Of a stretch of 33,284 nucleotides of DNA, positions 1-33,284 are shown piece by piece. Position 1 is the first letter of the stretch. Each line of letters starts with the position of its first letter. The translations under genes and the position numbers were made by a program. The notes beneath the pieces are model-generated. The model did no database searches. It was given only the letters and a program-made list of their open reading frames with translations, and was not told where the DNA came from. Source of the DNA: Omnitrophica bacterium RIFCSPHIGHO2_02_FULL_51_18 (GTDB taxonomy: Bacteria; Omnitrophota; Gorgyraeia; 2-02-FULL-51-18); NCBI GenBank assembly GCA_001804125.1, contig MHFI01000069.1, positions 1 through 33,284 of the forward strand, in the 5' to 3' direction.

Positions 1-982
1 CTTTCTTTTCTTTGTGTTCGGTATTCGAGATTTTGAACGGAGATTCTTTCTCCTGCGCAAGCTCCAAAAGCTCTTTTTGGTCCTCGGGGCCCAAGGATTC
101 GATGGCCTTCGCCTGCTCTTCGGTCGCCTTCTTAAAATCGATGCGGGATTCTTTGTGGGAGAGTGTGTTTAAGAGTTTGAGGTTTGGATAACTTTTAAGG
201 GATATTTTCTGATATTTCGCCTGTTCAAAAAGTACCTTGAAATATTCCGTGAGTGACAGCTCGCCCTTTTCATAGGATTCGTACTTTTGATTGAAGGACA
301 GAAGAAGCGGATTAAATATTTGGGGACTTAAGGTGTCTATTGATTGTTTGATTCTTTTAAGGTAATCGTGATATTTCTCGCGGTTCTTGGCGACCTCAGC
401 GTAGGTTTCAACTGACTTCTTATAGAGATCGAAGTCTTCCACGCCCCAAAGCGTGAAATCTTTCTCGCTCGACAAATAAAGATACTCATCGCCGTGCATG
501 AGTCCCTGTTTCACGAAAGGGGCCGCGGCCGTCTTCCTTATCTCAGGCGTGCCGTATTTTTTGAAGAATGGAAGCGAGCTGTCGCCAAAACCGGCTTCGA
601 CAAATACATGCTTGATTCCCTCTTTTTCCAGAACGATATCAAGGGCTTTGGCGAGATTAAACTGCCCTGATTCGTTGGTGTGGGCGTCTTGGATTAAAAA
701 AAGAGTCTTATTGACGTTGGAGATTTCTCGCTGCGCTCGAAATGACGTATTTTCTTCTGTCATCTCGAGGCCCAAAGGGCCGAGAGATCTCCTAGCGGGA
801 GCCCTCCAATAATCCTCTATCTCGGCTACGGACTGCGGGAGCGTGAAATGGATCTCAGGCTTTTCTTTGCCGAAGAGATCGAGTTTTACGGGTTGAATAT
901 CGGGAGCGGCGAAGGCGATCTGCTGGATAATAAAAGTTTGAATAAGCGCTAAAGAAACTGGTTTGAAAAACCCCTTGTTCAT
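1..982 (-). CDS. Secreted protein of unknown function, possibly ChaN/TraB/Tiki-like (3' end outside window)
   Basis: This frame is open from an ATG at 982 to the left edge, about 327 codons with no stop, so the C-terminus is missing. Residues 1–26 look like a signal peptide (basic start, hydrophobic stretch, AFA-AP cleavage site), so the product is probably exported. After a linker there is a conserved-looking block at residues 94–130 (LFLIQDAHTNESGQFNLAK, then KHVFVEAGFGD), followed by a charged, mostly helical region. The His-Thr-Asn block and a later Val-Glu-Ala-Gly resemble the metal-binding frame of the ChaN/TraB/Tiki superfamily, but this is a weak inference from pattern alone. Residues 64–88 are encoded by a palindromic repeat (719–792) and are probably not part of the ancestral protein. 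A 173-base gap and a possible promoter separate it from the LPS genes upstream. Confidence 0.8.
   Translation of the reverse strand, partial: MNKGFFKPVSLALIQTFIIQQIAFAAPDIQPVKLDLFGKEKPEIHFTLPQSVAEIEDYWRAPARRSLGPLGLEMTEENTSFRAQREISNVNKTLFLIQDAHTNESGQFNLAKALDIVLEKEGIKHVFVEAGFGDSSLPFFKKYGTPEIRKTAAAPFVKQGLMHGDEYLYLSSEKDFTLWGVEDFDLYKKSVETYAEVAKNREKYHDYLKRIKQSIDTLSPQIFNPLLLSFNQKYESYEKGELSLTEYFKVLFEQAKYQKISLKSYPNLKLLNTLSHKESRIDFKKATEEQAKAIESLGPEDQKELLELAQEKESPFKISNTEHKEKK
719..792. repeat. Palindromic repeat inserted in frame in the 1–982 gene
   Basis: Two arms point away from a 12-base centre (747–758). The left arm is 719–746 and the right arm is 759–792. Each arm starts GTCAT next to the centre and ends in ATCTCC. 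The right arm contains the smaller palindrome GGCCCAAAGGGCC. The left arm, read on the minus strand, carries GAGCGCAGCGA, also found in the repeat at 17921–17989. Translated on the minus strand it gives residues 64–88 of the host protein without breaking the frame. It resembles the dispersed palindromic repeats common in many bacterial genomes. Confidence 0.7.
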
Positions 983-1076
983 ACTGTCTTGCGCCTTTTT
1001 AATTTAAAACTTTCATGCTTTGAAGTTGTGAAATACGAAAAAACTTTCCTACGACACGATTTTTTAATATGGATAA

Positions 1077-1105
1077 AGCGTACACGATGCCGGGGGCAAA
1101 TTCAA
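1077..1105 (-). promoter_or_regulatory. Possible sigma-70-type promoter for the 1–982 gene
   Basis: Read on the minus strand, TTGAAT (1105–1100) and TACGCT (1082–1077) are separated by 17 bases, a normal −35/−10 spacing. The gene start at 982 lies about 95 bases downstream. The gap between the two genes (983–1155) is AT-rich and holds no ORF, which fits a promoter region. The −10 match is only moderate. Confidence 0.35.
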
Positions 1106-1155
1106 TCTTTTTTCAGCTTACAAATTTAAGGCTTACTAAATCATTTTAAGCAATA

Positions 1156-1953
1156 TTAAGCTCTTAAAACCCCCGTCACGGGCCCAAACGGCGTGCGGAT
1201 GCGTATGAGGACGGGGACCCTGGAGGCATCCATCGTGAAATTCACCCAGCCCCGGCCCCGCCGGTACAACACTTCCTTGTACTGTGTCCTCGGCTCCACC
1301 TCGATCGTCCAAATCACTTTGCCGCCTCTCAGCTCTTTCTTTTGCGCCTGCAAAACCCGGATCTCCACCTCATAATCTTTCCCTTTGTCGCTGATCCTCG
1401 TATGCACGCTTTGGCCGGCCTGAATCGACTGGACCCGGAACCAGTAGAATACGCTTAAAAAATCCTGCGTTTTCGGTAAAATGGCAAATTCTTTCTTCGT
1501 GTGGTTGAGAAACGATTCATAAAACCCTTTCCGGTTTTTAGAGTCAAACACCACTCTTTCATCCGCGCGATAGCGGCCCTCCTTCAAGTTTTTGCCAAAC
1601 TCGTACGAGTAAAATTCCTCCGCATCAATTTTGGAATAAATTTCGTCGTAAATCGGGTAAATCTTTGAGAGCGTGTCGTTGGTGCGCGCAATCGCGACCA
1701 CGTGGTAGGCGGGACGGCCGTTTGGGCCGACCGCCTCCTTTACCTCGAGGCTCCCGATCCCGACGTGAAGTCCCATCCAGTAAACGTCAAAAAGCAGTTT
1801 CTCGCCGACAGTCAGCTTTCCGGAAGGCGCTTCTATCGGAGGGGACACTCCCGATTCGGAGATGGAATTATTTTTCGCGAAATTCACGGCGGAAAAAAGA
1901 GGGGCTTGCGCCAGAAGCGAAAGAAATATGAGAAGGACAATTCTTTTTTTCAA
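1156..1953 (-). CDS. DUF3108 secreted/periplasmic protein
   Basis: The predicted product has 265 residues. The N-terminus is a signal peptide (KKRIVLLIFLSLLAQAPLFSA). The mature part has the DUF3108 pattern: a GEKLLFDVYWMGLHVG strand near residue 50, an SKIYPIYDEIYSKID segment near 96, and a C-terminal beta-rich region ending in a VPVLIRIRTPFGPVTG strand. DUF3108 proteins are periplasmic beta-sheet proteins of unknown biochemical role. I chose TTG at 1953 because it follows AAAGG, starts directly at the signal peptide and overlaps the upstream stop as TTGA. A longer frame back to 2055 would run 100 bases into the GT9 gene. As the last gene of the LPS operon it may act in envelope assembly (inference). 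Confidence 0.82.
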   Translation of the reverse strand: MKKRIVLLIFLSLLAQAPLFSAVNFAKNNSISESGVSPPIEAPSGKLTVGEKLLFDVYWMGLHVGIGSLEVKEAVGPNGRPAYHVVAIARTNDTLSKIYPIYDEIYSKIDAEEFYSYEFGKNLKEGRYRADERVVFDSKNRKGFYESFLNHTKKEFAILPKTQDFLSVFYWFRVQSIQAGQSVHTRISDKGKDYEVEIRVLQAQKKELRGGKVIWTIEVEPRTQYKEVLYRRGRGWVNFTMDASRVPVLIRIRTPFGPVTGVLRA

Positions 1954-3920
1954 CGGACCTTTACGAGGGATTCCTTTTCTCCCAGCATTTCCATGAGCGC
2001 TCCGTAAACCTCCTCGACGCCCAGCGCCTTTAAACATTCGAAGTCGATCGTGCAATCATCCGCCAGGCACACGACACAGCCGGTATTCTTCTGAAGCGTG
2101 CGATGGTTTTCGCCTAAGGGTTTCCAGCGTTCGCGATTCAGGCCTGCTTTGTTGCGCCCGAAAACCACCAGCGTCTTGGTGCCGGCACCGGCCGCGATGT
2201 GTACGGGCCCCGAATCGTTGGAAACAAGCGCTTCGCACTTGGAAAGAAACGCCGCGAGCTCCTTAATATCCAGCCGGCCCGTGAGATCCGCGACCCTTTC
2301 CGTATTTTCCTTTTCTAAAACCGCGCCGGGCGCCTTTTCATCTTCCCCTCCGATCACGGCCACTTTAAACGGCGTTTTCCTTAAAATGATTCTGACAAGT
2401 TCCGTGTAACGCTCCATCGGCCATTTCTTGGAGGCACAGCTTGAACCCGGGTGGAGCGCGATGATTTTTCGACCCGCAAAACCTTGCATTTTTCTTTCAT
2501 GCTCGACGGAAAAAGGGACGCCGCAGGCCTTTTTTTCCAAGGCCGGAATCCCAAACGCCCGGACCACGTCGAGCGCGTATTCGGACTCGTGCTTCAGTCC
2601 CAAATGCCGCAAATCCTTCACCTTTTTAGTCAGAAGAAAAGACAGCGTAGAATCAAATCCGATCCGGACGGGAATCCCCGCCGCGAACGGGATCAAATGC
2701 GACCGCACGCTCGGGTGAAGAACGAAACAGATATCAAAACGGCGGCGGATGATCTCCCTTAAAAACCGGATGTTTCCCACGAAAAGTCGGTGGCGCCCCT
2801 TCTTTTCATAATGGTAAGGAATCACCTCATCAAGGGCCGCATGCCCCTCGACGATTCCGGCGGTCACGGGACGTGTCATCACGGAAATAAAGGCCTCCGG
2901 AAAATAATTACGGATCGCCTCAAGGGCCGGCAGTGACAATACGAGGTCTCCGATCCGGTCGAGCCGGACCACAAGGATATTCAGTTTCCTGGGCCTGAAT
3001 TCATCGCTTAAGAGCCGGCACGCCTTCGCGTAAACCTCGTCCACGCCGAGCTCCCTCATGCACTCATGCTGGAAGCCGCACTGGGGCCTTTCACAGGGAG
3101 AGCAAAAAACCCTGCGGTTCATCGCAACGCTGTTTTCACCCCGCGGGCCGTACTTCAAAGGGTCTGTGGGGCCAAACATCGCCAGCGTCGGCGTCTTGAA
3201 GGAGTCCGCAATATGAAGCGGCGCGCTGTCATTGGTGACCACGAGCGCCGAAGATTTGAGAATATGACAAAGTTCCTGAAAACTTGTTTGGCCCGATAAA
3301 TCCGACACGGCGGCGCTCATCAGGGACTTTATTTTTTCACAGTCCCCCGAATCGCCCGAGTCCCCCACCAACACCAGCCGGCAATTTTTCTCAAGCGCCA
3401 AACGATCCAAGAGTTTTGCAAAGTACTCCGCCGGCCATTTTTTGATGCCGCTCTTGGAGCCGGGCGCCGCCGCCACGAGCGGTCGGGACTCGTCGGGATC
3501 AAATGCGCCTTTTGGGGTCTCAAGAAAGGAGACCTCCGTTGAAACCGGAATTTTTAAACTTTTCAAGGCCGCCAGATGCCCTAACCCCTTGTGTTTGACG
3601 CGCGGCCGAAAGAAATAGGCGTTACGGCGCCGGGCGCCGCCGAAGAAGCCCAGCAGTGAATGGCGAAGGTCGATGATAAGATCGTAACGTTCTCTTCTAA
3701 CCGCAAACAAAAAATCAAGTTTTTCCTTCCAGGAAATGCGGCGATTATAAACCATGAGTTTTTGGATTCTCGGGTCGCCCTCAAAAACGATTTTCGAGTT
3801 TTCCCCGGCCACCGCGTGGATCTGTGCACCCGGAAACGCGCGCCTCACCGACTGAAAGACGGGAAGCGTCAAAACCGCATCCCCGATATTGGAAAGCGTG
3901 ACGATCAAAACTTTCTTCAC
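1950..3920 (-). CDS. Tandem GT9 (heptosyltransferase-type) fusion protein
   Basis: The 656-residue protein contains two complete GT9 domains. Domain 1 spans about residues 1–305: VLIVTLSNIGDAVLTLP at the start, APGSKSGIKKWP near 152, VTNDSAPLHIA near 228, and a Cys cluster C-SPC-x4-C-x5-C at 273–287. Domain 2 spans about 313–650, with NILVVRLDRIGDLVLSLP, HPGSS, VSNDSGPVHIAAG and a second Cys cluster near the end. GT9 enzymes transfer heptose (ADP-heptose donor) to the LPS inner core at the cytoplasmic face of the inner membrane. Two domains in one chain may add two successive sugars, but the acceptors cannot be read from sequence. It starts with GTG in a GTGA overlap with the waaF-like gene, behind a GGAG. 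Domain 1 also has a short GDSGDSGD repeat at 186–193. Confidence 0.9.
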   Translation of the reverse strand: MKKVLIVTLSNIGDAVLTLPVFQSVRRAFPGAQIHAVAGENSKIVFEGDPRIQKLMVYNRRISWKEKLDFLFAVRRERYDLIIDLRHSLLGFFGGARRRNAYFFRPRVKHKGLGHLAALKSLKIPVSTEVSFLETPKGAFDPDESRPLVAAAPGSKSGIKKWPAEYFAKLLDRLALEKNCRLVLVGDSGDSGDCEKIKSLMSAAVSDLSGQTSFQELCHILKSSALVVTNDSAPLHIADSFKTPTLAMFGPTDPLKYGPRGENSVAMNRRVFCSPCERPQCGFQHECMRELGVDEVYAKACRLLSDEFRPRKLNILVVRLDRIGDLVLSLPALEAIRNYFPEAFISVMTRPVTAGIVEGHAALDEVIPYHYEKKGRHRLFVGNIRFLREIIRRRFDICFVLHPSVRSHLIPFAAGIPVRIGFDSTLSFLLTKKVKDLRHLGLKHESEYALDVVRAFGIPALEKKACGVPFSVEHERKMQGFAGRKIIALHPGSSCASKKWPMERYTELVRIILRKTPFKVAVIGGEDEKAPGAVLEKENTERVADLTGRLDIKELAAFLSKCEALVSNDSGPVHIAAGAGTKTLVVFGRNKAGLNRERWKPLGENHRTLQKNTGCVVCLADDCTIDFECLKALGVEEVYGALMEMLGEKESLVKVR

Positions 3921-4906
3921 GAAAGAATCTCCGCCGTTTGAGCAAACACTTCTTCAGGTTTAAGCCATTCCATGCAAACCCTGGGATGGCACGAGCGAAA
4001 ATAACATGGGATCTGGCAACCCACGTCCTTTCGAAGAATCCGTACCGGCGCTTCCGAAATGGGCCCCGTCTCCTTAGCCGAAGTGGGACCGAAGACACCC
4101 ACGATTTTCGTTTTCTGGCTTGCCGCCAGGTGGATAGGCCCCGAATCATTCGACAAAAGAAGCTTCGCATTTTTAAGAAGTGCCGCGAGTCCGTCGAGCG
4201 ATGTTTCGCCGCAAAGCGATACAACCCGCCCGTTTTTGAAATGAGAAATGATCTGTTCGGCGATCTTCCGTTCGGAAGCGGTGCCGCAGAGAACCACTTT
4301 CATGGAATAGCGTTCCAAGAAAAGCCGGATCCATTCCACAAAATAATCGGCCGGCCAGCGTTTGAGTTCCCAATTGCCTCCCGCATGCACGACGATGTAA
4401 GGTTCTCCGAGCGCCACGCCTTTTTCCAGCAAAAGGCCGCGGAGCTCCTCTTCGGTCCCTTTTTTTATAAAAAAATCGGGCGTCCGGCCGGCGGGCGGTA
4501 CGCCCATCTTTTTGATCAAATTCAAAAAATGGTCCGTACGGTGCAAATCTTGAAAAGGCGCTTCATAGCCCGCTCTTCGCCTGATTCCTGCCAGCCACGC
4601 CATGAACGCTTTTGTCTTTGAGCGATGAAAAAAAATCACGGAGTTAAAACGCCTTTTTTTTATGCGCCTTAAGGTGCTGAAAAATTTGAACGGCGTCCAT
4701 AAAAATATTTTATCGTCCCACTCTATCACTTCGCTTAAATAGGGGTTATTCTGCAAGAGCCCCGCGCAGCGCGCCGGAACCGCGCAAGCGAAGCAAGCCT
4801 CGGGAAAATGTGCTTTAAGCGCGCGGATCGCGGGCGTCAGAAAAAGCACGTCTCCCAGCCAGTTCACGCCGACAATCAGGATTTTGGGACCCAGGGGTGA
4901 GGTCAT
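3917..4906 (-). CDS. waaF: LPS heptosyltransferase (WaaF-like, GT9)
   Basis: The 329-residue length is normal for a single GT9 enzyme. Family signatures are the N-terminal ILIVGVNWLGDVLFLTP motif, HAGGNWELKRWP in the middle, LLSNDSGPIHLAA, and VFGPTSAKETGP. The NWLGDVLF form is typical of the WaaF (heptosyltransferase II) branch, so I use that symbol with moderate confidence; the exact acceptor is unknown. The C-terminus carries the same Cys cluster as its neighbours (C-QIPC-x4-C-x4-C). It begins with ATG at 4906, overlapping the deacetylase stop as ATGA, and its own stop overlaps the next GTG, so it is probably translationally coupled on both sides. Confidence 0.88.
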   Translation of the reverse strand: MTSPLGPKILIVGVNWLGDVLFLTPAIRALKAHFPEACFACAVPARCAGLLQNNPYLSEVIEWDDKIFLWTPFKFFSTLRRIKKRRFNSVIFFHRSKTKAFMAWLAGIRRRAGYEAPFQDLHRTDHFLNLIKKMGVPPAGRTPDFFIKKGTEEELRGLLLEKGVALGEPYIVVHAGGNWELKRWPADYFVEWIRLFLERYSMKVVLCGTASERKIAEQIISHFKNGRVVSLCGETSLDGLAALLKNAKLLLSNDSGPIHLAASQKTKIVGVFGPTSAKETGPISEAPVRILRKDVGCQIPCYFRSCHPRVCMEWLKPEEVFAQTAEILS

Positions 4907-5658
4907 GAAGGCTCTTTGACGGACTTTCCGACACGGTATAAACCGCTTGTTTTGATCCAGAAATTAAAAAGGCTGCCGTTGGCCTCGCTGATCTTGACGC
5001 GCCGGAGCGCATAAGGATCGTGGCGGTCCTTGCCGCGATTGGTGGTCACGGCACCGCGATAACCTTCCCGTATCACCTGTTGCTTGATTTCCTCGGTAAA
5101 ACCGCCGGCCGGATAACTGAACAAAAACACGGGGTGCCCCAAAATCTTCTCCAGACGGTTTCTGGATTCCCGCAATTCGCGGGCGACTTCCTCCTTTTTC
5201 AGATCAGGCAGATAGGTGTGATGCGCTGTGTGGCTTCCGATTGCGATGCCGGCGCCGTCCAAAATTTTTAAATCTTCCTCGGACAACCAGCCTTCTTTAT
5301 TGAGGTTGTCCGTGATCATAAAAATAGCCGCGCGGAAGCGCATTTTCTTCAAAATCGGGAACGCATTCTTGAAATTATCCAGATTTCCGTCGTCAAACGT
5401 GATGGAGACCGTGTTTTTAGGTATCGGTTTCCCCTGCTTTATAAGGTCCAGAAGATCCTCCAGCGAAACCACGCGGTAGCGATGCACTTTCAAAAACTCC
5501 ATTTGTTTTTCGAACATTTTTGTCGAGACGTTCACCGGAGAGCTGCCGGACGTATCTCCGACATGGTGATACATCAGCACCGGTACTTCGTAATGGACCT
5601 GGGCCAAAAAAATAAGGCCGGCAGCCAACGCCGCTAACGTGAGGACTTTACGCTTCAA
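4903..5658 (-). CDS. Membrane-anchored polysaccharide deacetylase (NodB domain)
   Basis: The 251-residue product has one N-terminal hydrophobic helix (residues 5–20) that is a signal anchor or signal peptide, then a carbohydrate esterase 4 (NodB) domain. Visible motifs are VPVLMYHHV (25–33), ITFDDGN (86–92, catalytic Asp pair), SHTAHH (142–147, metal-binding His-x3-His) and YPAGGF (182–187). CE4 enzymes remove N- or O-acetyl groups from polysaccharides using a divalent metal. The position inside an LPS operon suggests a role on an envelope glycan, but the substrate is not known. I chose TTG at 5658: it starts just before the hydrophobic helix and overlaps the upstream stop as TTGA. A longer frame to 5802 would overlap the GT4–GT9 gene by about 150 bases. 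The ribosome site is weak. Confidence 0.87.
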   Translation of the reverse strand: MKRKVLTLAALAAGLIFLAQVHYEVPVLMYHHVGDTSGSSPVNVSTKMFEKQMEFLKVHRYRVVSLEDLLDLIKQGKPIPKNTVSITFDDGNLDNFKNAFPILKKMRFRAAIFMITDNLNKEGWLSEEDLKILDGAGIAIGSHTAHHTYLPDLKKEEVARELRESRNRLEKILGHPVFLFSYPAGGFTEEIKQQVIREGYRGAVTTNRGKDRHDPYALRRVKISEANGSLFNFWIKTSGLYRVGKSVKEPS

Positions 5659-7787
5659 ACCAGGCTCTGCGGTACGGGCGCTTGAGCCGCCGGACGAGCG
5701 GTTTCGACAAAATGGCAAACCGCATCCAACACCTCTTGGACGCCTATCTTTTTCATGCAAATGAGGCCGATCGGGCAATTCCTGAGATAACAGGGACTGC
5801 AATGCACTTCTTTCCAGAAAACCTGATAACGGGACGGCGGCACCAGATGCCGCTTCGGATCCGTGGGCCCGAAAATCGCCACGAGCGGCACATCGACGCT
5901 GGCCGCCACATGCATCGGCGCCGAATCGGAACTCACAAACACCTGGCAGCGCCGCACCAGCGCAATCAGCTCCGAAATGCTCGTCCGGCCGACCGCATGG
6001 ATCGGTTTGTGCTTGGTCAGGCGGAAAAGTTCATTCGTCAGCGGAATGTCCTCCGGCGTACCTGTGACCACCACACGGATATTTCTCTTGGCAAGCTCAT
6101 CACAAAGCCGCGCGAAATTTTCCACGCCCCATTGTTTGGTGGGCCAGCGAAGCGAGGAGCCGGGATTGATCCCCACCAGCACCTGGCTGGGCGCCACCCA
6201 CTGGGAGGCCATAAACTCCCGCACATGCGCCTGTTCCTCCTCATCCGCCCAGAGTTCAAGCCGTTTGTCAAAAGAGCCGATCCCCAAAAGCCGCAAGACC
6301 TTGAACTGATGCTCCAGCGGCGACACGCCGGCGCTCGAGGCGTCCGTCGTTTTTTTATTCAGCAGAAACGACCACTTGCGATTGTTCTGACCCGCGCGTG
6401 TACGGGCGCCGCACAGGAATGAAAGTGCGTGGCTCGTGCGGTTGTTCTGAAGGTCCACGACGATATCAAAATTCTCCTTGGCAAGCAGCCGCGCCGTCTT
6501 CAGGATGTTCAAAAGGCGGTTCTTGCCGGGCGTTTCCTCATAGACAATCGCGTCATCCACGTAGGGGCAGTTCCGGACAATCTTCCGGGACTTGCGGCCC
6601 ACGAGCACTGAAATCCAGGCGTCCGGAAACTTTGTCTTAAGCGCGCGGATCGAAGGGATGCTTAAAATCACGTCTCCGACCGCGCTCAATTTGATCACTA
6701 ATATTTTCTGGCGCGACACGGCTTCCTGATACGCTTCCAGCGTTTTCTGAAACATGAGATCCAGGTTAAATTCCTTCTCCACCTTCCGCCGCAGTGAAGA
6801 AGCCAGCCGGTCCGCAAGCGCCGGGTCCTTCAGGATACGGATAACCGCATCCGCCAGGATCTTTGGGTCATCGGGCGGCACCAAAAGCCCGTCCTTTTCA
6901 TCCTGGATGATATCGACGAGTCCTCCGATGCGTGTTGCCACTACCGGCACGCCGCAGGCGCCCGCCTCAATCACGACACGGCCGAATGCCTCTTCCCCCG
7001 TCGACGGCACCACCAAAACCGACATTTTCGACAATAGCTCCGGAATATCATAACGCGTACCCAGGAATTCGACCGCGTGGGAAAGACCGAGCCTTCGCAC
7101 CAGCGCTTTCAGTTCTTCCTTATATTGGGGTTTCGGCGCATCACCGATAATCTGGATCTTGAGCGGGGGCAGCACGCGTGTCACGCGCGCCATGGCCTTC
7201 AAAAAAAGCGGGTGTCCCTTGATAGGCGTAAGTCTTCCCACGATTCCGATCACCGATTCTTTCTTGCCGACGGGGTCCCCGGCCTCCTTGCGCTTAAATT
7301 CGTTCAGATTCACGCCACGGTGAATCAGACGGATTTTGTTATGGGGCACGCCGAAATCATCCCGCATCCGCCGGCCGATCACATGGCTGGCTACAATCGT
7401 GAGCTTGCCCCAACCCATCAGCGCGCTCAAGAAATGCTTACTGTAAAAACCGTGGCAGGTGGTGATGAACGGTACTTGGGTTTTCCGGCTCACCAGATAC
7501 GCCACGAGCGCCGGTACACGGCTTCGCGCATGAAGCACGTCGATATGTTCGCGCTTCACTATCTTGGCCAGCGTGTTCACGGACCGAAGGATTGCAAACG
7601 GTGTTTTTTTATGTACGGGAAGCGCGTAGTGCAAGACCCCGGCCGAGGTCAGATCTCCCACCAACGGACCCCCGGCGGACACGACGACCGATTTGTGTCC
7701 CTTTTCCCTCAGGAATTTCGCAAGGTCCACGGTGCCGCGCTCCACGCCGCCGGAATTAAGCTCCGGAAGAATCTGAAGAACGTTCAC
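5655..7787 (-). CDS. GT4–GT9 glycosyltransferase fusion
   Basis: This 710-residue protein joins two different glycosyltransferase families. Residues 1–355 form a GT4 domain: LNSGGVERGTVDLAKFL at 10–26, HRGVNLNEF near 156, GRLTPIKGHPLF near 184, and the donor-binding EEAFGRVVIEAGACGVPVVA at 265–284. Residues 361–700 form a GT9 domain: ILVIKLSAVGDVILSIPSI, NPGSSLRWP, SSDSAPMHVAA, IFGPTDPKRH and a Cys cluster C-SPC-x4-C-x5-C. GT4 enzymes use nucleotide sugars and retain the anomer; GT9 enzymes are heptosyltransferases. One protein could therefore add two different core sugars (inference). It starts with GTG in a GTGA overlap and has a strong GGAGG upstream. Confidence 0.92.
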   Translation of the reverse strand: MNVLQILPELNSGGVERGTVDLAKFLREKGHKSVVVSAGGPLVGDLTSAGVLHYALPVHKKTPFAILRSVNTLAKIVKREHIDVLHARSRVPALVAYLVSRKTQVPFITTCHGFYSKHFLSALMGWGKLTIVASHVIGRRMRDDFGVPHNKIRLIHRGVNLNEFKRKEAGDPVGKKESVIGIVGRLTPIKGHPLFLKAMARVTRVLPPLKIQIIGDAPKPQYKEELKALVRRLGLSHAVEFLGTRYDIPELLSKMSVLVVPSTGEEAFGRVVIEAGACGVPVVATRIGGLVDIIQDEKDGLLVPPDDPKILADAVIRILKDPALADRLASSLRRKVEKEFNLDLMFQKTLEAYQEAVSRQKILVIKLSAVGDVILSIPSIRALKTKFPDAWISVLVGRKSRKIVRNCPYVDDAIVYEETPGKNRLLNILKTARLLAKENFDIVVDLQNNRTSHALSFLCGARTRAGQNNRKWSFLLNKKTTDASSAGVSPLEHQFKVLRLLGIGSFDKRLELWADEEEQAHVREFMASQWVAPSQVLVGINPGSSLRWPTKQWGVENFARLCDELAKRNIRVVVTGTPEDIPLTNELFRLTKHKPIHAVGRTSISELIALVRRCQVFVSSDSAPMHVAASVDVPLVAIFGPTDPKRHLVPPSRYQVFWKEVHCSPCYLRNCPIGLICMKKIGVQEVLDAVCHFVETARPAAQAPVPQSLV

Positions 7788-9754
7788 CCCGCCACCCTCC
7801 TCAATGCTTCACCTAACATCTTCCGATCCTTTGAAACCAGAGAAGGTGAGTGACTGTTTTTTGTAAAAGACGCCGCGAGCATCTCCCGGATATTTTCCGG
7901 TTTTGCCTCTACGATCAGGTTTTCCGCCAGAAGTCCTTTTAGAAAATCCCGGTGCTTGGGTTTTAGGGGGGCGCCGTCGGAAGGCATGAAAACTAAAACC
8001 GGTTTGCCCGAGGAAATGGCTTCCGAAACCATCGACATAGATTCGCCGGAAACCACCACCCTATCGGACAAAGCCAGGATGCCGCCCACCGTATCCGGAG
8101 GATTGAATTCATTGGCAATCACCAAAAGCGGACAGCGTGCCTTATCGGCAAAAGTCCGTTTCAAGCACTCGTCGGCCCAGGCCGGCGTGCGCCGGGAGGA
8201 CGTCGCGAGCACCACGGAACCGGACTCCGCGCTGTAGAGATTAAGCTCTTGTATAAGTTTTTCGAAATAGTCTTTAGAAAATCGGAGGTGCTCCGTATCG
8301 CCGCCAACCAAAAGCCCGATGCGTTTGGAACCGTTCGACCCTTCAAGATATTTGGAGAATAACGCGCCGGATATCCTCAAATACTCCTCAGTCACAAGTG
8401 ACGGGCTCGTTCGCACCCTAAAGACGTTCTTCGCGGGCTTCAATCGGTCGTGCTTTGGCGCAATCACAAGATCAAATCGCCGGGAAGAAAACGGCGGCTT
8501 CATGATCACAACGGATTTTGCGTTGTTCTCATGTTTGACCAAAAGGTTGAGCGCCGCAAGCGACGAGCCGCAGGAAATCACGATATCCGCGTAGGTTTGA
8601 ATTATTTTTTGATAACTTTCTTTCGACAACACCCATTTTAATAGCTTGGACTTAAACGGCAGTCGTCCCCGACACAGTATTGAAAACATGAGAAAAAAAT
8701 TTTCCCGCCCAGAATTCCGGTATCGGATTTCGATAATCGTCGAACTTATATGGTCAGGCCTTAAACCTTTGGCCGCACGCTCTTCTTTAATCGCCTCCAA
8801 CACTGCCAGCGACTGGTTCGAGTGCCCTGGTTTTGCGTCGCTTAAAATGAGCACCGAGCGGTTCGGCGTAGATTTCCAGCGGCGATGCGCCCACAACCAC
8901 TGACCCGGATTTTTTCGTATCTTCTTCTCCAGGATATCCGCAAACTGCTGTAGGATAAACTTTTCCCCTTCTTCCTGATTGACACCGGCTTCCGGCATTC
9001 GAAGCGGGCCCTCCAGCTCGACTCGGTGCCCGGTCAGGCCTTCGCGAAATATGAACGCGGGGAATATCGGTGAATTTGTCCGTATCGCGAAAGTGGCTGC
9101 GCCGCTCGGCGTGGAAGACCAACGATTAAAAAACTTCACGAACGTGCCGTTTCGGCCGGCATCCTGATCGCTTAAGATCCCGACTATTTTACCTTCCTTG
9201 AGCGACCTTAAGATTTCACGGATCGGCATTCCCTTATGGATGACCCGGCTCCCCTGGGATGTCCTTAAGGAATTTAAAAATTGGTCGGAGCGCGGGTGTT
9301 TCTGAACACGCGCAAGTGCCACCATCGGGAATCCCAGCAAGGTCGAGGCCACGCTCAGAAGTTCCCAATTTCCGAAATGACCCGTCAGAAATATAATTCC
9401 CTGATGCTGCTCCAGATATTTCGTAAATTTTTCGGTGCCAAGGATCCGAACGTGCCGATCAATGTAAGATCGGTTAATGTCCGGAAACTTCAGAAGCTCC
9501 ACGATCGCCATCACCATATTCTCAAAAGATTTCTTCGAGATGGCTTCAAGCTCCCGGGGTGATTTCTCGGCTGAAAACGCCGCCCTTAAATTTTGATACG
9601 CGATGCGCCTTCGTTTGTTGACGCTATAGATCAGGCGGCCGATTCGGCACCCCACCCAAAGCGAGCACTCAAGCGGCAACGCATGAACGATCCGGCGCGC
9701 GAGCTTCGCGGCGCTAAGAATTAAGGCATCTTCGAATAAAATCTTCTTCATCAT
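7784..9754 (-). CDS. Fusion of LpxL-type lipid A acyltransferase and ELM1-family domain
   Basis: The 656-residue protein has an N-terminal acyltransferase of the LpxL/HtrB family (about 1–295). The catalytic H-x4-E is H126–E131 in LTGHFGNWELL, with GILSDQDAG (192–200) and WLWAHRRWK (287–294) also typical. LpxL enzymes add secondary acyl chains to lipid A in the inner membrane. Residues 300–656 belong to the ELM1 family (DUF1022): SDAKPGHSNQSLAVLEAI (305–322), LVGGDTEHLRFS, TSSRRTP, and a long SGESMSMVSEA stretch at 569–579. Bacterial ELM1 proteins look like GT-B glycosyltransferases but have no established activity. ATG at 9754 overlaps the end of lpxK by 41 bases, and no later start is available in the following 14 codons. 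The second ATG at 9751 is equally possible. Confidence 0.9.
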   Translation of the reverse strand: MMKKILFEDALILSAAKLARRIVHALPLECSLWVGCRIGRLIYSVNKRRRIAYQNLRAAFSAEKSPRELEAISKKSFENMVMAIVELLKFPDINRSYIDRHVRILGTEKFTKYLEQHQGIIFLTGHFGNWELLSVASTLLGFPMVALARVQKHPRSDQFLNSLRTSQGSRVIHKGMPIREILRSLKEGKIVGILSDQDAGRNGTFVKFFNRWSSTPSGAATFAIRTNSPIFPAFIFREGLTGHRVELEGPLRMPEAGVNQEEGEKFILQQFADILEKKIRKNPGQWLWAHRRWKSTPNRSVLILSDAKPGHSNQSLAVLEAIKEERAAKGLRPDHISSTIIEIRYRNSGRENFFLMFSILCRGRLPFKSKLLKWVLSKESYQKIIQTYADIVISCGSSLAALNLLVKHENNAKSVVIMKPPFSSRRFDLVIAPKHDRLKPAKNVFRVRTSPSLVTEEYLRISGALFSKYLEGSNGSKRIGLLVGGDTEHLRFSKDYFEKLIQELNLYSAESGSVVLATSSRRTPAWADECLKRTFADKARCPLLVIANEFNPPDTVGGILALSDRVVVSGESMSMVSEAISSGKPVLVFMPSDGAPLKPKHRDFLKGLLAENLIVEAKPENIREMLAASFTKNSHSPSLVSKDRKMLGEALRRVAG

Positions 9755-10694
9755 TCATCTCAAATTCGATTTGCAGCACGAAAAAGTTAAGTGCCTGGAG
9801 CTTTTCGAGCTTCTTATTTTTCAATAAGCCTTCAAGCCTGAAAAAATCCTTTTCGGTGGTCACGATGTCCTTCACGCCCAGCTCGCCGCACTGCCCCCCG
9901 AAGCGCTTGAGTTCCGATTCGGTGTAACGGTGATGGTCGTCGAAGCGCGCGGCCAGCACAATCTCCGCGCCGAGGTTTTCCACGGTTTTCTCGAAAGAAT
10001 AGGGGTCGCCGATGCCTGAAATCACGGCGACTTTTTTCCCGCGGATCTCCTGAAGCTCAAGAGTTTGGTTGTGCCGGGCGTCAAAAAGCCGCGTGGGACG
10101 GTGGCGCGCCTCGAAAATCACGGCGTTCGGCTTGATGGCCTGAAGCCGTTGGCGGATCCAGTGCACGTTCTTCGAGCCGATATCGCTTTTCGTGAGCACA
10201 AAGATATGGCCGCGCGAAAGATGCTCAATCGGCTCCCTCAACGTCCCTACCGGAATCAGCCCGCCGGGGCCGAAAGGCAGCGTCGAGTTGATGTTCACGA
10301 CGTCCAGATCACGATGAAGCCGGATATGCTGGAATCCGTCATCCAGAATCAGGACTTGCGCGCCGTATTTTTCAATGGCCTCCTTGGCGGTCTTCACACG
10401 GTCCCGGCCCACCACCACCGGCACCTGCGGCAGCTTTTTCTTAAGCTCTTTGACCTCATCGTCCCCGTAACCGCGCGTGAGGATCGCCACTTTCTTGCCG
10501 CCGGCGGCCAGCTCCCGTGACAGCATCACCGCTAAAGGCGTCTTGCCGGTGCCGCCCCAGGTGATGTTTCCGATACTGATCACGCGTGCGCCCACTCTCT
10601 GAATGCGCGAAGGAACCGCTCGGTAACCGGCCTGGCTTATCAACAGCGCCTGCTTATAAATCTTCGTCAGAAAATCTCCCAGTATTTTTTTCAC
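9714..10694 (-). CDS. lpxK: Tetraacyldisaccharide 4'-kinase
   Basis: LpxK phosphorylates the 4' position of the lipid A disaccharide, giving lipid IVA at the cytoplasmic face of the inner membrane. The 326-residue protein has the Walker A loop GNITWGGTGKT (42–52), an ILTRGYG motif near 71, and LDDGFQH (117–123), all family signatures. The first 25 residues are mildly hydrophobic, matching the usual N-terminal membrane-associated helix. The start is GTG at 10694, one base after the waaA stop, with AGAGGAG eight bases upstream. The gene ends inside the start of the acyltransferase gene. Confidence 0.95.
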   Translation of the reverse strand: MKKILGDFLTKIYKQALLISQAGYRAVPSRIQRVGARVISIGNITWGGTGKTPLAVMLSRELAAGGKKVAILTRGYGDDEVKELKKKLPQVPVVVGRDRVKTAKEAIEKYGAQVLILDDGFQHIRLHRDLDVVNINSTLPFGPGGLIPVGTLREPIEHLSRGHIFVLTKSDIGSKNVHWIRQRLQAIKPNAVIFEARHRPTRLFDARHNQTLELQEIRGKKVAVISGIGDPYSFEKTVENLGAEIVLAARFDDHHRYTESELKRFGGQCGELGVKDIVTTEKDFFRLEGLLKNKKLEKLQALNFFVLQIEFEMNDEEDFIRRCLNS

Positions 10695-10695
10695 T

Positions 10696-12003
10696 TCATG
10701 ACTCCTCTGAATTGGACAGGGTTTGTAAAAAAACTCTCACGTTTCTTTCGGTAGCGCCCTGATGGCGCAATACAAGCTCTTTTGCGTTGCGTCCAAAAAC
10801 AAGCGCCTTGTTTCTGTCCTCGACAAGCTCCAAGATCCGTTGTTCCAGATCTTTTGCATTTTTGACCTCGACACCGGCGGAACTTTTTTTGAACTCTTCG
10901 GCCATCTGGCTGAAATTATTCATAAAAGGGCCGAACAAAACGGGTTTTTCAAAAAAAGCGGGTTCGACAAGGTTGTGCCCGCCGTTAGGCACGAGGCTTC
11001 CTCCCACAAACACGGCATCGGCCAGGCGATAAAAATCAGCGAGCGCCCCCATCGAATCCAGCAAAAAAACCGGGCCGGGACCGGGTTCGGGCGAATGGCC
11101 CGCACGGCCTCGTATCTTGGAGGTCCTTTGAAGCTCAAGGCCTTTTTGGGAAGCCAGGCGCAGGATTGAGCCGATCCGGTCGAGGTGTCTCGGCGCAACG
11201 AGAAGCCGGAAGCTGGCATGTTTGACGCAAAGCGATCGGTACACCTCCAAAAGAATCTCCTCCTCGCCTTTGTGCGTGCTTCCCGCAACCAGAAGAAAGA
11301 CATCCGGGCCCCTCAATCGTCCTTCGACGGCCTTCACGAGGCCCTCGCCCGAAAAGTTCGGCTGCCAGTCAAATTTCATGTTTCCAGTCACCGAAACGAT
11401 CCCCGGACTCGCGCCCAATTCGATAAAACGCCGTTTCATCAAATCATCCTGCGCACAGATGGCCTTAAGCTCGTTGAGAAACGGCGCAATAAAAAACCTT
11501 GCCTTTTTATATTTGAAAATGGCCTTGTCCGAAATGCGCCCGTTCACAATAAATGCCGGTATCTTTCTTTTGGAAAGCTCAGATAAAAGATTCGGCCAAA
11601 TCTCGGTTTCAATCAAGACAAGCGCCGAAGGGTGAACACCCGCTAAAAAGCGCCGGACACTGAATCCGAAATCCACGGGAAAATAAAGCACGGAGTCTTC
11701 GCCGGACTTAAGGCCCAACGCCATCTCCCGACCGGCAACGGTCGTCGTGGTGACAACGAACCTCGCCGCAGGAAACCTCTTTTTAAGGGCCGCCACCAGC
11801 CGAAACGCCTGCACCACCTCTCCGACGGATACGCCGTGCACCCAAAAAACCTGTTTGCCTTCAAGCCGTTTCCGGATTTCTTCCGGCACCACACCAAAAC
11901 GGGAAGCCAACCCCCGTTTATGTTTACCTTTCAACAAAAAAACCGGTAAATAAAAAAGCGAAAAGGCAAAAAAACAAATGTTGTATATTATTCGAATAAA
12001 CAT
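10696..12003 (-). CDS. waaA: Kdo transferase (3-deoxy-D-manno-octulosonic acid transferase)
   Basis: WaaA (KdtA) adds Kdo from CMP-Kdo to lipid IVA, the first step of LPS core assembly. The 435-residue length is normal. An N-terminal membrane helix (about 4–24) anchors it to the inner membrane. WVHGVSVGEVVQA (54–66) contains the catalytic Glu at 62. Further family motifs are VLIETEIWPNL, AGSTHKGEEE and VFVGGSLVPNGGHNLVEPA. Whether it adds one or more Kdo units cannot be told from sequence. It leads the envelope block; the 36-base gap to xerC shows no clear promoter or strong ribosome site. Confidence 0.95.
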   Translation of the reverse strand: MFIRIIYNICFFAFSLFYLPVFLLKGKHKRGLASRFGVVPEEIRKRLEGKQVFWVHGVSVGEVVQAFRLVAALKKRFPAARFVVTTTTVAGREMALGLKSGEDSVLYFPVDFGFSVRRFLAGVHPSALVLIETEIWPNLLSELSKRKIPAFIVNGRISDKAIFKYKKARFFIAPFLNELKAICAQDDLMKRRFIELGASPGIVSVTGNMKFDWQPNFSGEGLVKAVEGRLRGPDVFLLVAGSTHKGEEEILLEVYRSLCVKHASFRLLVAPRHLDRIGSILRLASQKGLELQRTSKIRGRAGHSPEPGPGPVFLLDSMGALADFYRLADAVFVGGSLVPNGGHNLVEPAFFEKPVLFGPFMNNFSQMAEEFKKSSAGVEVKNAKDLEQRILELVEDRNKALVFGRNAKELVLRHQGATERNVRVFLQTLSNSEES

Positions 12004-12039
12004 TTAAACTTTCGTTCCAAAGTCCGGCCACGGGCCCCT

Positions 12040-12936
12040 TTAAGCCCTGGGATGTGCTTTGTCATAAACGTCTTTCAAGCGCTGCGTGGAAACATGCGTG
12101 TAAATCTGCGTGGTCGACAGGTTCTCGTGGCCTAAAAGCTCCTGCACGGACCTTAAATCCGCGCCGCGGTTCAGAAGGTGCGTCGCAAATGAATGGCGAA
12201 GCGTGTGCGGCGAGACTCCTTCCTTGCGGCAGGTGAGTCCGATGTACTTCTCCAGAAGCCGGCATATGCTGCGCGGTGTCAAACGTGAGCCTTGTTGATT
12301 CGGTGAATGATTCAGAAAAAGCGCTTTTTCTTGATTTTTTTCCTTCTTCTCTCTGAGCTCCAGGTAGCGGCGGATGCTTAAAATGGCCTTGTCCCCGATC
12401 GGGCAAAGCCGCTCCTTGCGGCCTTTTCCGAGCACGCGGCAAACACCGCCGATAAAATCGATGCCGTCGGCGTTGAGCTGGACAAGCTCCGAGACCCGCA
12501 GGCCTGTCGAATAAAGCGTTTCAAGAATCGCCTTGTCGCGACGGCCCGAGAGGTCGTCTTCCGGCGAATTCAAAAGCGCGCTCATTTCATTCTCATCGAG
12601 CACCATCGGAAGCCGTTTCTCAAGCTTAGGCGTTCTTAAGAAGCTCAGCGGGCTCTTCTTTAAGTAGCCCTCGCGCACGAGAAACCTGAAATACGTGCGA
12701 AGCGCGGCCACGCGACGGGCAACCGTTTTCTTTGAAAGTTCACGGTCTTTTAAAGCGGCCAGGTATCTCCTTAAAAGAAGCACGTCGACATCCTCAAGCG
12801 CCGTGCTTCCGATAAAGCCGCGAAATTCGTGCAAGTCATGCGTGTAACCCGTGAGCGTGTGCGGGGAGTAATTCTTCTCTGCCTTAAGATAATTCAAAAA
12901 CTTTACGGTCGTGGCATCCATTACTGAGTTATCCAT
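12040..12936 (-). CDS. xerC: Tyrosine recombinase XerC/XerD
   Basis: Xer recombinases resolve chromosome dimers at dif sites before cell division. The 298-residue protein has the usual N-terminal SAM-like core-binding domain (about 7–90) and a C-terminal catalytic domain. The full catalytic set is visible: R147 (TGLRVSELV), K171 (GKGRKERL), H244 and R247 (SPHTLRHSFATHLL), H270 (LLGHENLSTTQIY) and nucleophile Y279. XerC and XerD cannot be separated safely by eye; the symbol xerC follows the common dprA–topA–xerC gene order. ATG at 12936 overlaps the end of topA by 8 bases. Confidence 0.93.
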   Translation of the reverse strand: MDNSVMDATTVKFLNYLKAEKNYSPHTLTGYTHDLHEFRGFIGSTALEDVDVLLLRRYLAALKDRELSKKTVARRVAALRTYFRFLVREGYLKKSPLSFLRTPKLEKRLPMVLDENEMSALLNSPEDDLSGRRDKAILETLYSTGLRVSELVQLNADGIDFIGGVCRVLGKGRKERLCPIGDKAILSIRRYLELREKKEKNQEKALFLNHSPNQQGSRLTPRSICRLLEKYIGLTCRKEGVSPHTLRHSFATHLLNRGADLRSVQELLGHENLSTTQIYTHVSTQRLKDVYDKAHPRA

Positions 12937-15160
12937 AAATTTCCGGATCCTTTTCTTCCAAAGTTTTTAAGTCTACCGCCGGCTCGCCGGCCTTCGGCAG
13001 GCGATTGGCGATAAACGTGCACTCAGGATACTTCGTACACCCGTAAAAAGGCCGGCCGCGGCCCGAACGCGCGCGGCGTGCCACGAGCTTCCCTTTGCCG
13101 CACTGCGGGCAAACGGCGTCCGTCGGAATCGATTTCGCGTTCTTGCACTCCGGCCAGCCCGAACAACTCATAAATCGCCCGCGGCGGCCCCATTTAATCA
13201 CCATCGGCTTGCCGCATGTCTCGCAAATTTCGTCGGTGGGCTCAGCCTCTTTCTTTACGGTTTGCATCTGGACTTTCGCCAGCTCCATCTGGCCGCTGAA
13301 CACCCCATAAAACTCCCTCACAACGTTCACCCATTCATTCCGGCCCTCTTCCACCTCGTCAAGCTGTTCCTCCATTCTCGCCGTGAATTCAAAATCCAGG
13401 ATTTTTGAGAAATGCTTCACCAAAAGGTCCGTGACAAGCATTCCAAGCTCCGTAGGCACGAGGCTTCCTCCCTCACGCCTTATGTAGTCACGTTCGGTCA
13501 GCGTCTGGATCGTCGGCGCGTATGTGGAAGGGCGGCCGATACCCAGTTCTTCCAGCGCTTTCACCAGGGAAGCATCCGTGAATCTGGCCGAAGGTTTCGT
13601 AAAATGCTGCTCGTGCTTCAGGTCCAGAAGCGTCAGCATTTCTCCGGCCTCGAGATTCGGCAGCGGATTGTCCTGCTCCTCTTCCCTGCCCTGAACGACC
13701 AGGCAGCCGGGAAACTCCAACCGGCTGCCGCTGGCGCGGAAAAGATATTCACCGGCCGCGATGTCCGCCGTATCCTGCGCGACGATCGCGGGCGTCATCT
13801 GGCTGGAAACCGTCTGGCGCCAGATAATCGAGTAAAGCTTAAACTGGTCCGGCGACAGGTATTGCTCGATGTCCTTCGGATGCCGGAACACGGACGTCGG
13901 GCGGATCGCCTCATGCGCGGCCTGGGCGTCTTTTCTGGACTTGTAAACGTTCGGCTTCTCCGGCAGGTAACTTTTACCGTATTTCTTCAAGATAAGCCCG
14001 CGTGTTTCTTCGATGGCCACTCCCGACAGGCGGACCGAGTCGGTCCGCATGTAGGTGATGAGGCCTACACTCCCCTCGTCGCCTATTTCGACGCCTTCGT
14101 ACAGCGTCTGGGCGACCCGCATCGTCTTCGAGGCCGGGAACTTAAGAAGATTGTAGGCGGCCTGCTGGAGCTTGCTGGTCGTAAACGGCGGATAAGGGTT
14201 CCTCCTTTTCTTTTGTTTCTTGACCTCGCGGACAACAAAAGGAAGCTGTTTTATGTTTTCGACAGCGGAAGACGCCGCTTGTCCGTCCTTCATCTCAATC
14301 TTCTTATCGTCTATCTTCTCCAATCGGGCAATGAACGGCTTGGGGGCGCCCTTCTGTTTTTTAAGCTCGGCCTCAATCGTCCAGTATTCTTCGGGAACAA
14401 ACGCTCTGATCTTTCGTTCCTGGTCCACCACCAGACGCAGCGCCACGGATTGCACGCGCCCCGCCGAGAGGCCGCGGCCGACTTTCTGCCAGAGAAGAGG
14501 ACTCAAAGAATAGCCCACGATACGGTCCAGTACGCGGCGCGCCTGCTGGGCCCCCACGAGATTCATGTCAATATCCGAGGGATGATTGAACGCCTCCAAC
14601 ACCGCCTCTTTTGTGATTTCATTAAACACGACGCGCGCGACTTTCTTGCCGGCCCCAAGCTGGTTCTTCAAATGCCAGCTGATGGCCTCGCCTTCACGGT
14701 CAGGGTCGCAGGCGAGGTATATCTCGTTCTTGCCCTTGGCTTTTTTCTTAAGCTCGGCGAGAATCTTCTTTCGGTCTTTTGCGACGATGTACTGCGGCTC
14801 AAAATTATGCTCAAGGTCAATGCCCATCTTGCTCTTCGGAAGGTCCACCACATGCCCCATGGAAGCGGCCACTTCGTAACGATCACCCAAATACTTGTTG
14901 ATCGTCTTGCACTTCGCGGGAGATTCCACGATCACAAGCGCCCCACCCCCTGATTTGGCGCCGCCGCCGACAAAATGAACAATCTCCACCTCATCTGCTT
15001 CTTTCAACCGCACCTGGGCCAGGCGCTCTTTTGGAATAATTTCCATGTTGTGCTCGATAACCACTTTTTCCTTCGGAACGTCCAGCTCCAGAAGAAGCCC
15101 GGCGAGCGTCAGCGGACCCTTGAGCGTTTTTTTTGCTCCGTTCAACTGAATCGTAATCAT
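12929..15160 (-). CDS. topA: ThiS sulfur-carrier domain fused to DNA topoisomerase I
   Basis: This 743-residue protein begins with a complete ThiS domain (1–67): MITIQLNGAKK, EIIPKERLAQV and a C-terminal EIVHFVGGG, the exact tail type of Bacillus ThiS. A short linker (AKSGGG) leads into type IA topoisomerase I from residue 75 (LVIVESPAKCKTI). DPDREGEA (152–159) is the Toprim metal site, Y370 in GLITYMRTDS is the catalytic tyrosine, and two Cys4 zinc ribbons lie at 646–672 and 684–714. TopA relaxes negative supercoils. ThiS normally needs a free C-terminal glycine to carry sulfur for thiazole synthesis, which this fusion blocks unless cleaved. ATG at 15160 overlaps dprA as ATGA. An internal GTG at 14935 behind a G-rich run could give TopA alone. 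Confidence 0.95.
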   Translation of the reverse strand: MITIQLNGAKKTLKGPLTLAGLLLELDVPKEKVVIEHNMEIIPKERLAQVRLKEADEVEIVHFVGGGAKSGGGALVIVESPAKCKTINKYLGDRYEVAASMGHVVDLPKSKMGIDLEHNFEPQYIVAKDRKKILAELKKKAKGKNEIYLACDPDREGEAISWHLKNQLGAGKKVARVVFNEITKEAVLEAFNHPSDIDMNLVGAQQARRVLDRIVGYSLSPLLWQKVGRGLSAGRVQSVALRLVVDQERKIRAFVPEEYWTIEAELKKQKGAPKPFIARLEKIDDKKIEMKDGQAASSAVENIKQLPFVVREVKKQKKRRNPYPPFTTSKLQQAAYNLLKFPASKTMRVAQTLYEGVEIGDEGSVGLITYMRTDSVRLSGVAIEETRGLILKKYGKSYLPEKPNVYKSRKDAQAAHEAIRPTSVFRHPKDIEQYLSPDQFKLYSIIWRQTVSSQMTPAIVAQDTADIAAGEYLFRASGSRLEFPGCLVVQGREEEQDNPLPNLEAGEMLTLLDLKHEQHFTKPSARFTDASLVKALEELGIGRPSTYAPTIQTLTERDYIRREGGSLVPTELGMLVTDLLVKHFSKILDFEFTARMEEQLDEVEEGRNEWVNVVREFYGVFSGQMELAKVQMQTVKKEAEPTDEICETCGKPMVIKWGRRGRFMSCSGWPECKNAKSIPTDAVCPQCGKGKLVARRARSGRGRPFYGCTKYPECTFIANRLPKAGEPAVDLKTLEEKDPEIYG

Positions 15161-16260
15161 GGTTTTATAAAACGCTTCCCCGGGAGTTGTTTCACGAGAC
15201 CTTTGATTTCGAGCATCGACAGAGAGGCGATCACCTTCGAGGGTCCCAAACCGCTCCCCTCAATCAACTCATCCACATGCAGGGCCTCGCCATCCATCAG
15301 TGACAAGAGCTTCTCTTCGTCGGGGTTGAGCGGAATTTTCTCTCCGGGCTTGCCGGTTTTGTTGATAGGGGAAGAAACCCGCGGCATTTTGAGTTCTTCC
15401 AAAATATCCCCAGCGGTGGTTACGAGCTTCGCACCCTGCTTTAAAAGTGAATTGGTGCCTTCAGAGCGTGCGGAATCCGCGTTTCCGGGCACCGCAAACA
15501 CTTCGCGGCCCTCCTCAAGCGCAAGATTCGCCGTGATGAGTGCGCCGCTTTTTTCCTTGGCCTCCACCACCAGAACGCCCCGGGACAGGCCGCTGATGAT
15601 CCGGTTTCTCACCGGAAAATGCTGCTTAAGCGGCAGCATCTGCATCGGGTATTCCGAAATCACGGCGCCTTTTTCGATGATCTCCTGAGCCAATTTTTTA
15701 TTCTCAGCCGGATAAAGTTTTGAAATTCCGCCGCCCAGCACCGCGACCGTGATCCCGTCCGCCGCCAAGGCGCCCTCATGCGCGGCGCTGTCAATCCCCA
15801 GCGCCAGGCCGCTGATCACTGCCACGCCCTCCCGGGCCAATCCGCTTGAAATCTCATGCGCCATTTTCCTCCCATAAAGCGAGCAGACCCTTGAACCCAC
15901 CACGGCCACTTTGGGAAGCGCAGGATCCGGCAGCCGGCCCCTTACGTACAAAAGAACCGGAGGATCGTAAATGGCTTTAAGCTCCTCGGGATACTCCTCA
16001 TCGAAAAAAGTCACGATTCGCGTTTTCTCCTTGAGCGCCTTTTCGATTTCCCGGTCGGCCTTTTCAAACAGCTTCGGATCCTTTATTTCCCTGAGGTTGA
16101 CCCGCTTCAACCCGTTCATTTTCAGAAGCTCCTTTTCCGAAGCCTTGAAGAGGGCGCTGGGTCTCTTATATTTTTCGATCAAAGCTTTAAACGCGGCCGG
16201 GCCCATGTTCCCGACGAGACTCAGCGCCACGGTCTGCCTCAATTCCTCAGTCAGTTTCAC
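15157..16260 (-). CDS. dprA: DNA-processing protein DprA
   Basis: DprA binds single-stranded DNA and loads RecA during natural transformation. The 367-residue product has an N-terminal helical (SAM-like) region (about 1–75), then the Rossmann-like DprA domain with VAVVGSRVCS (118–127), ISGLALGIDSAAHEGAL (149–165), VLGGGISKLYPAENK and SGALITA. A C-terminal winged-helix domain (about 300–367) completes it. I chose GTG at 16260 because it overlaps the aroK stop as GTGA, has GGAGG upstream and starts at the normal N-terminus; a longer frame to 16356 lies wholly inside aroK. With pilD nearby it hints at DNA uptake ability, but the uptake machinery is not in this window. Confidence 0.93.
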   Translation of the reverse strand: MKLTEELRQTVALSLVGNMGPAAFKALIEKYKRPSALFKASEKELLKMNGLKRVNLREIKDPKLFEKADREIEKALKEKTRIVTFFDEEYPEELKAIYDPPVLLYVRGRLPDPALPKVAVVGSRVCSLYGRKMAHEISSGLAREGVAVISGLALGIDSAAHEGALAADGITVAVLGGGISKLYPAENKKLAQEIIEKGAVISEYPMQMLPLKQHFPVRNRIISGLSRGVLVVEAKEKSGALITANLALEEGREVFAVPGNADSARSEGTNSLLKQGAKLVTTAGDILEELKMPRVSSPINKTGKPGEKIPLNPDEEKLLSLMDGEALHVDELIEGSGLGPSKVIASLSMLEIKGLVKQLPGKRFIKP

Positions 16261-16778
16261 TCCGGCCTGTCCTCCAGAAGCTTCAGGATATCCGCCGCCG
16301 TTTGTTCCGGCCTCTGAGCATCGGTCCGGAGCTGGTAATCCGCCGCCCGGTAACAAGGTTCCCGCGCGCTCAAAAGCCTTTTAATTTCGGTGAGCTTATC
16401 GCCGGCTTCAAGCAGCGGGCGGTTCTCGGAATTCTTGACCCGCCTGTAAATCGTCTCGGGCGCCGCCACCAGACATACCAGGATGCCATTTTTTTTAAGC
16501 GCCGAGATATTTTCAGAATCGAGAACCGCACCGCCGCCGGTTGTAATCACGATTCTCTTTTCCCCGGAAACTTCGCGAATCACTTCTTTTTCCAGCTTCC
16601 GGAAATAGGGCTCTCCTTCTTTTTCAAAAATTTCCTTTATCTTTCTTTTTTCCCTGTCTTCGATCCTGCGGTCGATGTCCACGAGGCTGCGCCCCAGCTT
16701 TTTCGCAAGCGCTTTCCCGACGCTCGTCTTGCCTGTTCCCATGAAACCTACAAGCACGATGTTGCGGCCGGATATCAT
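16257..16778 (-). CDS. aroK: Shikimate kinase
   Basis: AroK phosphorylates shikimate to shikimate-3-phosphate in the aromatic amino acid pathway. The 173-residue protein has the Walker A loop GFMGTGKT (11–18), the shikimate-binding DIDRRIE segment near 34, and ITTGGGAVL near 78, which contacts shikimate. NSENRPLL (116–123) belongs to the lid region. Length is normal. It lies one base after the aroC stop and its own stop overlaps dprA as GTGA. Confidence 0.95.
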   Translation of the reverse strand: MISGRNIVLVGFMGTGKTSVGKALAKKLGRSLVDIDRRIEDREKRKIKEIFEKEGEPYFRKLEKEVIREVSGEKRIVITTGGGAVLDSENISALKKNGILVCLVAAPETIYRRVKNSENRPLLEAGDKLTEIKRLLSAREPCYRAADYQLRTDAQRPEQTAADILKLLEDRPE

Positions 16779-16779
16779 G

Positions 16780-17904
16780 CTAAAACTTCGAGACCTGCTT
16801 CCGGTAGCCGTCGTAATTGCGCCTAGTTTCTTTCAGGCTGTCGCCGCCGAATTTCTCGAGGAAGCCGTTTGCCAGTTCAAACGCCACCATCGCCTCGCCC
16901 ACGACGCCGCAGGCCGGGACCGCCGTCACGTCGGAACGCTCCACCGTCGCGACGCCCTTTTTTTTGCTGTCGATGTTCACGGATTGAAGCGGACTCATGA
17001 GCGTGGCATAGGGTTTGGTGGCCGCGCGGAGTATGAGGTTCTCGCCGTTGGTGACACCGCCCTCGAACCCTCCGGCATTATTGGTCTTGCGGTAGAAACC
17101 CTTCTTCCGGTCATAAAAAATCTCATCGTGCACCTGTTTCCCCGGTACCTCGGACACTTTAAAGCCCATGCCGATCTCAACCCCTTTCACGGCCTGGATG
17201 GACAGGATGCCCGCGCAAAGCTTGGCCGACAAACGCCTGTCGTAATGAACAAAGCTCCCGAGCCCCACCGGAACGCCCTTCACGATGACTTCAAAGACCC
17301 CGCCGATCGTGTCTTTGGAGGTCCGTGCGTGGTCAACGCGCGCCATCATGCGCTTCGCGGCCGCTCTATCCGCGCAGTGCATCGGAGACGCCATCGACTC
17401 TTTTTTGACTGCTTCAAAACTCATGCCGCGCGTATCGGCGGTCACGCCGCCGATCGAAACCACATGGCTTACGATATCAACCCCGAATTCTTTCAGGAAA
17501 ATCCTGCACACGGCGCCGGCGGCCACGCGCGCAGCGGTTTCGCGCGCGCTGGCGCGTTCCAGAATATCGCGTACGTCTCCGCGGCCGTATTTCAAAACAC
17601 CCGCCAGGTCCGCGTGTCCCGGCCTCGGGCGCTTGACGACCGGAAGCTCATTGATTTTAAAATCCCTGTTCGGAATCATGAGCGCGATCGGGCCGCCGAG
17701 GCTCTTCTGCGACCGCACTCCTGACAGGATCTCGACCCGGTCTTTTTCGATCGTCATGCGCCCGCCGCGCCCATAACCTTCCTGGCGTCTGGCCAACTCA
17801 AAATCGATGTCCTTTTCATGCACTGTCAAGCCGGCCACCATGCCTTCCAAAATTGCCACGAGACACTTCCCGTGCGACTCTCCGCTTGTCAGAAATCGTA
17901 ACAT
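16780..17904 (-). CDS. aroC: Chorismate synthase
   Basis: AroC converts EPSP to chorismate using reduced FMN, the last common step of aromatic synthesis. The 374-residue protein carries family motifs: RFLTSGESHGKCL (3–15), RRQEGYGRGGRM (39–50), RPRPGHADLAGVLKYG (92–107) with DVRDILERASARETAARVAAGA after it, and NAGGFEGGVTNGE (about 275). Start ATG at 17904 has AGGAGAG a few bases upstream. The palindromic repeat at 17921–17989 lies directly before it and could fold in the leader between pilD and aroC. Confidence 0.96.
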   Translation of the reverse strand: MLRFLTSGESHGKCLVAILEGMVAGLTVHEKDIDFELARRQEGYGRGGRMTIEKDRVEILSGVRSQKSLGGPIALMIPNRDFKINELPVVKRPRPGHADLAGVLKYGRGDVRDILERASARETAARVAAGAVCRIFLKEFGVDIVSHVVSIGGVTADTRGMSFEAVKKESMASPMHCADRAAAKRMMARVDHARTSKDTIGGVFEVIVKGVPVGLGSFVHYDRRLSAKLCAGILSIQAVKGVEIGMGFKVSEVPGKQVHDEIFYDRKKGFYRKTNNAGGFEGGVTNGENLILRAATKPYATLMSPLQSVNIDSKKKGVATVERSDVTAVPACGVVGEAMVAFELANGFLEKFGGDSLKETRRNYDGYRKQVSKF

Positions 17905-17920
17905 TCTACTCTCCTATCTC

Positions 17921-17989
17921 GTCATCCTGAGCGCAGCGAAGGATCTCATCTTTGAGATTCTTCGGCAACTGAAGTTGCCTTAGAATGAC
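17921..17989. repeat. Palindromic repeat at the pilD–aroC junction
   Basis: This 69-bp element begins GTCATCCTGAG and ends with the near-complement AAGAATGAC (9 of 11 outer bases pair). A central stem pairs GAAGAATCTCA with TGAGATCCTTC on the minus strand (10 of 11), and GGCAACTTCAGTTGCC is a second small hairpin. The GAGCGCAGCGA core matches the repeat at 719–792. Its edge supplies the last codons (Thr-Ser-Phe) and the TAA stop of pilD. Confidence 0.75.
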
Positions 17990-18762
17990 GTTAATGAATT
18001 CATGTACCACGTAATCACCGATTCGCCGATAAATAAATACAGCACCGCCGCGAAACCCAAATAAGGGCCAAACGGAATCTTTTCCTCGCCGCCCCGGATA
18101 CGCTGAAGAATACCGAAGATACTGCCGAGAAGCGAGGATACGAAAATTGTCCACAACACGGCTTTTACGCCCAAACAAGCGCCGATCATCGCCAAGAGCT
18201 TCACGTCCCCGCCGCCCATCGCTTCTTTTTTTAAAATAAATTCGGCGAGCGTCCCCATCCCGTAAAGAAACCCGCCGCCCAAAAGCATTCCAAAAAATGA
18301 ATGCCCCAAACCCTTCCAAAAAACCGTCTCCCCCTGAAGCTCGGGAAAAATCGCCGACAGAACCAACCCGATCAGTATTCCCGGAAGCGTGATGCTGTCC
18401 GGAATAATCCGGTGCCTGAAATCGATGGCGCTTTCAACGAGTATCGCAAGCGTCAGCATAAGATAGACCCCGCCTTTTACGGACGGGCCGAATGACTGAT
18501 AAAAAACAACAAAAACGCAGGCCGTCAAAAACTCAACTGCCACATACTGCCGGGAAATCTTTGCGCTGCAATGCCGGCATTTTCCTTTAAGCGCGAAGAA
18601 ACTGACAAGCGGAATGTTGTCAAACCACGCAATCGCACGGCCGCAGGAGCGGCAATGCGATCCCGGGAAAATAATCGATTCTTCTTTCGGTAGACGAAAT
18701 ATGCAGACGTTCAGGAAACTGCCTGCCATCGCCCCGAAGACAAAAGCGGCTAAAACCGGCAT
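17980..18762 (-). CDS. pilD: Prepilin peptidase (leader peptidase / N-methyltransferase)
   Basis: This inner-membrane aspartic protease cleaves and N-methylates type IV prepilins and type II secretion pseudopilins. The 260-residue protein has several membrane helices, a cytoplasmic zinc loop with C37-x2-C40 and C62-x2-C65, and the two catalytic aspartates D114 (SAIDFRHRIIPD) and D186 (GGGDVKLLAMIG). The start is ATG at 18762: it has GGAGG upstream and lies within the last codons of aroE (13-base overlap). A longer frame to 18816 would only add an Arg/Gly-rich tail inside aroE. The C-terminal residues and stop come from a palindromic repeat. No pilin or secretion genes are in this window. Confidence 0.93.
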   Translation of the reverse strand: MPVLAAFVFGAMAGSFLNVCIFRLPKEESIIFPGSHCRSCGRAIAWFDNIPLVSFFALKGKCRHCSAKISRQYVAVEFLTACVFVVFYQSFGPSVKGGVYLMLTLAILVESAIDFRHRIIPDSITLPGILIGLVLSAIFPELQGETVFWKGLGHSFFGMLLGGGFLYGMGTLAEFILKKEAMGGGDVKLLAMIGACLGVKAVLWTIFVSSLLGSIFGILQRIRGGEEKIPFGPYLGFAAVLYLFIGESVITWYMNSLTSF

Positions 18763-19619
18763 GCTTTGAGCACCTCCAGCATGCGCTCCCGCACGCCTTC
18801 TCTTTTGCCGGTCCACAGCTCAAACGAAACCGCCGCCTGCGCGGCCAGCATCCCCAGCCCGTTCGCGCAGGGCAACCCGCATTTTTTGGCAAGCTTTAAG
18901 AAGGGCGTTTCAGCCGGCGCGTAAATAAGGTCGTACACGTTCGCCTTTGCAGACAAAAGATGAAGATCTATCGGCGAAGGGTCCGACGCATGCATGCCGC
19001 AGGACGTGGCGTTCACCACCAAATCTATTTTTTCTTTTTTAAGCGCCTCCAAATTTTCAAGAACCTCGATCTCGATTTCCGGAAAATATTCCTCAAGATA
19101 GCCGCCCAAACCCACGGCCCGATCATGCGTCCGGTTATAAATAAAAATCCTTTCCGCGTGCGCGTGCGCCGCTGAAAACGCCACGCCCCTGGCCGCGCCG
19201 CCGGCGCCGAGCACCAAAACCGTTTTCCCTTCAGGGTTGAAACTAAGTTCCTCGCGAAGCGCCGTCAAAAATCCCTTGCCATCCGTGTTGTAGCCGAACA
19301 GTTTTCCGTTCCTGTTCACGACCGTGTTGAGCGCGCCGACACAGCGGTCGACGTCCTCGGGCACTTCGTCCACAAAATTCATCGCCGCTTCCTTATGGGG
19401 AATCGTGACATTCACGCCTCGGATTCCCAAAGCGCGGACCGCCTCGAACGCCAGACCCAGCTTTTCTTTTTCCACTTCAAACGCCTCATACACCGCGTTT
19501 ATCTTCAATTCACTGAAAAGCGAGTTGTGAATGAGCGGTGAAAGCGAGTGACGCACGGGACTTCCGAAAATCCCGTAAACCTGCGTTTGAGCATTGATCG
19601 TCACCTTGGAGTCAGGCAT
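18750..19619 (-). CDS. aroE: Shikimate dehydrogenase
   Basis: AroE reduces 3-dehydroshikimate to shikimate with NADPH. The 289-residue protein has GSPVRHSLSPLIHN (19–32) for substrate binding, catalytic K76 in VNVTIPHKEAA, D112 in YNTDGKGF, and the NADP loop VLGAGGAARG (135–144). NATSCGM and the C-terminal GLGMLAAQAAVSFELWTG are also typical. It begins five bases after the leuA stop with little visible ribosome site, so coupling to leuA is likely. Confidence 0.96.
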   Translation of the reverse strand: MPDSKVTINAQTQVYGIFGSPVRHSLSPLIHNSLFSELKINAVYEAFEVEKEKLGLAFEAVRALGIRGVNVTIPHKEAAMNFVDEVPEDVDRCVGALNTVVNRNGKLFGYNTDGKGFLTALREELSFNPEGKTVLVLGAGGAARGVAFSAAHAHAERIFIYNRTHDRAVGLGGYLEEYFPEIEIEVLENLEALKKEKIDLVVNATSCGMHASDPSPIDLHLLSAKANVYDLIYAPAETPFLKLAKKCGLPCANGLGMLAAQAAVSFELWTGKREGVRERMLEVLKACRF

Positions 19620-19624
19620 GGAGG

Positions 19625-21184
19625 TCAGACGCCGTGCGATGAAGCGCGGTCTTTTTTTTCGGCGGCAGCTTTTTGCGAAATCTTGTTAAGCGCAGCTAAG
19701 TAGGCGTTGACGCTGGCTTCAATAATGTCAGTGCTCAGACCCTGCCCGATCACCACGCCGCCGCCCGGCGCTTCGACCTTTACGGTCACCTCGCCTTGCG
19801 CGTCTTTTCCGACGGTCACCGACTGGATCTTGTAATCCAGGAGCTTCCTCCTCGACTTTAAGAGCTTGTCGATGGTTTTATAGGCGGCATCCACAGGGCC
19901 GCTGCCCGTACCGGTCGATGACAGGATGCGGCCCTTGTGCTTCACCTTGAGCGTCACCTTCGGGCTCTTGCCTGATTCGGTCAACACGCTTAAATAGACC
20001 AGTTCATAGGTCTTGGGGGCGGAAACGATCTGGGTGTCGACGAGCGCGGCGAGATCATCGTCAAATACTTCCTTTTTCCTGTCGGCCAGCTGTTTGAAAT
20101 TGTCAAATACCGTGTTCAGCTCTTTTTCGCTTAATTTATAGCCTAATTTAGCAAGGCGGTTTTCCAGCGCGTGACGCCCCGAGTGCTTGCCGAGCACAAG
20201 CTGTGTCTCGCCGAACCCCACCTCTTCGGGCCGCATGATTTCGTAGGTCTTTCTCAATTTCAAAAGCCCGTCCTGATGAATGCCGGACTCATGCGTAAAC
20301 GCGTTGCGGCCGACCACGGCTTTATTCGCCTGGACGGTCATGCCGGTGAGTGAGCTCACCAGACGGCTCGTCTTGCAAATCTGGTCTTTTTTGATGTTCG
20401 TGTACTTTCCTCCAAAAATATCCTTGCGGGTATCGAGCGCCATCACAATCTCTTCCATCGCGGCGTTGCCCGCGCGCTCACCGATACCGTTTACGGTGCA
20501 CTCCACCTGCCGCGCCCCAAATTTTACGGCCGCCAGCGAATTGGCCACCGCCAAACCCAGATCATTGTGACAATGCACGCTGATAATCGCCTTATGGATA
20601 TTGGGCACATGGTCGAAGATGTCCCTGATCAAGTTCCCGAACTCAAACGGTGTCGTATAACCGACGGTGTCGGGAATATTCAAGACCGTGGCGCCGGCGT
20701 CAATAACAGCCTCCAGCACCTGGTATAAAAACGGCGGTTCAGTCCTCGAGGCGTCCTCCGGGGAGAACTCGACCTCGCCGATATGATTTTTCGCGTGCTT
20801 TACCGCCCATGCGGCGATACGCACGATTTCATCTTTCGCCTTATTCAGCTTATACTTGCGATGGATCTCGGAGGTCGCGATAAATACGTGCAAACGGCTT
20901 TGCTTGGCGGGCTTCAAGGACTCAAGCGCAATGTCGATGTCCTTCTGCACCGCGCGCGCCAACGCGCAGATCGTCGGGCCTTTTATTTCCTTCGCGATGG
21001 TTTTGACGGCCGCCGCATCGCCGGGCGAGGTGACCGGAAACCCGGCCTCGATGACGTCCACGCGAAGCTCCGCCAGCTGCTTGGCGATCTCAAGCTTTCC
21101 TTTTTCATCGAGGCTTGCGCCCGGCGATTGCTCGCCATCACGAAGCGTCGTGTCGAATATGTAGATCCGATTGTTATCTTCCAT
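19625..21184 (-). CDS. leuA: 2-isopropylmalate synthase
   Basis: LeuA condenses acetyl-CoA with 2-oxoisovalerate, the first committed step of leucine synthesis. At 519 residues it has normal length. The TIM-barrel catalytic domain shows FDTTLRDGEQSPGASL (10–25), SVHCHNDLGLAVANSLA and NGIGERAGNAAMEEIV (metal and substrate sites). The C-terminal regulatory domain, which binds leucine in this family, is present with GGGVVIGQGLSTDIIEASV. It is therefore a LeuA rather than the related homocitrate or citramalate synthases, though I cannot test this further. leuB, leuC and leuD are not here. A TTGGAG five bases before the ATG is a good ribosome site. Confidence 0.93.
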   Translation of the reverse strand: MEDNNRIYIFDTTLRDGEQSPGASLDEKGKLEIAKQLAELRVDVIEAGFPVTSPGDAAAVKTIAKEIKGPTICALARAVQKDIDIALESLKPAKQSRLHVFIATSEIHRKYKLNKAKDEIVRIAAWAVKHAKNHIGEVEFSPEDASRTEPPFLYQVLEAVIDAGATVLNIPDTVGYTTPFEFGNLIRDIFDHVPNIHKAIISVHCHNDLGLAVANSLAAVKFGARQVECTVNGIGERAGNAAMEEIVMALDTRKDIFGGKYTNIKKDQICKTSRLVSSLTGMTVQANKAVVGRNAFTHESGIHQDGLLKLRKTYEIMRPEEVGFGETQLVLGKHSGRHALENRLAKLGYKLSEKELNTVFDNFKQLADRKKEVFDDDLAALVDTQIVSAPKTYELVYLSVLTESGKSPKVTLKVKHKGRILSSTGTGSGPVDAAYKTIDKLLKSRRKLLDYKIQSVTVGKDAQGEVTVKVEAPGGGVVIGQGLSTDIIEASVNAYLAALNKISQKAAAEKKDRASSHGV

Positions 21185-21195
21185 AATGCTCCAAG

Positions 21196-21243
21196 GTCGC
21201 GTCAGCGACTCCAGAATTTTACATTTTACATTTTGAATTTTGA
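21196..21243. repeat. Small hairpin and AT-rich 7-bp tandem repeat between ilvC and leuA
   Basis: In the 63-base gap between leuA and ilvC, GTCGC and GCGAC (21196–21200, 21205–21209) can form a short hairpin with loop GTCA just upstream of the leuA ribosome site. Next to it are four 7-base units (ATTTTAC twice, ATTTTGA twice, 21216–21243). A similar run of ATTTTTC units lies in the ilvN–ilvB gap. I see no ORF or promoter here. Confidence 0.4.
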
Positions 21244-21247
21244 AATT

Positions 21248-22234
21248 TTAAAGCCATTTCATTAAACCGCGAAGTTTTACGCCTATTTTTTCAACCGGAT
21301 GATTGTCGTCCTCATGGCGCCACTTTTCAAAATTTTTCTTGCCCTTATGATAATCGCTTAAAAATTCCTTCGCAAATTTTCCCGACTGAATTTCCTTCAA
21401 TATCTTTTTCATTTCTGCCTGGGTTTGCTTGCTGATGATGCGCGGACCCCGCGTCAGGTCCCCGTACTCGGCCGTATCCGACACGCGCTTACGCATGCCT
21501 TGAATGCCGCCCGCATAGATCAGGTCCGTGATCAATTTAAGCTCGTGCAGGCATTCAAAATACGCGATCTCGGGCTGATAACCCGCTTTCACAAGCGTGT
21601 CAAAACCCGCCTTGATTAGGGCGCTCGTGCCTCCGCACAAGACCGCTTGCTCGCCGAAAAGATCGGTTTCCGTCTCTTCCTTGAACGTCGTCTCAATGAC
21701 GCCGGCGCGCGTTCCCCCCAACCCCTTCGCGTAAGACAGCGCAAGCTGTTTGCATTTTTTAGAGGCGTCCTGATACACGGCTGCGAGGCACGGAACGCCT
21801 TTGCCTTCCTCATAAAGACGGCGCACGAGACTGCCCGGCCCTTTCGGCGCGACCATAAACACGTCCACAAATTTCGGAGGGACAATCTGCTTAAAATGAA
21901 TATTAAACCCATGCGAAAACGCAAGCGCTTTGCCCCTCGTCAAATACGGCTCGACTGACTTTTTGTAAATCTCGGCCTGAAGCGGGTCCTGCGCTAGAAT
22001 AATAATCACATCGGATTTCTTGGCAGCTTCCGCGGCCTCGACCGGCACGAAACCATCTTTCCGGGCCTCGTCGTAATTAGGGCCTCCCGGCCTCTGGGAA
22101 ACGATCACTTTCACGCCGCTGTCTCTTAAATTGAGGGCCTGTCCGCGGCCCTGGATGCCATAACCGACCACACCGACGGTTTTAGTTTGAATTAATGATA
22201 AGTCCGCGTCATTGTCATAATAGATCTTTGCCAT
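21248..22234 (-). CDS. ilvC: Ketol-acid reductoisomerase
   Basis: IlvC isomerises and reduces acetolactate (or acetohydroxybutyrate) in valine and isoleucine synthesis. The 328-residue length is that of class I enzymes. The Rossmann loop is [19 protein letters not shown] (22–40), then the coenzyme-specificity loop [17 protein letters not shown] (46–62). The C-terminal knotted domain has [14 protein letters not shown] and [14 protein letters not shown] with the metal-binding acids. The coenzyme loop lacks the usual Ser-Ala-Ser type sequence, which may affect NADPH versus NADH use (inference). ATG at 22234 has GGGAG upstream. Confidence 0.96.
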
Positions 22235-22247
22235 TTTTCTCCCTTTC

Positions 22248-22760
22248 TTATTCCTTTGGCGTCTTTTTTGAGAGCGCGACCGCGCCGGTCTGCGCCACTT
22301 CCTTGACCCCCAGTTTTTTATAAATTTCGAATATTTTTTTCGTATTTTCCCTCGACTCCGTGCTCTCCAAAATCACAAGCTTCTCGTTCTGCTCGACAAT
22401 TTTTACCTGATACGGCTTCAGAGGACCCTCCAGCGCCTGTTTGGTTTTGTCGGAATTTTCAAGCCTCACCATCATAAGCTCACGGTCTATATAACCCTCT
22501 TCTGTCAAATCCTGCACCTTGATCGTGTCGATCAGCTTGTTGAGCTGCTTTTTGATCTGCTCAAATGTCTTCAAGTCGCAGTGTGTCACCAGCGTGATGC
22601 GCGACATCGTCGGGTCTTCGGTTTCGCCGACTGCGAGCGAATCGATGTTAAATCCGCGCGCCGAGAAAAGCCCGACCACGTGCGACAAGACGCCCGCCTG
22701 GTTCTCCACAAGAACCGACAAAATGTGCTCCTCAATAGGGGTCGAGTCATGCACCGCCAT
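22248..22760 (-). CDS. ilvN: Acetolactate synthase small (regulatory) subunit
   Basis: The small subunit activates the IlvB catalytic subunit and gives valine feedback control. The 170-residue protein has an N-terminal ACT domain with [20 protein letters not shown] (13–32) and [19 protein letters not shown], followed by the C-terminal domain ([10 protein letters not shown] and later). Length matches the IlvH/IlvN long form of about 160–170 residues. GAGG lies nine bases before the ATG. It follows ilvB after 49 bases and precedes ilvC by 13. Confidence 0.94.
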
Positions 22761-22809
22761 TTATAAATTCCTCAATTTTTCATTTTTCATTTTTAACTTT
22801 TCATTGAAT
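22761..22809. repeat. AT-rich spacer with ATTTTTC repeats between ilvB and ilvN
   Basis: This 49-base gap is mostly ATTTTTC-like units (22775–22788 exact, then decaying). It holds the ribosome site of ilvN at its left end. No ORF or terminator is visible. Confidence 0.35.
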
Positions 22810-24486
22810 CTATGCCATGTCCATCAATTGTTCCAGCGACTTACCGGAAGGAATCATCGGAAATACGTTCTCTTCCTCCTTCACAACAAAATCAATCACG
22901 CAAGGCACGTTCTTTACGGACTGCGCAAAACGAATCGCCTCGTCCACGTCCTGTTTTTTTGCCGCTCGGATGCCTTTCGCGCCGAACGCTTCCGCAAGCT
23001 TCACAAAATCGGGGTTGCCGCTCATCTGGGAACTGGAATAACGGCGCTTGTAAAAGATCTCCTGCCATTGCCGCACCATACCCAGATAATTGTTGTTGAT
23101 GACGGCGATCTTCACCGGCAGTTTGTTGTAAACAGCGGTCGCCATCTCCTGAATATTCATTTGAAACGAACCGTCTCCCGTGATGCACAGCACCGTCTTG
23201 TTCGGAAACGCAAACTGCGCCCCTAGGGCCGCCGGAAAACCGTAGCCCATCGTGCCGAGACCGCCGCTTGTCAAAAACTGGTTGGGCCCGTTTAAAATAT
23301 AATACTGCGCGGCCCACATCTGGTGCTGGCCCACATCGGTTGAAACAATCGCGTCACTTCCCAGAATATCAGAAAGCCGCTGGATCGCATACTGAGGCCG
23401 GATATCGTCCCCGTCGCTGTGGTAACGAAGCGGGCTTTCCTTCCTCCATGCCGCGATCTGCGCAAGCCACTCTTTTGTGTCCACGGGCCCCATGAGCTTA
23501 TTGAGCTCCCGCAAAACCTGCTTCACGTCGCCGACGATCGGCACATCCACCTTCACGTTCTTGGCAATCGCGGACGGGTCCACGTCGATATGAATGATCC
23601 TGGCCTTCGGAGCAAACTTTGTCAGGTCTCCGGTCACGCGGTCGTCGAAGCGGGCGCCCACCGCGATCAAGAGATCGCAATCATTCACGGCCTTATTCGC
23701 GTAAACCGTGCCGTGCATGCCGAGCATTCCCAGGAAAAGCGGGTGCGTTCCCGGCACGCCGCCCAGGCCCATCAGTGTATTCGTGCAAGGCACGTTCGTT
23801 TTCTGCACCAAATCGATCAATTCCCTGGAAGCATCGGCGATAATCACCCCGCCGCCCGCATAAATCACCGGCCGCTTCGAGTTCATAATCAGCTCGGCGG
23901 CCTTCTTGATCTGTCCCGGATGCCCTTGAAGCACCGGCTTGAAACCCCGGATATTCACGGTGGAGGGATATTCAAAATCAAGCTCCATCAGGCTTACATC
24001 CGACGGAAAATCAATGAGCACGGGCCCCGGGCGGCCGTGGGTCGCGATATAAAACGCCTCTTTCAGCACTCTCGGAAGGTCCGCGATGTTTTTTACCAGA
24101 TAGTTATGCTTCGTGACCGGCCGCGTGATCCCCGTCACGTCCGCTTCCTGAAACGCGTCGTTTCCAATCAGGAACGTCTTCACCTGGCCCGTGACCACGA
24201 CGAGCGGAATGGAATCCATGTAGGCGTCGGCAAGACCCGTCACCGTGTTCGTGGCGCCGGGGCCTGAGGTTACGACCACCACGCCGGGGCGCCCTGTCGC
24301 GCGCGCGTAGCCTTCTGCCATATGGACGGCACCCTGCTCGTGGCGAACTAAAATCACCTTGAATTTGGCATCATAAAGCGCGTCAAAAAGAGGCAGGCAG
24401 GCACCCCCGGGCAGTCCGAAGACGTACTCCACCCCTTCTTTCGTGAAGGCTTCCACAACGATTTGTGCGCCGCTCATCTTAGCCAT
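22810..24486 (-). CDS. ilvB: Acetolactate synthase large (catalytic) subunit
   Basis: IlvB is a thiamine-diphosphate enzyme that makes acetolactate from two pyruvates. The 558-residue protein has E50 in [14 protein letters not shown], which activates the cofactor, [12 protein letters not shown] and [11 protein letters not shown], the FAD-binding middle domain, and the ThDP/Mg motif starting [15 protein letters not shown] in the C-terminal third. The N-terminal [17 protein letters not shown] is typical of acetohydroxyacid synthases. It is the first gene of the ilv–leu run, behind an extended −10 promoter. ATG at 24486 has no clear ribosome site; an ATG three codons later is an alternative. Confidence 0.96.
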
Positions 24487-24508
24487 AAAACTGGGTTAAT
24501 ATCAGGTG

Positions 24509-24521
24509 AATTTAGTAAATT
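24509..24521. promoter_or_regulatory. Possible operator palindrome near the ilvB start site
   Basis: AATTTAGTAAATT is a 6+6 palindrome around a single central base. It lies 5–17 bases downstream of the −10 box, over the expected transcription start (about 24519). A repressor bound here would block the promoter. No regulator gene is nearby, so this is only positional evidence, and the site is AT-rich. Confidence 0.25.
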
Positions 24522-24525
24522 TTGT

Positions 24526-24534
24526 ATTATAACA
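24526..24534 (-). promoter_or_regulatory. ilvB: Extended −10 promoter for ilvB
   Basis: On the minus strand TGTTATAAT (24534–24526) is a perfect −10 box with the TGn extension. Extended −10 promoters tolerate a weak −35, and the base-perfect −35 is indeed missing here. The expected start is near 24519, giving a leader of about 33 bases before the ilvB ATG. I see no room for a T-box or leader-peptide attenuator in that short leader. Confidence 0.6.
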
Positions 24535-24538
24535 TGAA

Positions 24539-24604
24539 CCCCGCCCTTCAAATAATTATTTTTTTAGTATGAAACTTCTCAATACAGCGCTTTGAAGGGC
24601 GGGG
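24539..24604. repeat. Perfect 14-bp inverted repeat between alr and ilvB
   Basis: CCCCGCCCTTCAAA (24539–24552) pairs perfectly with TTTGAAGGGCGGGG (24591–24604) around a 38-base centre. It starts directly after the alr stop codon and ends just before the ilvB promoter. It may stop alr transcripts, but no U-run follows on the minus strand, so an intrinsic terminator is not certain. The outer 10 bases match the repeat at 27867–27913, suggesting one repeat family. Confidence 0.75.
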
Positions 24605-25771
24605 CTAGCGTATGCCCTTGTAAATCCTGGGGATACGGCTATGGATTGAGCATACGATTTCATAAGGGATGCTTCCGATCAGCGATGCCAGATCTTCGGC
24701 GCTTATATTTATATTTTTATCCCGTCCGATTAAAGTCACGGTCTCCCAACGACATACGCGCGCCCTGGGCCCCAGATCCACCAGCGTCTGGTCCATGGTC
24801 ACCCGCCCTACGACCGGGTATTTCCGGCCGCGAATCGCGACAAATGCCTTGTTGGAAAATCCCACACGGTAACCGTGGCTGTAACCGATCGGGAGCGTCG
24901 CAATCTGGGTGGCTTGAGGCGTGATGTAAGAAGCGCCATAACTGATGCTCGCGCCTTTTTTGACGCTCTTAAGAAAAGAGACGCGCGCCTTGAGGGACAA
25001 AACGGGCTTAAGCCCCGGAACATTTGCGATGTTTTTGTCGGGTTGAATGCCATACAGAATGATACCGGGCCTCACCAGGTTCAGGTGCGCCTTCGCAAAC
25101 CGCAAAAGCCCCAGGCTGTTGGCCGCATGAAAATACTTGGGCCTAATGCCAAGTGCTTCTATTTTTTGGACCGCTTTCCTGAAGCGCTCGATCTGTTGCC
25201 TGGTGAATTTTTTGTCCGCTTTGTCCGCACTCGAAAAATGCGTGTAAACGCCTTCTACGTACAGGTTCGGGCTTGTTTTCAAAACACTGAAAAATTGCTC
25301 CAAGTCCTCATGCCACACGCCGAGCCTCCCCATGCCGGTGTCAATCTTCACATGCACCGGAAACGGTCTCGAGTTGTCATTCCCGCGCAAGCGGGAATCA
25401 TGAGTTAGGTCGGATTTTAAGAATCGACTCAACACCTGAACGTCCTCGACCGAAGAAACCGTCGGGGTGATCCTGTAGTGAATAAAAAAAGGAAGCTGAC
25501 TTGCGTGAAAACTTCCGAGCACGAGAATTCTTTGGGTTGGGCAAACGCTCCGAAGCTCCGTGGCCTCGTCGATATTGGCCACGCCGAAAAACTGCACGCC
25601 GCTTTTCGCCAGGACTTTCGCGACGCGCTTCATGCCATGCCCGTACGCGTCCGCCTTGACCACCGCGAGGATTTGGGTGTTACGGCCCGGGATCCGGCGC
25701 CGGACCTGTGCCAGGTTGTTCCGCAGCGCCTTGAGATCTATCTCAGCCCACGCGGTATGGATCGACCGCAT
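24605..25771 (-). CDS. alr: Alanine racemase
   Basis: Alr is a PLP enzyme that makes D-alanine for peptidoglycan. The 388-residue protein has the PLP-lysine K39 in AVVKADAYGHG, the barrel motif VHVKIDTGMGRLG (139–151), ANSLGLLRF, VRPGIILYG and the catalytic tyrosine Y278 in SISYGASY. The C-terminal beta-domain (IGYSHGYRVGFSN, GRVTMDQTLVDLG) is complete. Residues 123–133 (THDSRLRGNDN) are encoded by a palindromic repeat and sit just before the conserved VHVKIDTGMG strand, in a place where related enzymes have a loop. ATG at 25771 has GGGAGG six bases upstream and follows the tsaB stop directly. Confidence 0.96.
   Translation of the reverse strand: MRSIHTAWAEIDLKALRNNLAQVRRRIPGRNTQILAVVKADAYGHGMKRVAKVLAKSGVQFFGVANIDEATELRSVCPTQRILVLGSFHASQLPFFIHYRITPTVSSVEDVQVLSRFLKSDLTHDSRLRGNDNSRPFPVHVKIDTGMGRLGVWHEDLEQFFSVLKTSPNLYVEGVYTHFSSADKADKKFTRQQIERFRKAVQKIEALGIRPKYFHAANSLGLLRFAKAHLNLVRPGIILYGIQPDKNIANVPGLKPVLSLKARVSFLKSVKKGASISYGASYITPQATQIATLPIGYSHGYRVGFSNKAFVAIRGRKYPVVGRVTMDQTLVDLGPRARVCRWETVTLIGRDKNINISAEDLASLIGSIPYEIVCSIHSRIPRIYKGIR
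25376..25400. repeat. Palindromic repeat inserted in frame in alr
   Basis: ATTCCCGC and GCGGGAAT (25379–25386, 25391–25398) form a perfect 8-bp stem around GCAA, preceded by GTC. This is the GTCATTCCCGC-type repeat widely dispersed in bacterial genomes. On the minus strand it reads His-Asp-Ser-Arg-Leu-Arg-Gly-Asn-Asp and keeps the alr frame. Confidence 0.75.
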
Positions 25772-26395
25772 TCACGCCTCCCTTTTTCTTATCACACTAC
25801 AATCTTTCGGATAAAGATACAAGGGCCTGCATTTAAACGGGTCTATGAATCTGCGCTGCTTGATCCGCTGCCGCGCGAGGGGGCCGAGGTCCGACGCTTT
25901 GGGAAAAACGTTATCCTTCAAAACAACGGCGGGTTTCCCGATTTTTCTCATGAAACTTGCCGCGTCCGTCAACGCCGGCGCTCGAATTACCTGCAACGTC
26001 CCTTGCGTATTTTTTCTGTAGCAGCCCGCGTAGACCTTACCTTTTCTCGCGTCCACTAGGACAACAATGTTTCCCCGAGTGGTTTTTGCCTGGGCGGCGA
26101 TGATCTCGAGGCTCGACACCCCGACAAGCTTAGCGCCCGTCACGTACGAAAGGACCTTCGCCGTCGTGACCCCGACGCGAAGACCCGTGAATGAACCCGG
26201 CCCCAGGCCGACGGCAATGCAATTCAGCTCTTTTGGTTTGACGCGCGCTTTTCTCAAAAGCCTGTCGATCGCCGGAACCAGCGCGCTCGAGTGCCTCGTA
26301 AAAAGCGGAGAATTAAATCCAGCGAGCCTCCGCGGGCCTTCAAATAGAGCCACGCTCAGTACGTCGCTGGAGGTGTCATAAGCAAGCATTTTCAT
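25772..26395 (-). CDS. tsaB: t6A-synthesis protein TsaB
   Basis: TsaB (YeaZ) binds TsaD and TsaE to make the threonylcarbamoyl-adenosine (t6A) modification at A37 of ANN-decoding tRNAs. The 207-residue protein has the ASKHA-fold start MLAYDTSSDVLSVAL (3–17) and the signature VGLGPGSFTGLRVGVTTAK near 62–80. Length is in the normal range for short TsaB forms. It follows tsaE by nine bases, a common arrangement. tsaD is not in this window. Confidence 0.94.
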   Translation of the reverse strand: MKMLAYDTSSDVLSVALFEGPRRLAGFNSPLFTRHSSALVPAIDRLLRKARVKPKELNCIAVGLGPGSFTGLRVGVTTAKVLSYVTGAKLVGVSSLEIIAAQAKTTRGNIVVLVDARKGKVYAGCYRKNTQGTLQVIRAPALTDAASFMRKIGKPAVVLKDNVFPKASDLGPLARQRIKQRRFIDPFKCRPLYLYPKDCSVIRKREA

Positions 26396-26404
26396 GAAAA
26401 CCGT

Positions 26405-26938
26405 TCATTCCTCACGACTCTGCCCTCCTTCGCTCTTTGGGATTGTATACCTGATGAGCTTCGGATGAAACAGGCATAGGAAATTTTTGGTGCGGCCCTT
26501 CGCGCTTAAACGGATCCTGCGCACGCGGGGCCCGCCATGCTCAAGATCGATCCTCAAGTATTCTTTCGGCAGAGTCTTTTTGCCGCGGTCCGCCCATTCA
26601 ATCAACGTAATCGCTTGCGAGTTAAAACACTCTTCGGCGAGCGCCCTGTCGAAACCCTTGAGCGATTCGAGCCGGTACCAGTCCATGTGAAAAATTTTAT
26701 GCCGCCCTTTGTACTCATGAATCAACACAAACGTCGGGCTTACCACCTGAGACTCTTTCTTAAGACCAATCCCTTTTGCAATCCCTTTAACCAGCGTGGT
26801 CTTGCCGGTCCCCAGCCCCCCGAAAAGCGCCACGACATCGCCGTTTCTTAAAAGTAAGCCTATCTTTCTTCCGATCTGTTTTGTGGTCTTCGGCGAATGG
26901 CTCAGCCACTCAACATATTGTTTTGGCCGCATGCTCAT
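26405..26938 (-). CDS. tsaE: t6A-synthesis ATPase TsaE
   Basis: TsaE is the small ATPase that resets the TsaB–TsaD complex. The 177-residue protein has Walker A GGLGTGKT (40–47), SPTFVLIHEY (67–76), the HMDWYRLE motif near 84–91 and LIEWADRG (about 111–118). The roughly 25 residues after the usual end (from about 150) are basic and extend past the typical length of about 150. It overlaps the thiL stop as ATGA. Confidence 0.94.
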   Translation of the reverse strand: MSMRPKQYVEWLSHSPKTTKQIGRKIGLLLRNGDVVALFGGLGTGKTTLVKGIAKGIGLKKESQVVSPTFVLIHEYKGRHKIFHMDWYRLESLKGFDRALAEECFNSQAITLIEWADRGKKTLPKEYLRIDLEHGGPRVRRIRLSAKGRTKNFLCLFHPKLIRYTIPKSEGGQSREE

Positions 26939-27918
26939 TTAAAATGGTCAAACCCTTTGTCTTCCAAGGGTCCGCCTTTGCCGTTAGCGTCGACTAACCG
27001 TACCCCATAAGACTTCGGCATGATTTTTCCGACCGGACAAAACGACGCAAGCCCCCGTTTTTTACCGGAAACTAGCGCCAGCTTGGACGCCTCTTTCGGG
27101 GAAAGCGTAAAAAGCAGTTCAAAATCCTCCCCCTCCGTCAGCGCTTGCCCGAAATGCACCCCTGGGGTGCATGGAATCGCCGCCGTAGAAAGACAAGCCC
27201 CCACGCGGCTGGCTTCCGTCAAACGAAAAATATCCGAAGCTAAGCCATCAGAAATATCCATCATCGCATGAACGTCAAAATGACGGAGCAGGAATTGTGA
27301 CTCCTTGATTCTCGGGGTAAACCGCAGATGCTTTTTAGAAGCATAGGAACCCCCTAACGTTCCGCTCACAAAAATGATATCGCCTAATTTTGCTCCCGAA
27401 CGACGGGTCACTTTCCCCTGATTCGCCTCTCCGAGGAGCGCAATCGAAAGGATGAGTTTCTTCGAAGCGTTTGTGTCGCCACCGATTATATTTACCCGAA
27501 AGCGGCGCGCAGCCGCGCGGATCCCACGGTAGATATCATGCGCAAAGCGAAGCGGCAAATCTCCCGGCGCGCCCAAAGCCACCACCGCATGCGTCGGCAC
27601 CCCGCCCATCGCCGCGATATCGCTTAAGTTCACGCCCAGCGCCTTCCAGCCAATCTCAAACCCGGACGCTTGGCCTAAGCGGAAGTGTTTGTCCTCGATG
27701 ATCATGTCCGTCGTAAAGAGCACTGTTTTATTTCCTATTTTAAGCACCGCGGCGTCGTCGCCGATCCCAAGCTCCACCCCGGCGCCTTTCGGCAGCATTT
27801 TCCGGACCCTTTCGATGAACCCGAACTCACCTGCCTGCCGAAGCGTCCTTAGACGTCCCGCGCTCACCCCGCCCTTTCTCAAACCAGAACTTTTATTCTT
27901 AGAAAGGACGGGGCTCAC
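26935..27918 (-). CDS. thiL: Thiamine-monophosphate kinase
   Basis: ThiL phosphorylates thiamine monophosphate to the active diphosphate cofactor, which ilvB in this window needs. The 327-residue protein has EFGFIERV (31–38), GIGDDAAVL (51–59), TTDMIIEDKHF, the long WKALGVNLSDIAAMGG motif, GGDTN, and MDISDGLASDI. The start used is GTG at 27918, a GTGA overlap with the CPBP gene. The first 17 residues are encoded by an inverted repeat and are not part of the normal protein. A second GTG (residue 18, 27867), right at the repeat edge, could be the original start. Confidence 0.94.
   Translation of the reverse strand: MSPVLSKNKSSGLRKGGVSAGRLRTLRQAGEFGFIERVRKMLPKGAGVELGIGDDAAVLKIGNKTVLFTTDMIIEDKHFRLGQASGFEIGWKALGVNLSDIAAMGGVPTHAVVALGAPGDLPLRFAHDIYRGIRAAARRFRVNIIGGDTNASKKLILSIALLGEANQGKVTRRSGAKLGDIIFVSGTLGGSYASKKHLRFTPRIKESQFLLRHFDVHAMMDISDGLASDIFRLTEASRVGACLSTAAIPCTPGVHFGQALTEGEDFELLFTLSPKEASKLALVSGKKRGLASFCPVGKIMPKSYGVRLVDANGKGGPLEDKGFDHFK
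27867..27913. repeat. Inverted repeat at the CPBP–thiL junction
   Basis: CCCCGCCCTTTCT (27867–27879) pairs with AGAAAGGACGGGG (27901–27913), 12 of 13 bases plus one G·T pair, around 21 bases. On the minus strand both edges are flanked by the same four bases, TGAG (27917–27914 and 27866–27863), as expected for a target-site duplication. Outer bases match the repeat at 24539–24604. Confidence 0.65.
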
Positions 27919-28961
27919 GAAGCGATCCCTTTAAAAATGAGCGCCGCGTTCACCATCAGGAAATTATGCGTCATGTGAACCGTCATCGACGGGACGAGCG
28001 ACCCCGTCTTTTCATAAAGAGTGGCCAGAAACACGCCCAGGATAAAAATTGGGATAAACGCGATGAGATTCAGGTGGAGCAGCGCAAATACCGCCGCCGA
28101 GCCCAAGGCTGCCCACCGGGGGCCCCAGCGTTTCCGGAACGCCGTGTAAGTGAACCCCCGGAAAAAAATCTCTTCAATCACCGGACCGATCAGCGCCACA
28201 AACAACGTGAAAAACAAAAGGTGCTTGTCGGACGAGCTTTTTAAGTAAATCTGGACCACGGTTTGTGGTTCCGATTCATAGGAAACGAGCTGCGTGACAA
28301 ACGACATGGCCAACAGAACCCCGAAAAACAGCGGAATAACGGCCAGATACCCTATGACCCCTGTTTTAACGTTCCCCCAAAAATTTTTCGCGGTCAGCCC
28401 GACCGCCTCTAAGGGCGACCCAAACCGCCGTTTCACCCACACGATGACCAAAAGCGCGGCGCCGGCGTTCCGAATGAGGCTGTTGGCCATCAGGAGCACG
28501 TCCCGGTTCCAGTGCTTCATGTCCACGAATGTGGCCGTGATCATTTCCAAGAATATAATCAATGCCTCCAAAAAAAATAAAAAAATAAAAAGCTGACACA
28601 CCTCTTTGACTCCCCAGCCAACGGTTGCCGGCGGGCCGGGGCCTTCCCACACGGGCAGCCCCCGTAATTTCCTTCCCAGAAAATAGAGGTCTAGGCCCAG
28701 GCCCGTAAACAAAATAAGCAGGAACGCCAGCGTCACCGAGCCGATGAGCTCCGGATGCTCCTTGATGTTTCTCTTAAAAGCCTCTTCTTTTTCTCTGAGC
28801 TCCTGCCGCGAGAACATTTCCTCTTTTTTCAGCTCCGCTCCCTTCGGGCTTTGTTCTGACCTATGGTTTAAGGCGGCAAGCAGCGGGTAAAAAACAAGCA
28901 CAAACACCGACATCCAAAACATCGCGCGGTTATTGCGCATAAGGGTTCTTAAGGATTTCAT
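27915..28961 (-). CDS. CPBP-family intramembrane metalloprotease
   Basis: The 348-residue protein has about eight hydrophobic segments and the CPBP (Abi/CAAX protease-like) domain in its C-terminal half. The three active-site motifs are E263-E264-x3-R268 (IEEIFFRGF), H296 (FALLHLN) and H329 with N333 (TVHMTHNF). Members include eukaryotic prenyl-protein proteases and bacterial enzymes involved in bacteriocin immunity or membrane homeostasis; the substrate here is unknown. A soluble charged loop (about 36–70) follows the first helix. It begins directly after the tatD stop with no visible ribosome site and overlaps thiL as GTGA. Confidence 0.9.
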   Translation of the reverse strand: MKSLRTLMRNNRAMFWMSVFVLVFYPLLAALNHRSEQSPKGAELKKEEMFSRQELREKEEAFKRNIKEHPELIGSVTLAFLLILFTGLGLDLYFLGRKLRGLPVWEGPGPPATVGWGVKEVCQLFIFLFFLEALIIFLEMITATFVDMKHWNRDVLLMANSLIRNAGAALLVIVWVKRRFGSPLEAVGLTAKNFWGNVKTGVIGYLAVIPLFFGVLLAMSFVTQLVSYESEPQTVVQIYLKSSSDKHLLFFTLFVALIGPVIEEIFFRGFTYTAFRKRWGPRWAALGSAAVFALLHLNLIAFIPIFILGVFLATLYEKTGSLVPSMTVHMTHNFLMVNAALIFKGIAS

Positions 28962-29735
28962 TTAAGGAACAGGCAGGTTAAAGAAGCTGATCGCGGTTTT
29001 TGTGGTCGTTGCCTCAAGCGTTTCCCTGGAGATGTTTCGTGCCTCTGACAAAACCTGAGCCAGATGCACCAAGCAGGAAGGCTCGTTTCGCTTTCCCCGA
29101 TAGATCTGCGGCGCCAGGTACGGCGAATCGGTTTCCAGCATTATTTTATCCAGAGGCGCATGCTTGGCCACCTCCAGAAGCGCGGCCGCATTTTTAAAAG
29201 TGACGTTGCAGGTAAATGAGGCTAAAAACCCGCTCTTCACAAGCTCCTCAAGCTCGGGCATATCATAAGAAAAGCAGTGCATGACTCCTTTTAAGTTTTC
29301 GCCGCCCTCGGCTTTAAGAATATCGAACGTGTCCTTAAAAGCGTTTCTGGAATGGACGATCACGGGCAGTTTATCTTCAAGCGCTATACGCAGCATGCGC
29401 GTAAAAACTTTTTTTTGGATTTCGGGTGAAGCTTCGCTCTTAAAATAGTCGAGGCCTATCTCGCCGATCGCGGATGGTTTCTCGCGTTTCACGAACTGTC
29501 TGATCTCTTCAAACGTCTCCTCCGTCGCCAGATGCGAGGAATGCGGATGCAGTCCCGCCGTCCAAAAAAGGCCCTCGTATTGTTTCGACAAATCCAGCGC
29601 CTGCTGGTTGGCCTCTGGATCCGTGCCCACGTTCACCATGTATTTTACACCCAATTCCTTCGCACGGTTGATCACGGCTTCCCGGTCAGGATCAAACGCG
29701 TCGAAGAAAAGATGGCAATGGGTATCAACAATCAT
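28962..29735 (-). CDS. tatD: TatD-family metal-dependent nuclease
   Basis: TatD enzymes are TIM-barrel DNases thought to act in DNA repair and DNA turnover. The 257-residue protein has all metal ligands: H6 and H8 (VDTHCHL), E in GEIGLDY, HSRNAF, HCFSYD and the D in LETDSPYL. Length is normal. It overlaps the desulfurase gene as ATGA and abuts the CPBP gene. Confidence 0.94.
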   Translation of the reverse strand: MIVDTHCHLFFDAFDPDREAVINRAKELGVKYMVNVGTDPEANQQALDLSKQYEGLFWTAGLHPHSSHLATEETFEEIRQFVKREKPSAIGEIGLDYFKSEASPEIQKKVFTRMLRIALEDKLPVIVHSRNAFKDTFDILKAEGGENLKGVMHCFSYDMPELEELVKSGFLASFTCNVTFKNAAALLEVAKHAPLDKIMLETDSPYLAPQIYRGKRNEPSCLVHLAQVLSEARNISRETLEATTTKTAISFFNLPVP

Positions 29736-30895
29736 TTACTTTTAGGATTCTGCGTGGACGCGCTTCTTAACCGTTCGACCATCGGCGGGATCTCGGTAAG
29801 CGCGTAGCTTATCTCTTCCTCCCGGGTGAAACGGCCCAGAGAAAAACGGATCGCTGCCCGCGCAAGTTTTTCCGACAGCCCCATCGCCAGGAGCACATGC
29901 GACGGCTCCACGGAACCGGCCGTGCAGGCCGAGCCTGTGGAGACATAAATATTTCTCAAATCAAAATTTATAAGAAGCGTCTCGCCGTCAAGACCGGGGA
30001 ATGAAACGTTGAGCGTATTGTAAATCCGTTTTTGCGGATGGCTGTTCAGCTTCAAGTCCGGCACGGCTTTTTGAAGGCCGCGATGCAGTTTCTCACGCAG
30101 GCCGGCAACCCTCTGAGACTCTTCCGGGCCGTATTTAAACGCAAGCTCGACCGTTTTCCCGAAACCCGTGATCGCCGCGACATTTTCGGTGCCGGGTCTC
30201 ACGTTTTTTTCCTGGTGGCCGCCGTGAATCATGGCCTTTACCTTAATCCCCTTCCTGATGTAAAGTGCCCCCGCGCCTTTTGGCCCGCAGATCTTGTGCG
30301 CCGATACCGAAATCATGTCCGCGCCGGCTTCTTCGGCGCCAGGCTTAATCTTACCGAAGGACTGAACGGCATCCGTATGGAACAAGGCTCCCTTTTTATG
30401 GGCGAGCCGGGCCGCTTCATGAATGGGCTGAATCGTGCCTGTCTCATTATTGACGTGCATCAGGCTTACCAACGCCGTATTTTCAGAAATGCTTTCCTTC
30501 AATACATTGAGGTCCACGAGTCCGTCTGCGTCCACGGGCAAATAAGTCACGCACATCCCTTTTTTCTCCAAAACTTGAGCCGAATGAAGCACTGCTTGGT
30601 GCTCGATCGATGAGACAACCAAATGGTTCCGTTTGCCGGACAGACCTTCCAGCGTTCCTTTGATCGCAAGATTATCCGATTCGGTGCCGCCGGACGTGAA
30701 AATGATATCTCCGGGCTCCACGCCGAGCGCATCCGCAATCGTCTCGCGCGCGCCCTCGACTGCATGACGGCTCTTCTGGCCTTTTTTATGAAAACTGGAG
30801 GCGTTACCGAACGCGTCGACAAGATACGGTTTCATCGCCTCAAGAACGAGCGGATCCAGCGGTGTGGTTGAGTTGTAGTCTAAGTAAGCTTCCAT
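29732..30895 (-). CDS. iscS: Cysteine desulfurase (NifS/IscS family)
   Basis: This PLP enzyme takes sulfur from cysteine as a protein persulfide for Fe–S clusters, tRNA thiolation and thiamine synthesis. The 387-residue protein starts YLDYNSTTPLDP, has IEHQAVL with H99, PLP-lysine K201 (SVSAHKICGPKG) and the mobile catalytic cysteine C324 in STGSACTAGSVEPSHVL. The longer active-site loop places it in group I (NifS/IscS). No iscU lies beside it, so IscS versus NifS naming is uncertain. No clear ribosome site is visible before ATG at 30895. Confidence 0.92.
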   Translation of the reverse strand: MEAYLDYNSTTPLDPLVLEAMKPYLVDAFGNASSFHKKGQKSRHAVEGARETIADALGVEPGDIIFTSGGTESDNLAIKGTLEGLSGKRNHLVVSSIEHQAVLHSAQVLEKKGMCVTYLPVDADGLVDLNVLKESISENTALVSLMHVNNETGTIQPIHEAARLAHKKGALFHTDAVQSFGKIKPGAEEAGADMISVSAHKICGPKGAGALYIRKGIKVKAMIHGGHQEKNVRPGTENVAAITGFGKTVELAFKYGPEESQRVAGLREKLHRGLQKAVPDLKLNSHPQKRIYNTLNVSFPGLDGETLLINFDLRNIYVSTGSACTAGSVEPSHVLLAMGLSEKLARAAIRFSLGRFTREEEISYALTEIPPMVERLRSASTQNPKSK

Positions 30896-30923
30896 GTTTA
30901 GCGTTAAGTGGTAAGCGTTTCTT

Positions 30924-30953
30924 AAATAGGGACAGCTCAGTCTGTCCCTATTT
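30924..30953. terminator. Strong hairpin between metG and iscS (possible terminator or REP-like palindrome)
   Basis: AAATAGGGACAG (30924–30935) pairs perfectly with CTGTCCCTATTT (30942–30953) around CTCAGT. It lies 17 bases after the metG stop on the minus strand. A short TATTT tail and flanking A/T runs would suit a two-way terminator, but the U-run is weak on the minus strand. The form also resembles REP-type palindromes. Confidence 0.55.
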
Positions 30954-30970
30954 ATTTAATTTTTATGGAC

Positions 30971-32536
30971 CTACTTTTTTTCTACTTCAATCCTTGGAAA
31001 AAGTGGTGCCCCCTTGCTTACTTTCCCACCTTTTTCGAAGAATCCCCACATGTCTTTTTTAAATGGCGTTTCCCAAAGTTTTTCCTTGATGCCTAGCTGG
31101 CCCCAGATAGCCTCGCCCGTATTTGGCATAAAAGGCCACACGCTCTGCGCAGCGGCCTTAAGAACTTCCATCAATGGGACAATGACTTTTTTAAGCTCTT
31201 CGGTTTTACCTTGTTTCGATAAAGTCCACGGAGCGCTTGTCTCAATGAACTTATTGGCTTCGTTGATGAGCGACCAGATCTCTGACAGAGCCTCTGAAAA
31301 TGCGAGTTTATTCATCAGGGGTACTAACACAGGTACTAGAACATTCACATGGTTACGCAAAACGCTGCCAGATTTTTTAGAAACGCCTGCCGGTATTTCT
31401 CCGCCAAAGTATTTCTCGCACATCGTAAGCGTGCGATGCAAAAGATTTCCTAAATCGTTCGCGAGGTCTGTATTGAATCGGCTGATCAGAGCCTCTTCGC
31501 TGAAAGTGCCGTCCTCTCCGAACGGTGTTTCGCTTAACAGAAAATACCGGAAAGAATCTACTCCATAATGCCGCACAATCTCTACAGGATCCGTGACATT
31601 CCCGAGCGATTTGGACATTTTCTGCCCTCCCTGCACCCACCAACCATGCGCGAATATCAGTTTAGGAAGTTTCAAACCTAACGCGTGCAGTAAGATGGGC
31701 CAGTAAATCGCGTGGTGTCTCAAGATGTCTTTCCCGATGATATGAACATCCGCCGGCCACCATTTTTTAAAACGATCGCCCGCCTTATCATCGCCGTAAC
31801 CGCACGCGGAGATGTAATTGATAAGCGCGTCAAACCAAACATAGGTCACATGTTCCGTGGAAAGCGGCGACTCGATACCCCAGGCGAGCCGGTTCTTCGG
31901 ACGGGAGATACAAAGGTCCTCGAGCTTGTTGACCCGCAAAAACCCGAGCATCTCGTTCCGGCGCGTTTGCGGCAGGATGCACATCTCGTCACCCTTCTCG
32001 ATCCGCTCGGTAAGCCAACCCTGATACTTCGACAACTTGAAGAAGAAATTACTCTCCTCGATCGCTTCCGCGGGCCGCTTGCAATCCGGACATACGATGG
32101 CCTGCCCTGCCGCCACCTGCTGACGCACCATTTCGTCCGTGAGAAACGTCTCGCAAGGGGTGCAGTAATAACCCTTATAAGTCGCCGTGTAAATATCGCC
32201 CTTCTTCTGAAGCTCGATCCACACGCGGCATACAGAGTTTTTGTGGCGAGTTTCCGTCGTGCGGATGAAATCATCATAAGAGATGTTTAGCGTCTTCCAA
32301 AGATCTTTAAACGAAAGTGACATTTGATCGGTAAATTCTTTCGGCACCCTACCGGCCTGCACGGCGGCCTTATCCACTTTCTGGCCATGCTCATCCGTAC
32401 CGGTCAGAAACAGCACCTCCCGGTCCTCGAGCCTCCTAAAACGCGCCAGCGCATCCGCAGCGATGTTCGTGTAGGAGTGACCGATATGGGGCTTGGAGTT
32501 CACATAATAAAGCGGCGTCGTCAGATAAAATTTCAC
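30971..32536 (-). CDS. metG: Methionyl-tRNA synthetase
   Basis: MetG charges tRNA-Met. The 521-residue product has the class I signatures HIGH (17–20, in NSKPHIGHSYTNIAAD) and KMSKS (306–310), a zinc-binding insertion with C125-x2-C128 and C149-x2-C152, and the helical anticodon-binding domain at the end. It lacks the extra C-terminal tRNA-binding (EMAP-like) domain seen in some MetG. I chose GTG at 32536, where the normal MKFYLTTPLYYVN sequence begins behind AGTGGTGGG. An ATG at 32605 (overlapping holB as ATGA) would add 23 residues that are encoded almost wholly by an inverted repeat, and is the main alternative. Confidence 0.95.
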   Translation of the reverse strand: MKFYLTTPLYYVNSKPHIGHSYTNIAADALARFRRLEDREVLFLTGTDEHGQKVDKAAVQAGRVPKEFTDQMSLSFKDLWKTLNISYDDFIRTTETRHKNSVCRVWIELQKKGDIYTATYKGYYCTPCETFLTDEMVRQQVAAGQAIVCPDCKRPAEAIEESNFFFKLSKYQGWLTERIEKGDEMCILPQTRRNEMLGFLRVNKLEDLCISRPKNRLAWGIESPLSTEHVTYVWFDALINYISACGYGDDKAGDRFKKWWPADVHIIGKDILRHHAIYWPILLHALGLKLPKLIFAHGWWVQGGQKMSKSLGNVTDPVEIVRHYGVDSFRYFLLSETPFGEDGTFSEEALISRFNTDLANDLGNLLHRTLTMCEKYFGGEIPAGVSKKSGSVLRNHVNVLVPVLVPLMNKLAFSEALSEIWSLINEANKFIETSAPWTLSKQGKTEELKKVIVPLMEVLKAAAQSVWPFMPNTGEAIWGQLGIKEKLWETPFKKDMWGFFEKGGKVSKGAPLFPRIEVEKK

Positions 32537-32602
32537 CCCACCACTTGATTTCTCACGGCGTGGAGCGCCGGGCGCCGAAGGCGCCAAATCGAGTGGTGGG
32601 GT
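32535..32602. repeat. Inverted repeat at the holB–metG junction
   Basis: ACCCCACCACTTGATTT (32535–32551) pairs with AAATCGAGTGGTGGGGT (32586–32602), 16 of 17 plus one G·T. The 34-base centre contains the smaller perfect palindrome GGCGCCGAAGGCGCC. On the minus strand, TGA flanks the CCCC…GGGG element on both sides, like a 3-base target duplication. The right half overlaps the chosen metG ribosome site, so the stem could mask it. Confidence 0.65.
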
Positions 32603-33284
32603 CATTCCACCGCCTCCCAAAGGACGGCGGCCGCGAGCCGCAGGTTCACTTTATTCATGACCTTTTCCTTTATGTCTGATAAAAATTCAATCCTGTCCTG
32701 AAGCTCGGTTTCCGTCCATTCGGCCGCGAGCCTTCTTTTTCTGACAAGCTCCTCTTCCACGGAAACTATCGCATCCGCGCCCACGCGGATCAGCAAACAA
32801 TCGCGGAAATACTGCATCAGAACATCCAAAAGTTCAGAAGCCTCTTCGCGTTCAAACTTGGATAAATCGGGGAAAGCCGCTGCGCGGTGCGGACCCTTCG
32901 ACAGGAAAATTTCAAGCGCGGCTTGTTTCAAGGCCTGAAATTCCTCGTCTTCTGGAACCATCGTGCGCGACGGCGCAAAATGAAACGCCTGGCAGCGCGA
33001 CCGGATCGTCTCCAGAAGCTCGGACGGACCTTGCGTGATGAGTATAAAACGTGTGTTTCCCTGCGGCTCCTCCAGTGTCTTTAAAAAGGCGTTCTGCGCT
33101 TCCTCATTCATCGCGTCAGCGGGCTCCACAACAAATACTTTTGACCGCGCCTCAAAAGGCTTTAAATTCGCGCGGGTGATAAGCTCACGGATCTGGTTGA
33201 TTTTTATCACCTCGGAGTCCTCCAAAGGCGACACCTTTACAAAATCGGGATGCGTGTTTTGACCCACAAGCCGGCACTGGCGGC
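32602..33284 (-). CDS. holB: DNA polymerase III delta' subunit (5' end outside window)
   Basis: HolB is the delta' subunit of the clamp loader that places the sliding clamp on DNA. The frame is open to the right edge. The part seen begins around CRLVGQNTHPDF, which in full-length delta' follows the N-terminal P-loop region and zinc-binding cysteines, so about 60–70 residues are missing. The C-terminal two-thirds shows the typical FLKTLEEPQGNTRFILIT and the sensor-like TIRSRCQAFHF. The GTG at 33267 is internal, not the true start. The stop TGA at 32602 overlaps an ATG in metG. Confidence 0.9.
   Translation of the reverse strand, partial: RQCRLVGQNTHPDFVKVSPLEDSEVIKINQIRELITRANLKPFEARSKVFVVEPADAMNEEAQNAFLKTLEEPQGNTRFILITQGPSELLETIRSRCQAFHFAPSRTMVPEDEEFQALKQAALEIFLSKGPHRAAAFPDLSKFEREEASELLDVLMQYFRDCLLIRVGADAIVSVEEELVRKRRLAAEWTETELQDRIEFLSDIKEKVMNKVNLRLAAAVLWEAVE

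Follow-up and report, generated by a model that had tools for sequence, protein, structure and literature searches.

Organization of the locus and the fusion gene

The window, by which we mean the whole analyzed stretch of 33,284 nucleotides, carries a tight block of reverse-strand genes for lipid A and core biosynthesis. Within this block lies an open reading frame for a fusion of an LpxL-like acyltransferase with an ELM1 domain. Its start overlaps the end of the lpxK frame and its end meets the start of a gene encoding fused GT4 and GT9 glycosyltransferases. Further upstream are kdtA, xerC and topA, and additional genes of the GT9 heptosyltransferase family follow beyond GT4::GT9, in agreement with the initial annotation, which had placed the fusion between lpxK and the core glycosyltransferases. 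The draft genome carrying the window (1.53 Mb) belongs to Candidatus Omnitrophota. The features are:

5655..7787, reverse strand: GT4::GT9 fusion, the next gene downstream of LpxL::ELM1 throughout the phylum
7784..9754, reverse strand: LpxL-like::ELM1 fusion gene, 656 aa (open reading frame; AlphaFold pLDDT 92.3, pTM 0.89)
7901..8830, reverse strand: ELM1 domain (GT-B, KdoT-related), residues 309–618 (PF06258, 1.1e-51; top PDB match MurG, 7.5e-10)
8018..8050, reverse strand: SGESMSMVSEA motif in the C-terminal Rossmann domain, residues 569–579 (S572 and M575 invariant, E578 nearly so)
8186..8197, reverse strand: SRRT, residues 520–523, within TSSRRTP from residue 518; R521/R522 correspond to KdoT R179/R180 (invariant in 40 fusions)
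8447..8452, reverse strand: H435-D436, corresponding to KdoT H109-D110 (invariant in 40 fusions)
8810..8842, reverse strand: SDAKPGHSNQS motif from residue 305; D306/H311 correspond to KdoT D8/H13 (D306, G310, H311 and Q314 invariant in 40 fusions)
8873..9700, reverse strand: late lipid A acyltransferase domain, residues 19–294 (PF03279, 6.7e-54; fold of LpxM 5knk and PatA)
9362..9379, reverse strand: HX4E catalytic motif H126-E131, HFGNWE from residue 126 (invariant in 40 fusions)
9714..10694, reverse strand: lpxK, tetraacyldisaccharide 4'-kinase, upstream of the fusion (PF02606, 3.7e-69)
10696..12003, reverse strand: kdtA/waaA, Kdo transferase, two genes upstream of the fusion (PF04413, 3e-56; synteny)

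The fusion frame contains no internal stop codon, and both Pfam domains score far above their gathering cut-offs: Lip_A_acyltrans (PF03279) reaches 183.5 bits against 22.3, covering profile positions 22–294 of 295, and Mito_fiss_Elm1 (PF06258) reaches 176.3 bits against 27. A short linker of about 5–10 residues separates the domains, and GC content by codon position is alike in the two halves of the gene. LpxL, LpxM and LpxP share with the N-terminal half the fold, the HX4E motif and a score far above the PF03279 cut-off; unlike them, the fusion carries a C-terminal glycosyltransferase domain and stays below every NCBIfam LpxL/LpxM equivalog cut-off (best NF006270, 169.4 against 248 bits), which is why we call the domain LpxL-like. 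An assembly or read-through artefact is ruled out by the identical fusion in dozens of genomes. The initial annotation was therefore right that an LpxL-type acyltransferase and ELM1 are joined in one 656-residue frame, a fusion that recurs phylum-wide, and the H-x4-E, SDAKPGHSNQS, TSSRRTP and SGESMSMVSEA motifs are present where it had put them.

Distribution and fusion partners in Omnitrophota

ELM1 was detected in 264 of 285 sampled Omnitrophota genomes, nearly always within open frames of about 640–720 aa and almost always as LpxL::ELM1. We saw the fusion directly in 42 other Omnitrophota frames, plus further genomes, and it is retained in dozens of families. The gene order topA-xerC-kdtA-lpxK-LpxL::ELM1-GT4::GT9 is conserved in most of the neighborhoods inspected across the phylum. 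Among the 20 ELM1-negative genomes listed, 12 possess kdtA, and in each the contig breaks off inside kdtA or a short way beyond it, inside lpxK, or in the lpxL portion of the fusion gene; their missing ELM1 is thus attributable to assembly gaps, and true loss is ruled out for these cases (12/12 reach a contig end). The other eight also have neither kdtA nor lpxK. One of them, G079, is assembled in two contigs and retains LpxC and stand-alone late acyltransferases while having no kdtA, lpxK or ELM1 and no kdsB above the cut-off, a pattern matching what is expected if ELM1 serves a Kdo or core step; in the remaining seven, all of these genes may be missing together because a contig is absent from the assembly. 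LpxL::ELM1 is accordingly near-universal among the sampled Omnitrophota and accompanies the kdtA locus in almost every genome in which that locus is assembled. Both kdsB and kdtA were found in the genome carrying the window (G000) and in 20 of the 20 ELM1-positive genomes tested for them.

Three genomes from two families (G002, G073, and G280) encode LpxK::ELM1 in place of LpxL::ELM1, in proteins of 714–726 aa with PF02606 and PF06258 domains. Their ELM1 domains nest within the LpxL-fused clade of the ELM1 tree. Two independent origins of LpxK::ELM1 are unsupported, a single origin not being rejected (AU p 0.53). With LpxK as the alternative partner, ELM1 pairs with the two enzymes that flank Kdo transfer in the established pathway, one immediately preceding it and the other immediately following it. 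Genes of this block tend to fuse in general: KdtA::LpxK occurs in G126 and G040 and GT4::GT9 throughout, and LpxL::GT2 is found elsewhere in the genome of G029. From KdtA::LpxK and LpxK::ELM1 it follows that adjacent genes of the block fuse readily, which weakens the case that the LpxL fusion has to be advantageous and leaves the pathway assignment unaffected. LpxL::ELM1 may thus have arisen neutrally from the tight packing and overlap of genes in the operon, with both domains active and no gain from their linkage. This would be compatible with the other explanations considered here and would not alter the predicted activities, but we regard it as possible rather than probable, since LpxL::ELM1 is retained across dozens of families whereas KdtA::LpxK and LpxK::ELM1 are sporadic.

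Predicted structure

In the AlphaFold2 model of the full fusion, built from a 40-row alignment, Foldseek pairs the N-terminal half with LpxM (5knk) and PatA and the C-terminal half with GT-B enzymes, MurG ranking first. Modeled alone (pLDDT 88.9), the ELM1 domain consists of two Rossmann-like domains in a predicted GT-B fold and again matches MurG (7.5e-10), as well as MGD1 and UDP-GlcNAc 2-epimerases (WecB); the structure prediction proposed as a check on this half thus returned a GT-B fold of the MurG type. Pfam likewise assigns Mito_fiss_Elm1 to the GT-B clan CL0113 (PMC4172580). A sequence search for a solved ELM1 structure found none. WaaA/KdtA (GT30) also has a GT-B fold and likely uses the same donor, but it belongs to a different family: WaaA is absent among the best 50 structural matches listed for the ELM1 domain, and homology between the two is unsupported (hhalign probability 19%). 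At the sensitivity used, ELM1 and WaaA are separate families.

Relationship to KdoT and to stand-alone ELM1 proteins

The initial annotation had credited bacterial ELM1 proteins with no proven activity, a view that is now outdated. A1S_2903 of Acinetobacter baumannii, annotated as an ELM1-like fission protein, has been renamed KdoT and is a CMP-Kdo transferase (PMC12856342, December 2025; earlier PMC10936431). With CMP-Kdo, the purified enzyme converts Kdo2-lipid IVA to Kdo3-lipid IVA in vitro by adding KdoIII; it is inactive on Kdo-free lipid IVA and favors the tetra-acylated acceptor Kdo2-lipid IVA over hexa-acylated lipid A (PMC12856342). Full activity requires R180 of the SRRT motif, whose arginines are modeled near the Kdo carboxylate, and single alanine mutants of D8, H13, H109, and D110 retain activity (PMC12856342). 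The same protein, as GtrOC1, had been listed as a Mito_fiss_Elm1 glycosyltransferase belonging to the outer-core locus between ilvE and aspS (PMC4172580).

Residue equivalence between KdoT and the fusion was established by motif and by aligning profiles over the whole domain with KdoT-like proteins of gammaproteobacteria (hhalign 6.3e-42). KdoT D8, H13, H109, D110, R179, and R180 correspond to D306, H311, H435, D436, R521, and R522, all of which are invariant in 40 aligned fusions; other invariant columns include the acyltransferase residues H126 and E131 and, in ELM1, G310, Q314, S520, and T523. Because mutants of the first four KdoT residues stay active, their conservation is no proof of Kdo specificity. 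The fusion and KdoT thus have in common the Mito_fiss_Elm1 family, the GT-B fold, the DxxxxH...HD...SRRT residues and an LPS core locus (PMC12856342, PMC4172580). They differ in that KdoT is a stand-alone protein of ~35 kDa from a gammaproteobacterial-type clade with a spacing of 70 between H109 and R179 (from published residue numbers), whereas the ELM1 domain of the fusions is joined to an acyltransferase, mostly has a spacing of 85–88 and falls into a clade of its own.

The ELM1 tree splits into three deep groups: gammaproteobacterial proteins of the SDGKPGH type, the Omnitrophota, and an alphaproteobacterial/mixed group that includes three stray Omnitrophota copies. Membership of the fused domains in the gammaproteobacterial KdoT clade is rejected by this topology. 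KdoT itself was placed in the SDGKPGH class by its published residue numbers, motif, spacing and locus rather than by its sequence. The H-to-R spacing of 70 is the commonest in that class (21/33), and alphaproteobacterial proteins have 84. Profile comparison of the fused domain with the alphaproteobacterial set gave 2.2e-53. Stand-alone alphaproteobacterial and plant ELM1 proteins share the Pfam family and the SRRT motif with the fusion; the former differ by GM in place of GH in the N-terminal motif and by lying mostly outside LPS loci, the latter by their role in mitochondrial fission.

The suggested survey of genes next to stand-alone ELM1 gave a split outcome. Loci of the gammaproteobacterial SDGKPGH type have a GT4 gene nearby in 26 of 33 cases, mostly as the next gene, and ilvE in 22 of 33, an arrangement similar to that of the core locus in A. 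baumannii; their neighbors also include genes for GT9 enzymes and O-antigen ligase. At 80 mostly alphaproteobacterial loci, the common neighbors are instead AsnC, a 2OG-Fe(II) oxygenase, an uncharacterized protein of 640 aa, GreA, carB, and a redox enzyme. A location outside LPS loci together with a structure lacking a nucleotide-sugar site had been named as grounds for abandoning the LPS assignment; the location applies to the alphaproteobacterial clade only, and the fold came out as GT-B. LPS genes are, moreover, frequently scattered over the genome. For this reason, and because a Rickettsia homologue of KdoT restores the core of the A. baumannii mutant (PMC12856342), a non-LPS location does not exclude an LPS function. 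Some gammaproteobacteria carry 5–6 ELM1 copies, so ELM1 proteins as a family probably work with more than one sugar.

Proposed role in Kdo-lipid A assembly

LpxL::ELM1 spans the phylum, sits in the kdtA-lpxK-core block and is predicted to contain a GT-B fold; very probably it acts on lipid A or the inner core, as initially suggested. Plant ELM1 is a recruitment factor for DRP3A, and the ELM1 domain could by analogy be a catalytically dead adaptor or scaffold, a reading to which the mutual dependence of KdoT and GnaT in A. baumannii in vivo might also be fitted (PMC12856342, PMC10936431). We consider this highly improbable, given that the donor-site and cleft residues are invariant over the whole phylum and that KdoT shows enzymatic activity in vitro.

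We can be far more confident that ELM1 is active as one sort or another of inner-core glycosyltransferase than about which donor it uses. Fused ELM1 domains form their own deep clade, so their donor could differ from that of KdoT. The domain might add the first non-Kdo sugar from a different donor, such as one of a hexosamine, a hexuronic acid or a heptose, which the multiple ELM1 copies of some genomes, the UDP-sugar enzymes among the nearest solved folds and the adjacent GT4::GT9 gene would also suit. This seems unlikely to us, however, since the only activity-tested ELM1 proteins use CMP-Kdo (PMC12856342), kdsB and kdtA accompany ELM1 in every positive genome tested, and the arginines modeled near the Kdo carboxylate in KdoT are invariant in the fusions.

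We favor LpxL::ELM1 as a probable bifunctional Kdo transferase/late acyltransferase, a membrane-associated enzyme that would carry out consecutive steps of Kdo-lipid A assembly. LpxK and KdtA would supply Kdo-lipid IVA. The C-terminal domain, as an inverting GT-B enzyme of the KdoT type, would transfer a second or third Kdo to it from CMP-Kdo, with the SRRT arginines holding the donor carboxylate, and the N-terminal domain would acylate that same molecule by adding a secondary chain. From the directly observed domains, active-site residues, predicted folds, phylum-wide linkage and operon we infer that Kdo is the donor, as well as the sequence in which the two reactions would run and any coupling or channeling between them. 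In other bacteria KdtA alone can add two or more Kdo residues, which counts against this proposal. The evidence leaves it evenly balanced whether, throughout the phylum, KdtA shares the work of Kdo transfer with an unrelated enzyme of the ELM1 family that is tied covalently to a late acyltransferase (or to LpxK in some lineages), coupling sugar addition with acylation or phosphorylation.

Both domain types and one characterized ELM1-family member were already known; our literature search found no earlier description of the LpxL::ELM1 fusion, its phylum-wide spread or the LpxK partner swap. If the proposal is true, the split KdoT pathway would be old and widespread rather than an Acinetobacter peculiarity, and KdoT-type chemistry would extend to an uncultured phylum in the form of a self-contained, testable bifunctional enzyme. 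The LpxL fusion, the LpxK swap and the common active-site residues connect ELM1 with the Kdo-lipid A step on grounds that do not depend on Acinetobacter, the one case studied experimentally. Current annotation still labels ELM1 proteins of bacteria as "mitochondrial fission" proteins, and these findings give grounds for changing the family's annotation to glycosyltransferases.

Other domain fusions in Omnitrophota

Besides the LpxL::ELM1 protein of the window, Omnitrophota genomes encode the following fusions:

Locus L152, 4813-6441 (+), genome G029: another acyltransferase, joined to a glycosyltransferase of family 2 (Lip_A_acyltrans at residues 95-301, Glycos_transf_2 at 317-471)
Locus L249, 1623-4055 (-), genome G126: KdtA::LpxK, 811 aa
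Locus L250, 2189-4576 (+), genome G040: KdtA::LpxK, 796 aa
Locus L151, 3-1277 (-), contig G029:C9: LpxL::ELM1, cut off at the contig end

The end of G029:C9 resembles a sequencing adapter (translation ...LSLIHISE), which seems to have truncated the fusion.

A further fusion lies within the window:

12929-15160 (-): DNA topoisomerase I (TopA) with an N-terminal ThiS-like sulfur-carrier domain

A profile search placed this domain at residues 4-67 (TIGR01683, 4e-17), and its GG motif is retained at an internal position (FVGGG). TopA is joined to the same N-terminus at six other loci (L114, L115, L116, L120, L131 and L137); at L124 the ThiS-like N-terminus is an ORF separate from TopA.

Distribution of additional ELM1 genes

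In genomes G020 and G247, further ELM1 genes stand alone, away from the kdtA locus, and in the copy at locus L138 SRRT is replaced by SLRT:

L133, 10071-11171 (-)
L138, 10152-11321 (+)
L255, 7349-8608 (-)

Three Omnitrophota (L034-L036 and L134-L136) possess an ELM1 of alphaproteobacterial type that they likely acquired by horizontal transfer. Two genes from it lies a gene resembling an inward-rectifier K+ channel.

In Alphaproteobacteria, the genes often close to ELM1 (34-36 of 80 loci) include one for a 2OG-Fe(II) oxygenase and one for a protein of ~640 aa that matches no Pfam or NCBIfam family, which makes this a conserved cluster. Examples of these oxygenase and ~640-aa neighbours are:

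L057, 3901-5829
L060, 2624-3298

The gammaproteobacterial genomes G494 and G370 each contain 5-6 ELM1-family genes, and this multiplicity suggests that members of the family work at further polysaccharide loci, using different donors.

Follow-up and report, generated by a model that had tools for sequence, protein, structure and literature searches.

The ThiS-TopA gene and its surroundings

In the window (the whole stretch of DNA analysed here, 33,284 nucleotides), the minus strand carries between positions 12929 and 15160 a single open frame of 743 residues, which consists of a ThiS domain, a 7-residue linker and a full-length bacterial DNA topoisomerase I (TopA). The frame is uninterrupted from the ATG at 15160 to the stop at 12929, and the residues AKSGGGA join the VGGG end of the ThiS domain to the LVIVESPAK with which TopA begins. 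The parts of the gene, and the genes of the window to which the argument refers, are as follows.

14960..15160, minus strand: ThiS domain, residues 1-67, with C-terminal Val-Gly-Gly-Gly (TIGR01683, PF02597, alignment to 1TYG chain B)
14960..14968, minus strand: Gly65-Gly66-Gly67, the counterpart of the free ThiS C-terminus, with a predicted cut after Gly67 (from GGG conservation)
14939..14959, minus strand: linker AKSGGGA, residues 68-74 (translation; unconserved among relatives)
12929..14938, minus strand: TopA, residues 75-743 and stop, with Toprim domain, type IA core with YMRTDS active-site motif, and C4 zinc ribbons (TIGR01051, PF01751, PF01131, PF01396)
14933..14935, minus strand: GTG codon of Val76, proposed as an internal start and unsupported (codon comparison of fused relatives)
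15157..16260, minus strand: dprA (open reading frame list and translation; family from sequence and gene order, without an HMM scan; the start, a GTG at about 16260, is our choice)
12040..12936, minus strand: tyrosine recombinase (XerC/D-like), overlapping the topA end (PF00589, PF02899)
26935..27918, minus strand: thiL, thiamine-phosphate kinase (TIGR01379, 251.6 bits, cut-off 184)
29732..30895, minus strand: NifS/IscS-type cysteine desulfurase, a possible sulfur donor (TIGR03402, NF002806)

Residues 1-67 score 68 bits against the TIGR01683 thiS profile when evaluated alone (cut-off 37.45), the same domain scores 44 bits against PF02597 when evaluated inside the whole protein (cut-off 22.5), and for residues 75-678 the score against TIGR01051 topA_bact is 798 bits (cut-off 456); the motif TYMRTDS is invariant in the TopA alignment. 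These profile scores and the single open frame bear out the claim of a preliminary description of this DNA that a ThiS domain is fused in frame to the N-terminus of TopA. The span of 14933-15160 which it gave for ThiS contains the domain but is too wide, because it also includes the linker and two residues from the start of TopA. The thiL gene and the cysteine desulfurase that it placed in the window are both present (252 bits against TIGR01379 for the former); the desulfurase scores 489 bits against TIGR03402, slightly below the cut-off, and 317.6 bits against NF002806, above the cut-off of 304. The stop codon of dprA and the ATG of the joined gene share a 4-nucleotide overlap (ATGA, 15157-15160).

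ThiS residues 4-67 align to 1TYG chain B (record name yjbS), which we take to be Bacillus subtilis ThiS from its complex with ThiG, and both sequences end at the final residue of the chain. As encoded, the Gly-Gly is not the free end of the protein, since 676 residues come after it. The AlphaFold model built from an alignment of 13 sequences is of low quality (mean pLDDT 61, pTM 0.39); in it, residues 1-62 follow a beta-grasp-like order and residues 62-71 have low confidence, a feature which would suit an exposed tail but is no proof of one.

Other fused frames lie on the minus strand of the window. A 656-residue frame at 7784-9754 joins a lipid A acyltransferase domain to a domain like ELM1 (mitochondrial fission), and of the glycosyltransferase fusions at 5655-7787 and 1950-3920, one joins a group 1 (GT4-type) domain to a family 9 heptosyltransferase and the other is a frame in which family 9 stretches occur twice. 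The window also contains Gram-negative lipid A genes, which are consistent with an uncultured lineage of Gram-negative bacteria.

Distribution and probable origin of the join

In relatives, profile searches placed ThiS matches within long frames as large as TopA, and these frames proved to have the architecture of the gene described here. The survey then covered the 5' end of topA in the relatives and in a wider draw of genomes from across the phylum. The in-frame ThiS-TopA fusion occurs in 27 genomes, which belong to six family groups (f1, f24, f29, f36, f56 and f65) and represent two or more classes of the phylum, and in 18 further genomes thiS is a gene by itself, closed by a stop and placed immediately before topA; both the join and the separate gene, for which the preliminary description had proposed a search, are thus found among relatives. 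Chance and sequencing frame error are excluded as the cause of the join, because 26 genomes other than that of the host have it in frame with variable linkers, and the frame error which had been considered possible at 14935-14965 is thereby set aside. In a contig scan that included other phyla, a full ThiS was matched by none of the best 80 of at least 588 confirmed TopA stretches; the matches among these 80 mostly begin at the linker or at the TopA start.

Where thiS is absent, topA in many genomes comes directly after the end of dprA. Because a separate thiS precedes topA in 18 genomes, and dprA precedes it in many that lack thiS, the ancestral gene order was likely dprA-thiS-topA. The adjacency of the separate thiS to topA in those 18 relatives also indicates that the fusion was probably created when the thiS stop was lost, and probably more than once: on the TopA tree the fused and adjacent states require five changes, at least three of which are forced by well-supported branches, and repeated fusion is the simplest reading of this tree, with some re-splitting possible. 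Separate genes with a stop between them, which the preliminary description had counted against a true fusion, therefore read as the likely ancestral state and not as a refutation.

In several of the separate-gene genomes (thiS-topA junctions L164, L171, L204-L209 and L216) the ThiS glycine codons, which are often GGAGG-like, stand at the Shine-Dalgarno position of topA. To judge from their sequence, these codons may double as the topA ribosome-binding site, and such an overlap could partly account for the tight packing of thiS and topA.

The production of TopA alone from an internal start at the GTG at 14935, which had also been proposed, is rejected: this codon is absent from 8 of the 22 fused genes compared, and several fused genes have no ATG, GTG or TTG anywhere from GGG to VESPAK. 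The second Val of the motif also shows high GTG use, and the frequency of GTG at Val76 is for this reason read as an effect of composition.

Conservation of the glycine end

The final GGG is invariant in all 21 fused proteins analysed, where it is among the few invariant columns of a ThiS domain whose mean identity within the fused set is 45%. One further fused genome has the end VAGG, so that every fused protein observed retains a Gly-Gly. The linker behind it is unconserved and varies from 4 residues (ATKS, KGGA) to 65 across the fused genomes. Within the family of the host, mean identity is 54% for ThiS vs 82% for the TopA N-terminus.

Where ThiS is encoded by a separate gene beside topA, 1-5 residues come after the GGG in 10 of the 18 genomes (A, V, S, I, R, AA, AL, SFAE and SIHGR). 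None of the five ThiS proteins from thiSGH operons has such a tail: all of them stop at the GGG.

The thiamine pathway and its association with the topA linkage

The host genome is a 1.53 Mb draft, about 92.5% complete, in which a profile search finds no ThiS-family match other than the fused domain. Its ThiG lies at C37:11985-12719 (367 bits), an enzyme combining ThiF/MoeB and rhodanese parts lies on the same contig at C37:42952-43659, and ThiC scores 1024 bits against PRK09284. Of the genes which the preliminary description had proposed to look for, thiG and a ThiF-type gene are thus present and a JAMM protease gene was not found in the host draft genome. A 500-residue fusion of MoaD-like, MoeB and rhodanese parts with an internal Gly-Gly, which places carrier and activator in one protein, was observed in another genome (G031:C13, about 90000-92286, minus strand; L050).

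ThiH is rejected as the source of the glycine imine in the host, since a search of the genome found no true ThiH. A weak, sub-threshold match to the FAD oxidase ThiO lies near thiC, and the sequence suggests that a divergent ThiO may supply the glycine imine for thiazole synthesis. The FAD enzyme in question is ThiO/sarcosine-oxidase-like (G000:C21, L190:8361-9494, minus strand) and lies about 3 kb from thiC; a similar ThiO-like enzyme was observed in several ThiH-less genomes of the host's family.

Among those of the 74 relatives with a readable topA start that are at least 90% complete, ThiG is present in 13 of 13 genomes in which thiS is linked to topA (fused or adjacent) vs 7 of 44 in which it is not, an association which amounts on the tree to only 4-6 independent contrasts, none of them against it and too few for significance; the Fisher values for this comparison are for that reason too strong. 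The seven unlinked genomes with ThiG carry other arrangements, with thiS beside thiG in five of them. When the wider draw is added, at all levels of completeness, ThiG is present in 37 of 44 linked genomes, and the remaining seven are all less than 90% complete; the unlinked genomes divide into 13 with ThiG and 51 without. The fused domain is most likely a working thiazole carrier and not a module of TopA, as far as these patterns of gene content indicate.

Candidate proteases and the possible trimming of carriers

The leading candidate for the protease in relatives is of the JAMM type, on the evidence of gene content. A JAMM gene is present in 19 of 24 topA-linked vs 12 of 50 unlinked genomes, a co-occurrence that is indirect because JAMM also serves the cysteine carrier system. 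Neither the Pfam profile nor a relative's protein used as query found a JAMM gene in the host draft genome; because this draft is about 92.5% complete, the gene could be missing from the data, and either it lies in the missing part of the genome or another protease does the cutting.

The carriers encoded beside JAMM genes in the group mostly have tails (MV, SPSDKEA, GDDGREN, DLKS, AWA) or continue directly past the GGG into cysteine synthase, with the exception of a carrier in one genome (G037) which ends at GGG. Together with the tailed separate ThiS proteins, these tailed carriers appear to fit a trimming activity older than the ThiS-TopA fusion.

Fusions of a ThiS protein ending in MGGG to cysteine synthase were observed in G054, G016 and G009 (L047, L048 and L049), and also in G005, G011 and G035, with a JAMM gene directly upstream in G009, G005 and G011, an arrangement which thus occurs in the same family as the ThiS-TopA fusion; one JAMM gene, with the motif EACG...HSH...SxxD, overlaps the ThiS-cysteine synthase gene. 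The carrier-synthase fusion is probably a fused form of the CysO-CysM-Mec cysteine system.

Interpretation

The activity of ThiS, MoaD and related carriers depends on a free glycine at the C-terminus, which is adenylated and then converted to a thiocarboxylate. Because ThiS requires this free glycine, we infer a cleavage after the GGG, and the product of the gene is probably a precursor polyprotein, ThiS-linker-TopA, which a protease would cut to free, working ThiS and TopA. The cut would be made post-translationally behind the Gly-Gly(-Gly) of the ThiS domain, and would yield a ThiS with a free C-terminal glycine and a TopA that is normal apart from a short additional stretch at its N-terminus. 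The freed ThiS would be activated by the ThiF/MoeB-rhodanese enzyme, sulfur would be loaded onto it as a thiocarboxylate, and ThiG would use this thiocarboxylate to form the thiazole ring of thiamine. As proposed here, thiS once stood as a gene of its own between dprA and topA, and the fusion formed when its stop codon disappeared; the proposed reason for the retention of the fusion is that it was tolerated by cells which already trimmed the tails of ThiS-family carriers, probably by means of a JAMM-type protease.

Release of ThiS is favoured for reasons that can be read from the genomes: the fused domain is the sole ThiS of a genome which also contains thiG, thiC and the ThiF/MoeB-rhodanese gene; the glycine end is invariant between a diverged ThiS domain and an unconstrained linker; and linkage to topA goes with thiG. 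The preliminary description had left the choice between release by a protease and a binding module on TopA; the first of these is preferred because the second leaves the Gly-Gly and the association with ThiG unexplained. A ThiS that stays attached to TopA could bring ThiF, ThiG or some other partner to DNA, or could regulate TopA, and would thereby link thiamine or sulfur status to supercoiling. The fusion has been retained in 27 genomes, some with linkers of just 4 residues, and an N-terminal fused domain can be tolerated by a topoisomerase, as in reverse gyrase, which carries a helicase in that position. Permanent attachment is nevertheless unlikely, for a domain that serves as a tether would not need to retain the terminal Gly-Gly, no well-assembled genome has ThiS on TopA without ThiG, ThiS is a separate protein in 18 relatives, and the linker can be as long as 65 residues. 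It is distinctly unlikely that the fusion is regulatory, in the sense that the dprA-coupled gene supplies ThiS and TopA in a 1:1 ratio and that controlled cleavage, or the binding of ThiF or ThiG, ties vitamin B1 or sulfur status to supercoiling, or the reverse; if true, a ubiquitin-like domain would in this case have a bacterial topoisomerase as its target.

The domain might instead be a vestigial passenger, in a pathway that is inactive or served by another carrier, with the fusion merely tolerated. The faster evolution of ThiS compared with the TopA N-terminus, the other ThiS-like proteins in several genomes and the lack of ThiH in the host genome are in keeping with this, but it is quite improbable when the domain still scores above the thiS equivalog cut-off, the Gly-Gly is retained in all fused genomes, the host genome has no other ThiS, and most genomes that lack ThiG also lack a ThiS on TopA. 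Use of the carrier without cleavage, in which the sulfur machinery reaches the internal Gly-Gly on TopA in a manner that can also be imagined for ThiS-ThiG fusions, is very improbable: bacterial ThiS-ThiG and other ThiS fusions do exist (PMC1779556), and no account of their processing was found in the literature, but the chemistry requires a free glycine carboxylate, as established for ThiS and MoaD, and the uncleaved G81A variant of MoaX is inactive (PMC4326299). The probability that the join reflects an error of assembly or frame, or that two proteins are made from separate starts in the one frame, is close to nil; the genome is a draft and a GTG is present at 14935, but the in-frame join is found in 27 genomes with differing linkers, the GTG is unconserved, and some fused genes offer no possible start there.

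Comparison with known systems

If the precursor reading is correct, automated annotation in these bacteria will call thiS missing or topA odd, and a ThiS-releasing protease is predicted in uncultured bacteria. The lineages span intermediate states, from a separate gene ending in GGG through a separate gene with a short tail to the full fusion, and these states can be used to study the evolution of the processing of ubiquitin-like precursors.

No description of a ThiS-TopA fusion was found in full-text searches of the literature. Fusions of ThiS to ThiG, ThiF and sulfite reductase are known (PMC1779556), and resemble the present gene in having ThiS as one domain within a longer polypeptide; however, the partners listed in that survey all belong to thiamine or sulfur metabolism, and topoisomerase is absent from it. 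MoaX, the MoaD-MoaE fusion of Mycobacterium tuberculosis, requires for its activity a cleavage between Gly82 and Ser83, made by a protease that was then unidentified (PMC4326299). It shares with ThiS-TopA an N-terminal carrier of the ThiS fold, an internal Gly-Gly (followed in MoaX by Ser) and a second enzyme downstream, but this enzyme is the carrier's own pathway partner in MoaX and is DNA topoisomerase I here, and the cleavage demonstrated for MoaX is for ThiS-TopA a prediction (PMC4326299). In Deinococcus, DRJAMM cuts a MoaD-MoaE fusion and leaves a C-terminal Gly (PMC8832034). That case is again a carrier fusion, with a JAMM cut behind Gly where for ThiS-TopA we infer one; it differs in the partner enzyme, and in that no JAMM was found in the draft genome of the ThiS-TopA host. 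ThiS-TopA has the layout of the processed carriers, namely a carrier domain, a Gly-Gly and a downstream protein in one frame, as in MoaX and the Deinococcus MoaD-MoaE.

Outside the molybdopterin systems, QbsE (with QbsD) and the ubiquitin precursors are beta-grasp proteins with a C-terminal extension that is trimmed to a free Gly-Gly, and in UBA52 and RPS27A the extension of ubiquitin is an unrelated essential protein. These are eukaryotic or secondary-metabolite systems, whereas the present case concerns a bacterial vitamin pathway and a topoisomerase. By analogy, ThiS-TopA may be regarded as a C-terminally extended precursor of a ubiquitin-fold carrier, with its nearest functional likeness in the ubiquitin-ribosomal protein fusions; if this is true, it would be a bacterial counterpart of those precursors, in which a ubiquitin-fold protein is cut from the front of an unrelated housekeeping enzyme.
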